Positions 1-64,000 of a DNA stretch of 64,000 nt are shown here, piece by piece; the stretch's first letter is position 1, and each line of letters begins with the position of its first letter. The notes beneath the pieces were generated by a model. It saw nothing but the letters and a program-made list of their open reading frames with translations, had not been told where the DNA came from and searched no databases. The stretch is taken from positions 1-64,000 of the forward strand of contig JACPWC010000095.1 of the NCBI GenBank assembly GCA_016197225.1, read 5' to 3'. The position numbers were made by a program, and so were the translations under genes. Source of the DNA: Chloroflexota bacterium (GTDB lineage Bacteria > Chloroflexota > Anaerolineae > Anaerolineales > VGOW01).

Positions 1-129
1 TCCGCTGGATGTCCCGGTGCGGAAGTTTCCGAGAAAATTCATGACGGCCAGTTAGTGGCGCTCGGGCTGTTCCAATTTACACCCAATATACCGGGAGCGC
101 AATCGCGCTTTCCGTTGTCGGGTGAGTTG

Positions 130-138
130 TGCTATTAT
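130..138 (+). promoter_or_regulatory. Possible extended -10 promoter for the DMT exporter
   Basis: TG-C-TATTAT lies 20 bases before the ATG at 159. No good -35 is visible. Positions 1-129 hold no recognisable gene. Confidence 0.3.
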
Positions 139-158
139 CGGCCTCACACTCTACCTCT

Positions 159-1094
159 ATGACCTCCCATTCCAAAGGCATCCTCATCGCCCTCGCCGGC
201 ACTACCGTCTGGGCCACCACCGGCATCTTCATCAGCTACCTCCTCAAGCACTACGATCTCCAGCCGCTCACCCTGGCCTTCTGGCGCGATCTGATCATCG
301 CCCTCGCGCTCCTTCTCATCCTGCGCCTCTGGCAACCGCAAGCCCTCAAAATTTCTCGCCGCGACCTTCCGTTTTTTGTCGTCTACGGCTTCTTCGGCCT
401 CGCCATCTTCAATAGTTTGTGGACATTCAGCGTGCAATTCAACGGCGCCGCGGTGGCTACGGTGCTGGCTTATAGCTCGCCCGCCTTCACCGTCCTGCTG
501 GCCTGGCCCGTTCTCAAAGAGGCCATCACCTCGCGCAAACTCGTTGCCGTCGGGTTGAGTCTTGCCGGGTGCGTGTTTGTCGCCAAAGCCTACTCCGCCG
601 AAGCCTGGCAGGTCAACCCGGTTGGCATTCTCGTCGGCCTCGGCACCGGGCTGGCCTTCGCCTTCTACAACCTGGCCGGGCGCTGGAGTGGCAAACGCTT
701 TGTCAGCCCGTGGACGGTGACGGCTTATGGCTTCCTCTTCGCCGCCATCGGCCTCAGTCTGACCCAGCGGCCTGATACGCTGTTCACCATGAAAGCCTGG
801 GACGGCTGGACGATCCTGATCATTCTCGCCGTCGGGCCGTCACTGATGGGCTTCGGCTTCTACACCCTCAGCCTGCGTTACCTGCAAGCCAGCGTGGCCT
901 CGCTAATCGCCACCCTCGAACCGGCTCTCACCGCCATCATGGCCATCTTTTTGCTGGGCGAGACGCTCAACGAAAAGCAATGGCTGGGCGCGGCCCTGAT
1001 CTTGGCGGCGGTGATTCTGGTGCAAACAGGCCCGGTTGAAGGTGTGAAACGTGAAACGACAGGCGACAAACGTCAGGTGTCGTTTGACGTTTGA
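159..1094 (+). CDS. EamA/DMT-family transporter
   Basis: Ten-helix inner-membrane exporter of the drug/metabolite transporter superfamily, about 311 residues. It has two EamA repeats (roughly residues 8-138 and 150-285), each a run of hydrophobic segments. Each repeat ends in the family pattern in which Glu follows a Pro or Ala (LEPALTAIMA before the last helices). The ATG at 159 is preferred over upstream GTG codons at 122 and 129 because the family N-terminus begins there. The last 16 codons are charged, non-membrane residues encoded by a heptamer hairpin repeat, so the native C-terminus was probably replaced or extended by the repeat. The substrate cannot be told from sequence. Confidence 0.85.
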   Translation: MTSHSKGILIALAGTTVWATTGIFISYLLKHYDLQPLTLAFWRDLIIALALLLILRLWQPQALKISRRDLPFFVVYGFFGLAIFNSLWTFSVQFNGAAVATVLAYSSPAFTVLLAWPVLKEAITSRKLVAVGLSLAGCVFVAKAYSAEAWQVNPVGILVGLGTGLAFAFYNLAGRWSGKRFVSPWTVTAYGFLFAAIGLSLTQRPDTLFTMKAWDGWTILIILAVGPSLMGFGFYTLSLRYLQASVASLIATLEPALTAIMAIFLLGETLNEKQWLGAALILAAVILVQTGPVEGVKRETTGDKRQVSFDV

Positions 1095-1108
1095 CGTTTG
1101 TCGTTTTC
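1043..1108. repeat. Inverted heptamer array (GTGAAAC / GTCGTTT words)
   Basis: The left half steps in 7-mers (GTGAAAC, GTGAAAC, GACAGGC, GACAAAC). The right half steps as GTCGTTT, GACGTTT, GACGTTT, GTCGTTT. GACAAACGTCA at 1065 is exactly complementary to TGACGTTTGTC at 1092, so the unit can fold as a hairpin. It covers the end of the DMT gene. Confidence 0.75.
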
Positions 1109-1120
1109 CGCGCGAAAGCT

Positions 1121-1456
1121 ATGCAACCCAAATTCAACCTCTGGCTCGAAGCCGACGACGAAGTGGTCTTCTCCACCTGGCGGGCGGCCCTGCTCAAAGC
1201 CGTCGGCGAAACCGGCTCGATCAGCGCCGCGGCGGCGCAGATGAAAATCCAGTACCGCACTGCCTGGCAGAAGATCAACGAGATGGAAACGCGCCTCGGC
1301 CTGAAGCTGGTGGAGACTCAGGTCGGCGGCCACCACGGGGGCGGCGCGACTCTCACCCCCGCCGCGCAGGAATACCTCGACAAGTTCGCCCGCTTCAACG
1401 CCGCCGTCGAAAAAACTGTGGAAGCAAAATACCGTGACACGTTTGGCTCCTCATAA
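1121..1456 (+). CDS. ModE-like winged helix-turn-helix regulator (DNA-binding domain only)
   Basis: A 111-residue protein corresponding to the N-terminal LysR-type winged-helix domain of ModE, the molybdate-responsive regulator. Residues 30-60 (GETGSISAAAAQMKIQYRTAWQ) form the helix-turn-helix with the ModE-type serine/alanine run. A Gly/His-rich wing (VGGHHGGGATLT) follows. The C-terminal molybdate-binding TOBE domains are absent, as in the short ModE-like proteins of many bacteria. The ATG at 1121 is chosen over TTG 1091, which would be encoded by repeat DNA. The gene overlaps modA by 23 bases, so it is probably co-transcribed with and controls modAB. Whether it senses molybdate itself is unknown. 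Confidence 0.8.
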   Translation: MQPKFNLWLEADDEVVFSTWRAALLKAVGETGSISAAAAQMKIQYRTAWQKINEMETRLGLKLVETQVGGHHGGGATLTPAAQEYLDKFARFNAAVEKTVEAKYRDTFGSS

Positions 1457-2234
1457 AGCTGTCTTCGTGTTCCTTCGTGTGACTTCGTGGATCATATTTC
1501 TGGCCGCCTGCGCCGGCCCGGCCTCGTCGCCCAAAACCCTCACCGTCTTTGCCGCCTCCTCAACCCTCAATGCCTTCAACGAGATCGGCAAAGCCTTTGA
1601 GGCGGCCAACCCTGGCGTGGCCGTCGTCTTCAACTTTGACGGCTCGCAAAGCTTGCGTACTCAACTGGAGCAGGGGGCTGAAGCCGACGTGTTCGCCTCG
1701 GCCAACCAAAGCGAAATGGATGCCCTTGCCACCCAATCTCTAATCTCCAATTCTCAAATCTTCCTCTCCAACGAACTTATCGTCATTCTACCAAACGGCA
1801 ACCCGGCGAACGTGCAAACGTTGAGCGACCTGGCCCGGCCCGGCCTCTCGTTGGTGTTGGCCGCCGAGGATGTCCCGGCGGGCAACTATGCGCGCCAGGC
1901 GTTGGACAACCTTGAAGCCAGCCTCGGCCCCGGCTTCAAAGATCAAGTGCTGGCCAACCTTGTCTCCGAAGAGAACAACGTCAAACAGGTGGTGGCCAAG
2001 ATTCAACTTGGCGAAGCCGACGCCGGGATCGTTTACAATTCGGACGCTGTGGCAACGCCCAACCTGCAAACGCTGGCCATCCCTGCCGAGTTCAACGTCA
2101 CCGCCCGGTATCCAATTGCGGTGATGAAGAATGCGCCCAGCCGCGCTCTGGCCGAGGCCTTTGTGGCTTACGTGCTTTCGCCCGACGGGCAGGCGACTCT
2201 GAAAAAATGGGGCTTCACCCCGGTCACACCTTGA
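1434..2234 (+). CDS. modA: Molybdate ABC transporter substrate-binding lipoprotein ModA
   Basis: A 266-residue extracytoplasmic binding protein for molybdate or tungstate. A hydrophobic leader ends in lipobox LAAC (Cys26). The mature part starts with the ModA pattern LTVFAASSTLNAF, continues with GSQSLRTQLEQGAEADVFASAN, and ends in the typical KWGF. The GTG at 1434 overlaps the regulator gene; GTG 1467 and 1479 are alternatives. Two short word-repeats lie inside the reading frame: CTTCGTG units under the signal peptide and AATCTCN units encoding residues 101-111. The gene overlaps modB. No modC follows. Confidence 0.88.
   Translation: MTRLAPHKAVFVFLRVTSWIIFLAACAGPASSPKTLTVFAASSTLNAFNEIGKAFEAANPGVAVVFNFDGSQSLRTQLEQGAEADVFASANQSEMDALATQSLISNSQIFLSNELIVILPNGNPANVQTLSDLARPGLSLVLAAEDVPAGNYARQALDNLEASLGPGFKDQVLANLVSEENNVKQVVAKIQLGEADAGIVYNSDAVATPNLQTLAIPAEFNVTARYPIAVMKNAPSRALAEAFVAYVLSPDGQATLKKWGFTPVTP
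1462..1489. repeat. CTTCGTG decamer repeat inside the modA leader
   Basis: CTTCGTG occurs three times at 10-base steps. It encodes part of the ModA signal peptide. Confidence 0.6.
1734..1764. repeat. AATCTCN heptamer repeat inside modA
   Basis: Four consecutive 7-mers (AATCTCT, AATCTCC, AATTCTC, AAATCTT) are read in frame as QSLISNSQIF. The same words occur in the spacer at 14484-14513. Confidence 0.6.
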
Positions 2235-3031
2235 TCCCCGCCTTTCCTCCACGCAGTAAATCAATCTGGTTGCTTATCCTCCCCGGCGGCGTGCTGTTGT
2301 GCCTGTTGGCCCTGCCGCTTGTCGCCTTGTTGTGGCGGGCGGCAATGACCGACTTTATGGGTAGCCTCTTTGCCCCTTCTGCCTTCGATGCGCTTCGGGT
2401 GAGTTTAGTCACTAGCACTCTCAGCACGCTGTTAGCCATTTTCACCGGCACGCCGCTGGCTTATGCGCTGGCCCGCTGGCGGTTTCGGGGCCGGGCCGGG
2501 GTTGAGTTGCTGATTGATTTGCCGGTGGTGTTGCCGCCGGCAGTGGCCGGGCTGGCCCTGCTCATGGCTTTTGGCCGTCGCGGCCTGCTCGGCCCGGCGC
2601 TGGGCTTGGTTGGAATCAGCTTGCCCTTCACGATGGCGGCGGTGGTGCTGGCCCAGGCGTTTGTGTCCGCGCCGCTCTACGTCCGCTCGGCCCGGATCGG
2701 TTTTGCCGCAATAGACGTTCAACTGGAAGAGGCGGCTTACACCGAGGGCGCAAGCCAGTGGCAGTTGTTCCGCTTCGTCATGTTGCCGCTGGCCGGGCGC
2801 GCCCTTCTCAGCGGCGCCATTCTGGCCTGGACGCGGGCGCTGGGCGAGTTCGGGGCGACGATCCTGTTCGCCGGGAATCTTCAGGGCCGCACCCAAACCA
2901 TGCCGCTGGCGATCTATCTCGGCTTTGAGAGCGATCTGAGTCTGGCTCTGGCCCTCTCGGCCATTTTGCTGGCTGTTTCAATTTTGCTGTTGGCGGTTTT
3001 GCGCCGCCTCGAGTCGCAATCACATGCTTGA
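2207..3031 (+). CDS. modB: Molybdate ABC transporter permease ModB
   Basis: A 274-residue inner-membrane permease with about five to six hydrophobic segments. It has the binding-protein-dependent transport EAA loop (EEAAYTEGASQWQLFRFVML, about residues 177-196) that docks on the ATPase, followed by the ModB-type GALLAWTRALGEFGAT-like stretch. The ATG at 2207 overlaps modA by 28 bases. TTG 2231, overlapping the modA stop, is an alternative start. The expected modC ATPase is missing. The nearest ATPase of the right kind is tupC, 2.1 kb downstream, which could serve both systems (inference). The stop codon overlaps the -35 box of the next promoter. Confidence 0.87.
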   Translation: MGLHPGHTLIPAFPPRSKSIWLLILPGGVLLCLLALPLVALLWRAAMTDFMGSLFAPSAFDALRVSLVTSTLSTLLAIFTGTPLAYALARWRFRGRAGVELLIDLPVVLPPAVAGLALLMAFGRRGLLGPALGLVGISLPFTMAAVVLAQAFVSAPLYVRSARIGFAAIDVQLEEAAYTEGASQWQLFRFVMLPLAGRALLSGAILAWTRALGEFGATILFAGNLQGRTQTMPLAIYLGFESDLSLALALSAILLAVSILLLAVLRRLESQSHA

Positions 3032-3056
3032 CTCATCACCTTGAGCCTGCTATAGT
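3028..3056 (+). promoter_or_regulatory. Sigma70-type promoter for the cold-shock gene
   Basis: TTGACT (3028-3033), a 17-base spacer and TATAGT (3051-3056) preceded by TG, which gives a near-consensus promoter. The predicted start at about 3063 gives a roughly 150-base leader. Confidence 0.7.
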
Positions 3057-3106
3057 ATCGCTCTGTAGGATGCACGTAAGTTCTTGTTGGTAGTAGTGAG
3101 AAAGAC

Positions 3107-3146
3107 AACGGTTCACGGATTTCCTGCCGTGAGCCGTTTTGTTTTG
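3107..3146 (+). terminator. Leader hairpin with U-tract (attenuator or small-RNA terminator)
   Basis: AACGGTTCACGG (3107-3118) pairs with CCGTGAGCCGTT (3127-3138) with one G-U, followed by TTGTTTTG. It sits between the promoter and the cold-shock start codon. It could end a leader RNA of about 80 bases, or act as a temperature-sensitive fold. Confidence 0.5.
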
Positions 3147-3213
3147 ACCGCTCCTAAAGGAACAAACATTGCGTCTAAATTATTTTCTTTTTTGCCATAA
3201 GGAGGCAAACACA

Positions 3214-3423
3214 ATGTCAGAGCGTATCACTGGAACGGTCAAATGGTTTAGCAACAGCAAAGGCTACGGCTTCATTGCCCGCGACGGCGGCGAGGACGTT
3301 TTCGTCCACTTCTCCGCCATCAAGTCCGAGGGTTTCCGCACCCTCCAGGAAGGCCAGATGGTGGAATTCACCGTCGAGAAAGGCCCGAAGGGCTTGCAGG
3401 CTGCCGAAGTTATCCTAAAGTAA
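3214..3423 (+). CDS. csp: Cold-shock protein (CspA family)
   Basis: A 69-residue single OB-fold protein that binds single-stranded nucleic acid and melts RNA structure. RNP1 is KGYGFIARD (residues 16-24) and RNP2 is VFVHFSAI (residues 30-37), both intact. The start codon at 3214 has a strong AAGGAGG site eight to ten bases upstream. It is transcribed alone: a consensus promoter lies 186 bases before it and an intrinsic terminator just after it. The long leader with a hairpin recalls cold-shock mRNAs, whose translation depends on leader structure. Confidence 0.95.
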
Positions 3424-3443
3424 CCAGACGTTCAACTGCTCAA

Positions 3444-3480
3444 AACCCCGTCACTCATTTATTGGGTGACGGGGTTTTTT
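3444..3480 (+). terminator. Intrinsic terminator after the cold-shock gene
   Basis: Perfect 11-bp stem AACCCCGTCAC (3444-3454) / GTGACGGGGTT (3466-3476), followed by six T. Confidence 0.9.
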
Positions 3481-3491
3481 GATTCATCGAG

Positions 3492-3497
3492 TATAAT
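3492..3497 (+). promoter_or_regulatory. -10 box just upstream of tupA
   Basis: Consensus TATAAT ends eight bases before the tupA ATG, so transcripts would be leaderless or nearly so. No clear -35 is present, partly because the preceding terminator occupies that stretch. Confidence 0.45.
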
Positions 3498-3505
3498 GTG
3501 GCGCT

Positions 3506-4417
3506 ATGATAAAAAATCATAACGAAAAGAATCTCACCCTGCGCCGCCTCCACCTCATTCACCTCTCTCTGTTCATCACCTTCCTTCTCGCCGCCTGCGC
3601 CGCCCCGACTCCGGTTCAACCGCCTCAAACCCTTCGTCTTGCCACCACCACTTCTACTGCCGACTCAGGTTTGCTCGACGCCATCCTGTCAGACTTTGAA
3701 TCGAAGTTCAACGCTAATGTTGAAGTGATTGCCGTTGGCACCGGCCAGGCCCTCGAACTTGGCGCGAACGGCGACGTGGACGTGGTGCTGGTTCACTCGC
3801 GGGCGCGCGAAGATGAATTTGTCGCCAATAGCGACGGCGTTAACCGGCTGGACGTGATGTACAACGACTTTATCCTCGTCGGCCCTGCTGACGACCCCGC
3901 CGGAGTTGCGGGCCTGGAAGTTGCCGCCGAGGCCTTCGCCAAAATTGCAGAGGCAAATGCTCCGTTTGCCTCGCGTGGAGACGATTCGGGTACGCATACC
4001 AAAGAGAAATCCATTTGGAAGAAAGCCAACCTCGAACCCTCGCCCGATTCGGGCTGGTATTTTTCGTTAGGGCAGGGCATGGGCGAAACGCTGTCCTTCG
4101 CCAACGAGAAAGGCGCTTATACTTTAACGGATCGGGGCACCTGGCTGTCGCAAAAAGAAAACCTGCCAAACCTGGACGTGATGGTGGGCGGGGCCAGCAT
4201 TGACGCGAACAAGGACAAAGGCCTGCTCAACCCTTACGGCGTCATCCCCGTCAACCCGGAGAAACACGCCGGCGTCAACTTTGAATTGGCGACTCAGTTT
4301 GCCGAATGGATTACGTCTGTTGAAACCCAGCAATCCATCGCCGACTATGGCAAAGACAAGTTCGGCCAGCCGTTGTTCTACCCAAGCTCGGAGGCCTGGA
4401 AGACAGCGCACCCATAA
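3506..4417 (+). CDS. tupA: Tungstate ABC transporter substrate-binding lipoprotein TupA
   Basis: A 303-residue binding protein for tungstate. The signal peptide ends in lipobox LAAC (Cys31). The oxyanion-site family motif TTTST is at residues 47-51, followed by SRGDDSGTHTKE, GMGETL, YTLTDRGTWL and NPYGVIPVNP, all diagnostic of TupA rather than ModA or PstS. It is the first gene of tupABC-add. No Shine-Dalgarno is visible and a TATAAT lies immediately upstream, consistent with leaderless translation. A hairpin of nonamer words separates it from tupB. Confidence 0.93.
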   Translation: MIKNHNEKNLTLRRLHLIHLSLFITFLLAACAAPTPVQPPQTLRLATTTSTADSGLLDAILSDFESKFNANVEVIAVGTGQALELGANGDVDVVLVHSRAREDEFVANSDGVNRLDVMYNDFILVGPADDPAGVAGLEVAAEAFAKIAEANAPFASRGDDSGTHTKEKSIWKKANLEPSPDSGWYFSLGQGMGETLSFANEKGAYTLTDRGTWLSQKENLPNLDVMVGGASIDANKDKGLLNPYGVIPVNPEKHAGVNFELATQFAEWITSVETQQSIADYGKDKFGQPLFYPSSEAWKTAHP

Positions 4418-4422
4418 ATGAA

Positions 4423-4497
4423 TTCACCACAGAGAGCGCGGAGATCACAGAGTCATTGAAAAGTGTCTTCCGTGTTCTCTGTGTGCTCTGTGGTGAA
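4423..4497. repeat. Inverted nonamer array (ACCACAGAG / TCTGTGGTG)
   Basis: TTCACCACAGAG (4423-4434) is exactly complementary to CTCTGTGGTGAA (4486-4497). The inner sequence repeats the 9-mers ACCACAGAG and ATCACAGAG on the left and TCTGTGTGC and TCTGTGGTG on the right. It forms the tupA-tupB spacer. Confidence 0.8.
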
Positions 4498-4506
4498 ACC
4501 TGATAA

Positions 4507-5151
4507 GTGCTCGCGGATCTTCTTCCTGTCATCACGCTCTCCCTCTATGTTTCCGGCGTCGCGCTGATCATTGCCGCCGTGATCGGCGTGCCGCTGGGCG
4601 CATCGTTAGCCCTGCACCCGATTCCGGGCCAACGCCTCATCGAATTATTGATTTACACCGGTATGGGTTTGCCGCCGGTCGTCGTCGGCCTGTTTGTCTA
4701 TCTGTTGCTCTCGCGGGCCGGGCCGCTGGGCCGGCTAAGCTGGCTCTTCACACCCTCGGCCATGATCGCCGCCCAGGTCATCATTGCCCTGCCGCTCGTC
4801 GTCGGTCTCACCCTCTCGGCTGTGCAGAGCGTTGACCCGGCTCTGCGCCTGCAGGTGCGCGCTCTCGGCGCGACTCCGGCGCAAGTGATGTGGACGGTGC
4901 TGGCCGAAGCCCGGTCGGGCGTAGTGGCGGCCATCGTCGCCGCCTTCGGCGGCATCATCTCTGAAGTGGGGGCCGTCATGCTGGTGGGCGGCAACATCGA
5001 AGGCAGCACCCGTGTGCTCACTACGGCCATCGTCCTCGAAACGCGCAAAGGCAATTTTGAGCTGGCGCTGGCGCTGGGCGGTGTTCTGCTGGCCCTGGCC
5101 TTCTTCTCGAATCTACTGCTGGTGCGGCTGTCGGGGCGTAGAGCGAATTGA
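4507..5151 (+). CDS. tupB: Tungstate ABC transporter permease TupB
   Basis: A 214-residue inner-membrane permease with about five hydrophobic segments. It has the family loop LQVRALGATPAQVMWTVLAEA (around residues 113-133), contacting the ATPase, and the TupB pattern GGIISEVGAVMLVGGNI near residues 150-166. The GTG at 4507 follows the repeat spacer and there is no better start. The stop codon lies inside a perfect 10-bp palindrome that continues into the tupC spacer. Confidence 0.92.
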   Translation: MLADLLPVITLSLYVSGVALIIAAVIGVPLGASLALHPIPGQRLIELLIYTGMGLPPVVVGLFVYLLLSRAGPLGRLSWLFTPSAMIAAQVIIALPLVVGLTLSAVQSVDPALRLQVRALGATPAQVMWTVLAEARSGVVAAIVAAFGGIISEVGAVMLVGGNIEGSTRVLTTAIVLETRKGNFELALALGGVLLALAFFSNLLLVRLSGRRAN

Positions 5152-5161
5152 CAATTCGCTC
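5141..5161. repeat. Perfect palindrome spanning the tupB stop
   Basis: GAGCGAATTG and CAATTCGCTC are separated by one base. The left arm contains the last tupB codons and the first bases of the stop. Confidence 0.6.
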
Positions 5162-5175
5162 AACAATTTCACCGA

Positions 5176-5895
5176 ATGCCTGATCTCTATCAACTCAACG
5201 GCATCAAGCAGAGTTACGCCGGGCGGACGGTTCTGGATGTGGAACGGTTGTCGGTGAGGGCCGGTGAAATCCTGGCCCTCGTCGGGCCGAGCGGCGCCGG
5301 CAAATCCACCTTGCTTCGCCTGCTCAATTTTTTGGAGCCGCCTTCAGCCGGAGCCATCCTTTTCGACGGCCAGCCCGTTTCACCTCAACCGCTGTTGTCG
5401 TTAGTCCGCCGCGTCACGACCGTCTTTCAACGCCCGCTTCTTCTCAATCGCTCGGTGCGCGATAACGCGGCTTACGGTTTGCAACTGCGCGGCCTGCCTG
5501 TTGGTGGCCGGGTGGCTGAAGCATTGGATCGGGTGGGGCTGGCCGGCTTTGCCGGGGAAGCCGCCCACAAGCTCTCCGGCGGCGAGATGCAGAGAGTGGC
5601 GCTGGCCCGGGCCCTGGTGCTTCGCCCCGAAGTGCTATTGCTCGACGAGCCGACGGCCAATCTTGATCCGTACAACGTCGGCCTCATCGAATCCATTGTG
5701 CGCGAACAAAACACGGTTCACGGCGCCACCATCGTCCTCGTCACCCACAACATCTTTCAAGCCCGGCGGCTGGCGCATCGTGTTGGCTTGCTTCTCGGTG
5801 GTAAACTTGTCGAACTCGCACCAACCACCGATTTTTTTGATCGCCCAACCGATTCAAGAACGGCGGCGTTTGTCAAAGGAGAAATGGCTTACTAA
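5176..5895 (+). CDS. tupC: Tungstate ABC transporter ATP-binding protein TupC
   Basis: A 239-residue ABC ATPase. Walker A is GPSGAGKST (residues 37-45), the Q-loop is in VTTVFQRPLL, the signature is LSGGEMQRVALARAL (about residues 133-147), Walker B is VLLLDEPTAN, and the switch His is in VTHN. It energises TupAB. As the only molybdate/tungstate-type ATPase here, it could also serve the ATPase-less ModAB. Its stop codon shares one base with the start of the adenosine deaminase gene, so the two are translationally coupled. Confidence 0.92.
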   Translation: MPDLYQLNGIKQSYAGRTVLDVERLSVRAGEILALVGPSGAGKSTLLRLLNFLEPPSAGAILFDGQPVSPQPLLSLVRRVTTVFQRPLLLNRSVRDNAAYGLQLRGLPVGGRVAEALDRVGLAGFAGEAAHKLSGGEMQRVALARALVLRPEVLLLDEPTANLDPYNVGLIESIVREQNTVHGATIVLVTHNIFQARRLAHRVGLLLGGKLVELAPTTDFFDRPTDSRTAAFVKGEMAY

Positions 5896-6917
5896 TGCCC
5901 CTCACCTCATTCATCCGCGCCATGCCCAAAGTCGAGCTTCACGTTCACCTCGAAGGCTCGATCCGGCCCGAAACCCTGCTCAAGCTGGCCCGCCGCCACG
6001 ACGTGGCCCTACCGGCGAACACCGTCGAAGGCTTGCGCCAGTGGTACACCTTTACCGACTTCCCGCACTTCGTGGACATTTATGTGACGATGTCCCGTTG
6101 CCTCAAGACGCCCGACGACATCGAACTGATCACCCGCGAATTTCTCATCGGCCAGGCCGAGCAGAACATTGTTCACAGCGAAGTAACCTACACCGCCTAC
6201 ACTCTCTATCAACTTCATCGCCTCCCATTCGACGATCAGTTGGCGGCCATCAACCGGGCGCGAGCCTGGGCGGCGGCGGAACTGAACACGACGATGACTC
6301 TGACGATTGACATTGCCCGCGAAGTGAGTCCCGACGACGGACTGATCTCGGCGGACTGGGCCATTCGCGGACTGGGGAACGGGGTGACCGGCTTTGGGCT
6401 GGGCGGCAACGAAGTGGGCAACCCGCCGGAGAAGCATAAACCTGCCTTTGACCGGGCGCGGGCCGCCGGGCTGGCCAGCCTGCCTCACGCCGGCGAGACG
6501 GTTGGCCCGGAGAGCATCTGGGGCGCGTTGAATTCATTGAAGGCCGAGCGAATCGGCCACGGCGTGCGCTGCCTTGAAGACCCGAAGTTGATTGACGAAC
6601 TGCGCGCCCGCCAGATTCCGCTGGAGGTGTGCCCGACCAGCAATGTCTGCCTCAAGGTTGCGCCCTCGCTGGCCGAACACCCACTGCCCAAACTGCTTGA
6701 AGCGGGCCTCTACGTCACCCTCAACTCCGACGACCCGCCCATGTTCAACACCACGCTCACGGATGAGTGGCTGGCCGCCACCGAAGCGTTTGGCTGGGGC
6801 CTGGATGTGATTGAGAAGCTCTCGCTGAACGCGGTGCGGGCGACTTTGTTACCGGCGGATGAGAAGGCGAAGTTGGAGAAGAGGTTTGAAGCCGAAACTC
6901 AAATTGGCCTAAAGTGA
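5895..6917 (+). CDS. add: Adenosine deaminase
   Basis: A 340-residue cytosolic zinc enzyme of the amidohydrolase fold that converts adenosine (and deoxyadenosine) to inosine in purine salvage. Metal ligands are His16 and His18 in HVHLEGS, His198 in HAGE, and the Asp pair in NSDDPP (residues 277-282; most relatives have NTDDP). The ERIGHG motif is present. Length is normal. It overlaps tupC by one base (TAATG), an unusual coupling of purine salvage to metal uptake. Its 3' end overlaps the convergent M20 gene by nine bases, leaving no room for a terminator. Confidence 0.93.
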   Translation: MPLTSFIRAMPKVELHVHLEGSIRPETLLKLARRHDVALPANTVEGLRQWYTFTDFPHFVDIYVTMSRCLKTPDDIELITREFLIGQAEQNIVHSEVTYTAYTLYQLHRLPFDDQLAAINRARAWAAAELNTTMTLTIDIAREVSPDDGLISADWAIRGLGNGVTGFGLGGNEVGNPPEKHKPAFDRARAAGLASLPHAGETVGPESIWGALNSLKAERIGHGVRCLEDPKLIDELRARQIPLEVCPTSNVCLKVAPSLAEHPLPKLLEAGLYVTLNSDDPPMFNTTLTDEWLAATEAFGWGLDVIEKLSLNAVRATLLPADEKAKLEKRFEAETQIGLK

Positions 6918-8054
6918 CAGCGCCCACTCACTCAAAATCCCAGCCAGCAAAGCCGTGCGCTCCGGCAGGCTCTTGATGAAGACGTGCTCGCGCTCGGAGT
7001 GCGCGCCATTGCCGAGCGGCCCCAAACCGTCGAGCACCGGCACGCCGAGCGGGGCCACAAAGTTGGCGTCCGAGCCGCCGCCCGTGCCGCCTTCGCCAAT
7101 CGTCAGGCCCAGGTCGGCGGCGATGCGTTGCGCCCTGGCAAACGTGGAAGCGATCAACTCGGTGCGCGGCATCGGCGGGCGGTTCATGCCGCCGGAGAGG
7201 GTCAGGGCCGCCCGGCCATTGACCGGCTTGAGCGATTCGATGGCCCGGCAAACGGCCTCGGCGTCGGCAGGCGTCATCACCCGCAAGTCTACTTCGATCA
7301 GGCACTCGTCGGGAACCACGTTCGAGCGCGTGCCGCCGCGAATCACGCCCACGTTCACCGTCGTGCCTTTGGCGTAATCGGTGAGTCTTTGCAAAGCCAG
7401 CACCTGATGCGCCATCTCCACAATCGCGTTGACTCCGTTTTCGTGGTCGGCTCCGGCATGGGTGGAGCGGCCCCGGATCGAAATGTCGTAGCCGCCGATG
7501 CCTTTGCGCCAGGTCTTGAGCGACCCGTCAGGCAAGGCGGGTTCCATGCACAGCACCAGCCCGGCCTCGCCGCCGAGTTTTTCGATCAACGCCCGCGACG
7601 AGTTCGAGCCGATCTCTTCATCGGAAGTGAACAGGGCAATGACGGGCCGGGCCGGCAGCTTCGCGTTCTCGCTCAGCGCCCGCAGGGCGGCCAACACCAT
7701 CACCACGCTTCCCTTCATGTCAATCGCCCCCGGCCCGAACAACTTTCCATTTTCGACTCGGATCGGATTGGCCCGCACCGCGCCCACGTCGTGAACGGTG
7801 TCGAGATGGCTCATGATGACGATGGGTTTGCCTGCGCCGCCGCCTAACCGCCCGACAACATGGTCGCCCGTCTCTGTTTGAGAAGCGATTTCCACTCCCG
7901 CCCCCAGCGCCTGTAGTTCCTCGGCCACGACCGCGCCCATCCTGTTCACGGCGGCTTTATCGGTGGAAGGGGATTCGACGGCAATATAACGGCGCAACGC
8001 CTCAACGAACGAGTCGGCGCGTTCAGCAAAATATGAAATGGGAAGGGCGGTCAT
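6909..8054 (-). CDS. M20-family zinc metallopeptidase (carboxypeptidase G2-like)
   Basis: A 381-residue peptidase. Zinc and catalytic residues are visible: His83 and Asp85 in MSHLDTVHD, Asp in GAIDMKG, the Glu pair in SDEEIGS, and the late His in NGAHSEREHV. The order and the RKGIGGYDISIRGRSTHAG stretch match the glutamate-carboxypeptidase/CPG2 group, with a lid domain in the middle. The ATG at 8054 is chosen over an upstream extension that has no similarity to the family. No signal peptide, so probably cytosolic. It overlaps the convergent adenosine deaminase gene at its end. Confidence 0.88.
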   Translation of the reverse strand: MTALPISYFAERADSFVEALRRYIAVESPSTDKAAVNRMGAVVAEELQALGAGVEIASQTETGDHVVGRLGGGAGKPIVIMSHLDTVHDVGAVRANPIRVENGKLFGPGAIDMKGSVVMVLAALRALSENAKLPARPVIALFTSDEEIGSNSSRALIEKLGGEAGLVLCMEPALPDGSLKTWRKGIGGYDISIRGRSTHAGADHENGVNAIVEMAHQVLALQRLTDYAKGTTVNVGVIRGGTRSNVVPDECLIEVDLRVMTPADAEAVCRAIESLKPVNGRAALTLSGGMNRPPMPRTELIASTFARAQRIAADLGLTIGEGGTGGGSDANFVAPLGVPVLDGLGPLGNGAHSEREHVFIKSLPERTALLAGILSEWALSL

Positions 8055-8175
8055 GTAGTTGACTCCGAAGGTAAGAAAGTAGAAAGATTGTACCAGCGCC
8101 TGTGGATTGCGGTAAGCGTGCAACAACAGCGCCGCTTTGCGCTACAATCACAACCGGCAAGCTTGATGACAAGCA

Positions 8176-8184
8176 TGATATATT
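8176..8184 (+). promoter_or_regulatory. Extended -10 promoter for the TPR gene
   Basis: TG-A-TATATT, followed by AAAA and a GGCGGCGA hairpin. The same arrangement occurs at 10082 before the glucan phosphorylase gene. Confidence 0.4.
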
Positions 8185-8191
8185 AAAACCC

Positions 8192-8239
8192 GGCGGCGAC
8201 CCCTGCGCTCTTCACCATTCCAACCTCGCCGCCAGGTTT
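8192..8239 (+). promoter_or_regulatory. Leader hairpin followed by T-run (attenuator-like)
   Basis: GGCGGCGA (8192-8199) pairs with TCGCCGCC (8226-8233), then AGGTTTTT. It lies in the leader between the promoter and the ATG at 8257. Confidence 0.4.
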
Positions 8240-8256
8240 TTCGACCGCGCCTCAGC

Positions 8257-9267
8257 ATGACCCCCGCCGATTATCTCAAAGAAGCCATCCGTTCAGCCAG
8301 AGCCGGCAACCGTGAGCGAGCGATCCTTTTGCTCGAAGACGTGTTGGAGACCGAGCCAAACAATGCCGTCGCCTGGTTCTGGCTCAGCGACGTGGCCGAA
8401 GACATCCACGCCCAGATCATGGCCCTCGAACGGGCGCTGGCCATCTCTCCCGACCAACCCAGAGCGATGGCCCGGCTGACCGGCCTCTACGAACAACGCG
8501 AGGCCGCCGTGCGGCAGCGACAGAAAACCTTGTTAGCCGAGGCCGAAGCGGCCAAAGCCGCCGGTCGGACTCATGAAGCGCGGGAACTCCTTCTTCAACT
8601 TGTTGACGAATACGAGAACAACGAAACCGCCTGGCTCATGTTGAGCGAGATGGTGGACGACGTGAGCGACCAGATTATGGCATTGGAAAACGCCCTGACC
8701 GTCAACCCGCAAAACGGCTGGGTCAAGAACAAACTGGCAACGTTGAAGCGCTGGCAAAATGATCCGCTGACGATGGGCGACATGTTTGTGGAGCAGGGCG
8801 ATCTGGCGCGCGCCGAGTCGGCCTACCTGATGGCGACGGTGAAAGCCAGGACGGTGGTCGGGCAACGCGACGCCGAGCGACGGCTGGCCGACTTGAAACG
8901 ACTGAAAGAAATCCCCGGCTTCAAAGCGATCAACCCCACGTTGACTCTGGCGCGCCTGACGGTCGGGCCGTCACTGTTATATGGGCTGATGTTGCTCACC
9001 CAGGCCGGCCTGGACCCGCTCGGCGCCTCGCCCATTTTTTACGTGGCCGGCTTTGGTGTACTCATCGGCGGCTTTCTGATGGCCAGCGCCTTTGCCACAC
9101 CGCGCCACCCGATGTGGACGTGGTGGCTGGGGCCGGACGGCGTGAGCCGTTTCTTCCTGCGTCTGCCGATTGGCCTCACCGGCTTTTTCTTTCTGATCAT
9201 GCCCTTCGCGCTGCTGCTTTGGCAAGCGTGGATTCGGTTGGACGTGTACCGGGCCTCTCTGCGCTAA
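8257..9267 (+). CDS. TPR-repeat membrane protein
   Basis: A 336-residue protein. Residues 1-220 form tetratricopeptide-like helices: three units carry the pattern of Ala/Leu-rich helix pairs ending in EPNNAVAWFWLSD-type and ENNETAWLMLSEM-type segments. Residues about 235-330 contain three hydrophobic helices. The TPR part probably faces the cytosol as a protein-docking surface. It lies seven bases before the rhomboid gene in the same orientation, so a role as partner or adaptor for that protease is plausible but not shown. No enzymatic motif is seen. Confidence 0.75.
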   Translation: MTPADYLKEAIRSARAGNRERAILLLEDVLETEPNNAVAWFWLSDVAEDIHAQIMALERALAISPDQPRAMARLTGLYEQREAAVRQRQKTLLAEAEAAKAAGRTHEARELLLQLVDEYENNETAWLMLSEMVDDVSDQIMALENALTVNPQNGWVKNKLATLKRWQNDPLTMGDMFVEQGDLARAESAYLMATVKARTVVGQRDAERRLADLKRLKEIPGFKAINPTLTLARLTVGPSLLYGLMLLTQAGLDPLGASPIFYVAGFGVLIGGFLMASAFATPRHPMWTWWLGPDGVSRFFLRLPIGLTGFFFLIMPFALLLWQAWIRLDVYRASLR

Positions 9268-9273
9268 AAAGAT

Positions 9274-9969
9274 ATGCTCCCTCTCAACGACACCGAACCC
9301 AATCGCTACAGCCATTTCCCCTTCATGACCATCGCCATTATCTGGATCAATGTCATGGTCATGGGCTTTGAGTTTATTGTTCTTCAAGAGAGCCGCGACG
9401 GGTTCCGGCAACTCCTAGACTTATACGGCACAGTGCCTGCGCTGCTCTTGTCGAGCCAGGGCGGAGGGACCTTGTCGTCCATCACCACCATGTTTCTACA
9501 TGGCGGCCTGCTTCATCTGTTTGGCAACATGCTGGCCCTGTGGGTGTTTGGCCGCCGCGTGGAAGACGCCTGCGGCCCCTGGGGCTTCTTGTTCTTCTAC
9601 CTGACGTGCGGTTTCCTGGCCAACATTGCTCACGTCATTTTCAGCGCCGACTCGGTCATCCCGGCCATCGGCGCCAGCGGGGCCATTTCGGGCGTAATGG
9701 GCGCTTACCTGCTGTTGTTTCCCGGTGGCCGCATCCGCACCCTGGTGTTTCTGTGGATCATTCCCACCTGGCCGAAAATTCGCGCCTTCTTTATCGTCAT
9801 CTATTTCCTCATCGTCAACATCATTCCAGCCCTGAGCGTGGTGCTCAACAACACCGATTACAACATTGCCTACTGGGCGCACCTCGGCGGCTTCTTTGCC
9901 TGTTTCTCCGTCTTCTTCTTCCTTCGCCCCGAAGCCTTTCAGCGCTACTTCAGCAAAGCGCCGGTGTAA
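9274..9969 (+). CDS. Rhomboid-family intramembrane serine protease
   Basis: A 231-residue, six-to-seven-helix membrane protease that cuts substrates within the membrane. The catalytic Ser135 is in GASGAISGV and the catalytic His203 is in AHLGGF. The oxyanion-helix motif HGGLLHLFGNMLALWVFG is present. Length suits the minimal bacterial rhomboid core. It is co-directional with the TPR gene, seven bases away. The substrate is unknown. Confidence 0.92.
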   Translation: MLPLNDTEPNRYSHFPFMTIAIIWINVMVMGFEFIVLQESRDGFRQLLDLYGTVPALLLSSQGGGTLSSITTMFLHGGLLHLFGNMLALWVFGRRVEDACGPWGFLFFYLTCGFLANIAHVIFSADSVIPAIGASGAISGVMGAYLLLFPGGRIRTLVFLWIIPTWPKIRAFFIVIYFLIVNIIPALSVVLNNTDYNIAYWAHLGGFFACFSVFFFLRPEAFQRYFSKAPV

Positions 9970-9973
9970 GTAA

Positions 9974-10009
9974 GAGCTTATCCAAAAGACCCTAAGGGCC
10001 TTTGTGGCC
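9974..10009. repeat. Weak ACCCTAAGGGCC-type palindrome
   Basis: Short GC-rich hairpin material (CCTAAGG, GGCC..GGCC) after the rhomboid stop. It resembles the clear CCTAAAGG palindrome at 21792. Confidence 0.3.
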
Positions 10010-10081
10010 GTAAATTGCCGTAACCGTGCAAATCCCTGCCAAAGCCTGTACAGCTTTACGCCAAAACCACACCGGCAGACG

Positions 10082-10090
10082 TGATATAGT
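10082..10090 (+). promoter_or_regulatory. Extended -10 promoter for the glucan phosphorylase gene
   Basis: TG-A-TATAGT, then AAAA, then a GCGGCGAC hairpin. This is the same layout as at 8176. Confidence 0.4.
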
Positions 10091-10101
10091 AAAATTCATT
10101 G

Positions 10102-10124
10102 GCGGCGACGCTTACAGTCGCCGC
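10102..10124 (+). promoter_or_regulatory. Leader hairpin
   Basis: Perfect 8-bp stem GCGGCGAC / GTCGCCGC with a seven-base loop, 40 bases before the start codon at 10165. Confidence 0.4.
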
Positions 10125-10164
10125 TTTGCTTGCCCTTATCTTCTATCGCTCAGGAGACTCCTCA

Positions 10165-12229
10165 ATGCTCAATCAGCCCCAACTCATTCCGGCCAGCGCA
10201 ATCTCGGGCCTTAATCTCCCGCGTCGCATCCGGCGGCTGGCCGACCTGTCGTACAACGTCTGGTGGACATGGAACCCCGCCGCCGGGCGGCTGTTCTCGC
10301 AACTCGACGAGCAACTGTGGCACCGCGTCAACCACAACCCCGTAAAATTCCTGCGCAAGGTCGAACGAAAAAGCCTCAACGCCGCTTTAGCCGACATTAA
10401 CTATCTCGAAGCCTACGATCGGGTCATCGCCCAGTTCGACGCTTACCTCAATCAACACGACACCTGGTTCGCCGCCAGCTCCCCCGAACTCAAAAACGAC
10501 GTAGTGGCTTACTTGTCAATGGAATTTGGTTTGCACGAGAGCCTGCCCATCTACGCCGGCGGCCTCGGCGTGCTGTCGGGCGATCATTCCAAAGAAGCGT
10601 CCGACATCGGCCTGCCGTTCGTGGGCGTGGGCTTCATTTACCAGCAAGGCTACTTCCGCCAGCACATTACCGAAGACGGCTGGCAGGAAGCCTTCTGGGA
10701 AAATCTGGACGTGGCCGACCTGCCGATCAAACCGGCCCAAACGCCAGACGGCGAAGATGTCATCGTCGCCGTCGAACTGCCGGGCCGCCTTGTCCACATC
10801 CGGGTGTGGGAGATTCGCGTGGGCCGTGTCCCCTTATTCCTCATGGACACCAGCCTCGACACCAATTCGCCCGCCGACCGCGATCTCACCGCCCGCCTCT
10901 ATTCCAGCGACCTCGACGTGCGCATCACTCAGGAGATCGTGCTTGGCATCGGCGGCGTGCGCGCCCTGCGAGCCATGAACATCAACCCCAAAGTGTGGCA
11001 CATGAACGAAGGCCACTCGGCCTTCACCATCCTCGAGCGCATCGCCGAACTGGTGCAAACCGGCGTGAGCTTTGACGACGCCGCCCGCGAAGTGCGGGCC
11101 AGCACCGTCTTCACCACCCACACCCCCGTCCCGGCCGGCAACGAGACTTTCCCGCTCTGGCTCATGGAGAAATATTTTCCGCATTACTGGGATCGCATGG
11201 GACTCGACCGCGACTCATTCATGGCCCTGGCTAACCTTGATCAACAGTGGGGGCCGACGTTTTCCATGCCCACCCTGGCTCTGCGGTTCAGCGAACGGCG
11301 CAACGCCGTGAGCGAACTGCACGGCAAGGTCAGCCGCGACATGTGGCGTACGCTCTGGCCGGGCGCGGCAGAAAACGACGTGCCCATCAGTTCAATCACC
11401 AACGGCATTCACACCGGTAGCTGGCTGGCCCGTCGTATGAGGCTGTTGTTTGATCGCAGTCTCGGCCCCGACTGGTACGACCACCTCGACGACCCCGAAA
11501 CCTGGGACAGCCTCCTCTCGATTCCCGACGAGGAATTGTGGAACGTCCACCGCCACCTCAAACGGCGGCTGCAAATTTTCATGACCAGCCGCGCCCGCGA
11601 GTTGTGGCTTACCACCCGCATCCATCCGGTGCAAATCATCGCCGCCGGGGCGCTCATGGATCCCAACGTGCTGACGATTGGCTTTGCCCGCCGCTTCGCC
11701 ACTTACAAGCGCGCCGGTTTGCTCTTCCGTGACATGAACCGCCTGCTCAAGCTGGTAAACCGGGAAGACATGCCAGTGCAATTTGTCTTTGCCGGCAAGG
11801 CCCACCCTGCCGACGACCCCGGCAAGCGTGTGATTCAGGACTTGTACCGCAACATCAAGCGGGCCGAGTTCGCCGGGCGGCTGATGTTCATCGAAGACTA
11901 CGACCAGAACATTGCCCGCCACATGATTCAGGGCGTGGACGTGTGGCTCAACACACCGCGCCGCCCGCACGAGGCCTCCGGCACCAGCGGCCAGAAGGCG
12001 GCCATCAACGGCGTGCTCAATTGCAGTATTCTGGATGGTGCTGGAAAAAGAAATCGCGCCGCTCTTCTACAAGCGCGATGAGCGAGACCTGCCTCGCGAT
12101 TGGATTCACAAGATGAAGGAGTGCATCGCCACCCTGGCCCCGCTGTTCAGCACCCGGCGCATGCTCAAGGACTACACCAGCCAGATGTACGTTCCGGCGA
12201 TGAAGGCGGGGATGAAGGTTCAAAGTTAG
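10165..12229 (+). pseudogene. glgP: Alpha-glucan phosphorylase (GlgP, DUF3417 type), frameshifted with an internal deletion
   Basis: Encodes most of a starch/glycogen phosphorylase of the DUF3417 subfamily, which releases glucose 1-phosphate using pyridoxal phosphate. The N-terminal domain begins LPRRIRRLADLSYNVWWTW. The catalytic core is intact to EASGTSGQKAAINGVLN, which holds the cofactor lysine. At about 12035 the frame is lost: the next residues expected in the family (a Trp-Trp-Glu-Gly and GWAIG segment of some 45 residues) are absent. The C-terminal piece (VLEKEIAPLFYKRDE onward) resumes in another frame to 12229. As read, the product stops at 12081. It is either a real out-of-frame deletion or an assembly error. 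The start at 10165 has an AGGAG site. Confidence 0.8.
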
Positions 12230-12264
12230 GCGGACTTCTCCGGCTGCAATCTAAAACTTAACCA

Positions 12265-12774
12265 GTGGACGCCCTCCTCTCCGCCCTCTTCATCTTCTTC
12301 CTCCGTCTGGCCGACATGACGCTCGACACGTTGCGCGTGTTGTTCATGATGCGCGGGCGCAAGTTTGTGGCGGGAGCCATCGGTTTTGCCCAGGCTACCA
12401 TCTTCGTCATTGCCATTGGCCGCGTCCTCAGCCAGCTCGATAACGTCTGGAACATCGTCGGCTACTCCGGCGGTTTTGCCGCCGGGGTCATCGTGGGCAT
12501 GATGATCGAAGAGCGGATGGCCCTCGGCTTCGGCCAGATGCGAATCATTTCCTCGACCAAAGGCCAGGCCATTGCCAGCGCCCTGCGCTCCGGCGGCTAT
12601 GCTGTCACCGAAATGCCGGGCCGGGGCAAGGACGGCGTGGTCAACGTCCTGCTCATCACCGTCCGCCGCAAAGAAGTAGACCAGGTGCAAAAGCTGGTGC
12701 TGGGCGCTGACGACTCGGCCTTTATCACTGTCGAAGAAGTGCGGCCTCTGTGGCGGGGTTTCTACGGCGCTTGA
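12265..12774 (+). CDS. UPF0316/DUF2179 membrane protein
   Basis: A 169-residue protein with three hydrophobic helices in residues 1-90 and a soluble C-terminal domain (DUF2179, about residues 100-165) of the kind found in YitT-type proteins. The family pattern RLADMTLDTLRVLFMMRGRK and the region around IIGYSGGFAAGVIVGMMIEE-like residues match UPF0316. GTG start, 35 bases after the phosphorylase gene. Function is unknown in the family; a ligand-sensing cytosolic domain is suspected. Confidence 0.82.
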   Translation: MDALLSALFIFFLRLADMTLDTLRVLFMMRGRKFVAGAIGFAQATIFVIAIGRVLSQLDNVWNIVGYSGGFAAGVIVGMMIEERMALGFGQMRIISSTKGQAIASALRSGGYAVTEMPGRGKDGVVNVLLITVRRKEVDQVQKLVLGADDSAFITVEEVRPLWRGFYGA

Positions 12775-12849
12775 GAATTCACAATGCACAATTCACAATG
12801 CGCAAATGAAGCCCTAATTGTGAATTGAGCATTACGCATTGAGAATTTT
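12774..12849. repeat. Inverted heptamer array (AATTCAC / ATTGAGN words)
   Basis: Left half: AATTCAC, AATGCAC, AATTCAC, AATGCGC. Right half: AATTGTG, AATTGAG, CATTACG, CATTGAG. The halves are complementary and can fold as a hairpin filling the whole spacer. Confidence 0.8.
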
Positions 12850-13665
12850 GTGCTTGACTATCTTGCTATCGGCCACATTGCTCAGGACATCACGCCTAAC
12901 GGCATTCGACTGGGCGGCACGGTTGCCTACGCCGCCCTCACTGCCCACGCGCTCGGCCTGCGAACCGGCGTCGTCACCGCCGCCGCGCCGGGCGCGGTGA
13001 CCGACGGTCTCGAGCGGCTCACTCTGCATTGCCTTCCCTCGCCACGAAGCACCACCTTTGAAAATAAATACGGCCCGAACGGGCGAACCCAGACTCTGCA
13101 CGCGCAGGCCGGGCCGTTGACGTTCGACTCGGTTCCCGCCGAGTGGCGGGCCGCGCCCATCGTCCACCTTGCGCCTATCGCCCGCGAAGTGGATGCCGAC
13201 CTTGCTAATCGCTTTTCGAGCGCGCTCGTCTGCCTCACCCCGCAAGGCTGGATGCGGCAGTGGGACGGGGCAGGGCGAGTATCAAAGTCGAAATGGGAGT
13301 CGGCGGAGTCGGCGTTGAAATCGGCGACGGCCACCGTGATCAGCATTGAAGATGTGTCGGGCGACCGGGATTTAATCGAACACTGGGCCGGCATCGCCAA
13401 TATCTTTGTCGTCACCGAAGGCGGGAACGGGGCCACCGTCTTTCAGCGGGGAAGCCGCTACCATGTCCCTGCCCCGGCTGTGGCCGAAGTGGATGCGACC
13501 GGCGCGGGCGACATCTTTGCCGCCTCGTTCTTCGTTCGCTTCTGGCAAACGCGCAACGTGTTAGAATCGGCCCGGTTCGCCGTTGCCCTCGCCAGCGACT
13601 CGATCACGCGAGTTGGCATTGACGGAGTGCCTAAACAAGACTCAATATCCAATACTCAATACTGA
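12850..13665 (+). CDS. PfkB-family carbohydrate kinase
   Basis: A 271-residue ribokinase-like sugar or nucleoside kinase. The N-terminal LGGTVAYAALTAHALG stretch is the substrate-binding glycine pair. The C-terminal motif DATGAGDIFAASFF contains the catalytic base Asp221 and the anion hole. It is shorter than ribokinase (about 300). GTG start directly after a heptamer repeat; its last codons run into another one (the sequence DSISNTQY is repeat-encoded). The substrate is not predictable. Confidence 0.85.
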   Translation: MLDYLAIGHIAQDITPNGIRLGGTVAYAALTAHALGLRTGVVTAAAPGAVTDGLERLTLHCLPSPRSTTFENKYGPNGRTQTLHAQAGPLTFDSVPAEWRAAPIVHLAPIAREVDADLANRFSSALVCLTPQGWMRQWDGAGRVSKSKWESAESALKSATATVISIEDVSGDRDLIEHWAGIANIFVVTEGGNGATVFQRGSRYHVPAPAVAEVDATGAGDIFAASFFVRFWQTRNVLESARFAVALASDSITRVGIDGVPKQDSISNTQY

Positions 13666-13712
13666 AAATCAAATATTGAATATTGGGTATTGAGTATTGA
13701 GTATTGTGTATT
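13643..13712. repeat. Inverted heptamer array (ACTCAAT / ATTGAGT)
   Basis: Left: ACTCAAT, ATCCAAT, ACTCAAT. Right: ATTGAAT, ATTGGGT, ATTGAGT, ATTGAGT, ATTGTGT. It covers the kinase stop and ends four bases before the parA start. Confidence 0.85.
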
Positions 13713-13715
13713 CTT

Positions 13716-14483
13716 ATGGCCCACATCTACACCCTCGTCAACCAAAAAGGCGGCGTCGGCAAGACGACGACGGCCATCAACCTCAGCGCCTACCTGGCCC
13801 AACTCGGCCAGCGCGTTTTGCTGGTGGACCTGGACGCGCAAGCCAACGCCACCTCGTGCCTGGGCATTGACAAGCGCAAAGTAGACGCCAGCATCTACGA
13901 CGTGCTGATGGATGACGTCAAACCTGCCGACGTCATCCTCTTCAACGCCAAACTCAAGATTGCGCTTCTGCCATCCACGCCCGCCCTCTCCGGCGCAGAA
14001 GTAGAGCTGGTGAGCGAGATTGGCCGCGAGACGCGCCTCAAGCAAACCCTGGCCTCGCTCAAAAAAGAGTACGACTACATTTTGATTGACTGCCCGCCCT
14101 CGCTCAGCCTGCTCACCGTCAACGGCCTCGTCGCCGCCGAAGCGGTCATCATTCCGGTTCAATGCGAGTATCTGGCGCTCGAAGGCCTGGGCCAGTTGGC
14201 GCAGACCATCAGCCGGGTGCGCTCGTCGCTCAACACCAGCCTGACCATTCGCGGCCTGGTGATGACCATGTTCGACGCCCGCACCGGCCTCTCGATGCAA
14301 GTAGTCGAAGAGGTGCGTAAGCACTTTCCGGGCAAGGTGTTCAAGAACATCATTCCGCGCAGTGTGCGTCTGGCCGAAGCGCCCTCGCACGGAGTTCCTA
14401 TCTCCGCCTTCGCCGCCAGCTCTGCCGGCGCGCAAGCCTACCACGCCCTGGCCGAAGAACTGCTGAAGGGCGATCAAAAATAA
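13716..14483 (+). CDS. ParA/Soj-family ATPase
   Basis: A 255-residue Walker ATPase of the chromosome/plasmid partition family. The deviant Walker A KGGVGKTT (residues 11-18) includes the signature lysine. It also has DLDAQANAT, the switch region DCPPSLSLLT and the C-terminal Soj pattern IPRSVRLAEAPSHG. No parB, parS or gid genes adjoin it, so it may be the chromosomal Soj moved from the origin or an orphan that positions another cargo. The ATG at 13716 follows immediately after the repeat. Confidence 0.93.
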   Translation: MAHIYTLVNQKGGVGKTTTAINLSAYLAQLGQRVLLVDLDAQANATSCLGIDKRKVDASIYDVLMDDVKPADVILFNAKLKIALLPSTPALSGAEVELVSEIGRETRLKQTLASLKKEYDYILIDCPPSLSLLTVNGLVAAEAVIIPVQCEYLALEGLGQLAQTISRVRSSLNTSLTIRGLVMTMFDARTGLSMQVVEEVRKHFPGKVFKNIIPRSVRLAEAPSHGVPISAFAASSAGAQAYHALAEELLKGDQK

Positions 14484-14513
14484 ATTCTCTAATTCTCTAA
14501 TCTCCAACCTCCA
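14484..14513. repeat. AATTCTCT/AATCTCC word repeat
   Basis: AATTCTCT twice, then AATCTCC and AACCTCC; one arm only, no inverted partner. It forms the spacer between parA and the next gene and uses the same words as the modA insertion. Confidence 0.6.
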
Positions 14514-14517
14514 CCCC

Positions 14518-15435
14518 ATGAAACTCCTCGGCGCTCTCTCCGGTTTGGCCGCCGCTTCGATCTGGGGCGGCATGTACGTGGTGAGCGACGTGGTGCTGGA
14601 GACGGTGCCGCCATTCACATTGCTGGTGGCGCGGCTACTGCTGGGCATGATCTCGTTGGCCATTATGGCCGCGCTGATCACGCCGCGAACCGGACGCCGT
14701 CACCCGCGAACTTCACTCCTGCCGCTTCTCGGAATTGGCTTTGTCGGCTACGGCCTCTCGCTTGGCTTCCAGTTTTGGGGAACCAAGCTCTCCACTGCCG
14801 CCAACGGCGCCCTGATCACGTCGGCGGCCCCGGCCTTCATTGCCGTTTTCGCTTTCTGGCTTCTGCGCGAGTCGCTCACTCCGGCCCGCCTCGCCGCCCT
14901 CGTCCTGGCCACGCTCGGAGTCGTCACCGTCGTCTTCGATCTTGAAGCTGTGCGGTTGGGCGCGGACGTGTTGTGGGGCAACGTCGCCTTGTTCGGGGCG
15001 GCGGTGACGTGGGGGCTGTACTCGGTGCTGGTGAAGCGGGCGGCGGCGCAGGGGACGCCGACTCTGTCCATCACCGTGATGGCTCCGGCAGGCGGCCTGG
15101 CCGTGGCCGTGCCGTTGGCAATTTGGGAGCTTGTTTTTGCGCGAGCGACGATTGGCCGGATCACAACCGGCGTGATTGGCGGCACATTGTTTCTGGGCGT
15201 GGTCTGCACGGCGCTGGCCGTGTATCTCTGGAACAAGTCTTTTGAATTGCTCGACACGACGGTGGCCTCTCTGCTGTTTTTTGCCCAGCCTGTCGTCGGC
15301 GCGATTCTCAGCGCCTGGTTGCTCAAGGAGCCGCTGGGGGCGCAGTTCTTCGCCGGCGGCGCGATGATTCTTTTGGGCGTTTTGCTGGCTTCGTTGCCCG
15401 CAAGGCCGGGCCGGGGAAATGAAACGCCAAACTAA
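14518..15435 (+). CDS. EamA/DMT-family transporter
   Basis: A 305-residue ten-helix exporter with two EamA repeats (about residues 5-140 and 150-290). The first begins with the family pattern AAASIWGGMYVVSDVVLE and the second closes with FFAQPVVGAILSAWLLKEP. It is a distant paralogue of the transporter at 159. The next gene starts within its last 17 bases. Substrate unknown. Confidence 0.88.
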   Translation: MKLLGALSGLAAASIWGGMYVVSDVVLETVPPFTLLVARLLLGMISLAIMAALITPRTGRRHPRTSLLPLLGIGFVGYGLSLGFQFWGTKLSTAANGALITSAAPAFIAVFAFWLLRESLTPARLAALVLATLGVVTVVFDLEAVRLGADVLWGNVALFGAAVTWGLYSVLVKRAAAQGTPTLSITVMAPAGGLAVAVPLAIWELVFARATIGRITTGVIGGTLFLGVVCTALAVYLWNKSFELLDTTVASLLFFAQPVVGAILSAWLLKEPLGAQFFAGGAMILLGVLLASLPARPGRGNETPN

Positions 15436-16477
15436 GGCATGGCGGCTGGCCCTGATCATCGCCTGTTTGCTGTTCGGGCTGGGATGGTTCGCGTCGAGCC
15501 GTCAGCCTGAGTCATCTCCGACGATCACATTCATTCCCTCAACACCCTCAACATCCGTGAACAAAGTTCCCGTGCCGGAGCAGGGCGCGTATCTTGGGGT
15601 GACGATAGACTTCAACGGCGAGAGGTCGGCGCCGGATCAACTGGCCGAGTATCAATCGCTCACCGGCCACTTGCCGGCGATTGGCATGTGGTATGTTGCG
15701 GCCTGGGAACCGGAGATGGAAGGGATGCGTCAACTGGTCGAAACCGGCGTCATCCCTTTCATCACTTTTGAGCCGCGTCGCGGATCGTTGGATGACCTGT
15801 TGGCCGGGCAACGCGATGATCGCCTGCGAGCGTGGGCGCGGGCGATTCGCGAACTTGGCTCGCCGGTCTTCTTTCGATTCGCGCACGAGATGAACGGCGA
15901 CTGGTCGCCCTGGAGCGGGGCCAAGAACGGCGGCGGCGGACTGGGCGGCTTTGGCGACCCGGCTCTGCCCGACGGGCCGGAGCGTTACATCGCCGCCTAT
16001 CGCCACGTTTACAATTTGTTTGCCGACGAGGGCGCGCTCAACGTCAGTTGGGTGTGGAGCCCGAACGTCCTGCACGGCGTGCCGACCGACTCGTGGAACT
16101 GGCCTGACAATTATTACCCCGGCGACGATTACGTGGACTGGGTGGGGATGGACGGCTACAACTGGGGAACCGCCCACCCGGCCACGAGCTGGCAATCGTT
16201 CGACGAAGTATTTGCCGACTCTTACACCGGTTGGGCCGCGGCGCACGACAAGCCGGTGATGATTGCCGAGTTTGCCTCCACTGAAATGGGCGGCCACAAG
16301 GCGCAGTGGATCGCCGACGCCCAAAACTCTCTTGCTTCCAAGTATCCGCTCGTCCGCGCCGTGACCTGGTTCAACCTTGATAAGGAGACCGACTGGCGCA
16401 TCAACTCTTCGCCCGAAACTCAGGCGGCGTATGCGGCATTTGCGGGCGATCCGTTTTTTGTGCAGGCCGGCCGGTGA
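15419..16477 (+). CDS. Exported GH26-like glycoside hydrolase (beta-mannanase fold)
   Basis: A 352-residue TIM-barrel hydrolase with an N-terminal membrane anchor or uncleaved signal (residues 8-24) and a Ser/Thr/Pro linker. The general acid is Glu157 in RFAHEMNG and the nucleophile is Glu284 in MIAEFAS. The spacing and the WSPNVLHGVPTDSWNWPDNY-type block fit GH26, endo-1,4-beta-mannanases and related glucanases. It overlaps the DMT gene by 17 bases. Secreted polysaccharide hydrolysis is likely; the exact glycan is uncertain. Confidence 0.83.
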   Translation: MKRQTKAWRLALIIACLLFGLGWFASSRQPESSPTITFIPSTPSTSVNKVPVPEQGAYLGVTIDFNGERSAPDQLAEYQSLTGHLPAIGMWYVAAWEPEMEGMRQLVETGVIPFITFEPRRGSLDDLLAGQRDDRLRAWARAIRELGSPVFFRFAHEMNGDWSPWSGAKNGGGGLGGFGDPALPDGPERYIAAYRHVYNLFADEGALNVSWVWSPNVLHGVPTDSWNWPDNYYPGDDYVDWVGMDGYNWGTAHPATSWQSFDEVFADSYTGWAAAHDKPVMIAEFASTEMGGHKAQWIADAQNSLASKYPLVRAVTWFNLDKETDWRINSSPETQAAYAAFAGDPFFVQAGR

Positions 16478-16508
16478 TTTCCAAGCGCCTGTTTAATAAA
16501 TGCTCCTC

Positions 16509-16550
16509 AACCGCGTCCTCGCGGTTGGGAACGCCCGCGAGGACGCGGGC
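16509..16550. repeat. Paired CGCGTCCTCGCGG / CCGCGAGGACGCG hairpins
   Basis: AACCGCG..CGCGGTT (16509-16526) and GCCCGCG..CGCGGGC (16533-16550) are each self-complementary and also complementary to each other. Confidence 0.65.
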
Positions 16551-16556
16551 TAATAA

Positions 16557-16766
16557 GAGTGTCTCACTCGCCATGTCTTTCATCTGGCGCTCGTCGTCGG
16601 CAAACCCGACTCGTGGGCACACATTGTGCACGGTGAAGGCGGAGATGCAGGTATGGTCTTCAACTATTACTGGGTTGACCTGACCCCCGGCGCGCCGTTG
16701 ATGGGCGGGCAGGGGAGGTGGTTGCCCTTAATTTCGGTGGATGCCCCAAGATCAGAATCAGAGTAA
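16557..16766 (+). pseudogene. C-terminal remnant of an unknown protein
   Basis: In the 301-base gap between the hydrolase and the FHA gene, one frame is open from 16557 to the stop at 16764. It reads like real protein (HVFHLALVVGKPDSWAH, then EGGDAGMVFNYYWVDLTPG) but has no credible start codon. A hairpin repeat lies directly upstream, where the rest of the gene should be. I do not recognise the family. Confidence 0.35.
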
Positions 16767-16778
16767 AATCTCTCTCCA

Positions 16779-18314
16779 ATGACTTACGCCACTATTCATC
16801 TGCGCCTGTCGGACGGGCGGGTGCAGTCCTACAACATCGAACAGCAAATCGTCCTTATCGGGCGCGGGGTGAGCAACGACCTGATCATTCCCGACCGCAC
16901 CGTTTCGGCCAACCATGCCCGGCTGACATTCAAGAATGGGCGCTTCACTCTGGAAGACTTAGGCTCGACCGGCGGCACGCTGATTGACAACCAGCCGCTC
17001 GCGCCCAACGCGCCTTACACCCTCAAAGGCACGGAAGCGATCCGGTTTGGCGGCTCAGACGCCCTGCTCAGTCCGGCCAGCGCGCCGCCGCCGGTGTGGC
17101 TCCCGCGCGCGCCGGAGCCGCCGCTGGCCGAAGCCAGGTCCCGTAAGCCCGAAGCGCCGCCCCAGCAAGCGGCGGCTCAACCGCCGCCGCCAACGTCCAC
17201 CCAGCCCGCGCCGCCGCGCCCCATCATCGTCCGGCTCTCGCCCAAACGCTCGCCGCGCGATTTCACCGTCTCGGTCAACTACATGCAACGCTCGACCGAC
17301 GACCCGCCGCGCAAAGTGATTCTGGCCGCCAGCGATGACGCCGATCAGTTGACGTTCATCTTCAAGCCGCAAGTGTTCACCCTCAGCCCGGGCGAGAAGA
17401 AAACGGCCAACTTGCAGGTGAAAGGCAAGCCGGCCACGTTCAACGTGACGGCGGCCAGCGACAGTTTCATCGCCACCACCAAAGGTGAATTGATTCCGCC
17501 CAACCGCGCCATGCTCTGGGTGAGCATCCTGGTGGCGTTTATGATCCTGTGCAGTGGCGGCACGTTTGTCTTTGCCACCTGCCCCACCATTTTCAGTAGC
17601 GTGTGTGGCTTTGTGCCCGACAACCCGCTTTCGGCCCCGCTGTCGTCGCCTACGCCTACGCTCACTTTCACGCCGTCGCTCACGCCCTCCACGACGTCAA
17701 CGACCACGCTCACCTTCACGCCTTCGCTCACGCCGTCCACGACGCCGACAGCCACCTCAACCTCAACGCTTGTGCCCACGCCGAAGTTTGAAAGTGGCTT
17801 GCTGACTTACAAGAGCCAGCAGGCCAACGGCACGTTCTCGCTCTTTGCCCTCCCGGCCAGCGGCGGGCCGGTGCTTTTGCTGGCCAACAAGCTCGACCTG
17901 CGCGTGCTCGACTACGCGCCCGAACTAAAGCTTTTGGCGGTGGACGTGCTGGACGGCGCTTCGCGCAACTTGTATCTTATTCAAACCGACGGCGTGATCG
18001 TGGCCGAGTCGATCAACGACGGCTGGGACTCGATCCGTGACGCCGATTTTTCAGCCGACGGTTCAACCCTGGCTTTGGATGCAATTGTCGGCGGGCAGAC
18101 TCGATTCTATTTCTACGATGCGGCCGGAGAACTTCGGCAACAGTCGAGTCTGGGCACGCCGACTCGAACGGCGACCGCCACCCTCACCCCGTCCGTCACG
18201 CGCACCCCGACCCTGACGCTCACGCCCAGCCTCACCCGCACGCCGACGAACACGGCCACGGCCAGCCGCACGCCATTGCCTACCAATACACCTGCTCCCA
18301 CGGTGACGCCATGA
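16779..18314 (+). CDS. FHA-domain membrane protein with Thr/Pro-rich linkers
   Basis: A 511-residue protein. Residues 1-95 are an FHA phosphothreonine-binding domain (GRGVSNDLIIPDRTVSANHA and LEDLGSTGGT motifs intact). A Pro/Ala-rich linker follows, then a beta domain (about 150-235) and one transmembrane helix (about 246-270). Outside the membrane come Thr/Pro/Ser repeats (TPSLTPSTT), a WD/YncE-like segment (about 340-455) and a second Thr/Pro repeat tail. The topology puts FHA inside and the propeller-like part outside. It probably links kinase signalling to the envelope. A TAAAAT box ends ten bases before the ATG, so a very short leader is possible. It overlaps the lipoprotein gene by four bases. 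Confidence 0.78.
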   Translation: MTYATIHLRLSDGRVQSYNIEQQIVLIGRGVSNDLIIPDRTVSANHARLTFKNGRFTLEDLGSTGGTLIDNQPLAPNAPYTLKGTEAIRFGGSDALLSPASAPPPVWLPRAPEPPLAEARSRKPEAPPQQAAAQPPPPTSTQPAPPRPIIVRLSPKRSPRDFTVSVNYMQRSTDDPPRKVILAASDDADQLTFIFKPQVFTLSPGEKKTANLQVKGKPATFNVTAASDSFIATTKGELIPPNRAMLWVSILVAFMILCSGGTFVFATCPTIFSSVCGFVPDNPLSAPLSSPTPTLTFTPSLTPSTTSTTTLTFTPSLTPSTTPTATSTSTLVPTPKFESGLLTYKSQQANGTFSLFALPASGGPVLLLANKLDLRVLDYAPELKLLAVDVLDGASRNLYLIQTDGVIVAESINDGWDSIRDADFSADGSTLALDAIVGGQTRFYFYDAAGELRQQSSLGTPTRTATATLTPSVTRTPTLTLTPSLTRTPTNTATASRTPLPTNTPAPTVTP

Positions 18315-19378
18315 GAATAGAAGTTGGAAATTGGAAGTTGGAAATTGGAAGCCGGGACACGTTCTACGCTCCGCGCCTCAAGTTTTGCTGCTTACTGCTC
18401 ACTGTTTACTGCCTACTGCTCGCTTCCTGCGTCCCCGCCGGTGTGGCCGATATGGCCGCCTCTGGAGAACAAATGGCGATTGTGAGCGAGGGCGATCTTT
18501 ACGTGGTTCCCGGCTCGTCGCCGGAGATCACGTTTTACGCCCGCCGCCCCGACGTTCGTTTTGCGCCCCTGCTCACGCCTGACGGCGAAGCCGTCATCTA
18601 TGTTGACCAGTTGCATAATTTGATTCGCCAACCGCTCGACGGCTCGGCCCCGATCACCCTGCTCAAGCAGGTGGGCCAGCCCGGGCCGGGCACGGTTGTC
18701 TACCTGCCCAGCGACGAGCTGTTGCTGATCGATTCGTCGTTTCAGGCTATCGGCGAGCACTTTGCCAAAGTGCTTGATCCGGTCACCGGCATCGAGCCGC
18801 AACCGGCCATCACCGGCATTGACCAGGCGTTTGTCACTGCCAACGCCCTCAAGGTGAAGACGAGCAGTTCGCTCACGAACCCGTTCAACGCGGCCCGCCT
18901 TGACGCCAGTGAACCCGGCCAACTCAAAGTGGTCTTCAAGGCCGAGACCTGTTTGATTGCCGAGCAGACCTGTTTGTATTTGTATTCGGCGGAGGCGGAG
19001 GGCTTTGTGTTCGTGGAGCAACTGTCGCGCTCGCTCAAGACGGACATTTTGCTTTTGCTGGCCCGCCGCCCGCAAGACGACGTGACCGGCGGCCTGTTGA
19101 CCAGCGACGGCAAGCACCTGGTTCTGCGCGTGCGTGACGGCTCTCCCATTGGCTCGGCTTTCAGTTTGTATGCCATTGACTTGACGGACAACGACCCGCC
19201 CGTGCCGCTCATCAAAGACGCCCTCAAGCGCCCCGACTTCACTATCGCTCCTGAGGGCAACTGGGTGGCTTACGAGCAAGTAACGAACGGCGTTTCCCAG
19301 GTGGTACTCTACAACTTCGACACGGGGGCGATCAGTTCGCTGGGCACAGGCGCGTCAGACCCGGAGTGGTGGAAGTAA
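18311..19378 (+). CDS. Lipoprotein with propeller-like repeats
   Basis: A 355-residue lipoprotein; lipobox LLASC at about residue 38. The mature part contains Tol/PD40-like strands (ITFYARRPDVRFAPLLTPDG and DFTIAPEGNWVAYEQ), as in six-bladed propellers. It starts in an ATGA overlap with the FHA gene, whose outer region it resembles, so the two may work together on the cell surface. The first 15 residues are encoded by GAARTTG heptamers and the signal core by TTACTGC heptamers: repeat DNA has become the signal peptide. Function is unknown. Confidence 0.7.
   Translation: MRIEVGNWKLEIGSRDTFYAPRLKFCCLLLTVYCLLLASCVPAGVADMAASGEQMAIVSEGDLYVVPGSSPEITFYARRPDVRFAPLLTPDGEAVIYVDQLHNLIRQPLDGSAPITLLKQVGQPGPGTVVYLPSDELLLIDSSFQAIGEHFAKVLDPVTGIEPQPAITGIDQAFVTANALKVKTSSSLTNPFNAARLDASEPGQLKVVFKAETCLIAEQTCLYLYSAEAEGFVFVEQLSRSLKTDILLLLARRPQDDVTGGLLTSDGKHLVLRVRDGSPIGSAFSLYAIDLTDNDPPVPLIKDALKRPDFTIAPEGNWVAYEQVTNGVSQVVLYNFDTGAISSLGTGASDPEWWK
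18317..18352. repeat. GAARTTG tandem heptamers inside the lipoprotein start
   Basis: GAAGTTG, GAAATTG, GAAGTTG, GAAATTG, GAAGCCG in exact 7-base steps, translated as the N-terminus. Confidence 0.75.
18390..18424. repeat. TTACTGC tandem heptamers inside the lipoprotein signal peptide
   Basis: TTACTGC, TCACTGT, TTACTGC, CTACTGC, TCGCTTC in 7-base steps, read as the hydrophobic leader before the lipobox. Confidence 0.7.
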
Positions 19379-19456
19379 TGTTGTGTGGTAGAGGTCCGGA
19401 ATTGCTCAATACCATACATTGCCACGATTTCAATCGCCGGGTAACATTAGCCGTCA

Positions 19457-21790
19457 ATGGCCTTCACCCTTTCCAACCCTCATCTGCAATTTACCCTCGA
19501 CCCCTCAACCTCGTCGTGGTCACTCTTTACCCAAACCAGCGAAACGCCGTCCATCGAAGGCGCGCGCTTCAATGGCCTCTTTCGCTTTCCCGACCTCAAC
19601 TGGCCGCACCTCGCCGGCCTTCAACCCTGGCACTGGCGCGGCGGCCTCGACGGCGCTGATGTTTTTCAGCGCCAGGCTGAGTCGGTTCACGGCCCGCTGG
19701 AGATGATCGTCGCCCGCGCCGTCAGCGGCCTGGAAACGTTGGCGATCACGATTGAGTTCGCTCTGCCCAAAGAGCGCCCCTTCCTACTCATCCGGCTCCG
19801 CGTCCAAAATTTGGGCGATAAAGCGTTTCGCGTCGCCCGCCTCAACCCGCTCTTTGCCGGCCCGTTGCACCGCCTGGGCAATGTTCGCCTCTCAACCAAC
19901 TCTGCCCCGCCCACATTTTTCTCAAACGGCTGGCAATCGTGGAGCTTTGCCGGGACGCTGATCACAAAACAGATTCAGCCTTACACCAATCTTGGTCCAA
20001 TCCAGGCTCCGGTCAGCCACAACCCGCTCACGCCCAAATCCGACTTCCGGCGGCAATTCTCCAGCGACATGTTTGGCGTGCTGGCCGACCCAACGCGCCA
20101 CAGCGCCATCGTCGCCGGGTTTACCTCACAACGCGAACAGTTTGGCTCGATTGATGTCGTGGCCGATGCGCTCTCACCCTCGCTCCGCCTGCGCGCCCAG
20201 TGTGACGACGTGACCCTGCCGCCCGGCGGATCATTAATAACCGATAACACCTATGTTCAACTCCTCACTGAATACGATCTTGATCCGCTTCGCGACTACG
20301 CCGAAGCCGTCGCCCGCGAGAACAACGCCCGCGTTCCGGCGCAGACGCCCACCGGCTGGTGTTCGTGGTATCACTACTTCGACAAAGTGACTGAGGCCGA
20401 CCTGCGCGCCAACCTGGAGCAAGTGGATGCAAACCGGGCCCGCCTGCCGCTCACACTTGTTCAACTGGATGACGGCTTTGAAGCCAACGTCGGCGACTGG
20501 TTTGAAACCAACTCTAAGTTTCCCTCCGGTCTTCGGGCGGTCGCCGACTCGATCCGCGCCCGGAACTTGATTCCGGGCCTGTGGCTGGCTCCTTTCATCG
20601 CCAAACCGGACTCGAAACTGGCGCGTGAACATCCAGATTGGTTCTTACGCAACACGCTTGGCCTGCCCGGCAACGCCGGGTTTGTCTTCGACAAATTTTG
20701 TCGCGGCCTCGACGTGACTCACCCGGCAGTGCAAGACCACACCCGCAAACTGATCGGCACCGCCGTGAATGAATGGGGCTACCCTTACCTCAAACTGGAC
20801 TTTTTGTACGCGGCGGCCCTCCCCGGCAAACGCCACGACCCAACCCGGACTCGCGCTCAGGCTTTGCGCCTCGGCCTCGAACTCATCCGCGAAGCCGCCG
20901 GGCCGGAAACGTTTTTGCTGGGCTGTGGCTGCCCGCTCGGCTCTGCCATCGGCCTTGTGGACGGAATGCGAATCAGCGCCGACGTTGACGCGCGCTGGCG
21001 GCCTGCTTATAAGGGCGTCTCGCCCGTCTTTCGTGACGAGCCGGCCATGCCCTCGGCCCGCAACGCCATTCGCAACACCCTCACTCGCGCTGCTCTGCAC
21101 CGCCGCTGGTGGCTCAACGACCCCGATTGTTTGCTGGTGCGCGACACGACTCAGTTGACGCTGGATGAAGTGAAGGCCCTGGCGAGCGTCATCGCCCTCT
21201 CAGGCGGCATGTTTCTGGTCTCCGACGATCTGACCGGCCTCTCGCCTGAGCGCCGGAAGTTGATCGAGCCGCTCCTGCCAGTGCTAGGCAAAACGGCGCT
21301 GGCCCGCGACTGGCTGGAAAAGGAAATGCCGGAGCGGCTGGAATTGCCTCTGCAGGGCGCTGTCGGGGAGTGGACAGTGTCCGGCCTGTTTAACTGGGGC
21401 GACCGCCCCGTGGATCGAACACTTGCCGCCTCGGGTCACATTCACGATTTCTGGAGTCAGGCTTATCATCGCGACCACGTCAGCTTCACTCTCCCGCCAC
21501 ACAGCGGACGTTTGCTGGCTGTTCGCCCCGTCCTTCAAGCGACGCAGTTCGTTGGTTCATCGTTTCACTTTTCTCAGGGCGGCGAAGTCGCTGAGTGGGC
21601 GGCGGCTGAACGTCATCTGCGGTTTGTCATTGATCTTGGCCGCCGGGCCGAGGGCGAGGTGACTCTCTCACTACCTGCTAATCCACAACAGGTCAACGGA
21701 AATGCTATAGTGATCGCGCCTTTAATCCCCGGCATTTACCGGATTCCGGTGAGTGTGGACGGGCGGGCGGCGTTTTACATAGAGTGGTAA
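19457..21790 (+). CDS. Alpha-galactosidase (GH36)
   Basis: A 777-residue retaining alpha-galactosidase. An N-terminal beta-sandwich (to about residue 290) precedes the barrel, which opens with TGWCSWYHYF. The nucleophile is Asp448 in YLKLDFLY. The acid/base is Asp509 in RISADVD. The substrate loop LLGCGCPLGSA lies between them. A C-terminal beta domain follows. No signal peptide, so it acts in the cytosol on imported raffinose-type sugars or galactomannan fragments; the GH26-like enzyme nearby could supply the latter (inference). No sugar transporter is adjacent. Confidence 0.9.
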   Translation: MAFTLSNPHLQFTLDPSTSSWSLFTQTSETPSIEGARFNGLFRFPDLNWPHLAGLQPWHWRGGLDGADVFQRQAESVHGPLEMIVARAVSGLETLAITIEFALPKERPFLLIRLRVQNLGDKAFRVARLNPLFAGPLHRLGNVRLSTNSAPPTFFSNGWQSWSFAGTLITKQIQPYTNLGPIQAPVSHNPLTPKSDFRRQFSSDMFGVLADPTRHSAIVAGFTSQREQFGSIDVVADALSPSLRLRAQCDDVTLPPGGSLITDNTYVQLLTEYDLDPLRDYAEAVARENNARVPAQTPTGWCSWYHYFDKVTEADLRANLEQVDANRARLPLTLVQLDDGFEANVGDWFETNSKFPSGLRAVADSIRARNLIPGLWLAPFIAKPDSKLAREHPDWFLRNTLGLPGNAGFVFDKFCRGLDVTHPAVQDHTRKLIGTAVNEWGYPYLKLDFLYAAALPGKRHDPTRTRAQALRLGLELIREAAGPETFLLGCGCPLGSAIGLVDGMRISADVDARWRPAYKGVSPVFRDEPAMPSARNAIRNTLTRAALHRRWWLNDPDCLLVRDTTQLTLDEVKALASVIALSGGMFLVSDDLTGLSPERRKLIEPLLPVLGKTALARDWLEKEMPERLELPLQGAVGEWTVSGLFNWGDRPVDRTLAASGHIHDFWSQAYHRDHVSFTLPPHSGRLLAVRPVLQATQFVGSSFHFSQGGEVAEWAAAERHLRFVIDLGRRAEGEVTLSLPANPQQVNGNAIVIAPLIPGIYRIPVSVDGRAAFYIEW

Positions 21791-21791
21791 G

Positions 21792-21824
21792 AAACCCTAA
21801 AGGTCTTCAAGACCTTTAGGGTTT
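21792..21824. repeat. Perfect 33-base palindrome
   Basis: AAACCCTAAAGGTCTT and AAGACCTTTAGGGTTT flank a single C. It lies just after the galactosidase stop and could act as a Rho-independent-like barrier, although no T-run follows. Confidence 0.7.
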
Positions 21825-21960
21825 GCTAAGGCACGAACAGACCACAAAAAGGCGCTAAAGTGGGGTAGTCAACTCACTGGCCCTGTGCTATCCTAACAGG
21901 AACCGACCTTTTACTTGTAGCGTCTTGTTCACAATGATCGGACTTTTCCTGAGAGTCACC

Positions 21961-24381
21961 ATGTCCAAAACGCGCTTCTTCCTCATCATTATCCTTGCTG
22001 TTCTAGTGCTGTCGCCGGCGGCCAACAGCGCCAACGCTCAGGCCAACTCGGTTGCTATCACCGTGCGGGCCGGGTTCGACGGCTTCTACGAAGATGCCCA
22101 GTGGATTCCGGTCCGCATTACGCTCTCAAACACTGGCTCGGACATAAACGGAGAGGTGGTGGTGGCCGCCCCGCGCTACGACGGCACGACTGCAGAATAC
22201 GTCCGCCCGGTGGAAATGCCCGCCGGGTCGCGCAAAGAAGTCTTCATGTACGTGACCGTCGAAGGCTACGTGAGCAAGATCACGGTCTTGTATCGCAACG
22301 GCAGGGATGTGTTGGGCAACGCCTCGGCCCGGGTGACACAAACTTCTCCCTCCGATTTGATCTACGGGGTGCTGGCCTCCAGCCCCTCAACTTACAACAT
22401 TCTAGGCGACATTGACCCGGTTAATGGGCAGGCTCGCGTGGCCACGCTGACGGTCGAAGACCTGCCGCCGGCCGCCCAGGCCTGGCGCGGCCTCGACGTG
22501 CTGATCATCTCGGACATTGACACCGGCTTGCTGAACGCCGAGCAAAAGGATGCCCTCAAAGCCTGGCTGTCGAGCGGCGGGCGGCTCATCACCGTGGCCG
22601 GCCCCAACTGGCAAAAGCTGGCCGCCGGCCTGGCCGACATTCTGCCCATTGTCCCCACCGGCACGCGCACGCTTTCCAGCTTTGCCACGCTCGGCTCTTA
22701 CGCCAGCGACGTTGCGCCGGGCGGTTCACTCATCTCGGCCACTGGCGATCTCCAATCCAGTTCGGCGGTGGTCGTGAGCGCCGGCGGCGTGCCGCTGGTG
22801 GCCGAGCGGCTTTATGGTTACGGCAAATCAATCCTGTTCACCTTTGATCCGGCGCTCTCGCCAATTAAGAATTGGAGAGGGATCGAAGGCGTCTACCGGA
22901 ATGTGCTGGCGGTGTCAACGGATCGGCCCGGCTGGTCGAGCACCTATCGCAACTGGTACAATGCCGGTGAAGCCGTCAACGCCATCCCCGGCATTGGTCT
23001 GCCGCACCCTCTTCAAGTGTGCACTTTTCTCGGCGGCTATGTCTTCGTCATCGGCCCGCTGAACTACGTGTTACTGCGCCGCCTCAAACGCCGTGAACTG
23101 GCCTGGATCACCATCCCTAGCATGGTCTTGCTGTTCACCGCCATCACTTACATCGCCGGCTTTGGCCTGCGCGGCACGCGGCCCACCTTGCACCGCCTCA
23201 CGGTGGCCCAGGTATGGGAGAACTCCGACCGCGCCCAGATCGAATCGCTGATCGGCATCTTCTCGCCCCGCCGCTCCGAATACGATCTGCAAGTGGACGG
23301 TGACATGCTTCTGCGGCCACTGCCTTCCGACACTTACTATCGCTCGGTCAACCTTTCTCTTGACGGCGCGCAAATGGAGCAAAGCGACGCCTCCTTCGTC
23401 CGTCACGTTCGGGTGGACGTGGGCGCGATCACCCCGTTTGTGGCTCAAGGGCAGGCGGCGGCCCCGCGCTTCACCTCGTCGCTCACCTATTCCATCAGCA
23501 GCAGTCGCTCGGCCCTTGAAGGCACGATCACCAATCAGAGTGACCTCACCCTGCGCGACGCCGTTGTGCTTTCGGCGGGCGGCGCCCAGCGTGTGGGCGA
23601 CATTGAACCCGGGAGTTCGGTGACGGCCAAAGTGTCGCTCACCGCCACCCGCGCCTCATCCATCTCGCAAAATACCACCCAGATTTTGCCGGTCGGCATC
23701 AGCCTGTCCTACCCTTCCACCTACTATTCTGGCTACGACACCACCATCGAGGACATTCTCGGCACGACCTCTTATTACGATGATCGCGAAACCTATCGCC
23801 GCTACTCATTGCTCACCTGGCTGTTCGATCCCTACAGCACCGGCGGACGCGGCGGCGGCACCTACCTCGTCGGCTGGTCGGACGTTTCCCCGGTGCAAGC
23901 GTCTCTGGTGGGAGACAGCTTCAACGTGGAAGACAAGACGATCTACCTCATCCGCCTCGACCCGCAGGTGGTGGTCAGCGACGGCATCATCACCGTGCCG
24001 CCGGGCCTGATGACATGGGAGTTGATCGATCCCGGCCAGAACGGCGGCGGCGCACCCTACGATTCTTATTTGAGTCAGGGCTACTTTTCCCTCCGCTTCC
24101 GGCCTTCTATCGTGCTTGATTACAACTCGGTGTCCTCGCTAACCCTGCACTTCACCTCTTACGGCGCAACCGGGCAAGCGCCTCTGTTGGTCAGCCTGTG
24201 GGATCAACAGGAAGGCGTGTGGGTTGAACTGAAGAACCTCAACTGGGGCGACACAGTGATCAAATCGCCGGCTCGGTTTGTGGGCGGTGATGGCCGCATT
24301 GACGCGCGCCTCGAAAGCCCAAGTTTCTCCACCTCGGTGAGTGTCGAAGCCCTGGACTTCACTCTGGAGGTGCAGAGGTAA
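21961..24381 (+). CDS. Large exported membrane protein with a class I amidotransferase-like domain
   Basis: An 806-residue protein with a cleavable signal peptide (residues 1-30, ending AANSANAQA). An Ig-like beta domain follows (35-135), then a class I glutamine-amidotransferase-like domain (about 165-295: LDVLIISDIDTGLLNAEQ and SSGGRLITVAG) without an obvious catalytic Cys. Two membrane helices lie near 360-410 and a large beta-rich exterior follows. ATG 21961 is preferred over 21925 because the signal begins there. It is first in the same-strand ABC/MoxR/VWA cluster and starts two bases before the ATPase gene ends the spacing, so it is probably the outer component of that transporter. Function is unknown. 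Confidence 0.72.
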   Translation: MSKTRFFLIIILAVLVLSPAANSANAQANSVAITVRAGFDGFYEDAQWIPVRITLSNTGSDINGEVVVAAPRYDGTTAEYVRPVEMPAGSRKEVFMYVTVEGYVSKITVLYRNGRDVLGNASARVTQTSPSDLIYGVLASSPSTYNILGDIDPVNGQARVATLTVEDLPPAAQAWRGLDVLIISDIDTGLLNAEQKDALKAWLSSGGRLITVAGPNWQKLAAGLADILPIVPTGTRTLSSFATLGSYASDVAPGGSLISATGDLQSSSAVVVSAGGVPLVAERLYGYGKSILFTFDPALSPIKNWRGIEGVYRNVLAVSTDRPGWSSTYRNWYNAGEAVNAIPGIGLPHPLQVCTFLGGYVFVIGPLNYVLLRRLKRRELAWITIPSMVLLFTAITYIAGFGLRGTRPTLHRLTVAQVWENSDRAQIESLIGIFSPRRSEYDLQVDGDMLLRPLPSDTYYRSVNLSLDGAQMEQSDASFVRHVRVDVGAITPFVAQGQAAAPRFTSSLTYSISSSRSALEGTITNQSDLTLRDAVVLSAGGAQRVGDIEPGSSVTAKVSLTATRASSISQNTTQILPVGISLSYPSTYYSGYDTTIEDILGTTSYYDDRETYRRYSLLTWLFDPYSTGGRGGGTYLVGWSDVSPVQASLVGDSFNVEDKTIYLIRLDPQVVVSDGIITVPPGLMTWELIDPGQNGGGAPYDSYLSQGYFSLRFRPSIVLDYNSVSSLTLHFTSYGATGQAPLLVSLWDQQEGVWVELKNLNWGDTVIKSPARFVGGDGRIDARLESPSFSTSVSVEALDFTLEVQR

Positions 24382-24383
24382 GC

Positions 24384-25349
24384 ATGGCCCCCATCATCGA
24401 AATCAAGAATCTGGTGAAACGCTACGGCAAGCTGACCGCCGTGAGCGACATGTCGTTGCAAGTGGAATCGGGAGCGATCTACGGCTTTGTGGGGCCGAAC
24501 GGGGCCGGCAAGACGACGACGATGCGCATCCTCACTACCCTCATGTCGCCCACCAGCGGCGAGGCGACAGTGGCCGGCTACTCGGTGACCAAAGACCCGC
24601 GTAGCGTGCGCAAGTCCATCGGCTACATGCCGGACTTTTTCGGCGTGTACGATGACATGACGGTGTGGGAATATCTCGATTTCTTTGGCGCCTGTTACGA
24701 GATTCCCGAGGCGCAACGGCAATCCATCAACGGCGATTTGATGGAGTTGGTGGATTTGGCGCATCGCAAGGATGACCGGGTTGAGGGCTTGTCGCGCGGC
24801 ATGAAGCAACGGCTGGCCCTGGCTCGAACGCTGGCTCACGACCCGCAGGTGCTGATTCTCGACGAACCGGCCTCCGGCCTCGACCCGCGCGCCCGCATTG
24901 AGATTCGTGAACTGCTGGTGGAACTGGCGCGAATGGGCAAGACGATCTTCTTCTCCACTCACATTTTGGCCGACGTGGCCGAAATTTGCACCCACGTGGG
25001 CATCGTGGAAGCCGGGCGGCTGGTGGCGACGGGCAAGCTGGAAGAGATGCAGAGAATGCTCATGCCACACCGCCGCATTCACATCACCCTGCTGGGCCGC
25101 ATAGAAGAAGCCCGCGCCGCCCTGGTTGGGGTTGAGGGCGTGTCGAAGGTGGAGAGCGAAGGCTCGGAAGAAGAGGCGGCCTCCTCCGGTCGTCACAAGC
25201 TGGTGGTGGAGTACAACGGCAGTGACACAGAAGTAAGCGCCATCCTGGCTCAATTGATCACCGCCGGCATCCCCGTCTTTCATTTCAGCGAAGACGTGCG
25301 TGACATGGAAGAAGTGTTCATGCGCGCCACGCAGGGCATTGTGAGTTGA
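24384..25349 (+). CDS. ABC-2 type transporter ATP-binding protein
   Basis: A 321-residue ATPase of the CcmA/GldA/NatA group. Walker A is GPNGAGKTT (37-45), the signature is LSRGMKQRLALAR (about 135-147), Walker B is VLILDEPASGLDP, and the switch His is in STHIL. A C-terminal domain of about 90 residues after 225 is typical of exporters in this group. It starts two bases after the preceding gene and is followed by its permease. It is probably the energy source of an envelope export or remodelling complex including MoxR and VWA proteins. Confidence 0.9.
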   Translation: MAPIIEIKNLVKRYGKLTAVSDMSLQVESGAIYGFVGPNGAGKTTTMRILTTLMSPTSGEATVAGYSVTKDPRSVRKSIGYMPDFFGVYDDMTVWEYLDFFGACYEIPEAQRQSINGDLMELVDLAHRKDDRVEGLSRGMKQRLALARTLAHDPQVLILDEPASGLDPRARIEIRELLVELARMGKTIFFSTHILADVAEICTHVGIVEAGRLVATGKLEEMQRMLMPHRRIHITLLGRIEEARAALVGVEGVSKVESEGSEEEAASSGRHKLVVEYNGSDTEVSAILAQLITAGIPVFHFSEDVRDMEEVFMRATQGIVS

Positions 25350-25367
25350 GAAAGAGACCCCTTGATC

Positions 25368-26342
25368 ATGACCGAAATTGCCGCACCCGCTCCGCAAAAA
25401 CCAGTTGCCCGCCCCACGCGAACCCTGCGCGAGCGCCTGACCTCCAACCCGGTGGTGCTCAAAGAACTGCGTGGCCGGATGCGCGGCAACCGGGCCTTTG
25501 TCATCCTCACCATTTATCTGGGGCTGATGAGCCTGTTCACCACCTTGCTGTATCTGGCTTACACGGCTTCGTCGAATGTGGACGTTTACGGGCCGAGCGG
25601 CGGACAGATTGCCGGGAAGGTCGTTTTCGCCGGGCTGGTCGGCATTGAGTTGTTTCTCGTCTGCTTCATCGCCCCGGCTTTCACTGCCGGCGCAATCTCC
25701 GGCGAGCGCGAACGGCAAACGTATGAATTATTGCGGACGACGCTTCTGCCGGCCCGGTCGCTGGTGCTGGGCAAGCTCACCTCGGCCCTGTCGTTCATCG
25801 TGCTTCTGCTCATCGCCGCCGTGCCATTGCAAAGCCTGGCCTTCTTGCTGGGCGGCGTTGCGCTTGAAGAAGTGCTGATTGCGCTGGCGATGTTGCTGGT
25901 CACAGCCCTGGCTTCCGGCTCGGCGGGCATTTTCTTTTCCACCATCATGCGGCGCACTTTAGGAGCCAGCGTGCTCACCTACGCTACCGCCCTCATCGCC
26001 GTGCTCGGCCTGCCGCTGTTGATGCTCACCTTCATCCCGGCTTACGACTTTTTCTTTTATGGCAGTTCTTACAACAATTTTTCGCCCAGCCCGCTTCTGC
26101 AATCAATTTTGGTCTACGCATTTTATATCCTGATCTGCGTCAACCCGCTGGCAACAGCTTTTGTCACCGAGACGATATTGATCAATGACCAGAGCGCGTT
26201 CTTCTCAACCTTCCCGCTCAGCAACGGCAACTCCATCCCGATTTTTTCTCCATGGATACCCTACGTGCTCTTCTGCTTATTCTTCAGCCTTATCGTGATT
26301 CTGATCAGCATTCAACTGGTGCGGCGGAAGGAAACGACGTGA
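25368..26342 (+). CDS. ABC-2 type transporter permease
   Basis: A 324-residue inner-membrane permease with about six hydrophobic segments. The cytosolic N-terminal stretch SNPVVLKELRGRMRGNRAFV precedes helix 1, and the conserved cytosolic motif ISGERERQTYELLRTTLL (about residues 108-125) is typical of ABC-2/GldF-type permeases. ATG 25368 is preferred to TTG 25362. It pairs with the upstream ATPase. The substrate is unknown. Confidence 0.85.
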   Translation: MTEIAAPAPQKPVARPTRTLRERLTSNPVVLKELRGRMRGNRAFVILTIYLGLMSLFTTLLYLAYTASSNVDVYGPSGGQIAGKVVFAGLVGIELFLVCFIAPAFTAGAISGERERQTYELLRTTLLPARSLVLGKLTSALSFIVLLLIAAVPLQSLAFLLGGVALEEVLIALAMLLVTALASGSAGIFFSTIMRRTLGASVLTYATALIAVLGLPLLMLTFIPAYDFFFYGSSYNNFSPSPLLQSILVYAFYILICVNPLATAFVTETILINDQSAFFSTFPLSNGNSIPIFSPWIPYVLFCLFFSLIVILISIQLVRRKETT

Positions 26343-26404
26343 CAGGATGACAAGATGAGTGGACGACAGGATGAATACTTCATCTTGCCATCTTGTCGTT
26401 TTGT
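26343..26404. repeat. Inverted octamer array (ACAAGATG / CATCTTGT)
   Basis: ACAGGATG, ACAAGATG on the left; TCATCTTG, CCATCTTG, TCGTTTTG on the right. The two halves pair to a hairpin between the permease and the next gene. Confidence 0.8.
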
Positions 26405-26413
26405 CAATCAAAC

Positions 26414-28084
26414 ATGGCAGCTTCCATCAACGAACTCGAAAGCACCCTCAACGGCTGGCTGAGCTGGTTCCGCTTCCGGCAAATGGTGAACTGGGCGGCG
26501 CGCGGCCTGATGCTGGGGTTGATGATCGCCTTCGGCTTTTCCATCGTCGCCCGGCTCCGGGCCGTGTTCTCGCTGGAACAGTTGATTCAGATCAGCATCC
26601 TGGCCGGGGTGCTCGGCTTTGCCTGGGGCGCTATCGTGGCCCTGGCCTGGCCCTACTCGCGGCTGACGGCGGCCCGCTATTTTGATTTGCAGTTTGACCT
26701 GGGCGAACGCACCAGCACTGCTTTTGAACTGGCGCGGCGGAAGATTGACGCGCCCGCGTGGTGGGTGGACAAACAATTGGCCGACTCGGTTGAAGCGGCC
26801 CGTTCTGTCAATCCCCGCGCTCAACTTCCCATCCGCATGTCGCGGATCGAAATCCTCTCGTTGTTATTGGCGTTTGCTCTCGTCATCGCTTCGTTGGCGA
26901 TCCCTAACGAGCAATTTGCGGTGCTGGCCCAACAGCAAGCCGTCAAAGAAGAAATTGCCGAGCAGGTGGAACAGCTCGAAGCCATCCGCGACAACATCGA
27001 AGACAACCCGGCGTTGAGCGACGACCAGAAGGAAGAATTGACTCAGCCGCTCAACGAAGCCATCGAACAATTGCAAAACCCGGACTTGACTCAGGAGCAG
27101 GCCGTCTCCGTGCTTTCGCAGTCGGAGACTCAGCTTCAGCAGTTGGCCGACCAGAGCGTGCTGGAGCAGGCGCAGGCTCTGCAGAATGCGGGCGAAGGCC
27201 TGTCGCAAAACGAGCAGACTCAGGGGCTGGGCGAAGCCCTGCAAAACGGCGATCTGTCGTCGGCCTCCACGGCTTTGGGCAACATTGACGTGTCGCAAAT
27301 GACTGCCGCCGAGCAACAGCAGTTAGCCCAAACGCTGGAACAAGCGGCGCAGGATTTGCAGGCCACCAATCCTGAATTGGCCGGGCAGCTGCAACAGGCC
27401 GCCGAGGCATTGCAAAGCGGCAACACCCAGGCCGCCCAGGCCGCGCTCGATTCGGCGGCCAGCACGTTGGCCCAAACGGCCTCCCAGGTTGCCCAGGCGC
27501 AGGCGGCTTCCACGGCGGCCGGGCAGGTGGGCAGTGGACGGCAACAAGTCACTCAGGCCGGGTCGGGTCAGCAAGGACAACAAGGCCAGGGACAAGGACA
27601 GGGGCAAGGGCAACAAGGGCAAGGCCAGGGTCAAGGTCAACAGGGTCAAGGTCAACAGGGTCAAGGACAAGGGCAGGGACAAGGACAGGGGCAGGGACAA
27701 GGTCAAGGACAAGGTCAAGGCAGTAGCAATGCTGGCTCTGGCGAAGGCAACGGTGAATCGCAAGGCGGCGAAGCGCCGAACTCGCCCGGCAATGCGGGCG
27801 GCCCGAGTGACGGCGGCACGCGAAGTTATGAGCCGATCTTTTCGCCTTATCGTCTCGGCGGGTCGGGCGGGCCGGAAGTGAATCTTCCCGGAACCGGCGA
27901 CCCCGGCTCGGAAATTGTGGGCGAAGGCCCCAGCAGTCCGCCGACGGATGGTGCGTCGCAAGTGCCGTACAACGAAGTCTACAATCAATACAACGATGCC
28001 GCGCAACACGCAGTTGACAGCGGCCAGGCGCCGGTGACGTTGAAGCCGGTGATCAAAGATTACTTTAGTTCGTTAGAGCCTTAA
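26414..28084 (+). CDS. Gln-rich membrane protein of the MoxR/VWA cluster
   Basis: A 556-residue protein. Hydrophobic helices lie near residues 30-50, 60-80 and 150-165. A long Gln/Glu/Ala-rich helical region (170-385, probably coiled coil) follows, then a pure Gly-Gln low-complexity run (about 385-435), and a folded C-terminal piece with the RSYEPIFSPYRLG stretch. The layout resembles DUF4175-type proteins next to moxR in other bacteria, but identity is not certain. It sits between the ABC permease and moxR. The Gly-Gln run is coded by CAAGGN hexamers and is likely length-variable. Confidence 0.65.
   Translation: MAASINELESTLNGWLSWFRFRQMVNWAARGLMLGLMIAFGFSIVARLRAVFSLEQLIQISILAGVLGFAWGAIVALAWPYSRLTAARYFDLQFDLGERTSTAFELARRKIDAPAWWVDKQLADSVEAARSVNPRAQLPIRMSRIEILSLLLAFALVIASLAIPNEQFAVLAQQQAVKEEIAEQVEQLEAIRDNIEDNPALSDDQKEELTQPLNEAIEQLQNPDLTQEQAVSVLSQSETQLQQLADQSVLEQAQALQNAGEGLSQNEQTQGLGEALQNGDLSSASTALGNIDVSQMTAAEQQQLAQTLEQAAQDLQATNPELAGQLQQAAEALQSGNTQAAQAALDSAASTLAQTASQVAQAQAASTAAGQVGSGRQQVTQAGSGQQGQQGQGQGQGQGQQGQGQGQGQQGQGQQGQGQGQGQGQGQGQGQGQGQGSSNAGSGEGNGESQGGEAPNSPGNAGGPSDGGTRSYEPIFSPYRLGGSGGPEVNLPGTGDPGSEIVGEGPSSPPTDGASQVPYNEVYNQYNDAAQHAVDSGQAPVTLKPVIKDYFSSLEP
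27564..27722 (+). repeat. CAAGGN hexamer tract coding for (Gln-Gly)n
   Basis: About 26 tandem six-base units (CAAGGA, CAAGGC, CAGGGG, CAAGGT variants) within the reading frame. Loss or gain of whole units keeps the frame. Confidence 0.85.
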
Positions 28085-28102
28085 CTTTAGCAATGAAGTA
28101 CC

Positions 28103-28247
28103 AGCATCCTGAGCGGAGGCCCGCGTGCTGTTCGCGGGCTGTAGTCGAAGGATGCGACGCAATCGCAAGCACCGCACCCTTCGACTGCGCGGCGACCCTT
28201 CGGCTTCACTTCGTTTCGCTCAGGGCCGCCGCTCTGCTCAGGGTGCT
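28103..28247. repeat. CCTGAGCGGA nested-hairpin element, copy 1
   Basis: AGCATCCTGAGCGGA at the left and CTGCTCAGGGTGCT at the right end, with inner GTAGTCGAAGGATGCG and its near complement CCCTTCGACTGCG. It is the same element as at 30879 and 33476, and occupies the spacer before moxR. Confidence 0.85.
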
Positions 28248-28270
28248 ACCTAACTTTCGAAGAGGAGCAC

Positions 28271-29290
28271 ATGCCCGACCAACTAACCATTCAACAATTT
28301 CGTGACACGGCAACAACCATTGAAGCCGAGATTGGCAAAGTGATTGTGGGCCAGCAGGAGGTAGTGCGGCACGTGCTCATTTGCGTGATCACCGGCAACC
28401 ACGCTCTGCTCGAAGGCGTGCCGGGGCTGGGCAAGACGATGCTCATCCGCACTCTGTCGAGCGTGTTGGATTTGAAATTCTCGCGCATCCAGTTCACGCC
28501 CGACCTCATGCCCGCCGACATCGTCGGCACCGACATCATCGAAGAAAGTGAAGAGGGCCGCCGCGCATTTCGTTTCCAGCCCGGCCCGGTGTTCGCCAAC
28601 TTGGTGCTGGCCGACGAGATCAACCGGGCCACGCCCAAGACTCAGTCGGCATTGCTCGAAGCCATGCAGGAACATTCGGTAACGGTGGCCAAGAAGACCT
28701 ACAAGCTCGACGAGCCGTTCTTCGTGCTGGCTACCCAGAACCCGATTGAAATGGAAGGCACGTATCCTCTGCCCGAAGCCCAGCTTGACCGCTTCATGTT
28801 CAAGGTGTCGGTAGAATTTCCGACGAGCAACCAGCTGGTTGAAATTCTGTCGCGCACTACCGGCAAAGAAATGCCGACGGCCAACAAGGTGGCGAATGCG
28901 GAAACTATTTTACGCATGGGCGAACTTGTGCGGCAGACTCCCGTCGCCACCCACGTTTCGGATTACGTAGCCCGGCTGGTAGTGGCCACCCACCCGGAGC
29001 ACGAGTCGGCCACACCGATGGCGAAGCAATTTGTCCGTTACGGCGCCAGTCCGCGCGCCGCGCAAGCCATCATCCTGGGCGCGAAAGTCGCCTCGGTGAT
29101 GTCGGGCCGCTACAACGTGGCTTTTGAAGATATTTCCATCGTCGCCCCCGCCGCCCTGCGCCACCGCCTGCTGTTGAACTTCGAGGGCCAGGCCGAGGGC
29201 GTCTCGCCCGACGACATCACCGCCGAACTGCTCAAGACAGTGTCGAAGCAACCGCCGGAGCGAAGAGAAAGAGAGAAAACGGCGGCCTAA
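28271..29290 (+). CDS. moxR: MoxR-family AAA+ ATPase
   Basis: A 339-residue AAA+ chaperone. Walker A is in EGVPGLGKTM (about residues 48-57) and Walker B in VLADEINRATPKTQSALLEA, the MoxR signature. Sensor ATQNP and the arginine finger region PEAQLDRFMFK follow. MoxR proteins act with VWA-domain partners to insert metals or assemble complexes. Here DUF58 and two VWA proteins lie downstream and an ABC-2 transporter upstream, so it likely drives assembly or remodelling of that membrane complex. An AGGAG site precedes the ATG. Confidence 0.93.
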   Translation: MPDQLTIQQFRDTATTIEAEIGKVIVGQQEVVRHVLICVITGNHALLEGVPGLGKTMLIRTLSSVLDLKFSRIQFTPDLMPADIVGTDIIEESEEGRRAFRFQPGPVFANLVLADEINRATPKTQSALLEAMQEHSVTVAKKTYKLDEPFFVLATQNPIEMEGTYPLPEAQLDRFMFKVSVEFPTSNQLVEILSRTTGKEMPTANKVANAETILRMGELVRQTPVATHVSDYVARLVVATHPEHESATPMAKQFVRYGASPRAAQAIILGAKVASVMSGRYNVAFEDISIVAPAALRHRLLLNFEGQAEGVSPDDITAELLKTVSKQPPERREREKTAA

Positions 29291-29320
29291 CAGCCCGGAC
29301 ACATAAGGTGGTTGTGAAAA

Positions 29321-29842
29321 ATGCCTATCAGTCGCAGCGAGGAATGGATTTCAGTCGCCGAGCTTGATGCTCACGATCAAATACGATTCACCAAAGAGTT
29401 TCAGTCTCTTATGAGCGAAATTGGTTGGGAGGCCAAAGCTTTCGTTGGCCACTTACTTGGGTCGTGGTACGACCCATTTGAGCATATGCTTGATTACAGC
29501 AGTGGTGAAGCCTCCTTTTCGCGCGATCAAGCGGGAACATTTGACCGAAATGCTTTGGATGAGACACAGGATGTTGTGGAATATTGGGCTGTGGAGTGGA
29601 GCAAGCATGATAGTTTTTACAATCCACCACACCAAGCGGGTACCGGGCTGAAGTTGGGAGTGGATTGGTATCGAGACATGTTGCGTGCCAAGCTGGTTTC
29701 GTTGCGATTGCCAAAGCGACTATTGTTTGAGTATAAAGAGAAGTTGCTTGAGCAGATCGCCGAGTCCGAAGCCACTTTGAAGAAGGATGTTCCTGGCAAA
29801 ACTGTTCCTGCACCTTCGCCCGGAGTTGAAACTCCGGGCTGA
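29321..29842 (+). CDS. Hypothetical protein
   Basis: A 173-residue soluble, charged protein with no signal peptide, membrane helix or motif I recognise. It contains a Trp-rich middle (GSWYDPFEHMLDYSSGE and VVEYWAVEWSKHDSFYNPP) and a helical Lys/Glu-rich end. It interrupts the moxR-DUF58 pair. It looks less GC-rich than its neighbours, suggesting late acquisition. The last residues (SPGVETPG) are encoded by a GCCCGGAGTT palindrome, so the C-terminus is repeat-derived. Confidence 0.55.
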   Translation: MPISRSEEWISVAELDAHDQIRFTKEFQSLMSEIGWEAKAFVGHLLGSWYDPFEHMLDYSSGEASFSRDQAGTFDRNALDETQDVVEYWAVEWSKHDSFYNPPHQAGTGLKLGVDWYRDMLRAKLVSLRLPKRLLFEYKEKLLEQIAESEATLKKDVPGKTVPAPSPGVETPG

Positions 29843-29933
29843 AAATGCGAAGTTGGCTAAAGCCAACTAGATCGCAATTCGTCAGCCCGATTCATCGGGC
29901 TTTGTTTTTTGGCCCGGCGATTCATCGCCGGGC
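29819..29933. repeat. Array of four different short perfect hairpins
   Basis: CCCGGAGTTGAAACTCCGGG (29819), AGTTGGCTAAAGCCAACT (29851), AGCCCGATTCATCGGGCT (29884) and GCCCGGCGATTCATCGCC (29912 on). The last two share an ATTCAT loop. The third is followed by TTTGTTTTTT and may terminate transcription. Confidence 0.75.
29884..29910 (+). terminator. Probable intrinsic terminator
   Basis: AGCCCGA/TCGGGCT stem followed by TTGTTTTTT, 42 bases after the hypothetical gene and before the DUF58 gene. Confidence 0.5.
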
Positions 29934-29956
29934 GAGTGAGAGTAAAGCAGGTATTT

Positions 29957-30871
29957 GTGTTTCTCGACGAATCGACTCTCCGCAAGCTCGACCAGCTTTC
30001 CCTCGTGGCCTCGCGGGTGCGCGCCGGGCAGATGAAGGGCGAGCGCCGCTCGACCAAGCGCGGCACGTCCCTCGAGTTCGCCGACTACCGCGATTACGTG
30101 CAAGGCGACGATCTGCGCCGGGTGGACTGGAACGTCTACGCCCGACTTGAGCGCCCCTTCATCAAATTGTTTGAGGAAGAAGAGGACTTGTCGGTGCATG
30201 TGCTGATTGACGCCTCGCGCTCGATGAACTGGCCGGACGAGTCAACGAACGGGGATAACGCCACTGCGAAAGAGCGCAACAAGTTTCAATACGCCCTCCA
30301 CCTGGCCGCCGCCATCGGCCACATTGCCCTGGCCGCCGGCGACCGCCTGACGATGATTGCCTTTAGCGGCGATGACGCTCGCCCGGTTCGTTTCGGTCCG
30401 GTGCGCGGGCGCGGCAACACCTTCCGCCTCATCAAATTCCTCACCGAGTTGAAGCCGTCCGGCACGACCGACCTGAACGGCGCTTTGCGCGATTATGCAA
30501 TGGCAAGCTCGCGCGCCGGGCTGGGCTTCTTGCTCACCGATTTGTTTTCACCCGCCGGTTATCAACCGGGGCTGAACGCTCTGCAAAGCCAGGGCTACGA
30601 AGTCAACCTGCTTCACCTGCTTGCGCCCGAAGAAGTTGACCCGCCCCTGGCCGGCGACTTGCGGCTGATCGACTCCGAGACGGGCGACCCGCAGGATGTT
30701 TCGATTGACGGGCCACTGCGCGATCTCTACAAGCGCCGGGTGCAGGGCTGGCGCGACGAGATCGAAACGCACTGCCTCAAGCGCGGCGTCAACTACGTGC
30801 CGGTGACAACTTCGACGAAGTGGGATGAGGTGGTGTTGTATCAGATGCGACGGATGGGGCTGGTGAAATAA
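29957..30871 (+). CDS. DUF58-domain protein
   Basis: A 304-residue cytosolic protein of the DUF58 family that accompanies moxR. The family core EFADYRDYVQGDDLRRVDWN (about residues 38-57) is followed by a VWA-like fold with the MIDAS pattern DASRSMNW (D-x-S-x-S). GTG 29957 is chosen because FLDESTLRKLDQL is the usual N-terminus and AGCAGG lies upstream; GTG 29936 and TTG 29909 would be coded by hairpin DNA. It is a probable MoxR substrate-adaptor. A CCTGAGC element separates it from the next VWA gene. Confidence 0.87.
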   Translation: MFLDESTLRKLDQLSLVASRVRAGQMKGERRSTKRGTSLEFADYRDYVQGDDLRRVDWNVYARLERPFIKLFEEEEDLSVHVLIDASRSMNWPDESTNGDNATAKERNKFQYALHLAAAIGHIALAAGDRLTMIAFSGDDARPVRFGPVRGRGNTFRLIKFLTELKPSGTTDLNGALRDYAMASSRAGLGFLLTDLFSPAGYQPGLNALQSQGYEVNLLHLLAPEEVDPPLAGDLRLIDSETGDPQDVSIDGPLRDLYKRRVQGWRDEIETHCLKRGVNYVPVTTSTKWDEVVLYQMRRMGLVK

Positions 30872-30878
30872 CGCAACT

Positions 30879-30994
30879 AGCATCCTGAGCGGAACGGAGC
30901 GAAGCGGAGTGTAGTCGAAGGATGCGGGTCTCGCGAATGGGATCGCATCCTTCGACTACGCGGCGAGCAGCACCGCCGCTCCGCTCAGGATGCT
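30879..30994. repeat. CCTGAGCGGA nested-hairpin element, copy 2
   Basis: The outer arms AGCATCCTGAGCGGA (30879) / TCCGCTCAGGATGCT (30980) are perfect. The inner arms GTAGTCGAAGGATGCG (30911) / CGCATCCTTCGACTAC (30944) are also perfect. This is the best-preserved copy. Confidence 0.92.
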
Positions 30995-31014
30995 GACCCT
31001 CTTTTATTGTTCTG

Positions 31015-32928
31015 ATGAGTTTCTTAGCCCCTCTCTTTCTCGCTCTCAGTACACTAGCTGTACCGATTGTGATTCTGTACATGCTCAAACTGCGCCGCCG
31101 CGAGACGGAAGTGTCGTCCACGATGTTGTGGCGCATGGTTCTGCGCGACCGCGAGGCCAACGCGCCCTGGCAACGCCTGCGGCGCAACCTGCTTCTGCTT
31201 CTGCAACTGCTTCTGCTGGCTTTGCTCGTGGTGGCGCTGGCCCGGCCTTTCATTCCGGTTCCGGTTGTGGCTTCGGGGCAGGTCACGGTTCTGCTCGACG
31301 CCTCAGCTTCCATGAATGCCACCGACGTTCAACCGTCGCGCTTCGAGGCGGCCCAGGCAGTGGCCCGCCAGCTTGCCAACGATCTGACTCAGGAAGGCCT
31401 TATGACAATCATCCTCGTCGGCCCTCAGCCGCGCGTGCTGGCCTCGGCCACGAATGACAAGCTGGAACTACGAAACGCAATCAACGCTGCCCAGCCGACG
31501 ATTGGCTCGGCCAATTGGGAAACCGCCTTTGCGTTGGCGGCAGGGGCCAATGGAAGCGTTGCCAATTCGACCACGGTGCTCATTTCAGATGGCGGCCTCC
31601 CCGAAAAACTTCCGGCGCTCACCGGCGAAGTGCGTTACGTTCCAGTCGGCAGTCAACCGGCCAATCTGGGAATCAGCGCCCTCTCGCTTCGCCCAGCGAG
31701 CGGCGGCCCTCAACTGTTCGCCAGCGTCACCAATTATGGCGATGCTAACGCCAGAACCATTCTCACCCTCAACCTCGACGGCGAACTTTTCAACGCCCAA
31801 CAGCTTGAAGTTCCGGCAGGCAAAACGTCGAACGTGATCGTTCAGGCTTACGAAGGCACCGTGCTGGCCGAGGCGGTGCTATCGCCGCCTGTCGGGGCCG
31901 CCAACACTGATCACCTGGCCACAGACGACAAGGCCTGGGCGGTGTATAACCCGCCGCAAACTGGCCGCGCTCTGTTCATCTCGCGCGACGGCAACATCTT
32001 CATCGAGCAACTGCTGGCCGCGCTCCCCGGCCTGCAACCGTTCCGCCAGTCGGTGGATGCGCAACTCCCGACCGACCCGTTCGACCTCTACGTTTACGAC
32101 GGCGTGATCTCCAACACATTGCCGTCGAAAGAACTTCTGCTCGTCAATCCGCCGCCGAACCCGCTGTTCACCGTCGGCGACGTGTTCACCCCGACCATCA
32201 CCGGCACGATCACGCTTGTGGATGATCCACTTCTGAGCTTCGTGGATTTCAGCAACGTTCACGTTTTGCGCGCGCGAGAAGTGCAAACCCCGGCCTGGGC
32301 GCGGACGCTGATCTCGGTTGACGGCAAGCCGCTGGTGTTCGTCGGCACGCTCGACCGCCGCCGCATTGCCGTCTTTACGTTCGACCTGCGTGACTCCGAC
32401 CTGCCGCTTCAGATTGCTTATCCAATTTTGGTCTCGAACTTGATCACCTGGCTCACGCCCTCAACCGTAATTTCAGAGTCGGGCGAGACGGTGCATCCTG
32501 GCGACACGGTGACGATTAGGCCGGAAGTTGGGCAACAGGCCGTCGGCATTCAAGCGCCGGACGGCCAGTTCTTCGTAGCGCCCGCCAGCGAGGCCGGGGT
32601 GCTGTTTTCTGACACCGGCCAGCTTGGTATTTACGGCGTGGGCACGGCCTCGGTGCAAGAGGGCGGCAAGTTCGCTGGCTTCTTCGCCGTCAACCTGTTC
32701 GACCCACTGGAGAGCAGGATTCAACCCGCCGAGTCGCTGACGATTGGCCGGGCGCAAGTGTCCCCCGCCGTGCGCGGGCAGGTGGGCCAGCGCGAGTTCT
32801 GGCCCTACGTGGCCGCCGCCGCGCTTGCCATTTTGATCGTCGAGTGGTGGGTGTATCATCGCGGTTCCTCCGTGCCTGGCGCTTCTGGGTGGAGAGGGTT
32901 CTTTCAGAGGAAGAAGGTGGGGGCGTGA
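31015..32928 (+). CDS. BatA-like VWA-domain membrane protein
   Basis: A 637-residue protein with the BatA arrangement. An N-terminal helix FLAPLFLALSTLAVPIVILY is followed by the motif LKLRRRETEVSSTMLWRMVL and a second helix (about 57-76). A VWA domain with MIDAS DASASMN begins near residue 90, a long beta-rich external part follows, and a final helix lies near 600-618. A weak amidotransferase-like fold is likely at about 320-385 (FISRDGNIFIEQLLAALPG). It probably works with the DUF58 protein and MoxR as a membrane-anchored metal-dependent adhesion/assembly unit. Confidence 0.85.
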   Translation: MSFLAPLFLALSTLAVPIVILYMLKLRRRETEVSSTMLWRMVLRDREANAPWQRLRRNLLLLLQLLLLALLVVALARPFIPVPVVASGQVTVLLDASASMNATDVQPSRFEAAQAVARQLANDLTQEGLMTIILVGPQPRVLASATNDKLELRNAINAAQPTIGSANWETAFALAAGANGSVANSTTVLISDGGLPEKLPALTGEVRYVPVGSQPANLGISALSLRPASGGPQLFASVTNYGDANARTILTLNLDGELFNAQQLEVPAGKTSNVIVQAYEGTVLAEAVLSPPVGAANTDHLATDDKAWAVYNPPQTGRALFISRDGNIFIEQLLAALPGLQPFRQSVDAQLPTDPFDLYVYDGVISNTLPSKELLLVNPPPNPLFTVGDVFTPTITGTITLVDDPLLSFVDFSNVHVLRAREVQTPAWARTLISVDGKPLVFVGTLDRRRIAVFTFDLRDSDLPLQIAYPILVSNLITWLTPSTVISESGETVHPGDTVTIRPEVGQQAVGIQAPDGQFFVAPASEAGVLFSDTGQLGIYGVGTASVQEGGKFAGFFAVNLFDPLESRIQPAESLTIGRAQVSPAVRGQVGQREFWPYVAAAALAILIVEWWVYHRGSSVPGASGWRGFFQRKKVGA

Positions 32929-32933
32929 AGAGT

Positions 32934-32994
32934 GAAACGTCAAACGTCAAGCGACACGCGGAGCGGGCCTGCCGTTTGTCGTTTCACGTTTGAC
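32934..32994. repeat. Inverted heptamer array (GTCAAAC / GTTTGAC)
   Basis: GTGAAAC, GTCAAAC, GTCAAGC, GACACGC on the left; GTTTGTC, GTTTCAC, GTTTGAC on the right. Uses the same words as 1043-1108, 32 kb away. Confidence 0.85.
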
Positions 32995-33008
32995 TTGGCG
33001 TGGGCTTG

Positions 33009-33485
33009 ATGGCAACCGTCTACCTGCTGATCGGCCTTCAAGGCTCCGGCAAGTCGGTGTGGGCCAACGAGAATGCGGGCTGGTTGGAGGCTGAGGTGAT
33101 TTCGTCGGACGAGATTCGGAACGAGCTTGAGGCGCAAGGCAAGGACGCGATGAACAATGGGCGGGTATTTGCGATTTTCAACGAGCGGTTGGAACGCGAA
33201 CTGCAGCGGGGCCGAAACGTGATTCTGGATGCGACCCACGCCCGCCGCACCTGGCGCGCCGACTCGCTGGCTATCGCCCGCCAGCACGGATCCGCCGCCG
33301 TCGGTGTGTGGTTCGACGTGCCCCTGGTCGTCTGCCGCCAGCGCAACGCAAGCCGCAAAGGCGAACTGTGGGGCGAGCGCGCCGTGCCAGACAATTTTCT
33401 GCTGGGTGTGGCGCGTGGGTTTGAGGGGCCGGAAGCGGGAGAGTTTGATGAGGTGTGGAGAATTATGAACGGGCAAGCACCCTGA
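33009..33485 (+). CDS. P-loop kinase-like protein (AAA_33 type)
   Basis: A 158-residue protein with Walker A GLQGSGKS (residues 9-16). The pattern VISSDEIRNEL and a following RNVILDATHARRTWRAD stretch are found in polynucleotide-kinase-like and zeta-toxin-like small kinases. The substrate is unknown; nucleic acid 5' ends or small molecules are typical of the family. No antitoxin-like partner adjoins it. Its last codons and stop lie inside the third CCTGAGC element (the TGA is part of CCCTGAGCGG). Confidence 0.8.
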   Translation: MATVYLLIGLQGSGKSVWANENAGWLEAEVISSDEIRNELEAQGKDAMNNGRVFAIFNERLERELQRGRNVILDATHARRTWRADSLAIARQHGSAAVGVWFDVPLVVCRQRNASRKGELWGERAVPDNFLLGVARGFEGPEAGEFDEVWRIMNGQAP

Positions 33486-33624
33486 GCGGATGCCCGCACG
33501 CTGTTCGTTGGCCGTAGTCGAAGCATGCCCGGAGCTTGCCGAAGGGGGTGCGGTGCTTGCGCAAGGGGCCGCATCCTTCGACTGCGCGCGGAACCCCTTC
33601 GGGCCGCACTCCGCTCAGGACGCT
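33476..33624. repeat. CCTGAGCGGA nested-hairpin element, copy 3
   Basis: AGCACCCTGAGCGGA (33476) and TCCGCTCAGGACGCT (33610), with inner GTAGTCGAAGCATGC and GCATCCTTCGACTGC. More diverged than copy 2. It supplies the stop codon of the kinase gene. Confidence 0.85.
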
Positions 33625-33650
33625 GGCTGTGGAAAGTGGGGCAACTATCT

Positions 33651-33727
33651 TTCAACGGATGGGAATCGGAAAAACGGATGAGGCGCGCGAGCATCCGTTT
33701 GTCCGTTTTCAAATCCGTTGAAGGCCT
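33651..33727. repeat. Inverted CATCCGTT word array
   Basis: TTCAACGGAT and ATCCGTTGAA form the ends; AAACGGATG and CATCCGTTT lie inside, with GTCCGTTT as an extra unit. It occupies the rest of the spacer upstream of 33742. Confidence 0.75.
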
Positions 33728-33741
33728 GCTAGGAGGTTGCA

Positions 33742-34173
33742 ATGCGCATAAATACACAGGATGCTAATGGGGCTAATAACACTGTGGTCGACTCGACGGT
33801 TTCCAAAAAACATTGGGTTTATGCAATTGTATGCAGTCTGTTAGGAATTGTCTGGATTTACCTGGCAGTGGATTCAATTCAAGGCTATGCATGGCGATTT
33901 GGCGCGACTGTAAAGGAAAATCCTGACTGGATACCTCTGTTGGCGGCTATTGCCTTTGCATCTGGATGGTTCATGATCTATTTTGCAGAACATATCAAGA
34001 AGCGGAAGTTTGTTTTGGCTTTATTGACCTTCGGTTTTGTTCTAGGGTTAGCGCTTCTGGAAGAGATGGTCTTTAAGTTCAGTAGCCTCAATCTTGTCTT
34101 CCGCCTATTTATGAGTGGCATGTTCTTGAAACTCTCTACAGTCTTTACCCATTTTCAGCGACAACCACAATAA
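33742..34173 (+). CDS. Small membrane protein of unknown function
   Basis: A 143-residue protein with four hydrophobic helices (about residues 22-42, 62-82, 90-110, 115-135) and a polar N-terminus. AGGAGG precedes the ATG. It is visibly richer in A/T and less biased in codon use than the surrounding cluster, so it may be a later insertion. It ends two bases before the large VWA gene, so that gene may be read through from it. No family recognised. Confidence 0.6.
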   Translation: MRINTQDANGANNTVVDSTVSKKHWVYAIVCSLLGIVWIYLAVDSIQGYAWRFGATVKENPDWIPLLAAIAFASGWFMIYFAEHIKKRKFVLALLTFGFVLGLALLEEMVFKFSSLNLVFRLFMSGMFLKLSTVFTHFQRQPQ

Positions 34174-34175
34174 TC

Positions 34176-37175
34176 TTGCTGTTTCTCGTGACCTTCACCA
34201 CCCCCCTCCTTCTCCTCCTCTTCCTCCTCACCCCGCTCATTCTCTGGCTGGGGTGGCCGTCGCGCTCGGCCGCGCGGCGGCGGGAGATTCTCAGCCTGAT
34301 CGTGCGGCTGATCATTTTTGCCTCCATCGTGCTCTCGCTGGCCGGGTTCGAAGCCGTGCGGGCGGCGGACAATCTGGCCGTCGTCTTTCTGGTGGACGTG
34401 TCGGACTCGATGCCGGACGAGGGCCAGGCGCTGGCAGTGGGGTGGGTGCGCGACTCGATGAGCAAGATGGGGCCGGACGACAAGGCGGCTATCGTCTTGT
34501 TCGGCGGCGATGCGCTGGTCGAGCATCCCATGTCAACCTCGCGCCTCATTCAAGAGTTCACTTCGATTCCGACGACGACGCAGACTGATCTCTCCGAAGC
34601 GATCCGCCTGGCGCTGGCCCTGTTCCCCGGTCAGGCCGCCAAGCGCATTGTCATTTTGTCGGACGGGGTCGCCACGACGGGCAACGCCGAAGAGGCGGCC
34701 CGGCTGGCGGCGACGGCGGGCGTGCAGATCATGGCCGTTCCAATTGTCCGCAACCTTGAGGCCTTCGACGAAGCCCTGCTCACGACGGTAGATGCGCCTT
34801 CGTCTTTGCGGCAGGGCGAAGAGTTCGATCTTGAAATTACGGTGAACTCGACGAGGGTGCAAAAGGCGGGCGTGCGCGTCTTTGCCGGGTCGGAGGTGGT
34901 TTACGAAGGCACGCTCGACCTGCGGGTGGGCGAGCATTCGTACACAATTCCGCTGAAGGCGGGCAAACCGGGGTTCATCTCGTACCGAGTCCAGCTTTCC
35001 CCCGCGAACAGCGGCGACACCTTTTACCAGAACAACGAACTGGCCGCGTTCTCACAGGTCAAAGGCCCGCCGCGAGTCCTGGTCGTCGTCGGCGAAAACA
35101 AAGAAGGCACGGACGAGGGCGCGGCTCTGGTCGCCGCGCTTGACGCCGCCGGAATCGATCTCGACCGCGTTCCGCCAACCGGCCTGCCGTCCGAACTGCC
35201 TCTGCTGGCCGAGTATGCTTCGGTGGTGCTGGTGGACGTTCCGGCCAAGCAATTCACGCCGCGCCAGCAAGCGGCGGTTGAACAATACGTGCGCGATCTC
35301 GGCGGCGGCCTGCTCGTGATCGGCGGCCCGCAGAGTTTCGGAGTGGGCGGCTACTTCCGCACCCCGCTGGAAGACGTTCTCCCGGTTGACATGCAGTTGA
35401 AGGATCAGAAGCGGCGGCCCCGGCTGACCATCGTCTTCATCATTGATCATTCCGGCAGTATGTCGGAGACCAGCGGCGGCGTGCAGAAGATCGAACTCGC
35501 CAAAGAAGCCGCCATTCGCGCCGTCGAACTTCTTTCGCCGACCGACAAGGTGGGCGTGGTGCAGTTCGACGACTCGGCCAGTTGGGTCGTGCCAATCACG
35601 CCGCTCGACGACCCGGACACTGTCATCAATCGCATCGCTTCGATCCGCGCCGACGGCGGCACCGACATCATGGCCGGCGTGCGGTTGATGGCCTCCGAAC
35701 TGCCGGACGACGACGCCCAACTCAAGCACACTATCCTGCTCACCGACGGCATCGCCAGCGCGACCGGCATTCCTGAACTTGTTCAACAGTTGTACGAAGA
35801 GAACAACATCACCCTGTCGTCGGTGGCGATGGGCAACGACGCCGACAAGAAACTGCTGGAGCAGTTGGCCCAAGTTGGCGGTGGCCGCTACCACTTCGCC
35901 GCCGACCCGGCCAGCATCCCCGAAATCTTCACTGAAGAGACCACGCTTGCCACCCGCGCTTACATCATCGAAGAGACGTTCTTCCCGGAGCGCGTCGGCA
36001 TCAGCCCGATCCTCGAAGGCATCTCGGCTGTGCCGCAGTTGTTGGGCTACGTGGGCACATCGCCGAAAGAGGCGGCGCAAACGATTCTCGTTTCGCAGTT
36101 GGCCGACGGCTCGCGCGATCCGCTTCTGGCTTCGTGGCAATACGGCCTCGGCAAGTCGGTGGCCTGGACTTCGGACGCGACCGGGCGCTGGGCCGAGCAG
36201 TGGGTGAAGTGGGACGGCTTTGCCACGTTCTTTGCTCAGGCCGTGCGCTACACGATCAACGAGAGCGTGCAGTCGGACATCACCGCCGACGTGACTCTCG
36301 ACGGCGAAACCGCCACTCTGGCCGTGGACGCTTACAACAACGACGGCCAGTTCATCAACAACCTGGCCCTGCAAGCCAACGTCATTTCGCCGGATGGAAC
36401 GTCGCAGTTGGTGGAGATGATTCAGACCGCGCCGGGACGCTACGAAGCCGACTTTACGCCGACCGAGCCGGGCGCATATTTGATTCGCATCGCCGGGCCG
36501 AACGGAGACGCCGCCTCGGTTGGAGAAACGTCCGGCTGGGTGTTGACCTACTCACCCGAATACAAAACGCTCACCGCCGACCCGAACGCGCTGGGCCGCG
36601 CCGCCCAACTCACGGCCGGCGGCTGTGTGGTGCCGGTTCCCAACGAGCCGATTCCTGAAAGCAAAGTGTTTTGCCGCGTGGCCGGGCCGGACGCCGCCTT
36701 CAACCACGACCTGATTGCCCGGCAGGTGACCAGCCCGCTTTGGCCGTATCTGCTGTTCCTGGCCGTCCTGCTCCTGCCGTTCGACATTGCCATTCGGCGA
36801 CTCGTCATCAGCCGTTACGATTTACAACGCGCCTACACCCGCCTCGTCGAAATCGCCAAAGGCGTCAGCCGCCCGAAGGCCGAGCAGGTGCGCGTCGAAG
36901 CCATGTCGCGTTTGCAACAGGCCAAGCAACGCGCGGGCGTTTCCGGCGTAGGGGCCGACCCACGTGTCGGCCCTGTCGGCCCAGAGTCAGGGCAATCACC
37001 CAGGATTGCCCCTACAACCCAATCGCCGCTCGATCCCTCAGCCGCCAAACCGCCTGCCGAGGTTTCACCCCCGCCAGCCATCATCACACCGCCGCCCAAC
37101 CCGCAACCCGCGCCCCCGGCCAGCGGCGAGACCACGGCGGCTTCATTGTTAGCAAAGAAACGCACTCGCAAATAA
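34176..37175 (+). CDS. Large membrane protein with two VWA domains and an amidotransferase-like domain
   Basis: A 999-residue protein. Two N-terminal helices (about 5-26, 41-60) precede the first VWA domain with MIDAS DVSDS (residues 74-78). A beta domain and a class I amidotransferase-like fold (about 305-410: ASVVLVDVPAKQFTPRQQ, GGGLLVIGGPQSFG) follow, then a second VWA domain with MIDAS DHSGS (about 423-427). A long beta-rich region (600-840), a helix near 855-875 and a Pro-rich cytosolic tail complete it. The tail (residues 925-947) is encoded by a GTAGGGGC hairpin repeat. TTG 34176 or GTG 34188 could be the start. It is the last gene of the MoxR cluster. Confidence 0.83.
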   Translation: MLFLVTFTTPLLLLLFLLTPLILWLGWPSRSAARRREILSLIVRLIIFASIVLSLAGFEAVRAADNLAVVFLVDVSDSMPDEGQALAVGWVRDSMSKMGPDDKAAIVLFGGDALVEHPMSTSRLIQEFTSIPTTTQTDLSEAIRLALALFPGQAAKRIVILSDGVATTGNAEEAARLAATAGVQIMAVPIVRNLEAFDEALLTTVDAPSSLRQGEEFDLEITVNSTRVQKAGVRVFAGSEVVYEGTLDLRVGEHSYTIPLKAGKPGFISYRVQLSPANSGDTFYQNNELAAFSQVKGPPRVLVVVGENKEGTDEGAALVAALDAAGIDLDRVPPTGLPSELPLLAEYASVVLVDVPAKQFTPRQQAAVEQYVRDLGGGLLVIGGPQSFGVGGYFRTPLEDVLPVDMQLKDQKRRPRLTIVFIIDHSGSMSETSGGVQKIELAKEAAIRAVELLSPTDKVGVVQFDDSASWVVPITPLDDPDTVINRIASIRADGGTDIMAGVRLMASELPDDDAQLKHTILLTDGIASATGIPELVQQLYEENNITLSSVAMGNDADKKLLEQLAQVGGGRYHFAADPASIPEIFTEETTLATRAYIIEETFFPERVGISPILEGISAVPQLLGYVGTSPKEAAQTILVSQLADGSRDPLLASWQYGLGKSVAWTSDATGRWAEQWVKWDGFATFFAQAVRYTINESVQSDITADVTLDGETATLAVDAYNNDGQFINNLALQANVISPDGTSQLVEMIQTAPGRYEADFTPTEPGAYLIRIAGPNGDAASVGETSGWVLTYSPEYKTLTADPNALGRAAQLTAGGCVVPVPNEPIPESKVFCRVAGPDAAFNHDLIARQVTSPLWPYLLFLAVLLLPFDIAIRRLVISRYDLQRAYTRLVEIAKGVSRPKAEQVRVEAMSRLQQAKQRAGVSGVGADPRVGPVGPESGQSPRIAPTTQSPLDPSAAKPPAEVSPPPAIITPPPNPQPAPPASGETTAASLLAKKRTRK
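36948..37015. repeat. GTAGGGGC..GCCCCTAC hairpin inside the VWA gene
   Basis: Terminal arms GTAGGGGC (36948) and GCCCCTAC (37008), with inner GGCCGAC..GTCGGCC. This type of element is usually intergenic; here it is translated in frame. Confidence 0.7.
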
Positions 37176-37284
37176 AAAAGCGGCTCCCCCCAGGCACCGA
37201 TAACCACCGCTCAAAATAGCGGATTGGGACTCCCAAATATGGAGCCAGTGACACTGGGACTTACGAGTCGCTTGTCAATAGTGT

Positions 37285-37335
37285 ATGCCGATTTGGCCGA
37301 ATGGCAAGGGCAATTTTTGCGGCAGGATTGCACAA
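37285..37335. repeat. Flanking repeat, left copy
   Basis: Matches 40541-40591 over about 50 bases with small gaps; the core GCAATTTTTGCNGCAGGATT continues to a 26-base block with one mismatch. The two copies bracket the DUF1963-VOC-esterase island. The rest of 37176-37284 holds two tiny palindromes (TTGGGACTCCCAA and CCAGTGACACTGG) and no gene. Confidence 0.7.
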
Positions 37336-37350
37336 TCGAGCCTGCCCGCC

Positions 37351-37420
37351 ACCCGCGCCCCCGGCCAGCGGCGAGTCCACGGCTTCTTCACTGCTGGCGA
37401 AGAAGCGGGGCCGGAAGTAG
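37351..37420 (+). pseudogene. 3' tail of a second, lost VWA-type gene
   Basis: Translates to PAPPASGESTASSLLAKKRG plus two residues and a stop, nearly the same as the end of the preceding VWA protein (37106-37175). The differences are mostly synonymous (LLAKK is coded by different third bases), so this is an old paralogue tail rather than a fresh duplication. Positions 37421-37503 after it hold only a CATGGAA/TTCCATG hairpin at 37479. Confidence 0.6.
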
Positions 37421-37503
37421 AATGCCCCAGCAGATGATTTTGCAGAAGCGAAATTCTGTATAAAAGGTTGTGTTTTACATGGAATTTTTCCATGGACTCA
37501 ACG

Positions 37504-38445
37504 GTTAGCCCGCTCTGTTTTCAATATGCCGCAGAAAGTCGCACATGAATTTCAAATTAGATATTGAGTTGCCCAACGAGTTGGTTGCTTTCAAAGAAAA
37601 TATCGAATCCAGCATTAAGCCACATGTAGAGATAGAGGCAAAAACGGAAAGCAACCTTCATCTATGGCAAAGTAAATTCGGTGGTTTTCCATATCTTCCG
37701 AAAAACTTTCACTACCCTAAAGATTCCAACGGGCAGGCAATGTTTTTACTTGCTCAAATCAATTTTGCTGAAACCCCAAAATTAGAGACTTTCCCTGAAA
37801 AAGGGGTTTTACAATTTTATATTTCGGGCGGGGACGATGTTTATGGTATATGTTTTGAAGATTTGGCAAAACAGGACGGTTTTACAATCCTTTATTTTCC
37901 CGACGTTCTTAAGGATGAAAGCAAACTGGTAACGGATTTTAGGTTTTTGCCTAAATTTGATATGTTGCCTTTGCAAAAATCATGCTCACTTACCTTTGAC
38001 CTACACTACGCTCCAATACCCACCGCCGATTATCAATTTGAGCCGAAAATCTTTGGACAAAATGTCCCTCAATCTAAGGATGAGTTTTACAAGATTTGCG
38101 ATGAATATCAACAACTTTTTAGTTCAGCGGGGCATAAGATTGGCGGTTATCCTTATTTCACACAAAGCGACCCCAGACATAGTAAAAAATATAAAGACGA
38201 GAATTACATTTTGCTTTTCCAAATGGACACTGATGGAAAAGCAGATATTATGTGGGGCGATAGTGGCATAGGGAATTTCTTTGTCTTGGAACAAGACTTG
38301 CAGAAACGGGATTTTTCCAGAGTTCTATACAATTGGGATTGTTGTTGATGAAATATGGTCGTTTTCCGATCAAACGGCGGGCTAACCCCCACATGCAGTG
38401 GTTTTGCTCCGCAAAGTGCGCGGAGCAAAACCACTGACGCGGAAC
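37504..38445 (+). mobile_element. Possible integron-type gene cassette (DUF1963)
   Basis: The left boundary GGTTAGCCCGC (37503-37513) is the exact reverse complement of GCGGGCTAACC (38377-38387) after the gene. This is the relation expected between the R' and R'' core sites of one cassette. One AT-rich gene lies between, followed by a palindromic attC-like site. No integrase is present in the window. Confidence 0.45.
37545..38348 (+). CDS. DUF1963 (YwqG-like) protein
   Basis: A 267-residue soluble protein of the YwqG/DUF1963 family. The family blocks are LHLWQSKFGGFPYLPKNF (about residues 41-58), FLLAQINFAE (66-75), LQFYISGGDDVYG, and the closing FQMDTDGKADIMWGDSGIGN. Cellular role is unknown; such proteins are common as single accessory genes. 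It is strikingly AT-rich with relaxed codon use against GC-rich neighbours, a sign of transfer. It is bounded by complementary GTTAGCC/GGCTAAC core sites. Confidence 0.88.
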   Translation: MNFKLDIELPNELVAFKENIESSIKPHVEIEAKTESNLHLWQSKFGGFPYLPKNFHYPKDSNGQAMFLLAQINFAETPKLETFPEKGVLQFYISGGDDVYGICFEDLAKQDGFTILYFPDVLKDESKLVTDFRFLPKFDMLPLQKSCSLTFDLHYAPIPTADYQFEPKIFGQNVPQSKDEFYKICDEYQQLFSSAGHKIGGYPYFTQSDPRHSKKYKDENYILLFQMDTDGKADIMWGDSGIGNFFVLEQDLQKRDFSRVLYNWDCC

Positions 38446-38452
38446 ATTGGGC
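38380..38452 (+). other. attC-like recombination site
   Basis: GGCTAAC (38380-38386) at one end, ATTGGGC (38446-38452) at the other. Between them is a perfect 17-bp inverted repeat CAGTGGTTTTGCTCCGC (38396) / (38420-38436) with a seven-base loop. The CTGACGCGGAAC stretch before the right core resembles the L' region of attC sites. Confidence 0.5.
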
Positions 38453-38463
38453 GTTTTTTCATT

Positions 38464-38886
38464 ATGGTTGAAGATTATTGGAATCCCCTGGTACCAGAAC
38501 TAACCGTGAGCAACATTGAAGAGTCTCTGCGGTTTTATAAGGCTGTTGGCTTTTCGATTCGATTTAGTCGCAACAATCCAGATTTCGCTTACATTGAACT
38601 TGGGCAGGCACAACTAATGCTTGAGCAAGAGCATGATACGACATGGCGAACTGATGTTTTAGAGCGCCCGCTAGGCAGAGGCGTCAATTTCCAAATTGAA
38701 GTCCCAGATATACAATCCGTGTCAAATTCATTAAGCGCGGCTGGCTTTACATTTTTCAGCAATCCAAAAGAATCTTGGTATGAAATAGCGCCAGATAGAG
38801 AAGAAGGTCAATTTGAGTTTCTCGTCCAAGACCCTGACGGGTATCTTATGCGGTTTACACAATATTTTGGTTTCAGGTCGAAATGA
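38464..38886 (+). CDS. VOC-superfamily (glyoxalase/bleomycin-resistance) protein
   Basis: A 140-residue protein with paired beta-alpha-beta-beta-beta modules of the vicinal oxygen chelate fold: VPELTVSNIEESLRFYKAVG (residues 9-28) and NFQIEVPDIQSVSNSLSAAG (about 74-93). The ending EFLVQDPDGYLMRF is typical of bleomycin-binding and dioxygenase-like members. The catalytic metal triad is not evident, so binding rather than catalysis is possible. Start ATG 38464; an upstream in-frame GTG would lie in the attC-like palindrome. Less GC-rich than the surrounding chromosome. Single-gene VOC cassettes are common in integron arrays. Confidence 0.87.
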   Translation: MVEDYWNPLVPELTVSNIEESLRFYKAVGFSIRFSRNNPDFAYIELGQAQLMLEQEHDTTWRTDVLERPLGRGVNFQIEVPDIQSVSNSLSAAGFTFFSNPKESWYEIAPDREEGQFEFLVQDPDGYLMRFTQYFGFRSK

Positions 38887-38940
38887 AGGCTAATCATATT
38901 CGGCCGGACTGTCCCGCGCTGATTTGTTGAAAGGATCTTG

Positions 38941-40371
38941 ATGCGCTCACTCGAAATAATAATTCTGCTGTTGAACTTGGTCACCTTGTTGATGGTGTAC
39001 ATCCCGTTACGCCCTCGACTTCGTTGGGTCAAGTTTTTACCCGCCGGGATCGTCGTCATCACCCTCGTGCATCTGATCGTGGAACAATACCGCTGGCAGA
39101 TGGCGCTCTCTTACGTGTTGACTGCCGTGCTGTTTTTGCTCACTTTGCCGGGTCTGTTGAAAAACACTGACCAAATTCCGCCGCGCGGCGCGTTGGCGTT
39201 CGTCGCCGGTGGATTCGCATTCCTGTTGTGGCTCGTTGCCGTCACATTGCCAATCATACTTCCGGTGCCGCGCTTGCCAACGCCGCCCGGTCCTTATGCG
39301 GTCGGTTCTGTCTTGTACGATTGGACGGACACGACGCGCGCCGAAACTTATTCGTCCGACCCGAATGCCAAGCGCGAATTGATGGTTCAGATTTGGTATC
39401 CCGCCCAACTAATGGCAGATGCCAAGATGACTCCTTTCTTGGACAATTTCGATGCGGCGTTACCCGCGTTCGGCGATTTTCTCGGGGTGCCTTCCTTTAC
39501 TCTGGAACATTTGCGCCTGGTGCGCACGCATTCTTACGGAGACACGCCGGTTCTGAACGACGGAGCGCCGTACCCCATCATCATTTACTCTCACGGCTAC
39601 ACAGGTTACCGTACCGCCAGCTTTAATCAGATGGAAGCGCTGGCAAGCTCGGGTTATGTTGCCATCGCTATTGACCATCCCTACGCCTCGATGTTCACCG
39701 TTTTCTCGGACGGGCGTGTCGTGGTGAATGATCCCGCAATGTTGCCTCCGGCGGGACGAAACCAGCCCGGCGATCAAGAAGCGCGCGAAAAATTGGAAGC
39801 GACTCTAGTCGCCGATGAGCGTTTCGTGATGGATCAATTGCAACTCTTGGACGCGGGCAAACTGGATTCGCGCTTTGCAGGGAAACTCGACCTGCAACGA
39901 ATCGGTTTGACTGGCGTCTCGCTCGGCGGCGGGGCAATGGTCTGGACATGTCATATTGATGTGCGTTGCAAAGCTGGACTCGCCCAGGACGGTTGGTATG
40001 AGCCTCTGCCTGAGGGAGTGGTCTCGGAACCGTTGCGCCAGCCGTTCATGTTCATGCAAAGCGAGACGAAAATGTGGAAGATGGACAATCTAGCGCGTCT
40101 CGACATGCTGTATCAAGGAGTCAGTGCACCTGCTTTTCATCTTAAGCTCGCGGGTGTCCTCCATGATGACTTTGGCGATTATCCGCTCTTGACGCCGCTC
40201 GGCGGGCTTCTGCCAGAGAGGGGCACGTTGAACGGCGAACGCACTCTGCATGTTGTGGATGCATATATGCTCGCGTTCTTTGACAAGTACCTGAAGAATC
40301 AGCCGTCGCCGCTGCTGAACGGTCCATCGCTCGATTATCCAGAAGTGCAATTCGAGTCTCACTCGCCTTGA
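38941..40371 (+). CDS. Membrane-anchored alpha/beta hydrolase (PAF-acetylhydrolase-like)
   Basis: A 476-residue esterase/lipase-like protein. Three to four N-terminal hydrophobic helices (about residues 3-22, 35-50, 53-72, 85-105) anchor it. The hydrolase domain starts near 115, has the oxyanion segment PIIIYSHGYTGYRTAS and nucleophile Ser327 in GVSLGGG; the late His is probably in AGVLHDDFGDY. This matches the platelet-activating-factor acetylhydrolase/dienelactone-hydrolase-like group. AAAGGA precedes the ATG. Intermediate base composition. It is the last gene before the attC-like site at 40454, and may share a two-gene cassette with the VOC gene. Confidence 0.82.
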   Translation: MRSLEIIILLLNLVTLLMVYIPLRPRLRWVKFLPAGIVVITLVHLIVEQYRWQMALSYVLTAVLFLLTLPGLLKNTDQIPPRGALAFVAGGFAFLLWLVAVTLPIILPVPRLPTPPGPYAVGSVLYDWTDTTRAETYSSDPNAKRELMVQIWYPAQLMADAKMTPFLDNFDAALPAFGDFLGVPSFTLEHLRLVRTHSYGDTPVLNDGAPYPIIIYSHGYTGYRTASFNQMEALASSGYVAIAIDHPYASMFTVFSDGRVVVNDPAMLPPAGRNQPGDQEAREKLEATLVADERFVMDQLQLLDAGKLDSRFAGKLDLQRIGLTGVSLGGGAMVWTCHIDVRCKAGLAQDGWYEPLPEGVVSEPLRQPFMFMQSETKMWKMDNLARLDMLYQGVSAPAFHLKLAGVLHDDFGDYPLLTPLGGLLPERGTLNGERTLHVVDAYMLAFFDKYLKNQPSPLLNGPSLDYPEVQFESHSP

Positions 40372-40453
40372 ACAGTAACCTAGAGTGCACCGCCCGCGGC
40401 AGGATTCCGTATGCCTATATTTACATTCACACAGTGAGGCAAGGCGTAGCGCC

Positions 40454-40555
40454 GCCCACCGCTGCATCCACCGACTCGCGCTGCGCGCTTGTTGTACTGG
40501 CCGGTCTTGGCCGCACAAGTTTGGGCAGGCGTGCGGGTGATGCCCATCGTTGGCC
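40454..40555 (+). other. Second attC-like site (long, imperfect)
   Basis: GCCCACC (40454) and GTTGGCC (40549) lie at the ends. GCATC (40464) pairs with GATGC (40539) with an unpaired C next to ACC/GGT, as in attC L boxes. The middle pairs CTTGT..TGGCC with GGCC..ACAAG. Less regular than the site at 38380. Confidence 0.35.
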
Positions 40556-40591
40556 CGACGCAAGAGCAATTTTTGCAGCAGGATTGCACAA
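40541..40591. repeat. Flanking repeat, right copy
   Basis: Second copy of the block at 37285-37335, immediately after the attC-like site. It contains the GCAA-TTT-TTGC mini-hairpin. The 250-base spacer 40372-40621 holds only these two elements. Confidence 0.7.
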
Positions 40592-40621
40592 CCTCAATTT
40601 TGAACAGGATCATTGCCACTC

Positions 40622-41749
40622 ATGCCCCGCTGGCCCGCCGCTTTCATCCTCGTTGTCATACTCACTGCTTGCACCCAACCCCCCTCCACACTCATCGTCA
40701 CCTTGCCACCACCTCGGGTCGCCACTGTTCTACCTGCGGCGACTCTTGCTCCGACCCTCACGCCAACTGCATTACGGCCAACCGCGTCGCCCACGCTCAC
40801 CCCCTTCCCTTCGGCCACGACTGAACCTTCGCCCACGCCATCCCGCGAAGTATCACTCATGGCCGTCGGCGACCTCATGCTGGCCCGCGCCATTGGCGAG
40901 CAAATTCTGGCGCAAGGGCCGCAGTTTGTGTTTGCCGGAGTGCAATCCACATTCGACTCGGCGGACTTGCTGGTGGGCAACCTCGAGTGCGCCATCTCGG
41001 ATCGCGGCCAGCCGGAGCCGCGCAAAGCCTACACCTTCGCCGCGCCGCCAATTGCCGCCGAGGCGCTGGCTCTGGCCGGGTTTGACGTGTTGAGCCTGGC
41101 CAACAATCACGCTTTCGATTACGGCCCTGAGGCCCTCGCCGACACCCAGAGCCTGCTTGATGAACGCGGCATTGCCTACGTGGGCGCAGGCGCAGACGAA
41201 ACTGCCGCGCACCGGCCTGTGATTGTCGAGCACAATGGCTTGCGGCTTGCTTTTCTGGCTTACGTGAATGTGCTGGTGGAAGATGGGGGATTCGATACCC
41301 GCCGCTGGACGGCGACAGCGGACTCACCAGGGGTGGCCTGGGCGAACGCCGACCGCATTCGATCCGACGTGTCTGCCGCCCGCGCCGAAGCCGACGTGAT
41401 CATCGTTCTTCTGCATTCCGGTTACGAAGGCCGCCTGGAGCCGTCGCCCAATCAGCGCCAGGAGGCGCAGGCCGCCATTGAGGGTGGGGCGGCCCTGGTG
41501 CTGGGGGCGCACCCGCACGTTCTACAGCCCGTCGAGCATTATCAAAACGGATTGATCGTTTACAGCCTTGGCAATTTTGTGTTCGACGACTTCGGCTTCC
41601 CGGCCAACTACACCGCCATCTTCTCGGCGGCACTCACGCCCGACGGCGTACGTGAGTTCAACTGGATACCGGCCATCGTGGAAGCCGGCCTGCCGCGCCT
41701 GGCCACGCCCGACGAGGCCTCGCGCGTGCTGGCGATGCTCGGCCAGTGA
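40622..41749 (+). CDS. CapA-like metallophosphatase lipoprotein
   Basis: A 375-residue lipoprotein: lipobox LTAC at about residue 17, then a Thr/Pro-rich linker to about 72. The PGA_cap domain has the motif order of calcineurin-like enzymes: VGDLMLAR, VGNLECAIS, SLANNHAFDYG, LHSGYEG and GAHPHVLQPVEHY. The family is named for poly-gamma-glutamate capsule proteins, but many members are in genomes without such capsules, so the role may be wall or polymer hydrolysis outside the membrane. ATG 40622 is preferred to TTG 40613. Confidence 0.87.
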   Translation: MPRWPAAFILVVILTACTQPPSTLIVTLPPPRVATVLPAATLAPTLTPTALRPTASPTLTPFPSATTEPSPTPSREVSLMAVGDLMLARAIGEQILAQGPQFVFAGVQSTFDSADLLVGNLECAISDRGQPEPRKAYTFAAPPIAAEALALAGFDVLSLANNHAFDYGPEALADTQSLLDERGIAYVGAGADETAAHRPVIVEHNGLRLAFLAYVNVLVEDGGFDTRRWTATADSPGVAWANADRIRSDVSAARAEADVIIVLLHSGYEGRLEPSPNQRQEAQAAIEGGAALVLGAHPHVLQPVEHYQNGLIVYSLGNFVFDDFGFPANYTAIFSAALTPDGVREFNWIPAIVEAGLPRLATPDEASRVLAMLGQ

Positions 41750-41787
41750 TATCGACTCTGGGTGTATTCCAGTTTAGTGGTAATGTC

Positions 41788-41818
41788 ATGCTGAGGCCCG
41801 CTTTTGGGGCCGAAGCAT
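41788..41818. repeat. ATGCT..AGCAT / GGCCC..GGGCC hairpin
   Basis: ATGCTGAGGCCC pairs with GGGGCCGAAGCAT around a TTTT loop. It lies in the 248-base spacer after the CapA gene; the rest of that spacer shows a GGCAGG/CCTGCC stem near 41934 and no gene. Confidence 0.55.
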
Positions 41819-41997
41819 CTTTGCGCTGGCCTGGAGACCCTTCGCGCCTCACTCTTTGAGCATTGGCGTTCCACCCATTTCGGTTTATAACAAAGCCCAT
41901 GAAATCGCTGCCAACCCCGGTAGAACTGACTGAGGCAGGTGTCACCTCCTGCCCGCCCGTGCGCCACGCAACACGGATTGGGCGGCTCCACTGACTG

Positions 41998-43213
41998 ATG
42001 ACGGCTCAACACGACATCATCGTCGTCGGCGCCGGCCCCGGCGGCGCAGCGGCGGCGCAGGTCCTGGCCCGGCGCGGGCTGGACGTTCTGCTTCTCGACA
42101 AGTCGAACTTTCCGCGGGACAAAACTTGCGGCGACGGCCTGACGCCGCGCGCTGGTCGCGCTCGACGGCATGGGCCTGCTGAACGAGCTACGACAGATCG
42201 GCTGGCTCATCAACGTCGCAAACGTTGTTTCACCCAGAGGCGACACGGTCAGCGTTCGGATGCCAAAATCAGAATCGTGGCCGGACTATTCGCTGATCAT
42301 TCCGCGCTTCACCCTTGACACCATCATTCTGGAAGGGGCGTTGAAGAGCGGCGCAAAATTTGGCGGCGGCGTTCACGTGACCAACGTAGCGCCGGAAGGT
42401 GATGGCGTTTTGGTTACGGGAGACCTTGACGGACGCTCGTTCTCGGTTCGGGGGCGGTTGGTCCTCGTCGCCACCGGTGCGAACCATAAACTATTGCAAC
42501 AGATGGGACTGCTCAAGCGACCGCCGGGGATGGCGCTCGCGGCGCGGGCTTATTACGAGAATCTCTCCGGCCTGACTGACACGTTTCACTTTCGATTCGA
42601 CGGCGTGCCTTTGCCCGGCTATGGTTGGCTGTTTCCCACCTCAGCCTCATCGGCCAACGTGGGCGTCATGCTCTGGCCGGGGCGGGGCACGCAGCTCAAC
42701 ACGCGGGCGGCGGTTGAACCGTTCACCCAGAGTCCGAACTTGCGCCCATTGCTGGCCGGGGCGCGCCGCGTCAGTCCGATCAAGGGTTATCCGATCCGGA
42801 TTGATTTTGCGACCGCGCCGACGTTTGGCGAACGGGTGCTTCTGGCCGGGGAAGCCGCCGGCCTGGTCAACCCGCTCACGGGTGAGGGCATTGACTTTGC
42901 CCTCGAATCGGGCCATCTCGCCGCCGAGCATCTGAGCGCCATGTTTGAAAGCGGTGACCTTTCGCCTGAGCGGTTGGCCGGCTACGATCGTTTGTTGCGC
43001 CGCCGCTACCAAAGGTTGTTTGTGTTTTGCCATCGCCTACGCAAGCTCTTCCTCAACCGGCCATTCCTCAACCGCCTGGTCACTGCCGCCGACCGTCACG
43101 ACGATCTCAAGTTGTTGTTGCGGGACATTCTTCTGCAACAGCAGGAAGATTTCGTGGACGTTTCGCCGGCCACCATCCTCAAGGCTTCACTGGCGCTGGT
43201 TCGCGCCCCATAA
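41998..43213 (+). pseudogene. Geranylgeranyl-reductase-family FAD oxidoreductase, frameshifted
   Basis: A flavoprotein of the geranylgeranyl reductase group, which reduces isoprenoid double bonds in membrane lipids or pigments. The N-terminal FAD fold (IIVVGAGPGGAAAAQVLARR, DKSNFPRDKTCGDGLTPRA) is read from ATG 41998. The frame breaks in a GC run at about 42147-42154. The protein continues in another frame as LVALDGMGLLNELRQIGWLI to the stop at 43213, including GERVLLAGEAAGLVNPLTGE for FAD binding. One extra GC unit would restore one frame of about 405 residues. It is a slipped dinucleotide run (mutation, phase change or sequencing error); otherwise it looks healthy. Confidence 0.83.
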
Positions 43214-43299
43214 CTTTTCGTAGTGAACACTTCTTCGTGCCGACAGACCGACAGACATCGGGCAACGGATCGAACGGCAACACGAAAGCCATTGAAAGC

Positions 43300-44334
43300 T
43301 CACGCCTCAGCCGGAGGCTCCGGTTGAGAGTCGTTGCCGGCGCTGGACGCTGGCCGGGCGCTCTCCAGCGCCAGCAGTTCTCGATAAGTCAGCGTCCAGG
43401 CGCTGGACTGGAAAGTCTCGGTCAGGCCGTTCAGGAATAGCAGTGGCGCGCCGATGACCAGAAAAAAGATTGGGGCGCCTACAATGGCGGCGACGATCCA
43501 GGGCGTGGGGCCTTCGGTGAACAGGCTGACGATCATCCCCACCAGCAGCGCCGGCAATCCGCCCAACACTACTGCCGCTATCAGCAACACGATGACGAGC
43601 GGGATCGTCACAATCACCCAGGCCAGCCCCAGGCCGAACAGGATCAGGCCCATCACGATCACATCACCCAGGCGCTGGCGAACGAGTTGCAGTCCGCGGC
43701 GCATGCCTGCCATCACCCCCAGATTCTCCAGCACGACTGCCCGGCGGAAGAACTGCAAGAGCAGTGATAGGACGATGCTCACGGCGATCCCCGCGAAGAT
43801 CACCAGCATTGCCAGCCCAGCCGTTAGCACGGTACCGAGGACGCGGGCCGGTACGCTGTCGGTCAGCCAGACCAGCAAGGGGGTGGCTGAAATGAGCAGT
43901 AACAGCAGGAAAACAACTGTGACACTCACCCCGAGCAGCAAGTCCATCAGGAAGATGCGCAGGGCCGGCCGCGACCAACCCAGGCGAAATCCCTGGCGCA
44001 CCCCGAGCTTCTCGCCGGCGCCTTCGTGCTGATCCACCATGCGGATCAAGGACGTCTCGGAGACATAGCGCACCACCGCGCCAACCACGGCCAACACCAG
44101 CACGACCAGGAGCAGGGCGATCCCGGCAATGATTAAGGCGCTGATCACCTGTGGAGAGATATCAGGCCAGCCTCCTGTGGAAGGGCCGTTGAAGCCGCCG
44201 CCGTCACCCCCGCCGCCATTACTGCCGCCTCCGCTCCCGGCGGTGGTGAGGGCCAACAGAATGCCGAACACCCACAGCGCCCGATAATCCAGGGTAATCG
44301 AAAACGCGCGTTTTAGAATTTTGAAATGATCCAT
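43300..44334 (-). CDS. Multi-pass membrane protein (DUF7544-like)
   Basis: A 344-residue membrane protein. A short amphipathic start (DHFKILKRAFSITLDYRALW) and helix 1 are followed by a Gly/Ser/Asn-rich loop (about 30-55) and about six more hydrophobic segments, several paired. The tail is Pro/Glu-rich. The overall shape matches large glycerophosphodiester-phosphodiesterase-like membrane domains, without enzyme motifs. ATG 44334 has an AAGGAG site; upstream in-frame codons do not. It lies close to the possible DUF6326 cassette. Function unknown. Confidence 0.72.
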   Translation of the reverse strand: MDHFKILKRAFSITLDYRALWVFGILLALTTAGSGGGSNGGGGDGGGFNGPSTGGWPDISPQVISALIIAGIALLLVVLVLAVVGAVVRYVSETSLIRMVDQHEGAGEKLGVRQGFRLGWSRPALRIFLMDLLLGVSVTVVFLLLLLISATPLLVWLTDSVPARVLGTVLTAGLAMLVIFAGIAVSIVLSLLLQFFRRAVVLENLGVMAGMRRGLQLVRQRLGDVIVMGLILFGLGLAWVIVTIPLVIVLLIAAVVLGGLPALLVGMIVSLFTEGPTPWIVAAIVGAPIFFLVIGAPLLFLNGLTETFQSSAWTLTYRELLALESARPASSAGNDSQPEPPAEA

Positions 44335-44399
44335 TGCGATCTCCTTATCGCTCCGCTTCACTTGCCGCCGACTCTGGCAAGACTCCTTTCAAAACTAGA

Positions 44400-45041
44400 G
44401 CCTATGCTACCCCAGAGCGCGCGCATACCCGCGCCGGAGGCGGCCAAGTACAAGCGGTTGTTGGGCGTTCTTTATAATTAGGGCTAATCTTCAGGGTTAG
44501 ACCACTTCCATGCATAACGGATAATTAGTAAAAGAAGAGCGACTTCTACAGCTGCAGCAAAATACATGTGCACCCAAGCCTCTCCTGCCAAATTAAACAA
44601 CATATAAGGAATATATACCGTAGCCACGATTATGTTTGTCCAACGATTTACTTTAGCTGACAAGGCGACGGAAAGGAAAATCATAAGAGCTGGAATTACT
44701 ACAAAAATCATTGCTATCAGTAGAAAGACATATGAAATATCAAATGTAAATACTTTTCCTGCCAGAATATCTTCTATTGAGCCCGGCATATATAAGTGGA
44801 AATAATCTACATAGATGTAGAGAAACATAAAACTCGCCCACAGCGCTGCAAGCTTCATTTTGACACCTATTTTCATATCTTCCAGCTCAGTGGTCTTATT
44901 GATTGAATTCATTTTTATTGCTCCTTTTTTGAATTATATGGATGAGTTTCACGGAATTGGACCCGATTGACCGAAACCGAATGGCATTCCTAAACTCATA
45001 ATAGATACGACAATACATTCTGAAAGTTGCGAACGCCTAAC
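44400..45041 (-). mobile_element. Possible second integron-type cassette (DUF6326), minus strand
   Basis: Read on the minus strand, it begins GTTAGGCGTTCGC (from 45041), holds one AT-rich gene, and ends with GCCCAAC (44466-44460) followed by a GC-rich region. GTTAGGC and GCCCAAC fit the core consensus GTTRRRY/RYYYAAC exactly and are complementary at six of seven positions. A clear stem for a full attC is not obvious. Confidence 0.35.
44484..44912 (-). CDS. DUF6326-like membrane protein
   Basis: A 142-residue protein with four hydrophobic helices (about 20-42, 50-72, 78-98, 110-132) after a polar N-terminus. The block MKLAALWASFMFLYIYVDYF is typical of the DUF6326 family. GGAGC precedes the ATG. 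Strongly AT-rich compared with its neighbours, consistent with recent acquisition, and bounded by integron-like core sequences. No function is known. Confidence 0.7.
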   Translation of the reverse strand: MNSINKTTELEDMKIGVKMKLAALWASFMFLYIYVDYFHLYMPGSIEDILAGKVFTFDISYVFLLIAMIFVVIPALMIFLSVALSAKVNRWTNIIVATVYIPYMLFNLAGEAWVHMYFAAAVEVALLLLIIRYAWKWSNPED

Positions 45042-45048
45042 AACAGGA

Positions 45049-45573
45049 TCACCCGGCAGTTTCGTCGGCTGAACGATTATGTTTTGAGTGAGCCGCCCAC
45101 CAACCGGCCAGCCAGCCCCAAAGCAGAGCGGCCAGCACGGCGGTGAACGCCGTGTCGAGCACGAATAATTGGGCCGTCCTCTGGCCGGGGAACCATTCGG
45201 TCTGAGCGCCCAGCAGGCCGCCGGACAGCGGGAGCGCCATCAGCACTAGACGGCTCAACAGTAGAACGGCTTGCAGGAAGGCCCATATTCCCAACAGGCT
45301 CAGTGGCACGATCAGCCAACCCGCCTGCCGCGTCCGCCGTTGGGCCGGATGAGGTCGGGTTCGTAGCCGCACCTGAGCTACAAAACGCTCAGGGGTTGTG
45401 CGCGCTGGCATAGCAGGGTTTTTCTGTAACAGCCCTGATAGAGCTTTCAGCGCCTCCAGCTCGGCCCGGCAGGCGGAGCAATCGCGTAAATGAGTCTCAA
45501 CCTGGAATAGCCTGGCGCCATACAATTCGCCGTCGTGATAAGCAGTAATCCAGGCAATTACGTGTTCGCTCAT
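45049..45573 (-). CDS. Anti-sigma factor with zinc-binding zf-HC2 motif
   Basis: A 174-residue membrane protein. The N-terminal zinc-binding anti-sigma motif His28-x3-Cys32-x2-Cys35 (in ETHLRDCSACRAEL) binds and restrains the sigma factor. Two hydrophobic helices (about 85-110 and 140-160) put the end of the protein in or across the membrane, so it can receive envelope signals. Its ATG overlaps the sigma stop by four bases, the usual operon arrangement. Confidence 0.9.
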   Translation of the reverse strand: MSEHVIAWITAYHDGELYGARLFQVETHLRDCSACRAELEALKALSGLLQKNPAMPARTTPERFVAQVRLRTRPHPAQRRTRQAGWLIVPLSLLGIWAFLQAVLLLSRLVLMALPLSGGLLGAQTEWFPGQRTAQLFVLDTAFTAVLAALLWGWLAGWWAAHSKHNRSADETAG

Positions 45574-46133
45574 GTCTCCTCCAAAAAGCGGCGCAGGATC
45601 TGACGAATCTGGCTACGAGCGTAATTCAAGCGGGACATCACGGTTCCGATTGGAATATCCAGTGCGTCGGCAATCTCCTGGTAAGCCATTCCCTCATACT
45701 CTCGCAATATCAGCACCGCCCGGCTGGCCGGGGGCAGGCCGAGCACCGCCTGCCGCACCTGCTCGATCTGCTCCTTGCGCTCCAGCGACGCTTCCGGGCC
45801 GTCTACGTCCGCTGTCAGAGGCTCGGCCTCGATGGCGATCGTTTCCGTCCTTCGGCGCAAAACGTCTACGGCGACGTTGAGGGCGATGCGGTAGACCCAG
45901 TTGCGAAAGGCAAAGCGCGGGTTATAGCGCCGGACGTTCTGCCAGGCGCGGACAAAGGCCTCCTGGGCGGCCTCCTCCGCCAACTGCGGGTCGCCGCACA
46001 TGCGGTACACCACGTTGAGCACGCCCGGCCGGTGCAGTTCAACCAGTTCGCCGAACGCCTGACGGTCGCCTTGCTGAGCGCAGGCGATCCAATCCAGTTC
46101 GTTTGAAATGGTCGAGTCGGCCAATGCGGCCAC
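45570..46133 (-). CDS. ECF-family RNA polymerase sigma factor
   Basis: A 187-residue sigma factor of the RpoE/ECF group. Region 2 is at about residues 25-95 (LAEEAAQEAFVRAWQNVRRY, the -10-binding RNWVYRIALNVAVDVLRRR) and region 4 at about 125-180 (LPPASRAVLILREYEGMAY, then the recognition helix IGTVMSRLNYARSQIR). The anti-sigma gene follows with a four-base overlap. The regulon is not evident from the window. Confidence 0.93.
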   Translation of the reverse strand: MAALADSTISNELDWIACAQQGDRQAFGELVELHRPGVLNVVYRMCGDPQLAEEAAQEAFVRAWQNVRRYNPRFAFRNWVYRIALNVAVDVLRRRTETIAIEAEPLTADVDGPEASLERKEQIEQVRQAVLGLPPASRAVLILREYEGMAYQEIADALDIPIGTVMSRLNYARSQIRQILRRFLEET

Positions 46134-46229
46134 AGGTTGGCGATCCTTTCTACTTTCTACTTATCATACGAGATTGGAGGTCACTTTATTCGGAATCGGT
46201 ATTCTAGTTCAGCGCGTGGAGGAGTCAGC

Positions 46230-46298
46230 AGACCGGCGCGGTCTGCTTCGCACCCACTCCGTTTCACTACGGGGCACTACGCGAGACCGCGCCGGTCT
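46230..46298. repeat. AGACCGGCGCGGTCT inverted pair
   Basis: AGACCGGCGCGGTCT (46230-46244) and its exact reverse complement AGACCGCGCCGGTCT (46284-46298); each is also self-palindromic at its ends. It lies between the sigma gene and the phosphoesterase gene. Confidence 0.75.
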
Positions 46299-46326
46299 AT
46301 TTCAGGTCAGTTGTTGGTTGGAAGCG

Positions 46327-47307
46327 TCACCGAAATACCGTTCCCAGCCCCTTCAGCAACTCGCCCATATTTCCCACCGGCTTTCCAGCGTCGAAAAGCA
46401 AATACTGCCCGGCTTCGCGGGGGCGGGCGTGCGTCCAGCTTGCCAGCCGCAGTTGCCGCCCGTCAACGACGGTGTGGCCGCCGCCGAAGACGTTGATGTG
46501 GCCGCTGATGAGAAAGTTCTGGCGGGCATAATCCTGCGACAAAGACATCAACGACGATCTCAGAATTGGGCCGTAAGACTCCTGATACTCGTACTCGTTC
46601 TTGTTGAAGAGGGCGTCCCAGAGCTGGTCGTACTCGTCGGAGGCGGCGGTCATGAAGATGCCGCGCAGTAAATCGTCGTAGCGGTTTTCGGTGAGGGCGG
46701 CAAAACCCAGATTCTCGATCACCATTTCTTCGTAAGGCTGGCCGTTCATTTTTGCCACCCCGGCGCGCAACGAGTCTCGATCCTGCTCGTCCAAGATGGC
46801 GTCTACTTTGGCCAGTTCGGCGGCGTGGGAATAGGCGGCCAGGCGTTGCACGCCTTCGGGGGTGATGGCGGCCATGCTGGCCCCGGCGTGAGTGACGGTG
46901 ACTCCGGCGCGGGTGCGGACGTAAAACGGCAGGCTGTCGAAGAAGGCGATGATCTCCGGGCGGCGGTCGCCCAGGGCCATTTCAAAGCGAGGGGTGTAAA
47001 TGGCGTTGCCCCGGCCCAGGGTGACGCCGTAAATGTGCGGCATCTCGTGGTTGCCCAGCAGGACGATCAGGGCCGGGCCGAGGTCGTGTTGCAGTTGAAT
47101 GAGATCGAGGACGATTTTGAGCGAGCCGTCGGCCGGGGCCGGGCCGTCGTTGTGAATGAAGTCGCCGTCCAGGATCAGAATGTCGGCCTGGCCGGCCTCG
47201 CGAAGCGCGAGGAAGTGATCGCGATAACGGCAGTAGACGGGGTAGTCGCCATGTAAATCGGTGACGACCATGAGACGGCCCTGATCGAGATCAATGATGC
47301 GGCTCAT
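46327..47307 (-). CDS. Calcineurin-like metallophosphoesterase
   Basis: A 326-residue cytosolic two-metal phosphoesterase. Motifs in order: VVTDLHGD (about residues 14-21), LDGDFIHND, LLGNHEMPH, VTHAG, and a late GHINVFGGGH segment. The arrangement resembles serine/threonine protein phosphatases and diadenosine tetraphosphatases. It lies ten bases from the end of the Opp-type transporter operon on the same strand and may be read with it. The substrate is not determined. Confidence 0.87.
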   Translation of the reverse strand: MSRIIDLDQGRLMVVTDLHGDYPVYCRYRDHFLALREAGQADILILDGDFIHNDGPAPADGSLKIVLDLIQLQHDLGPALIVLLGNHEMPHIYGVTLGRGNAIYTPRFEMALGDRRPEIIAFFDSLPFYVRTRAGVTVTHAGASMAAITPEGVQRLAAYSHAAELAKVDAILDEQDRDSLRAGVAKMNGQPYEEMVIENLGFAALTENRYDDLLRGIFMTAASDEYDQLWDALFNKNEYEYQESYGPILRSSLMSLSQDYARQNFLISGHINVFGGGHTVVDGRQLRLASWTHARPREAGQYLLFDAGKPVGNMGELLKGLGTVFR

Positions 47308-47316
47308 GCGTCTATT

Positions 47317-48405
47317 TTATCCCACCAATAAACACGCCGCCTCATGATCAATGGCCACTCTTGACAACTTCGGATCGACCTGCGGGCAACGATCGAAGGC
47401 GGCGGGGCAACGCGGGTGGAAGCGACAGCCGCCGGGCAGGTTGACCGGGTTGGGCGTCTCACCCTGCAAGATGACGCGCTGGCGGCGCAACCGGGGATTC
47501 GGGACGGGGATGACGGAGAGCAAGGCTTTGGTATAAGGGTGCTGGGGATTCTTGAGCACCGTTTGCGTCGGGCCGATCTCGACAATGCGGCCCAGATACA
47601 TGACGGCGATGCGGTCGGCAAAATAAGCAACCGTGCCGAGATCATGAGTGATGAAGACCAGGCTGATGCCGCGCCTGCGGCGCAGGTCGCGGAGCAGATT
47701 CAAAATTTCGGCCCGCACCGATACGTCGAGCATGGAGACCGGCTCGTCGGCGATGAGCAGTTCGGGTTGCAGAACCATGGCGCTGGCGATGACGACGCGC
47801 TGGCGCTGGCCGCCGGAGAGTTCGTGTGGGTAGCGCAGGAAGTAATCTTCGGCGGGGCGCAGGCCGGCTTCTTCGAGCGCGGTCTTCACCCGTTGGGCGC
47901 GCTCGGCGCGGGGGCGGGCGATGCCATGCACTTCCAGCGGCTCGGCCACAATGTCGAAGATGGTGGCGCGCGGGTTGAGCGACTCGTAAGGGTCTTGAAA
48001 GACCATCTGCGCCTGCTGGCGCAGGCGCTTCATGGAGACTCTTGGGGTGACGAGTTGCTCGCGCGTGCCGGGGCCGCCGGTCGGTGTGGGTTCCAGAGTG
48101 AGCATGGCGGCCCGCACCCGCCGCCCCATTGCGCCGACGGCCTGACCGTTGAATAAAATATCGCCCTCGGTTTGCTCCTCAAGGCCGATCAGTGTTTTGG
48201 CAATCGTCGTCTTGCCACAGCCCGACTCGCCCACCAGGGCCAGCACTTCGCCGCGCGCCAGTGAGAACGAAACACCGTCCACCGCCTTGACGAAATTCGG
48301 CGGGCGGCGGCTCAGCATATCCAGGATAGGCTGTTGCATCGCGAAATATTTTTTCAGGTTGCGGATTTCGAGCATGGGCCGCCCGTTCGGAGAGATGGCG
48401 CTCAT
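47317..48405 (-). CDS. Oligopeptide-type ABC transporter ATP-binding protein (OppF-like)
   Basis: A 362-residue ABC ATPase. Walker A is in VGESGCGKTTIAK, the signature is LSGGQRQRVVIASAM, Walker B is in LLIADEPVSMLDVSV, and the C-terminal peptide-transporter extension has Cys-rich CRFHPRCPAAFDRCPQVDP. A 50-residue Arg/Gly insert after Walker A is unusual. Start ATG 48405 overlaps the oppD stop by four bases; the longer upstream frame runs into repeat sequence. It works with the OppD-like ATPase as a heterodimer. Confidence 0.9.
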   Translation of the reverse strand: MSAISPNGRPMLEIRNLKKYFAMQQPILDMLSRRPPNFVKAVDGVSFSLARGEVLALVGESGCGKTTIAKTLIGLEEQTEGDILFNGQAVGAMGRRVRAAMLTLEPTPTGGPGTREQLVTPRVSMKRLRQQAQMVFQDPYESLNPRATIFDIVAEPLEVHGIARPRAERAQRVKTALEEAGLRPAEDYFLRYPHELSGGQRQRVVIASAMVLQPELLIADEPVSMLDVSVRAEILNLLRDLRRRRGISLVFITHDLGTVAYFADRIAVMYLGRIVEIGPTQTVLKNPQHPYTKALLSVIPVPNPRLRRQRVILQGETPNPVNLPGGCRFHPRCPAAFDRCPQVDPKLSRVAIDHEAACLLVG

Positions 48406-49433
48406 GAGTATTGAACCTCCTGGCCCTGGCAGAGGTGGCAGGCGGCAAGGTGACGCTTGGCAAAGGATGAAGGGTGAAGGATGAAGGATGAATCGGGCGC
48501 TGAGGTCACAGCGATGAGTCTTGGGGAGAGGGTGGAGCAAACGTCAATGCGTTTGTGGCAACGCGGCTCGAAGCGGCAACCGGGGGGCAGGGCGTTTAAC
48601 CGTGGCGGCGACCCCGGAATGGAGGCCAGCGTGTCGCCGGGTTGATTTAGATCGGGGAAGGCTTCGAGCAGGCGTTGGGTGTACGGGTGTTGCGGCGCGT
48701 TGTAGACTTGATCAATCGGGCCGTACTCGGCCACCTTGCCGCCGTACATGACCACCACCGAGTCGCACACTTCGGCCACCACCCCAAGATCGTGCGTGAC
48801 CAGCACCACCGCCAGCCCAAACTCGGTTTGAATCTTCTTGAGCAGTTCCAGCACCTGGGCTTGCACCATCACGTCGAGGGCTGTGGTGGGTTCGTCGGCG
48901 AAGAGCAGGCGCGGCTTGCAGGCCAGAGCCATGGCAATCATCGCCCGTTGCCTCATGCCGCCTGAGTATTGGTGCGGATACTGCTCTTTGCGCGACTTGG
49001 CAATGCCCACCAGGTCGAGCAATTCTTCCACGCGTTTGTTGGCATTCTCACGACCCATCAGGCCGTGTTGCAAAATGGCTTCGCGGATTTGCTGGCCGAT
49101 TGTGTAAACCGGATTGAGGGCGTTCATGGCGCTTTGAAAGACCATCGCCATTTCCTTCCAGCGATAATCGCGCATCTCGACCTCGCTCAGGTTCAGCAGG
49201 TCTCTGCCGTCGAACAGCACCTGGCCGCGCGTGATCCGGCCCGACGACGGCAGAAGGCGCATGAGCGACATCATGGTCGTCGTCTTGCCGCAACCCGATT
49301 CGCCCACCAGCCCCAGCGTCTCGCCCGGATGCACATCGAATGAGACATCTTCCAGGGCATGAGCGATTTTGCCATCTGCGCCAATGAAATCGGTGCTGAG
49401 GTGACGGACGCTGAGGAGAGGTTGACCGGCCAT
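48402..49433 (-). CDS. Oligopeptide-type ABC transporter ATP-binding protein (OppD-like)
   Basis: A 343-residue ABC ATPase. Walker A is in VGESGCGKTTTMM, the signature is YSGGMRQRAMIAMAL, and Walker B is in LLFADEPTTALDVMV. The C-terminal Cys motif CRFEPRCHKRIDVC occurs near residue 290. A piece of repeat DNA (four TTCATCC heptamers) lies in frame near residues 313-323, reading SSFILHPSSF, between that motif and the last conserved HLAACHLC. The protein is still open, so it may tolerate the insert. Overlaps the oppF-like gene. Confidence 0.9.
   Translation of the reverse strand: MAGQPLLSVRHLSTDFIGADGKIAHALEDVSFDVHPGETLGLVGESGCGKTTTMMSLMRLLPSSGRITRGQVLFDGRDLLNLSEVEMRDYRWKEMAMVFQSAMNALNPVYTIGQQIREAILQHGLMGRENANKRVEELLDLVGIAKSRKEQYPHQYSGGMRQRAMIAMALACKPRLLFADEPTTALDVMVQAQVLELLKKIQTEFGLAVVLVTHDLGVVAEVCDSVVVMYGGKVAEYGPIDQVYNAPQHPYTQRLLEAFPDLNQPGDTLASIPGSPPRLNALPPGCRFEPRCHKRIDVCSTLSPRLIAVTSAPDSSFILHPSSFAKRHLAACHLCQGQEVQYS
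48465..48493. repeat. GGATGAA heptamer repeat inside the oppD-like gene
   Basis: GGATGAA, GGGTGAA, GGATGAA, GGATGAA in 7-base steps on the plus strand, translated in frame on the minus strand. Confidence 0.7.
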
Positions 49434-49436
49434 GTT

Positions 49437-50417
49437 TTATCGCCCCGGTTCCGGGGTGGGAGCCGCCACTGAGTCGGCGGGGCGGGCCACCATTTTGGAC
49501 TCGTCTTCAAGATGGTGCGAGGCCAGTCGCGGGTTGAGCAATTCTTCCAGCACGTTGCCCAGCAGAACACAGCCCAGCGTTACCCACACAATGGCCAGAC
49601 CGGGCGGCAGGTAAAACCACCACGCCCCGTTGGAAATGGCATTGCGGTCGAAGGCGAAGTTGATCATCGTGCCCCACGACGGCTGAGACGGATCGCCCAG
49701 CCCCAAAAACGCCAGGCCCGATTCGACCAGGATGGCCGTCGAGACGATGAGCACGGTGTTGGCGACGATGAGGGGCATGATTTGCGGCACGATGTGCCGC
49801 ATGATGATGTGGCTATGGCCGGCGCCGATGGCTCGGGCTCGGGCCACAAACTGTCTTTCTTTGATCGTCAGCACTTGTGAGCGGATGAGGCGGGCCGTGC
49901 TCGTCCAGTACAGCAGGCCAATTACCAGAATCAGAATCACAAATGGCGAGATGCCCAAATTGCGCTGCCGCACGGCGGCGACAATGATCAACATCAGGGG
50001 AATGTCGGGAATGACGAGCAGAACGTCGGTGGTTCGCATGAGCAGGGTGTCTATCTTGCCCCCGAAGTAGCCGGACAGAATGCCAAACAAACTGCCGACG
50101 GCCATCGAGAGAAAGCCAGCCAGAAAGCCAATGGTGAGCGAGATGCGCGAACCGTAGGCCAACTGCGACCAAATGTCGTGCCCGGCGTCGTCGGTGCCAA
50201 GCGGGCCATGCTCGGCGGGTGAGGCAAACGTCATCGCCTTGCCGTTGGCATCGCGGATGGTGTCGGAAGTGCCATAGGGAGTCAGCCAGGGCGCGAAGAA
50301 CGCCAGAAACAACGACGAGAATAGGAGAAACGCGCCCAACAAACCGGGCCGGTTGCCCCGGAACACTTTCCAGAAGTCGAGCAGGTTGCGTTTGATGAGA
50401 CTCCAGCGTTCGGACAT
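49437..50417 (-). CDS. Oligopeptide-type ABC transporter permease (OppC-like)
   Basis: A 326-residue permease with an N-terminal cytosolic part, a first helix at about 30-50 and five helices between 90 and 310. The EAA-loop is in FVARARAIGAGHSHIIMRHI (about 190-209). The DPP/OPP family motif PLGTDDAGHDIWSQLAYGSR lies before helix 2. It starts one base from the oppB-like stop (TAATG-type coupling). It partners with the OppB-like subunit to form the channel. Confidence 0.92.
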   Translation of the reverse strand: MSERWSLIKRNLLDFWKVFRGNRPGLLGAFLLFSSLFLAFFAPWLTPYGTSDTIRDANGKAMTFASPAEHGPLGTDDAGHDIWSQLAYGSRISLTIGFLAGFLSMAVGSLFGILSGYFGGKIDTLLMRTTDVLLVIPDIPLMLIIVAAVRQRNLGISPFVILILVIGLLYWTSTARLIRSQVLTIKERQFVARARAIGAGHSHIIMRHIVPQIMPLIVANTVLIVSTAILVESGLAFLGLGDPSQPSWGTMINFAFDRNAISNGAWWFYLPPGLAIVWVTLGCVLLGNVLEELLNPRLASHHLEDESKMVARPADSVAAPTPEPGR

Positions 50418-51394
50418 TACGTTGCCTTCACTCTCGGATCAAGGTAGGTGTAAATGATGTCGGCCAGCAGGTTGGCCCCAATGACGGCCACGGCCAGCAA
50501 CAGGAAAGCGCCCTGGAGCAAAGGGAAGTCCTGCTTGTCGAGCGCCTCTTGAAACAGCTTGCCCAGGCCATCGTAGGAGAAGACCGTCTCAATGTAAATC
50601 GCCCCGGCGACGGTGAAGCCCAGGTTGAGAGCGACGAGGGTGACGATGGGCAACATGGCATTCTTGAGCGCGTGGCGGCGCAGAACCTGCCAGTGGCTCA
50701 ATCCTTTGGCTTTGGCGGTGAGGATGTAATCTTCGCTCAACACTTCCAGCACCGACGAACGCATGATGAGCATGTACTCGCCGAGATAAACGACGGTGAA
50801 AGTGAGGGTGGGCAGGACGAGATGAACGGCCACGTCCGGCCACACCTCCCACAGCGGCTTGCCAATGTTCTCCGGTTGAACCGTGCCGCCGGTGGGCAGG
50901 CCCAGCCAGGTGCTACCCGCCGCCAGTAAAATGATGCCCAGCCAAAAAGTGGGGATGGCCCAGGTGACCAGCGAAAACGTCAACGAGCCAACATCCACCG
51001 CTGTCTTGCGCTTCCAACCCGCAAACAACCCCAGGGCGATGCCAAGCGCAATCGAGAAGGTCTGGCCGAGAGTGACCAGCAAAAGCGTGTTGCCGAGTTT
51101 GGTGGTGAGGATGTCGGAGACCGGGCGGCGCAGTGACCACGAGATGCCCAGGTTGCCTTTAGCCCATTGGCCTAAAGTAGCAAAGAACTGATCGGGGAAC
51201 ACGGGTTTATCCAGCCCGAACTGTGCGCGTAACGCATCCTGCGACTCTTTGGAAATACGGACATTACGCCCGATGACGGCGCGCACCGGATCGCCGGGCA
51301 AGACGCGGAACAGCAGAAAATCCAGCGTCACCACCACGGCCAATGTAATCAGAGCGATGACGACTTTGCGGAGCAGATAATCGCGTCGATTCAT
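50417..51394 (-). CDS. Oligopeptide-type ABC transporter permease (OppB-like)
   Basis: A 325-residue six-helix permease beginning with the OppB/DppB pattern YLLRKVVIALITLAVVVTLDF. The EAA loop is in YILTAKAKGLSHWQVLRRHA (about 215-234). Family features FRVLPGDPVRA and the closing IYTYLDPRVK are intact. It is 26 bases downstream of the binding-protein gene in the order SBP-B-C-D-F typical of peptide and nickel importers. Confidence 0.92.
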   Translation of the reverse strand: MNRRDYLLRKVVIALITLAVVVTLDFLLFRVLPGDPVRAVIGRNVRISKESQDALRAQFGLDKPVFPDQFFATLGQWAKGNLGISWSLRRPVSDILTTKLGNTLLLVTLGQTFSIALGIALGLFAGWKRKTAVDVGSLTFSLVTWAIPTFWLGIILLAAGSTWLGLPTGGTVQPENIGKPLWEVWPDVAVHLVLPTLTFTVVYLGEYMLIMRSSVLEVLSEDYILTAKAKGLSHWQVLRRHALKNAMLPIVTLVALNLGFTVAGAIYIETVFSYDGLGKLFQEALDKQDFPLLQGAFLLLAVAVIGANLLADIIYTYLDPRVKAT

Positions 51395-51420
51395 CGGACC
51401 TCCTTCAGGCTTCAGGCAGG

Positions 51421-53115
51421 CTACTTCACTGGCTCGGCATGTTGCAGAACCAGCGCGTCGGTAATATTGGCGTTAGGCTGGTCGAGCTGGAAATTGGTGA
51501 AACGATCTGAGCGGTAGGCGTAGAGATCGTCGTAATTGTAAAGTACGATGTACGGATTGTCCTTGAACAACATCTCCTGCATCTTCCAAATGATCTGCTG
51601 GCGGTCTGCCGGGTCGCCGGACTTTTGCTGATCGAGATACAACTGATCGTAGTCCGAGTTGCAATAGCCGCTGTCGCTCCAACCGCCCACGACGAACTGA
51701 TCGCAGAGCATGATGCTCAGGATGAAGTCCGGGTCGGGGTCGCCGCCCCAGCCCCAAATGACCAGGTCGTAATCGCCGACGCCGGTGGTGGCGGCGATCA
51801 GCGTGTCGGCGTCCACGGCCTCCGGGCTGGCCTTGATGCCAATGTCCTTGAGCCAGTTGGAGATCAAATCGGCGTCGCGGGCATATTCGGACGAGGTCGC
51901 ATCATACTGCAACCGCATCTCCAACCTCACCCCGTCTTTCTCCCGGATTCCGTCCGCGCCTTTGGCATAACCGGCATCGTCGAGAATTTGGTTGGCTTTT
52001 GCCGGGTCAAACTGAACATCCTGCACGTTGGAATTGTGCCAGAAGCCGCCGCCCAAAGCCGGAGCGACGATTGACCAGCCGGGCTTGCCCAGCCCCTGAA
52101 ACACAATGTCCACCAGGTCTTGTTTGTTGATGGCCTGAGCAATGGCCAGCTTCACTTGCGGGTCTTTCAGCGCCGGGTTGCCGGTGGGGGCCGTGTCGTT
52201 GTCGTCGCGCACCGAGTTGACAATCAACTCGTCGAACGAACGGCTCGGCAGGTTGACGGCCACCACGTTATCAAATGTCTTCACCGTCTCAAAGGCGCTG
52301 TTCGGCACGAGGTTGATCACGTCAATATCGCCCACCTTCAAGGCTTGCACCAATGCGTCCGAGTTGTCGAACGTCTGGAAGATGAGCTGATCGACGACGG
52401 GCCGCCCGTCATAGAAATCCGGGTCGGCGTCGAGGATCAGGACGTTTTGATCCTTTTCCCACGTTTTGAGGCTGAAGGCCCCGCTTCCAATCAACTGGTC
52501 GTTGGTAAAGTTCTGTAAGGCCTCGGTGGTGTCGAGAGGCTCGAAGTCTGCCCGCCAGAGCGCGTACAGGAACGACACCCGGTATTCCATGTTGCTGATG
52601 GGATAGTCGAGGGTGATCTGCACCGTCTTGTCGTCGAGGGCAGTTATTTCTTTGAAGCCGTTGGTGTAGTTGACCAGGGTGGCCCAGCCCTCGGGGTCAT
52701 TGTGAATCTCGTTGATGCTCCAGGCCACATCTTCCGCTGTGAGCGGCGTGCCGTTGTGATACTTGATATTGTCTTTGAGGGTAAACGTCCAGGTCAGGTT
52801 ATCGTCGGAGTGAGACCAACTGGCGGCCAGGTCGCCGTAGTACTGGCCGTCGAGGCCTTCCTTGACGAGCGAGCTGTAGACCAGATCGAAGATGGTATAG
52901 GACGCGGCCAAAAAGGCATAAGCCGGGTTGAGCGTGTCAGGGGGGAATTGACTGCCAATTTTCATCACCACCGGCTCACCCGAAGCGGGCGCGGTCGTGG
53001 CCGCCGGTTGGGTGGCGACGGGCGCGGCAGTGGTGGCGCTCCCGCTGCCGCAGGCCGAAACCATAATGGTCAGGGTCAGTAGAACGGGTAAATACCAGTG
53101 TCGTTTCGTGGACAT
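51421..53115 (-). CDS. Peptide-type ABC transporter substrate-binding lipoprotein
   Basis: A 564-residue family-5 (SBP_bac_5) binding protein. Signal peptide and lipobox VSAC (Cys22), an Ala/Thr-rich linker, and the family segments KIGSQFPPDTLNPAYAFLAA (near 55-74), WTFTLKDNIKYHNGTPLTAE (about 117-136) and a C-terminal half with LISNWLKDIGIKASPEAVD. The family binds peptides, dipeptides, nickel or sugars; neighbouring peptidase genes favour peptides. The ATG at 53115 has an AGGAGGA site. It is the first gene of the transporter operon. Confidence 0.9.
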   Translation of the reverse strand: MSTKRHWYLPVLLTLTIMVSACGSGSATTAAPVATQPAATTAPASGEPVVMKIGSQFPPDTLNPAYAFLAASYTIFDLVYSSLVKEGLDGQYYGDLAASWSHSDDNLTWTFTLKDNIKYHNGTPLTAEDVAWSINEIHNDPEGWATLVNYTNGFKEITALDDKTVQITLDYPISNMEYRVSFLYALWRADFEPLDTTEALQNFTNDQLIGSGAFSLKTWEKDQNVLILDADPDFYDGRPVVDQLIFQTFDNSDALVQALKVGDIDVINLVPNSAFETVKTFDNVVAVNLPSRSFDELIVNSVRDDNDTAPTGNPALKDPQVKLAIAQAINKQDLVDIVFQGLGKPGWSIVAPALGGGFWHNSNVQDVQFDPAKANQILDDAGYAKGADGIREKDGVRLEMRLQYDATSSEYARDADLISNWLKDIGIKASPEAVDADTLIAATTGVGDYDLVIWGWGGDPDPDFILSIMLCDQFVVGGWSDSGYCNSDYDQLYLDQQKSGDPADRQQIIWKMQEMLFKDNPYIVLYNYDDLYAYRSDRFTNFQLDQPNANITDALVLQHAEPVK

Positions 53116-53219
53116 GTGTCTCCTCCTGATGATTTGGTTGTAAGTTGTGGCCGTCGGCCACACGGCGTTTTGTGCCCTTAGAGTAGCACGATTATTTGGA
53201 TCGGGCAATCAGAGTCATA

Positions 53220-53279
53220 ACACGGATGCGTGGAATTTAACGGATCGATCTGTTCGCTTCGCGTTCCACGCATCCATGT
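53220..53279. repeat. GGATGCGTGGAA inverted pair
   Basis: ACACGGATGCGTGGAA (53220) and TTCCACGCATCCATGT (53264) pair at 15 of 16 positions, just before the CocE stop. GTGGCCGTCGGCCAC at 53147 is another short palindrome. These occupy the 165-base spacer. Confidence 0.7.
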
Positions 53280-53280
53280 T

Positions 53281-55323
53281 CTACACCATGTCACGCGGCA
53301 CGGCAAATGTCCACGTTTTGCTGAAGACGCGCGTGTTCCCCTCGTGAGCATTCACACTGTTCGTGACCCGGAAAGTCGTCGCGTCTGAGGTCATCAGGCT
53401 CGACGTTTCAATGCGAACGCGCCAGTCGCCGCGCCGCAGTTCAGCCGAACGATCACACTTCACCGTTGCCGAGAGCGGGTCGCCTTCGACGATGGTGTAA
53501 GTGTCAGTGTCGTCGTTGTCGTACTCCAAACCGTCGGGATAGCGCGCGCGCCCCGAGTCGTTGTGATCCACCAGAGTGTGTTTGCCGCTGATCAAATCAT
53601 GATGCACTTCACGCGAGCGGTTGGCGACGCGCAAGGTTGTCAACGAGAGCGGCGTGGAAACTTCGGGCGGCTCAAACGGCTGGAGAGTCGAATCGGCAGG
53701 CTGAGCAAATCGCGTAGGCAGATTCAAATAACTGTTTGATCCTGTGAAGAGGGTAAGAATGACAGGCTTGGGTGAGGGCCAGGCAAACGGCCAATACGTC
53801 GGGGAGACCGCCACTCGAATCCGGTGGCCTTTGGCTATCGAATACCCGATTGCGTTTAGCTTCACTGTCACGGTATAACGTTTGCCCGGTTCAACGAGCG
53901 ACGGCTCCTCGTGAGAGTCGCGGTGGGTGAGGTTGAGCAGGCCTCGGGTGATTAACGTCGAAGTCCCCCTTGGTGAAACGTCGCACAGTCGGACAGCGAT
54001 CAGCGCGTTCGGTTGATCCACCGACACGCTCAGAGTTGCTTCGGGGAAGCCGAGAATGTCGAGTGGCGAGTCGAGCGGCGCCGAGTCGAAGCAGAGCGAG
54101 AGGGCGTCGTCGGGGCGCTGATCGGTCGGAAAATCGCCGGGCAGACCATAGGCACACCACACGCCCGCCATCAAGCCATTGGCTTGCGCGCCGGTGAGAG
54201 TGAGTTGAGATTCTGGGGCAGAGGTCTTGGAGAGGCCGTTGTTGGTAATTAGTAATTGGTGATTGGTTATTGAGGCTGGCGGCCAGGTGGAGTCGGCAAC
54301 CCACTTGCCCGGCCAGCGAGGGTGATGCGCGGCAGGCGGCACACTATCCAAAATATAGGAGCGCAACATTGGCTCTTCCATGATGCCAGTGCCGTAGGTC
54401 CCTTTGAGCCAGTAATCCCACCAGCGCAAACATTCCTGGTTGAAGCCGATGGCCGGTTCCGGCACGCCTTCTTCGGGATAGTTATGCGCCCACGGGCCGA
54501 TGAGGCCCTTGCGCGGGCAGGAGAGATTTTCGAACAAACGCGGGATGGCGTTTGTGTAAGCATCGGCCCAGCCGCCGATAGCATAGACGGCGCAGGTAAT
54601 GTCGCCGTAGGGGCGGTTCACGAACCGCCCCTCCTCACACACCGAGCCGTGTTTCCAAAACGCATCGCGCCGCTGGTGCGTAAGCCAGGCCTCGACAAAG
54701 GGCGGCGTGTTTTCGAGCCGGTTGAGCCACATCTCGCGCCAGCGCTCGCCGACGAATTTTGGATCGGGCGGCTTGGCGTTGTAGAGGAGCATGATGGACG
54801 CCCAGGACAGCATTTCGTCGGCCAGCAGACAGCCGCCCATGTAATGCACGTCGTCGGCGTAGCGGTCGTCGGTGGAGCAGACGGTGATGATGGCTTTGAG
54901 TTCGGGCGGCCTGCGGGCGGCGATTTGCAAGCCGTTGAAGCCGCCCCACGATTTGCCGATGATGCCGACGTTGCCAGAGCACCATTTTTGCGCCGCGATC
55001 CACTTCAACACTTCGAGCGCATCGTCCTGCTCTCGAAGCAAATACTCGTCGAGCAGGAGGCCGTCGGAGTCGCCACTGCCGCGCATGTCCACCCGCACGC
55101 AGGCGTAGCCGTGCCCGGCGACGTAGGGATGCCGGATCGAGTCGCGGAGGGCCGTGCCGTCATTCTTGCGATACGGAATGTATTCGAGAATGGCGGGAAC
55201 AGGATTGCTTTCAGCGTCAACCGGCAACCAGATGCGGGCGGCCAGCTTTGTGCCGTCGGCCAGCGGGATGAAGGTGTTTTCGATTTCGCGAGTGGGGTGA
55301 GGGAGGGCGGTTTTGATTTGCAT
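53281..55323 (-). CDS. CocE/NonD-family serine hydrolase (S15)
   Basis: A 680-residue alpha/beta hydrolase of the X-Pro dipeptidyl-peptidase/cocaine-esterase family. Nucleophile Ser125 is in GKSWGGF, the acid Asp probably lies near 275 and the His in GLIGPWAHNYPE. The C-terminal jelly-roll (PepX_C) domain spans about 400-680. No signal peptide. A heptamer repeat (ACCAATN words) encodes SITNHQLLITNNG in the linker before the C-terminal domain. A paralogue lies at 59069. Close to the Opp-like operon, so peptide processing is plausible. Confidence 0.88.
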   Translation of the reverse strand: MQIKTALPHPTREIENTFIPLADGTKLAARIWLPVDAESNPVPAILEYIPYRKNDGTALRDSIRHPYVAGHGYACVRVDMRGSGDSDGLLLDEYLLREQDDALEVLKWIAAQKWCSGNVGIIGKSWGGFNGLQIAARRPPELKAIITVCSTDDRYADDVHYMGGCLLADEMLSWASIMLLYNAKPPDPKFVGERWREMWLNRLENTPPFVEAWLTHQRRDAFWKHGSVCEEGRFVNRPYGDITCAVYAIGGWADAYTNAIPRLFENLSCPRKGLIGPWAHNYPEEGVPEPAIGFNQECLRWWDYWLKGTYGTGIMEEPMLRSYILDSVPPAAHHPRWPGKWVADSTWPPASITNHQLLITNNGLSKTSAPESQLTLTGAQANGLMAGVWCAYGLPGDFPTDQRPDDALSLCFDSAPLDSPLDILGFPEATLSVSVDQPNALIAVRLCDVSPRGTSTLITRGLLNLTHRDSHEEPSLVEPGKRYTVTVKLNAIGYSIAKGHRIRVAVSPTYWPFAWPSPKPVILTLFTGSNSYLNLPTRFAQPADSTLQPFEPPEVSTPLSLTTLRVANRSREVHHDLISGKHTLVDHNDSGRARYPDGLEYDNDDTDTYTIVEGDPLSATVKCDRSAELRRGDWRVRIETSSLMTSDATTFRVTNSVNAHEGNTRVFSKTWTFAVPRDMV
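54244..54275. repeat. ACCAATN heptamer repeat inside the CocE gene
   Basis: On the minus strand ACCAATC, ACCAATT, ACTAATT, ACCAAC in 7-base steps, translated in frame. Confidence 0.7.
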
Positions 55324-55488
55324 TTCTTTTGAAGTCAGAGGGCAGTAAGGGGTGCTCTCTAATCCGCTAATAGTCTCTGGTTCTTTGATGCCCTTTGTTC
55401 CTTCGGCGGCGGCATCCCAGCAGGGGCCGGGTAACTTAAGATCAAAGGTGATGGGCGGATTAGATGGCGACTCTCGGGCCTACCAATT

Positions 55489-55917
55489 CTATTTTCGATT
55501 GACCATCACCAACCCAACAATGCAAACCACCACGCCGATCAGATTCGTCAGTGTGATTTTGTCTTTGAACAGCAACAGCCCCACAGGAATCAAAATCAAG
55601 GCGCTGGCGACGTTGGTGACCGTGCCAGCGATGCCGAGATTCCAGCCCGAACGGTAGACGAGCAAAAATCCCATTTCCAGGCCGACGAGGGCGAAGGCTA
55701 ACGCGAGGCTGGCCCAATTCAACTGCTTGAAGGCGTTGCTCAGCCCATCTTTGATCGGGTAGAAAGGGATGAGGCCCAGGCAGAGCACAAGCGACGTAGC
55801 GTAAGTGACGAGGAGGGCAAGGGCCGGATTGGCGTTGACTGGAGTGAGCTTTTGAAAAAGGTGATAGAGAGCGCTGGAGACGACGGCAAGGCTGATGGAA
55901 AAATAGAAGAGAAACAT
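55489..55917 (-). CDS. Half-size EamA/DMT transporter
   Basis: A 142-residue protein with four to five hydrophobic helices, one EamA repeat (SMR-like size). It has the family ending LIGVVVCIVGLVMVN. Half-size members usually work as dimers or pairs; no partner gene adjoins it. The spacer 55324-55488 upstream of the CocE gene holds no recognisable gene. A repeat array lies on its other side. Confidence 0.75.
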   Translation of the reverse strand: MFLFYFSISLAVVSSALYHLFQKLTPVNANPALALLVTYATSLVLCLGLIPFYPIKDGLSNAFKQLNWASLALAFALVGLEMGFLLVYRSGWNLGIAGTVTNVASALILIPVGLLLFKDKITLTNLIGVVVCIVGLVMVNRK

Positions 55918-55919
55918 AA

Positions 55920-55998
55920 GGCTTTGCCACGAATCGCTTTGCGCGAATGATCACGAAACCTTTGTTCTTCGTGTAAATTCGTGCAATTCGTGGCTGGT
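55920..55998. repeat. Inverted ATTCGTGNA nonamer array
   Basis: GCCACGAAT (55926) pairs with ATTCGTGGC (55986). TTCGTGTAA, ATTCGTGCA, ATTCGTGGC step at nine bases on the right. Shares its words with 62110-62187. Confidence 0.75.
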
Positions 55999-56002
55999 GT
56001 TT

Positions 56003-57406
56003 TTACCTGCCCTTCGTATACCAAATTGACCCCGGGCTGTCGTAGCTGTAGCCTTCGCCCATAATCACATGGGTGTTGCCCTGATCGTCAATGTCCATCT
56101 CGTAGTAGTCGCCGAACGGGAAGCGGAAGCCGTCGGCGGTGATGTAACTATGCCCGGCGACGAAGGTCGAAATGTCAACTTCAGACGACCAGGTTAAGCC
56201 GCTGTTGGTGGAACTACGGTAGTAAGTATTCCAGAATCCGCTGGGCGAGCGAGCATCCATCCACGAGATGCGAACGTCGCCAGCGGCTCCGGCGGCGATG
56301 GCCGGGAAGGCGTGCGGCGTGTTGGCAGGCGCGAGCGACACGTCCGCTTTGGTTGACCATGTCCCACCGCCGTTGGTGGATTTGGCGAAGTAGATGCGGC
56401 TCGGGGTTTTGTCGGTCACGTTTGAATTCCACAACGCATACAAAGTGCCTGCCGCGTCCGAGGCCATCGTCATTTGTGCGCCGAGGTAAGCCCAGCCGCA
56501 TAAGTAGGCCGAGCAGTCCGGCGGCGCGCCTGACACGTCGAGCACAGTGTTTGTCCAAGTGGCCCCGCCGTCCGACGATTTGCTCACGTACAAATTCACT
56601 GGCCCTTTCGCGCCGCCGTTTTGTTTGTAACCGGCCCACGAGAAGTACACACTGCCGTCGGGCGTTACCGTGCCGCCGCCCGCCAGCGACCAGCCCAGCT
56701 TGGCATTTGGATTGATCTGAGCAACAGTGAACGTTGCGCCGCCATTGTGCGACGAAGCCGCCCATACTTTTTGGGCATGGTTGAAGACCACGTACACGTT
56801 CTGGCCGCGCACGGCCAGGATGGGCTTGTCGGTTCCGGCGTTGGTGCTTTCGGCGGTGACAACCGACCACGTTGCTCCAAAGTCAATGGACTTGGCGACG
56901 ACAGTGTCGCTCTTTCCGTTCTGCAACCACGAAGCGTACATGGTTTGACCGTCAACCGGGTCAACCACAATTTGCGCATCCCACTGGCCGGTTCCGGGCG
57001 GGGCAATCTGCGTCGGCGCGGCCCATGTCGCGCCGCGATCATTGCTGATTTGCAGAATCATGGTCGGGTTGGGACAAGACGGGCAACCCGGAACGCCCAG
57101 GTATTGCGGGTAGAGCATGTAGACGTGTCCGAAACGATCGGCGGCAATGGCCGGTTCCCATTGATCGCCCGAAGTGTAGCCGAGTCGGGTTTGTGCAGAG
57201 AAGCCGCCAGCCAGCGGCGGCAAAGCCGCCGTCGTCCTTTGAACGACCGGCGCATTCACCACACTCGCCAGCACCGTTCCACTACGGCGCTTGGCCTTGA
57301 GTCCCGCGCCGCTCCCGGCGCTGATCAGCATCGTCAACAATACAACCAGCAATAGAAGGAGTGTTGATTGATACAGCCACGAACGTGATGGACGGGTTGT
57401 GTTCAT
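56003..57406 (-). CDS. Exported BNR-repeat (sialidase-like) protein
   Basis: A 467-residue protein with an N-terminal signal or anchor helix (about 12-34) and a propeller of BNR/Asp-box-type repeats: the SxDxGxTW pattern appears as SNDRGATWAAP, SIDFGATWS, SSDGGATWTN, STNGGGTWST and STNSGLTWSS. Sialidases share this fold but the catalytic Arg triad is not evident, so it may bind or simply be a propeller scaffold. A consensus promoter precedes it and GGAGG lies before the ATG. Confidence 0.8.
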   Translation of the reverse strand: MNTTRPSRSWLYQSTLLLLLVVLLTMLISAGSGAGLKAKRRSGTVLASVVNAPVVQRTTAALPPLAGGFSAQTRLGYTSGDQWEPAIAADRFGHVYMLYPQYLGVPGCPSCPNPTMILQISNDRGATWAAPTQIAPPGTGQWDAQIVVDPVDGQTMYASWLQNGKSDTVVAKSIDFGATWSVVTAESTNAGTDKPILAVRGQNVYVVFNHAQKVWAASSHNGGATFTVAQINPNAKLGWSLAGGGTVTPDGSVYFSWAGYKQNGGAKGPVNLYVSKSSDGGATWTNTVLDVSGAPPDCSAYLCGWAYLGAQMTMASDAAGTLYALWNSNVTDKTPSRIYFAKSTNGGGTWSTKADVSLAPANTPHAFPAIAAGAAGDVRISWMDARSPSGFWNTYYRSSTNSGLTWSSEVDISTFVAGHSYITADGFRFPFGDYYEMDIDDQGNTHVIMGEGYSYDSPGSIWYTKGR

Positions 57407-57432
57407 GTCGGCCTCCAGCGAAGATTTGTCAC

Positions 57433-57460
57433 AGTATAGAGTCAAAGCGAATGATGTCAA
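57433..57460 (-). promoter_or_regulatory. Sigma70-type promoter for the BNR gene
   Basis: On the minus strand TTGACA (57460-57455), a 16-base spacer and TATACT (57438-57433), 26 bases before the start codon. Confidence 0.65.
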
Positions 57461-57482
57461 GCGGCTGTTTGAGAGACCGGGT

Positions 57483-57488
57483 TATACT
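57483..57488 (+). promoter_or_regulatory. -10 box for the P1 peptidase
   Basis: TATACT 29 bases before the ATG at 57518, divergent from the promoter at 57433. No good -35. Confidence 0.35.
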
Positions 57489-57517
57489 TGTCGCACTTCA
57501 TTCTCAGGAGGAATTTT

Positions 57518-58597
57518 ATGACCCGCGCTCGACTTCGTGATCTCGGCATCACTATCGGCACTTATCCCGCTGGCCCGAACAACGCCATCACCGACGTGCC
57601 CGGCGTGTGGGTGGGTCACACCACGCTCATCCACGACGGACCACGAATCGCCCGCACCGGGGTGACGGTGATCGCGCCGCGTGAGGGCAATATCTGGAAG
57701 GATAATGCGTTTGCGGGCTTTCACTCGTTCAACGGGTGCGGCGAGATGACGGGCATGCACTGGCTCACCGAGTCCGGCCTGCTCTGTTCGCCTATTGCGA
57801 TCACCAACACCCATCAGGTGGGGCTGGTGCATGAAGCGATGGTGAGCTACGGCCACGAGCGCGGCCACACCGACATTGGCGCTCTGCCGGTGGTGGCCGA
57901 AACGTGGGACGGCTGGCTGAACGACGCTGACGCCCATCAACTCACGAAAGAGCATGTCTACGCCGCGCTGGACAACGCCGCCCCCGGCTTGGTGGCCGAG
58001 GGTTGTGTAGGCGGCGGAACCGGCATGATTTGCAACGACTTCAAGGGCGGCATCGGCACTTCGTCGCGCGTTGTCGAAACCAAGAGCGGCACGTACACAA
58101 TTGGGGCGCTGGTGCAGGCCAATCACGGCGACCGTAACTTGTTTCGGATAGACGGGGTTCCGGTTGGGCGCGAAATTCCGGCGACGCACACACCCATGCC
58201 CTGGGGCGAAGCGCCCGACACCAGTTCCATCATCATCATCGTCGCCACCGATGCGCCGTTAATCCCGACCCAGTGCAACCGGCTGGCCCAGCGGGCCACA
58301 GTCGGTCTGGCGCGCACGGGTGGCATTGGCCACAATGGCAGTGGCGACATCTTTCTGGCCTTTGCCACCGGCAACCACTTCGCCGATCACGGCGAGTCGC
58401 TCTACGATTTGAAGATGATGCCGCATCATCACCTGAACGAGATATTTGAAGCTGAGGCTGAAGTGGTGGAAGAAGCAATCCTGAACGTGCTGACGGCGGC
58501 GGAGACCACGACCGGCTTCAAGGGCCGCACGGCGCATGCGTTGCCGTTGGAGGAGGTGAGGAGAGTGATGGAGAAATATAACAGGAAGCTATTATGA
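57518..58597 (+). CDS. P1-family aminopeptidase (DmpA/BapA-like)
   Basis: A 359-residue Ntn-type aminopeptidase made as a precursor that cuts itself into two chains. The conserved N-terminus TDVPGVWVGHTTL and the processing region EGCVGGGTGMICNDFKGGIG followed by TSSRVV contain the Gly-x-x-Ser-type cleavage and nucleophile region of DmpA; the nucleophile is a Ser in GTSS. Later residues NHFADHGESLYDLKMMPH fit the family. Acts on L- or D-aminoacyl peptides or beta-peptides. AGGAGG precedes ATG 57518. Its neighbours suggest peptide catabolism. Confidence 0.9.
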   Translation: MTRARLRDLGITIGTYPAGPNNAITDVPGVWVGHTTLIHDGPRIARTGVTVIAPREGNIWKDNAFAGFHSFNGCGEMTGMHWLTESGLLCSPIAITNTHQVGLVHEAMVSYGHERGHTDIGALPVVAETWDGWLNDADAHQLTKEHVYAALDNAAPGLVAEGCVGGGTGMICNDFKGGIGTSSRVVETKSGTYTIGALVQANHGDRNLFRIDGVPVGREIPATHTPMPWGEAPDTSSIIIIVATDAPLIPTQCNRLAQRATVGLARTGGIGHNGSGDIFLAFATGNHFADHGESLYDLKMMPHHHLNEIFEAEAEVVEEAILNVLTAAETTTGFKGRTAHALPLEEVRRVMEKYNRKLL

Positions 58598-58658
58598 TAT
58601 ACAGACTTGGCACTCTACAATTACGACTCTAAAGAGGCTTATAACGGAGGAAAATGTT

Positions 58659-59063
58659 ATGGAGTTTGCGATGCCTTTTGTTGCGCTTTTCCTATCCATC
58701 TTCACGCCTTGGCTGGCTGTTTGGATGCTTTTCGAGAAAATTCGCAAGAAAGAAGTCTCAAGAAAATGGATCACATTAATGTGGGTTGCAACAGCATTCT
58801 TGATAAGCGCGGCTACGGTGTTAGTTTTACGATGGCTTCTGCCGATGTCATATCTCGAAAGTGCTCATTTGCATAATGTGTTTTGGGTTTTTCTCGGAGG
58901 GTCTAATTTTGTAAGAGGATGGGCACAGTTCCCTGAGGTTAGACAGAAATATGGAGCCCACTCATCGGTTGAGGCTGTGCATCTAATTTGGATGCTGGTA
59001 ATGCCGTTCCTCGTTATTGCGAATTTGTATAGCATACTTGAAAGATTGATAAAGTCATATTGA
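58659..59063 (+). CDS. Small membrane protein of unknown function
   Basis: A 134-residue protein with four hydrophobic helices (about 5-22, 38-60, 70-88, 110-128). GGAGG lies eight bases before the ATG. It is AT-rich against the neighbourhood. The following CocE gene overlaps or abuts its stop, so they may be co-translated. No family recognised, and no cassette-like core sites were found around it. Confidence 0.6.
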   Translation: MEFAMPFVALFLSIFTPWLAVWMLFEKIRKKEVSRKWITLMWVATAFLISAATVLVLRWLLPMSYLESAHLHNVFWVFLGGSNFVRGWAQFPEVRQKYGAHSSVEAVHLIWMLVMPFLVIANLYSILERLIKSY

Positions 59064-59068
59064 TCCCC

Positions 59069-61102
59069 ATGGTTGCCACAGACTTTTACCAAGTTCGTAT
59101 TCTATACAATATCCGCATTTCCACGCGCGATGGCATCGAACTCTCCGCCAACCTCTGGCTGCCCGTTCCCAAAACCGAAGGTGAGACGTTCCCTGCCATT
59201 CTCGAAATGATCCCCTATCGCAAAGACGACTGGCGTTACAACTCGGATCACCAGCATGGCACTTACTTTGCCCAGCGCGGCTTTGCCTTTTGCCGCCTCG
59301 ACGTTCGCGGCACGGGGAGCAGTGAAGGCATTGCCTACGACGAGTATACGCGAGAGGAAACGCAGGATGGCTACGACACTGTGGAATGGCTGGCGGCCCA
59401 ACCCTGGTGCAACGGCAAAGTTGGCATGTGGGGCATCAGCTACGGCGGCTTCACTTCGATCCAAGTCGCCATGCTCCAGCCGCCGCACCTCAAAGCCATC
59501 ATCCCCATGTACGCCACCGACGATCGTTACACCGACGACGTACACTACCTCGGCGGCTGTCTCACCGTGAGCGAACTGGCCCAGTACGCGGTGAGCATGG
59601 TGGGTATGAACGCCATGCCGCCCAAACTGGAATATGCTGGAGCAAAGTGGGCCGAGCAGTGGAAGGAACGACTGAAAAAGACTCCGCCCTGGCTGATTGA
59701 ATGGCTACAGCAACAAACTGACGGTCCTTACTGGCGTAACGGCTCGCTCGCGCCCGACTACACAGGAATCAAATGCGCGGTCTTCAACATTGGCGGCTGG
59801 ATGGATGAGTACGTCAACTCGGTTTTGCGGATGCAGGAACGATGCACACAGGCGACGGGCGTCAAGGGCCTCATTGGCAACTGGGTACATTCTTACCCCG
59901 ACTCGGCCTACCCCGGCCCGAACCTTGATCATCTCCACGAGATGGTGCGCTTCTTTGAGTATTGGCTCAACGGCATTGACAACGGTGTGATGAACGAGCC
60001 ACCGCTCACGTTATTCCGTTACGAGCACACTGCGCCCGAAGCCTTCCCATCCAAGTTCAACGGCCAGTGGATCAGCGCAAACACTTTTCCGGTTGAAGGG
60101 ACTCAACCTCACACGCTCTATCTTGGCGACGCGACCCTGTCCAATCTCCAAGCAGAGCGTCCAGTCTCTAATCTCGACCACTACCCTCACCGCCCAACTC
60201 ACGGCACGCACGCCGCCCTCTGCTGGGGCGCCGGTTACGGGCCAAACGGTTTGGCCCGCGATCTTCGCCTCGAAGAAGCCATCATTCCCACTTACACCAG
60301 TGAGCCGCTCGACGAGCCGCTGGACGTGATCGGTTTCCCCGAAGCCGTGTTGTACCTCAGTTGCAGTGCGCCGGTTGCCACCGTCGTCGTCCGCCTGGCC
60401 GACGTTGCCCCGGATGGAAGTGTGTTTCAGGTCACGGCTGGCGTTCTTAATCTGACTCATCGCGACAGTCATATTAACCCCGAACCGCTGACTCCCAACA
60501 CCGTTTACGAAATCAAAGTTCAACTCCGGTCAACCGCCTACCGCTTCCTCCCTGGCCACCGAATTCGCCTCAGTCTTGCCAGCGCCTACTGGCCCGTCAT
60601 CTGGCCTTCGCCTTACAAGTCCGACAACTATCTTCATCGCGGCTCGGCCACGCTGTCGCGGTTGATACTTCCTGCGGTTTCCCTCAACGCCCCGCGCCTT
60701 CAGCCCCCCAGTTTCAAGACCACGCCGCCGGAACTTGTCGAAGTTGGCGGTGGAACCGACGCCCCGCCTGTTTGGCAGATTGTCGAAGATGTGATCAACC
60801 AGACAATGACCGTCAACGTGTACGAAGGGGGAACCGCCGTTTTGCCCGATGGGCGGTCGTTGTTCGCCTCGGAACGGATCGAAATGGCAACCCACCAGAT
60901 TGATCCGCTCAAGACGCGCATGTTCAACGAAGTGGTTTATCGCCTGGAAGAATCGGGCTACCAGATAGAAATCCATTCCTCTGGCAGTGTCCGTTGCACC
61001 GAAACCGAGTTCATCATGGACATCCAACTTCGAGTTGATCTCAATGGCAACCTTTTCTTCCACAAATCCTGGCTGAAAAGCCTGCCCCGGCGGCTGGTTT
61101 GA
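59069..61102 (+). CDS. CocE/NonD-family serine hydrolase (S15), second copy
   Basis: A 677-residue paralogue of the hydrolase at 53281, with the same order: hydrolase domain with nucleophile Ser124 in GISYGGF, a His region in KGLIGNWVHSYPDSAY, and a PepX_C jelly-roll from about residue 395. ATG 59069 is chosen; TTG 59060 overlaps the previous stop. Residues near 360-372 (LSNLQAERPVSNLD) are encoded by two TCTAATCTC-like words, close to where the other copy carries its heptamer insert. Probably a peptide or ester hydrolase; the substrate is unknown. Confidence 0.88.
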   Translation: MVATDFYQVRILYNIRISTRDGIELSANLWLPVPKTEGETFPAILEMIPYRKDDWRYNSDHQHGTYFAQRGFAFCRLDVRGTGSSEGIAYDEYTREETQDGYDTVEWLAAQPWCNGKVGMWGISYGGFTSIQVAMLQPPHLKAIIPMYATDDRYTDDVHYLGGCLTVSELAQYAVSMVGMNAMPPKLEYAGAKWAEQWKERLKKTPPWLIEWLQQQTDGPYWRNGSLAPDYTGIKCAVFNIGGWMDEYVNSVLRMQERCTQATGVKGLIGNWVHSYPDSAYPGPNLDHLHEMVRFFEYWLNGIDNGVMNEPPLTLFRYEHTAPEAFPSKFNGQWISANTFPVEGTQPHTLYLGDATLSNLQAERPVSNLDHYPHRPTHGTHAALCWGAGYGPNGLARDLRLEEAIIPTYTSEPLDEPLDVIGFPEAVLYLSCSAPVATVVVRLADVAPDGSVFQVTAGVLNLTHRDSHINPEPLTPNTVYEIKVQLRSTAYRFLPGHRIRLSLASAYWPVIWPSPYKSDNYLHRGSATLSRLILPAVSLNAPRLQPPSFKTTPPELVEVGGGTDAPPVWQIVEDVINQTMTVNVYEGGTAVLPDGRSLFASERIEMATHQIDPLKTRMFNEVVYRLEESGYQIEIHSSGSVRCTETEFIMDIQLRVDLNGNLFFHKSWLKSLPRRLV

Positions 61103-61173
61103 TGTAATGAATCGTTAATGACTCTGGACTATAACTCTAAGGACATCTTCACCAAAATGCTTTAGGAGTCGCC

Positions 61174-62109
61174 ATGATCAAAATCCCGTCATCCGAAATC
61201 ACTCTCGAACACGTCTACCTCTCGCGGCGCGAGTTTCTCAAACAAATGGGCATCGTCACCGCCACCTCGCTCATCCTGAGCGCCTGCGGCGCAAAGCCGG
61301 CGGCGACACCTGAGACAGAGGCCGGGGAAGCCGCCGGCCTCACCGACGAGTTGGGCGACCCGGCCACACCCTACGAAGCCGTCACCGGCTATAACAATTA
61401 TTATGAGTTTTCAACCGACAAAGAGTCGGTTGCCCCGTTGGCCAAAGATTTCAAAACGTCGCCCTGGACAGTGGAAGTAGGCGGCCTGGTCAACAATCCC
61501 AAGACTTACGACATTGACGACATCCGCAAGAGCTTCGATCAGGAAGAGCGCATCTATCGCCATCGTTGTGTCGAGGCCTGGTCAATGGTCATTCCCTGGC
61601 AGGGCTTTCCACTGGCGAAGTTGCTCAAGGAGGCCGATCCAAAATCCGAGGCCAAGTTTGTGCGCTTCGAGACGCTCTACGATTCGGAGCAGATGCCGGG
61701 TTTGAGCAGTCCCTGGTACGTGTGGCCTTACGCCGAAGGCTTGCGATTGGACGAAGCCATGAACGACCTGGCGCTGATGGTGACCGGCCTTTACGGCAAA
61801 GACCTGTTGCCGCAAAACGGCGCGCCGCTTCGCCTGGCTGTGCCGTGGAAGTACGGCTTCAAGAGCATCAAGTCCATTGTGAAGATTGATCTGGTAGCCG
61901 AGATGCCGACTTCACTGTGGATGGCCGCCGCCCCGAACGAATATGGCTTCTACGCCAACGTCAACCCGGAGGTGGATCACCCGCGCTGGTCGCAGGGCAC
62001 CGAGCGCCGCATTGGCGAGCTTGGCCGCCGCAAGACCTTGAAGTTCAACGGCTACGAGGAAGAAGTGACTTCCCTTTACGACGGCCTGGACTTGCGCGCC
62101 AACTACTAA
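61174..62109 (+). CDS. msrP: Protein-methionine-sulfoxide reductase catalytic subunit MsrP
   Basis: A 311-residue molybdenum-cofactor oxidoreductase of the sulfite-oxidase fold (YedY), which repairs oxidised methionines in envelope proteins. A twin-arginine-type start SRREFLK and an LSAC lipobox-like Cys38 are present. The Moco ligand Cys132 is in YRHRCVEAWSMVIPW. The family segments FVRFETLYD and MVTGLYGKDLLPQNGAPLRL are intact. It pairs with msrQ after a repeat-filled spacer. Needs molybdate, which the ModAB/Tup importers at the other end could supply. Confidence 0.93.
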   Translation: MIKIPSSEITLEHVYLSRREFLKQMGIVTATSLILSACGAKPAATPETEAGEAAGLTDELGDPATPYEAVTGYNNYYEFSTDKESVAPLAKDFKTSPWTVEVGGLVNNPKTYDIDDIRKSFDQEERIYRHRCVEAWSMVIPWQGFPLAKLLKEADPKSEAKFVRFETLYDSEQMPGLSSPWYVWPYAEGLRLDEAMNDLALMVTGLYGKDLLPQNGAPLRLAVPWKYGFKSIKSIVKIDLVAEMPTSLWMAAAPNEYGFYANVNPEVDHPRWSQGTERRIGELGRRKTLKFNGYEEEVTSLYDGLDLRANY

Positions 62110-62187
62110 AAGCTTTGCCGCGAATTTCGCTAATTATCGCGAATTGACATGCAAGTTCGTGTTCATTCACGCAATTTGCGGCTGGAT
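62110..62187. repeat. Inverted GCGAAT/ATTTGCGGC word array
   Basis: GCCGCGAAT (62117) pairs with ATTTGCGGC (62174) with one G-U; CGCGAATT and TTCGTGTT words lie inside. It shares its words with 55920-55998 and fills the msrP-msrQ spacer. Confidence 0.75.
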
Positions 62188-62189
62188 TT

Positions 62190-62837
62190 ATGCCTCGCTT
62201 CAAGTTCACCAAGTTTCAAATAGCAGTTCACCTCGGGTCTTTGATTCCGTTGATTTTGCTCATCTGGGATTATTTCGCCGACAACCTGACCGTCAACCCG
62301 ATTCAGGACATCACCTTTCGCACCGGCAAGGCGGCGCTGGTTCTGCTGGTGCTCTCGCTGGCCTGCACGCCCCTCAACACCGTCTTTGGCTTCAAAGAAG
62401 CCATCAAAGTCCGGCGGGCGCTGGGGCTGTATGCCTTTCTCTACGTCGCCTTGCACTTCCTGACGTTTATCGGCTTGGACTATGGCTTCGACCTGGGGTT
62501 GATCTACGAAGCCATCTTCGAGAAGCGCTACGCCCTCGTCGGGTTCGCCGCTTTCTTGATCTTGTTGCCGTTGGCGATCACTTCTATGCAATGGTGGATG
62601 AAGAAGCTGGGCAAAAACTGGAAGCGGCTTCACCGGCTGGTTTACGTGGCCGGACTGTTGGCCGTCGTTCATTACGTCTGGCTGGTCAAATCGGATATTC
62701 GCGAGCCGCTGGCTTATGGCGGCGTGGTGGTGTTGTTGCTTATCTCTCGCATTCCGGCCTTCAAGAAGGCGGTCATGAAACTGCGCGGCGGGTTGATTAA
62801 ACGTATGGAGACCGACCCGACACCAGACAGGGTTTAG
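62190..62837 (+). CDS. msrQ: Heme-binding membrane subunit MsrQ
   Basis: A 215-residue six-helix membrane protein that takes electrons from the quinone pool to MsrP. The family pattern YAFLYVALHFLTFIGLDYG and the C-terminal block WKRLHRLVYVAGLLAVVHYV contain the heme-ligand histidines. Length normal. Start ATG at 62190 follows the repeat. Msr pair order P-Q is typical. Confidence 0.93.
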   Translation: MPRFKFTKFQIAVHLGSLIPLILLIWDYFADNLTVNPIQDITFRTGKAALVLLVLSLACTPLNTVFGFKEAIKVRRALGLYAFLYVALHFLTFIGLDYGFDLGLIYEAIFEKRYALVGFAAFLILLPLAITSMQWWMKKLGKNWKRLHRLVYVAGLLAVVHYVWLVKSDIREPLAYGGVVVLLLISRIPAFKKAVMKLRGGLIKRMETDPTPDRV

Positions 62838-62845
62838 CCGACTCT

Positions 62846-62885
62846 AAAAAACGCGGCGCATCCAACAGGACGCGCCGCGTTTTTG
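62846..62885. terminator. Bidirectional intrinsic terminator
   Basis: AAAAAACGCGGCGC (62846) and GCGCCGCGTTTTT (62872) form a stem flanked by A and T runs, between the convergent msrQ and dihydroorotate-dehydrogenase-like genes. Confidence 0.9.
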
Positions 62886-62903
62886 ATTCACGAGCAATGC
62901 CCA

Positions 62904-63917
62904 TCAACTGTGTGGGATTTCGTAACTGGTGATCGCCTTCATGTACTGCGCCCGCTCGAAGGCTGCCGGGAAGGCCACCGACTTCTGGCTCATGCTCCCG
63001 CGCATCTGCGTCACCGAGTCATACTCATGCTCTTCCATCCAGCGGATCAAATCAGCGCGAATGTCGGTCAGGCGGTGGATGCCATTTTGCAGTAACTCGG
63101 AGGCCATCATGGTGACGGCCGCCCCGGCCATCAACCCCTTCAGCGCGTCCTCGGCGCTATGCACGCCCGAGGTCAAGGCCAGGTCGGCGTTGAGGCGCCC
63201 GTAAAGAATGGCGATCCACGTCAACGGCAGGCGAAGAGCGCCGGGGGTTTGAGGGGTGCTTAAGGTGGCGCGGGGAACAACTTCCAGATTTTCCAGATCA
63301 AAATCGGGTTGATAGAAACGGTTGAACAGCACCAGTCCCTGAGCGCCGTCTCGCGCCAGCCGTTTAGTAATGTGAGGGATGGAGGTGAAGAATGGGCTGA
63401 TCTTCACCGCCACCGGGATCGTGACTTCGCGTTTGATGTCCACCACCAGATCGCAGTACATGTCTTCGATGAGATCGCTTCGCGTGTTGACGTCGGTGGG
63501 CACGAAGTACATATTGAGTTCAAGCGCGTCTGCCCCGGCTTCCTGAATCTTTTTGGCGTACTTTACCCAGCCACCGCTGGAGACGCCGTTGAGACTGCCG
63601 ATGATGGGGATGCTCACGGACTCTTTGGCTTTCCTTATATGCTCAAGATAAAGATCGGGTGTGAGGTTGAACGTCTGCGGTTCGGGGAAGTAGGTGAGGG
63701 CCTCGGCGTAACTGTCTGTGCCTTGCGTCAGGCAGAAATCAAGATGATGACTCTCCTGGTTGATCTGCTCCTCAAAAAGCGAGTACATGACAATGGCCGC
63801 CGCCCCGGCGTCTTCCAGGCGCTTGATGTTGCCCAGGTTCTTTGAGAGCGGCGAGGCCGATGGCACAAGCGGACTGCTCAGATTGAGGCCGAGGTAGGTT
63901 GTACGTAGATCAGGCAT
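62904..63917 (-). CDS. Dihydroorotate dehydrogenase-like protein
   Basis: A 337-residue TIM-barrel flavoprotein. The N-terminal [20 protein letters not shown], the [18 protein letters not shown] stretch and [16 protein letters not shown] match the dihydroorotate-dehydrogenase-like subgroup rather than PyrD proper. Members are often annotated as putative and act near pyrimidine reduction, without proven substrate. The FMN-phosphate region is near 215-245. GAGGAG precedes the ATG. Confidence 0.87.
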
Positions 63918-63930
63918 AAGTCTGCTCCTC

Positions 63931-63998
63931 AGGTGGTTAGGTGGTTAGGTGGTTGGGCCTAACCACCCAACCACCTGACTACCCAACCAACTAGCCGC
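63931..63998. repeat. AGGTGGTT inverted octamer array
   Basis: AGGTGGTT three times, then GGGCCTAACCACCC and AACCACCTGACTACCCAACC as the opposite arm. CCTAACCACC pairs with GGTGGTTAGG. It continues to or beyond the window edge. Confidence 0.8.
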
Positions 63999-64000
63999 CA

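Follow-up and report, generated by a model that had tools for sequence, protein, structure and literature searches.

Related repeat systems

Heptamer repeats (STRR) have been described in cyanobacteria, Beggiatoaceae (TAACTGA) and Xanthomonas (GGGAATC), and those of Microcystis mix several heptamer words (PMC4679880, PMC4692102). SPADE analysis reveals heptamers to be the most abundant intergenic tandem repeats of prokaryotes, with no clear clue as to their function (PMC6344855). The tracts described here resemble STRR in possessing a seven-base unit and in being dispersed, mostly intergenic and often close to start codons; some STRR sets also lie inside ORFs, where they mostly belong to hypothetical proteins or to protein ends (PMC4679880, PMC4692102). 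In contrast, the heptamers studied here make up predicted signal peptides and membrane segments in recognisable proteins, and the class of the word matches the type of segment. Enterobacterial RU (MITE-like) units can also be read in frame (Delihas 2007; PMC2759123). These are single elements of 103-168 bp (PMC2759123), whereas here we find tandem heptamers in many words, which differ between orthologues, at positions that are conserved across species.

Both repeat-derived signal peptides (from MITE-like units) and in-ORF heptamers (TAACTGA) have been reported before. Rickettsia palindromic elements are likewise repeats, found as in-frame insertions in numerous genes, and differ from the present heptamer arrays in that each consists of one longer palindromic unit; we know of no sorting of hydrophobic and hydrophilic words among them. 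In 1987 Ohno reportedly proposed an oligomeric-repeat origin of coding sequences, in which non-triplet repeat units encode one periodic peptide in all frames; the tracts described here differ in being short and in lying within established genes of a present-day genome, not in primordial genes. A literature search, which covered few subscription journals, found no publication in which heptamer arrays serve as signal peptides or membrane helices of Chloroflexota proteins. In this group of uncultured lake bacteria, heptamer repeats of a normally intergenic kind occur within genes and are read as protein; at the locus presented here they apparently form the signal by which a surface lipoprotein is exported.

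The lipoprotein gene and its arrays

The gene lies at 18311..19378 (+) of the window, by which we mean the whole stretch of 64,000 nucleotides analysed, and the ORF list and alignment indicate a predicted lipoprotein of 355 amino acid residues. A Pfam search returned no match for this protein itself; its orthologue in genome G004 exhibits a PD40 (WD40-like propeller) match slightly below the Pfam cut-off. The upstream gene in the ORF list (16779..18314, +) specifies an FHA-domain protein (Pfam FHA, E 1.6e-16) with Thr/Pro-rich linkers, the TGA stop of which shares four bases, as ATGA, with the lipoprotein ATG at 18311. The start codon and first codons, M-R-I (18311..18319, +), precede array A.

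Array A (18320..18354, +), delimited by TRF and a heptad print, is composed of the units GAAGTTG, GAAATTG, GAAGTTG, GAAATTG and GAAGCCG, and encodes the hydrophilic n-region EVGNWKLEIGSR. TRF assigns it a period of 7 over 18320-18350 (4.4 copies, 87% matches) and a period of 14 over 18320-18351 (100% matches). Array B (18388..18420, +), recognized by TRF and hydropathy, is made of TTGCTGC, TTACTGC, TCACTGT, TTACTGC and CTACTGC, that is, about five copies of YTRCTGY; it encodes the h-region CCLLLTVYCLLL and is reported by TRF with a period of 7 over its entire length (18388-18420; 4.7 copies, 76% matches). The 33-base link between them (18355..18387, +; GGACACG TTCTACG CTCCGCG CCTCAAG ...) is degenerate and, in the heptad print, keeps the seven-base register, so that 18320-18424 divides into 15 heptads. 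Both arrays are in frame within the ORF 18311-19378 (translation MRIEVGNWKLEIGSRDTFYAPRLKFCCLLLTVYCLLLASC), as the initial annotation had stated, and the array-encoded stretch comprises residues 4-37 of the protein. Its description of them as pure repeats proved too strict: the claimed five copies of GAARTTG are four clean units closed by GAAGCCG, and, of the claimed five copies of TTACTGC, about five YTRCTGY units are present, only two of which read exactly TTACTGC.

The window contains four period-7 self-match segments with scores of at least 15 and nine with scores of at least 10, versus 0.000 and 0.283 per shuffle, respectively, in 60 third-order-Markov shuffles. Array A scores 15 and array B 10, and array B alone is therefore the weaker of the two. 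Clustering of 41 exact matches places the YAYTGYY class, to which array B belongs, at 27 separate sites of the genome; the control column for this count is imperfect as a null, because the reversed pattern itself matches other heptamer words.

Signal peptide

The predicted signal was assessed from its lipobox, hydropathy and charge and from the conservation among homologues. Residues 1-25, the n-region, carry a net charge of +2, and the core (residues 26-37) exhibits a mean Kyte-Doolittle (KD) hydropathy of 2.71. It is followed by the lipobox L-A-S-C (18419..18430, +; residues 37-40), which fits the pattern [LVI][ASTVI][GAS]C and the Cys codon of which, 18428-18430, falls just outside array B. 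This Cys is invariant in 8/8 aligned homologues, as are M1 and G44. The proposal that the arrays yield a lipobox leader is thus upheld at the level of prediction. Counted against it are the position of the Cys, which at residue 40 from ATG 18311 would be late for a lipoprotein (usually about 15-35 residues), and the choice of our home-made gene caller, which is based on codon usage and placed the start beyond the lipobox, at ATG 18473.

RNA folding gave a z of +2.69 for the window leader, and +1.57 and +0.49 for two other lipoprotein leaders, versus -5.46 to -7.91 for four intergenic tracts; intergenic tracts are often inverted pairs. A function of the leader as an RNA hairpin is ruled out by this result, and the inverted-repeat hairpin of RU/RPE elements is likewise absent.

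Orthologues of the lipoprotein

A search of 301 genomes across the order produced ten full-length matches outside the genus, nine leaders of which were inspected; many short, weak matches, which probably represent other propeller-like proteins, were ignored. All nine leaders possess 17-30 residues before the Cys, and none contains a period-7 segment with a score of at least 8. The expectation that relatives would lack the arrays and start near the lipobox is borne out by these nine. Unexpectedly, the two orthologues found within the genus both exhibit array-made leaders, in words unlike those of the leader presented here. In G002 the leader has 55 residues, with arrays at the same place in the words GCGAAGT, TCACGTT and CATTGTT; in G004 it has 44 residues, again with arrays at the same place, in AGAAGAC and CATTGTT-like words. 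These differences between orthologous leaders suggest ongoing replacement of the words. No orthologue match was obtained in G001 and G003, which are 63% and 76% complete, respectively. The G004 protein is 100% identical to one of Chloroflexi bacterium isolate M_DeepCast_65m_m1_226, the sample series of which we take to be from Lake Tanganyika.

Other array-encoded leaders

A second, unrelated lipoprotein, an M23 peptidase (C107 in genome G000), possesses a leader that follows this seven-base register too. Its gap-free comparison with the window leader reveals 32 differing bases out of 107, 28 of them transitions, and within the inner link 15 of 22 bases are identical, a value reached by only 4 of 20000 shuffles. 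Orthologues of the M23 lipoprotein exhibit GAAG-type n-region arrays in all three species of the genus in which they were found, and an h-region array in G000 only. CcmH has an h-region array in G000 and an n-region array in G004; the leaders of G001, G002, G003 and the readable outgroup loci contain none, and because the three leaders in the genus do without them, arrays are not needed in CcmH. Three consecutive GAARYYR words are found at eight distinct places in G000, three of which are lipoprotein n-regions with YAYTGYY words after them. In unbiased samples of predicted lipoproteins, a tract precedes the Cys in 2/11 (G000), 0/3 (G002) and 1/3 (G004), and in 0/6 of the outgroups.

Mutation of the tracts by transitions only was considered and rejected, transitions accounting for just 105/186 (G000), 18/36 (G002) and 34/62 (G004) of the sampled mismatches; because they do not dominate across the sampled tracts, no special mutator is claimed. 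A further lipoprotein of G004 (L136:1352-1500) has a leader consisting almost wholly of heptamers, first TTCGTCA and later CATTGTT words, after which comes a linker of octamers.

Genome-wide distribution of heptamer tracts

Period-7 segments occur at 9.5, 11.2 and 21.2 per 100 kb in G000, G002 and G004, respectively, versus 0-3.3 in six outgroup genomes, in each of which 16.7-60 kb was sampled. In 464 kb of G000, period 7 yields 44 such segments and each of the periods 4-6 and 8-13 yields 0-11; harmonics appear at 14 and 21. The tracts are dispersed; most census rows are intergenic, often a few bases from a start codon, though gene calls cover about 82% of the sample. Set beside the named families TAACTGA, CCCCAGT and GGGAATC, the words at the locus presented here are GAARTTG and YTRCTGY, and a non-systematic look elsewhere in the genus reveals TCAGTTA-like translations (SYQLSAIS, SSYQLPVIS).

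Other repeats were observed in the window. A heptamer tract at 54242-54272 is in frame as SITNHQLLITNN within a gene of 680 amino acid residues, and an intergenic one at 13636-13712 consists of CAATACT and then TATTGAG words, its start entering the end of the upstream ORF (...SISNTQY). Inverted octamer arrays, AGGTGGTT and AACCACCC, are present at 63931-63989 and are like the octamers after the lipobox Cys of G004 L136. A Gln-Gly repeat (GQGQGQ...) with a 6/18-base period occupies 27580-27720 in an ORF of 563 amino acid residues.

All 16 YAYTGYY words are free of stops in the sense direction, with a mean hydropathy of 0.14 to 2.9 (TTACTGC, 1.96), and 12/16 contain a stop on the opposite strand. 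The GAARYYR words are hydrophilic (-0.21 to -3.03), with a stop in 4/16. The proteins that host these words differ correspondingly. Membrane segments were predicted with a simple hydropathy window. By this measure, 15/16 sense-coding YAYTGYY arrays versus 2/10 GAARYYR arrays lie in a host with one or more further predicted segments (Fisher p 2.3e-4), and 14/16 versus 0/10 in a host with three or more (Fisher p 1.2e-5); genes with three or more segments make up 15.6% of the residues in the G000 sample. Coding YAYTGYY words thus belong to membrane or exported proteins in 15/16 cases and GAARYYR words mostly to soluble proteins (8/10), in a census that counts arrays rather than independent events, relies on our home-made gene caller, and includes all YAYTGYY matches of G000 and part of those of G002 and G004. 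Lipoprotein-leader arrays, the leaders being trimmed by the caller, fall into the 5'-extension class and are excluded from these sense-coding counts. Antisense within called genes are three YAYTGYY arrays and one GAARYYR array; 43 and 21, respectively, are intergenic or 5' extensions. Lipoproteins excepted, the N-terminal extensions in the census are probably untranslated upstream arrays.

An exception to the sorting is the L066 methyltransferase, which has a hydrophobic array and no predicted membrane segment. The clearest example of in-gene tracts is a PMT_2-type membrane protein, the genes for which contain 5, 8 and 9 period-7 segments with scores of at least 8 in G000, G002 and G004, respectively; two CATTGTT-type segments coincide in the alignment of the three; the homologues in G069 and G026 have no period-7 segment with a score of at least 9. 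GAARYYR arrays are also found in frame within UvrA and MutS2 of G004 (L112, L120).

Confinement of the tracts to the genus was ruled out, three consecutive YAYTGYY words being present in 33/400 genomes of a phylum sample. Outside the genus, 25 arrays in 20 stretches were located, two of which are read as membrane segments: both are TACTGTT arrays forming hydrophobic segments of one G086 protein (L235:1482-2561; 510 amino acid residues, 10 predicted membrane segments). Most of the remainder fall outside any ORF of 90 aa, or within ORFs that are short or doubtful. G637 and G432, of the same class, exhibit many matches to the reversed control pattern, which are other heptamer words.

Origin of the leader and alternative explanations

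One critical question is where translation begins. The arrays could be a 5' untranslated regulatory element, as has been proposed for TAACTGA repeats, with the start downstream. Most tracts in these genomes are indeed intergenic, often bases away from a start codon, and the codon-usage caller chose ATG 18473; against this, the in-frame starts 3' of array B (GTG 18443, ATG 18452 and ATG 18473) are all past the lipobox, yet its Cys is conserved into other families, several of which have the start at the upstream stop, and the leader lacks the hairpin seen in all four intergenic tracts folded. The search for a better downstream start, which the initial annotation had named as its refutation, found no ATG, GTG or TTG that omits both arrays and still retains the lipobox, and we regard an untranslated element as very improbable. 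The sole ATG, GTG or TTG codon between the start and the lipobox Cys is TTG 18338, within array A. Translation from it would make half of array A a purine-rich ribosome-binding region and the rest, together with array B, a 31-residue leader; the coding sequence would then still include roughly half of array A and the whole of array B. This codon is in frame, has GGAA-rich DNA ahead of it and would place the Cys at residue 31. The overlap of ATG 18311 with the upstream stop, however, recurs at the G004 locus, the start overlaps or abuts that stop (ATGA, TAATG or direct abutment) in 4/7 outgroup loci read, and M1 is invariant, all of which leaves initiation at the TTG improbable.

A contingency switch, in which a frameshift caused by one heptamer more or less silences the surface lipoprotein, would suit the location, the 5' end of a surface-protein gene being a typical place for phase-variable loci; in silico, one unit added to or removed from either array yields 92 or 55 amino acid residues instead of 355. 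We nevertheless give phase variation little credence: the arrays have only four to five units, broken by variants, the six leaders inspected for this lipoprotein and the M23 one across three species are without exception in frame, and the same class of word occurs within UvrA and MutS2 of G004. Draft assemblies of many contigs, in which repeats are prone to misassembly, also bring to mind an artefact or chance low complexity. This is scarcely credible for DNA that is open and in frame, with nothing as strong as array A in the shuffles, and for an arrangement shared by independent genomes in other words.

We therefore consider it probable that the leader is translated, that it acts as a Sec/lipoprotein signal peptide with an n-region and an h-region spelled out in heptamer DNA, and that the tracts entered or grew in permissive segments and were filtered by function. 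Heptamer tracts of the STRR type abound in the genus, mainly between genes and often as hairpins, and may invade or expand within coding segments constrained in charge or hydropathy alone. Because seven is not a multiple of three, a pure heptamer tract yields a single heptapeptide cycle in any frame. Stop-free, purine-rich words of the GAARYYR type, charged and hydrophilic, would be kept as n-regions and soluble linkers, and YAYTGYY words, stop-free in the sense direction and mostly hydrophobic, as signal-peptide cores and membrane helices. Such survival of fitting words in permissive segments is most likely, and these comparisons are compatible with insertion, in-place slippage and gene conversion. 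More tentatively, and in our opinion rather doubtfully, an active process may write heptamer tracts into genes, so that physically defined segments (signal peptides, helices and linkers) are continually rewritten, including the copying of leaders between unrelated lipoproteins.

Significance

For annotation these leaders serve as a warning, the codon-usage caller having discarded them. In this genus heptamer tracts can be traced into proteins by means of orthologues, array-free outgroups and a simple rule, namely that the word class sets hydropathy in every frame. It thereby offers a natural test system for the sequence freedom of signal peptides and membrane helices, for the spread of heptamers, and for repeats as donors of working coding sequence. 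If true, the active writing of tracts into genes would provide a present-day and testable example of the idea that non-triplet repeats can act as raw coding sequence.

Follow-up and report, generated by a model that had tools for sequence, protein, structure and literature searches.

How does a gene that looks like an integron cassette come to stand in a stretch of DNA with no integrase gene beside it? The stretch in question comprises the first 64,000 nucleotides of a contig assigned to a Chloroflexota bacterium (hereafter the window). An initial annotation, made from the letters alone, described in it an AT-rich DUF1963 gene framed like an integron cassette, and read this as part of an integrase-free cassette cluster in a probable Chloroflexota genome. 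The named relatives of the VWA protein encoded in the window are from Chloroflexi/Anaerolineae, the nearest on the Chloroflexi MAG contig VGOW01000007.1, in agreement with that assignment.

All of the elements described are present in the sequence, namely the reverse-complementary arms (GGTTAGCCCGC at 37503-37513 and GCGGGCTAACC at 38377-38387), a perfect 17-bp inverted repeat with a loop of 7 bases (CAGTGGTTTTGCTCCGC at 38396-38412 with GCGGAGCAAAACCACTG at 38420-38436), an L'-like CTGACGCGGAAC at 38434-38445 and the right core ATTGGGC (Table 1). The 11-bp pair is by itself not beyond chance, since the window contains 59 exact reverse-complement pairs of this length that lie 500-1500 bp apart. 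The evidence rests on the full attC architecture, on the match to a covariance model and on the arm's location at the 5' end of its own cassette. The outer arm of R'' in a cassette complements that cassette's own 5' end and not the sequence downstream. In this case the outer arm is GCGGGCTAA (38377-38385), and its reverse complement over 9 bp, TTAGCCCGC (37505-37513), lies 875 bp upstream. TTAGCCCGC begins at 37505 behind a G, at a G^TT, and downstream controls reach 3-4 bases only, so we set the limits of the cassette at 37505-38446. The cassettes tested in the resident array of the same genome, described below, keep this own-arm rule over 8-13 bp, and the relation used in the initial annotation was the right one to apply. 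The upstream core GTTAGCC, also present in the resident array, and the downstream core ATTGGGC each depart once from GTTRRRY.

Table 1. Features of the cassette and its flanks (positions in the window; strand as given).
Feature	Position	Strand	Basis or remark
Left flank with palindrome CATGGAATTTTTCCATG	37455..37504	+	attI-like resemblance not significant
Cassette 5' boundary G^TTAGCCCGC; G at 37504 precedes the crossover	37503..37513	+	Sequence; own R'' arm matches over 9 bp
Complete gene cassette, 942 bp	37505..38446	+	Starts with TT of upstream core G^TTAGCC, ends at the base preceding TT of downstream core
Cassette gene, 267-aa DUF1963/YwqG-family protein	37545..38348	+	PF09234, 1pv5
attC, folds on bottom strand	38380..38452	+	Covariance model R2, fold, architecture score
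R'' box GGCTAAC	38380..38386	+	Same variant as resident attC L020:16572 and L020:17676
L'' arm CACAT[G]CAGTGG, one extrahelical base at 38395	38390..38401	+	Bottom-strand G-T wobbles with L'
L' arm CCACTGACGCG	38431..38441	+	Pairs with L''
Cassette 3' end ...CGCGGAAC			Would adjoin TTAGCCCGC in the predicted excised circle
R' core ATTGGGC, A replacing G before crossover	38446..38452	+	Sequence; comparison sites read G there
Probable second cassette, 3'-truncated	38447..38886	+	Canonical 5' end TTGGGCG and VOC gene; no attC behind
VOC/glyoxalase-like gene, 140 aa	38464-38886	+	Pfam PF00903, E=1e-4

Both architecture and homology identify the hairpin behind the gene as a true attC, as the initial annotation had supposed. 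A scan for R''/R' boxes and L''/L' arms with one extrahelical base, in which bottom-strand pairs were counted, returned a single place in the 64 kb with a score of 26, compared with a maximum of 17 in 150 dinucleotide-resampled windows. The attC sites of integrons in this and related genomes scored 14-24 in the same scan. A covariance model (R2) was trained on 17 attC sites taken from this genome and from relatives, excluding the window site. Its arms were put in register by hand, with spacers padded or trimmed and the loop set to N; a free MAFFT alignment (R1) misaligned the arms. In the R2 structure 96% of the cells are paired and 75 are double-changed, compared with 24.3 in shuffles, and the covariation behind this structure is strong. 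The sole R2 match in the window at E<=10 was at 38380-38452 on the bottom strand, the very place predicted for such a hit (34.3 bits, with an E of about 1e-6 that is rough owing to the short calibration). Two other measures were set aside: the pattern RYYYAAC...GTTRRRY gave 120 matches compared with 273 for the reversed control and is uninformative alone, and a free-energy scan was too permissive.

In order, the site reads GGCTAAC (R''), CCC, CACAT, the extrahelical G, the 17-bp stem, ACGCG, GAAC and ATTGGGC (R'), and its bottom-strand fold has z=-6.2. Like the attC sites of the resident array, it has this R'' variant, the same spacers and a first extrahelical base in the same place, and several of those sites carry the same GGCTAAC together with a TTGCTCCGC-type stem. 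The L'' arm of an attC normally carries two extrahelical bases. In the window attC the first is present and the second, found in 34 of 36 comparison sites, is absent; alone among 37 sites, it continues as a fully paired stem without that base. With the second base missing and R' starting with A, the site is probably weak in recombination now, to judge from its sequence. The veb1 attC, which has one extrahelical base, recombines poorly (PMC3518468).

The composition of the cassette is foreign, as had been noted. Its GC content is 40% compared with 59% for the window, and the GC3 of the DUF1963 gene is 0.375 compared with 0.79 for the upstream gene. The product is a full match to DUF1963 (E=1.3e-67), and its nearest solved structure is that of YwqG (PDB 1pv5, E=1.7e-58). 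The distribution of the gene is patchy. Among 150 related genomes no relative was found at E<=1e-10, and thus none carrying the gene without the cores, nor was there one in the genome contigs searched. Matches on plasmids were less than 45% identical and belonged to unrelated hosts.

The integrase-free cluster, in contrast, is not supported. Only one attC is detectable, which makes this a single cassette and not a cluster, and the genome itself carries integrases. A search of the window's own assembly with TIGR02249 identified two full-length integron integrases (IntI), C15:31482-32423 and C55:3054-3995, scoring 494 and about 490-491 bits, respectively, against a cut-off of 265 and with no internal stop. 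Both translations contain the conserved R, H-x-x-R and Y motifs (read by eye), and the C15 protein can be aligned along its length to the integron integrase VchIntIA (2a3v). Behind the C15 intI gene R2 recovers eight attC sites in an array, and gene and array form the resident integron. In two congeners the intI genes (G002:C140:137944-138888 and G004:C12:69184-70128; L049, L048) have one in-frame TGA each within the match, and in G004 an attC in the reversed orientation comes after the attI region.

The cassette is followed by the junction TTGGGCG, and a second AT-rich gene has its start codon 17 bases on; this arrangement suggests an older VOC cassette that has lost its attC. The VOC gene has a GC3 of 0.379 and one weak relative among 60 genomes, and R2 finds no attC match behind it. 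Directly behind its stop, in the 51-bp gap (38888-38937 region) before a PAF-AH gene, stands GGCTAAT at 38888. By eye this might be the remnant of a decayed attC, a candidate that we dropped since R2 finds no match there. On the other side, synteny with relatives breaks directly behind the VWA gene, and no empty site is shown in them. An Rfam DUF3800-III RNA also lies directly behind this gene (37177-37274, minus strand; 49 bits, gathering 43.8). The tract 37176-37294 is 88% identical to G003:C384:1306-1424, so that it looks like a small dispersed element of the genus. Beyond it lies a second copy of the end of the VWA gene (37100-37162 and 37346-37408, 86%). Elsewhere in the window, 3061-3480 on the plus strand is a full-length match to the Rfam cspA thermoregulator (85 bits, gathering 78), here in a Chloroflexota genome.

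Taken together, the DUF1963/YwqG gene and its attC are a single complete cassette (SALIN), which in our view was probably inserted by an IntI outside any intact integron. Such an IntI, most likely one of the two resident ones, would act in trans on the circular cassette, and the folded bottom strand of the attC would recombine with a 5'-G^TT target in the chromosome. Rare use of secondary GNT sites by IntI has been documented (PMC3518468). One candidate for the target is a non-classical genomic site (attG type); the other, with the VOC cassette seemingly already in place, is the front of that earlier cassette, since left without an attC. Against insertion by IntI stand the lack of an empty site, the deviation of the attC from its relatives and the canonical right junction TTGGGCG, which suggests another cassette, rather than plain chromosome, as the right neighbor.

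The main rival holds that the locus is the relic of a decayed integron or array, in which an attI and intI once lay upstream or a piece of a resident array was translocated, with the intI and the VOC attC since lost. We regard this as rather unlikely, although it is in keeping with two AT-rich foreign genes in succession, each with a cassette-like 5' end, and with the rearranged tract upstream, which has the duplicated VWA tail and the RNA element. The left flank is also faintly like the C55 attI, with an alignment score of 34 that was reached in 5 of 1000 mononucleotide shuffles. However, this alignment needs a gap next to the crossover and other tiles of the window reach the same score, so we rejected an attI there as neither significant nor particular to the site. 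Furthermore, the window contains no remnant of an intI gene, as tblastn with the resident IntI gives nothing below E=1, and blastn of the window against both resident intI leaders detected no similarity. The locus thus shows neither an adjacent intI nor a significant attI, as a complete integron would. The many other solitary attC sites in the genus, discussed below, favor single-cassette insertion as a simpler common cause than decay.

It is improbable that an IS91-like element delivered or flanked the cassette. The idea draws on G002, where the hairpin end ...CATCAATCCTTAATTCG/TT (slash, junction) of an IS91-type element (Y2_Tnp, Zn_Tnp_IS91) immediately precedes the first base of cassettes, but the left flank in the window does not match that hairpin end, and a search of 37176-37504 in 20 relatives revealed no second copy of the part adjoining the cassette. 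Still less weight falls on an ordinary terminator-like hairpin behind a horizontally acquired gene, with no integron involved, which we consider very improbable. A perfect 17-bp stem that lacks the second extrahelical base and is strong on both strands would suit such a hairpin. It would not provide for R''/R' boxes, for L''/L' arms whose extrahelical base is on the correct side, for base pairs exclusive to the bottom strand, for a match at E=1e-6 to a model with an independent training set, or for the own-arm rule at the front of the gene.

In congeners G001-G004, a hairpin ending in ...CCGCCGCATCAATCCTTAATTCG/TT recurs immediately in front of integron cassettes and also in front of other sequence (L086, where it ends at 4137, L087, L094, L095, L132, L134, L135, L136 and L138). 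On C39 of G002 it follows an IS91-type transposase gene (Y2_Tnp, Zn_Tnp_IS91) and a related tyrosine recombinase; from this position we take the hairpin to be a probable IS91-like end, joined to the attC core at the same G/TT where IntI cuts. In the window's own genome, a stretch with two attC sites on C103 (L081 near 7730) begins after a comparable end, CGCCGCATGAATCCTTAATCG/TT, a short way downstream of a lon-like gene.

Solitary sites such as the one in the window are not confined to it. R2 located attC sites away from the C15 array on at least C56, C103, C28 and C42 of the same genome and, in the congener G002, at no fewer than about twenty places on many contigs, mostly without a second attC within several kilobases. 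These genome-wide counts are lower bounds, as 150 of 4635 candidates were scored and the window's own site was not among them, and in such draft assemblies solitary sites near contig ends may be broken arrays. A 9-bp own-arm match was present within 1.6 kb upstream of five of the 15 solitary attC sites of this genome and the congener, the window site included, compared with 10 of 210 for foreign arms (some arms being common to several sites) and 0 of 15 downstream. Behind the crossover G some of the solitary sites read GTTGTGA, GTTGGAA or GTCGAGC. These sequences are non-canonical, as expected for insertion into non-classical sites. We tentatively suggest that the resident integrase spreads single cassettes widely at non-classical sites in this genus, that solitary cassettes outweigh arrays as a mode of settlement, and that the window holds a well-preserved cassette with an attC in decay since it settled. 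The more interesting lead is the way solitary cassettes are scattered over the genus, a lead rather than a proof.

The cassette is a genuine mobile gene unit, but its features, and the terms for them, are already known. Integrons have been described in Chloroflexota (PMC9668308). With a single attC and no adjoining intI, the locus belongs with the SALIN, an accepted class (PMC12690207); the single-attC CALIN is likewise a known term (PMC9024848). By default, IntegronFinder 2 leaves out solitary cassettes, since it reports integrase-less sites only where two or more attC are present (PMC9024848). As in SALIN and CALIN, one attC-terminated cassette has no adjacent intI and the genome has intI elsewhere, but the locus is not a cluster, both cassette ends are identifiable and the attC is short of one extrahelical base.

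The attG insertions reportedly described by Loot et al. in Nature Microbiology in 2024 resemble it in that a cassette lies outside any integron with a crossover at G^TT, and several cassettes are scattered in one genome. In contrast to these, the right junction in the window is the canonical TTGGGC and not arbitrary sequence, and relatives offer no empty site. A genus with single cassettes that can be recognized by the own-arm rule would be a natural test of the attG idea, and the rule itself is a way to annotate settled cassettes. The veb1 attC of class 1 integrons likewise has one extrahelical base only and is reported to be inefficient (PMC3518468), but differs in sequence, host and integron class. 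The resident integron on C15 shares with the window the attC geometry, the R'' variant GGCTAAC and the own-arm rule, and differs in having an intI gene and eight attC sites where the window has one attC and no intI.
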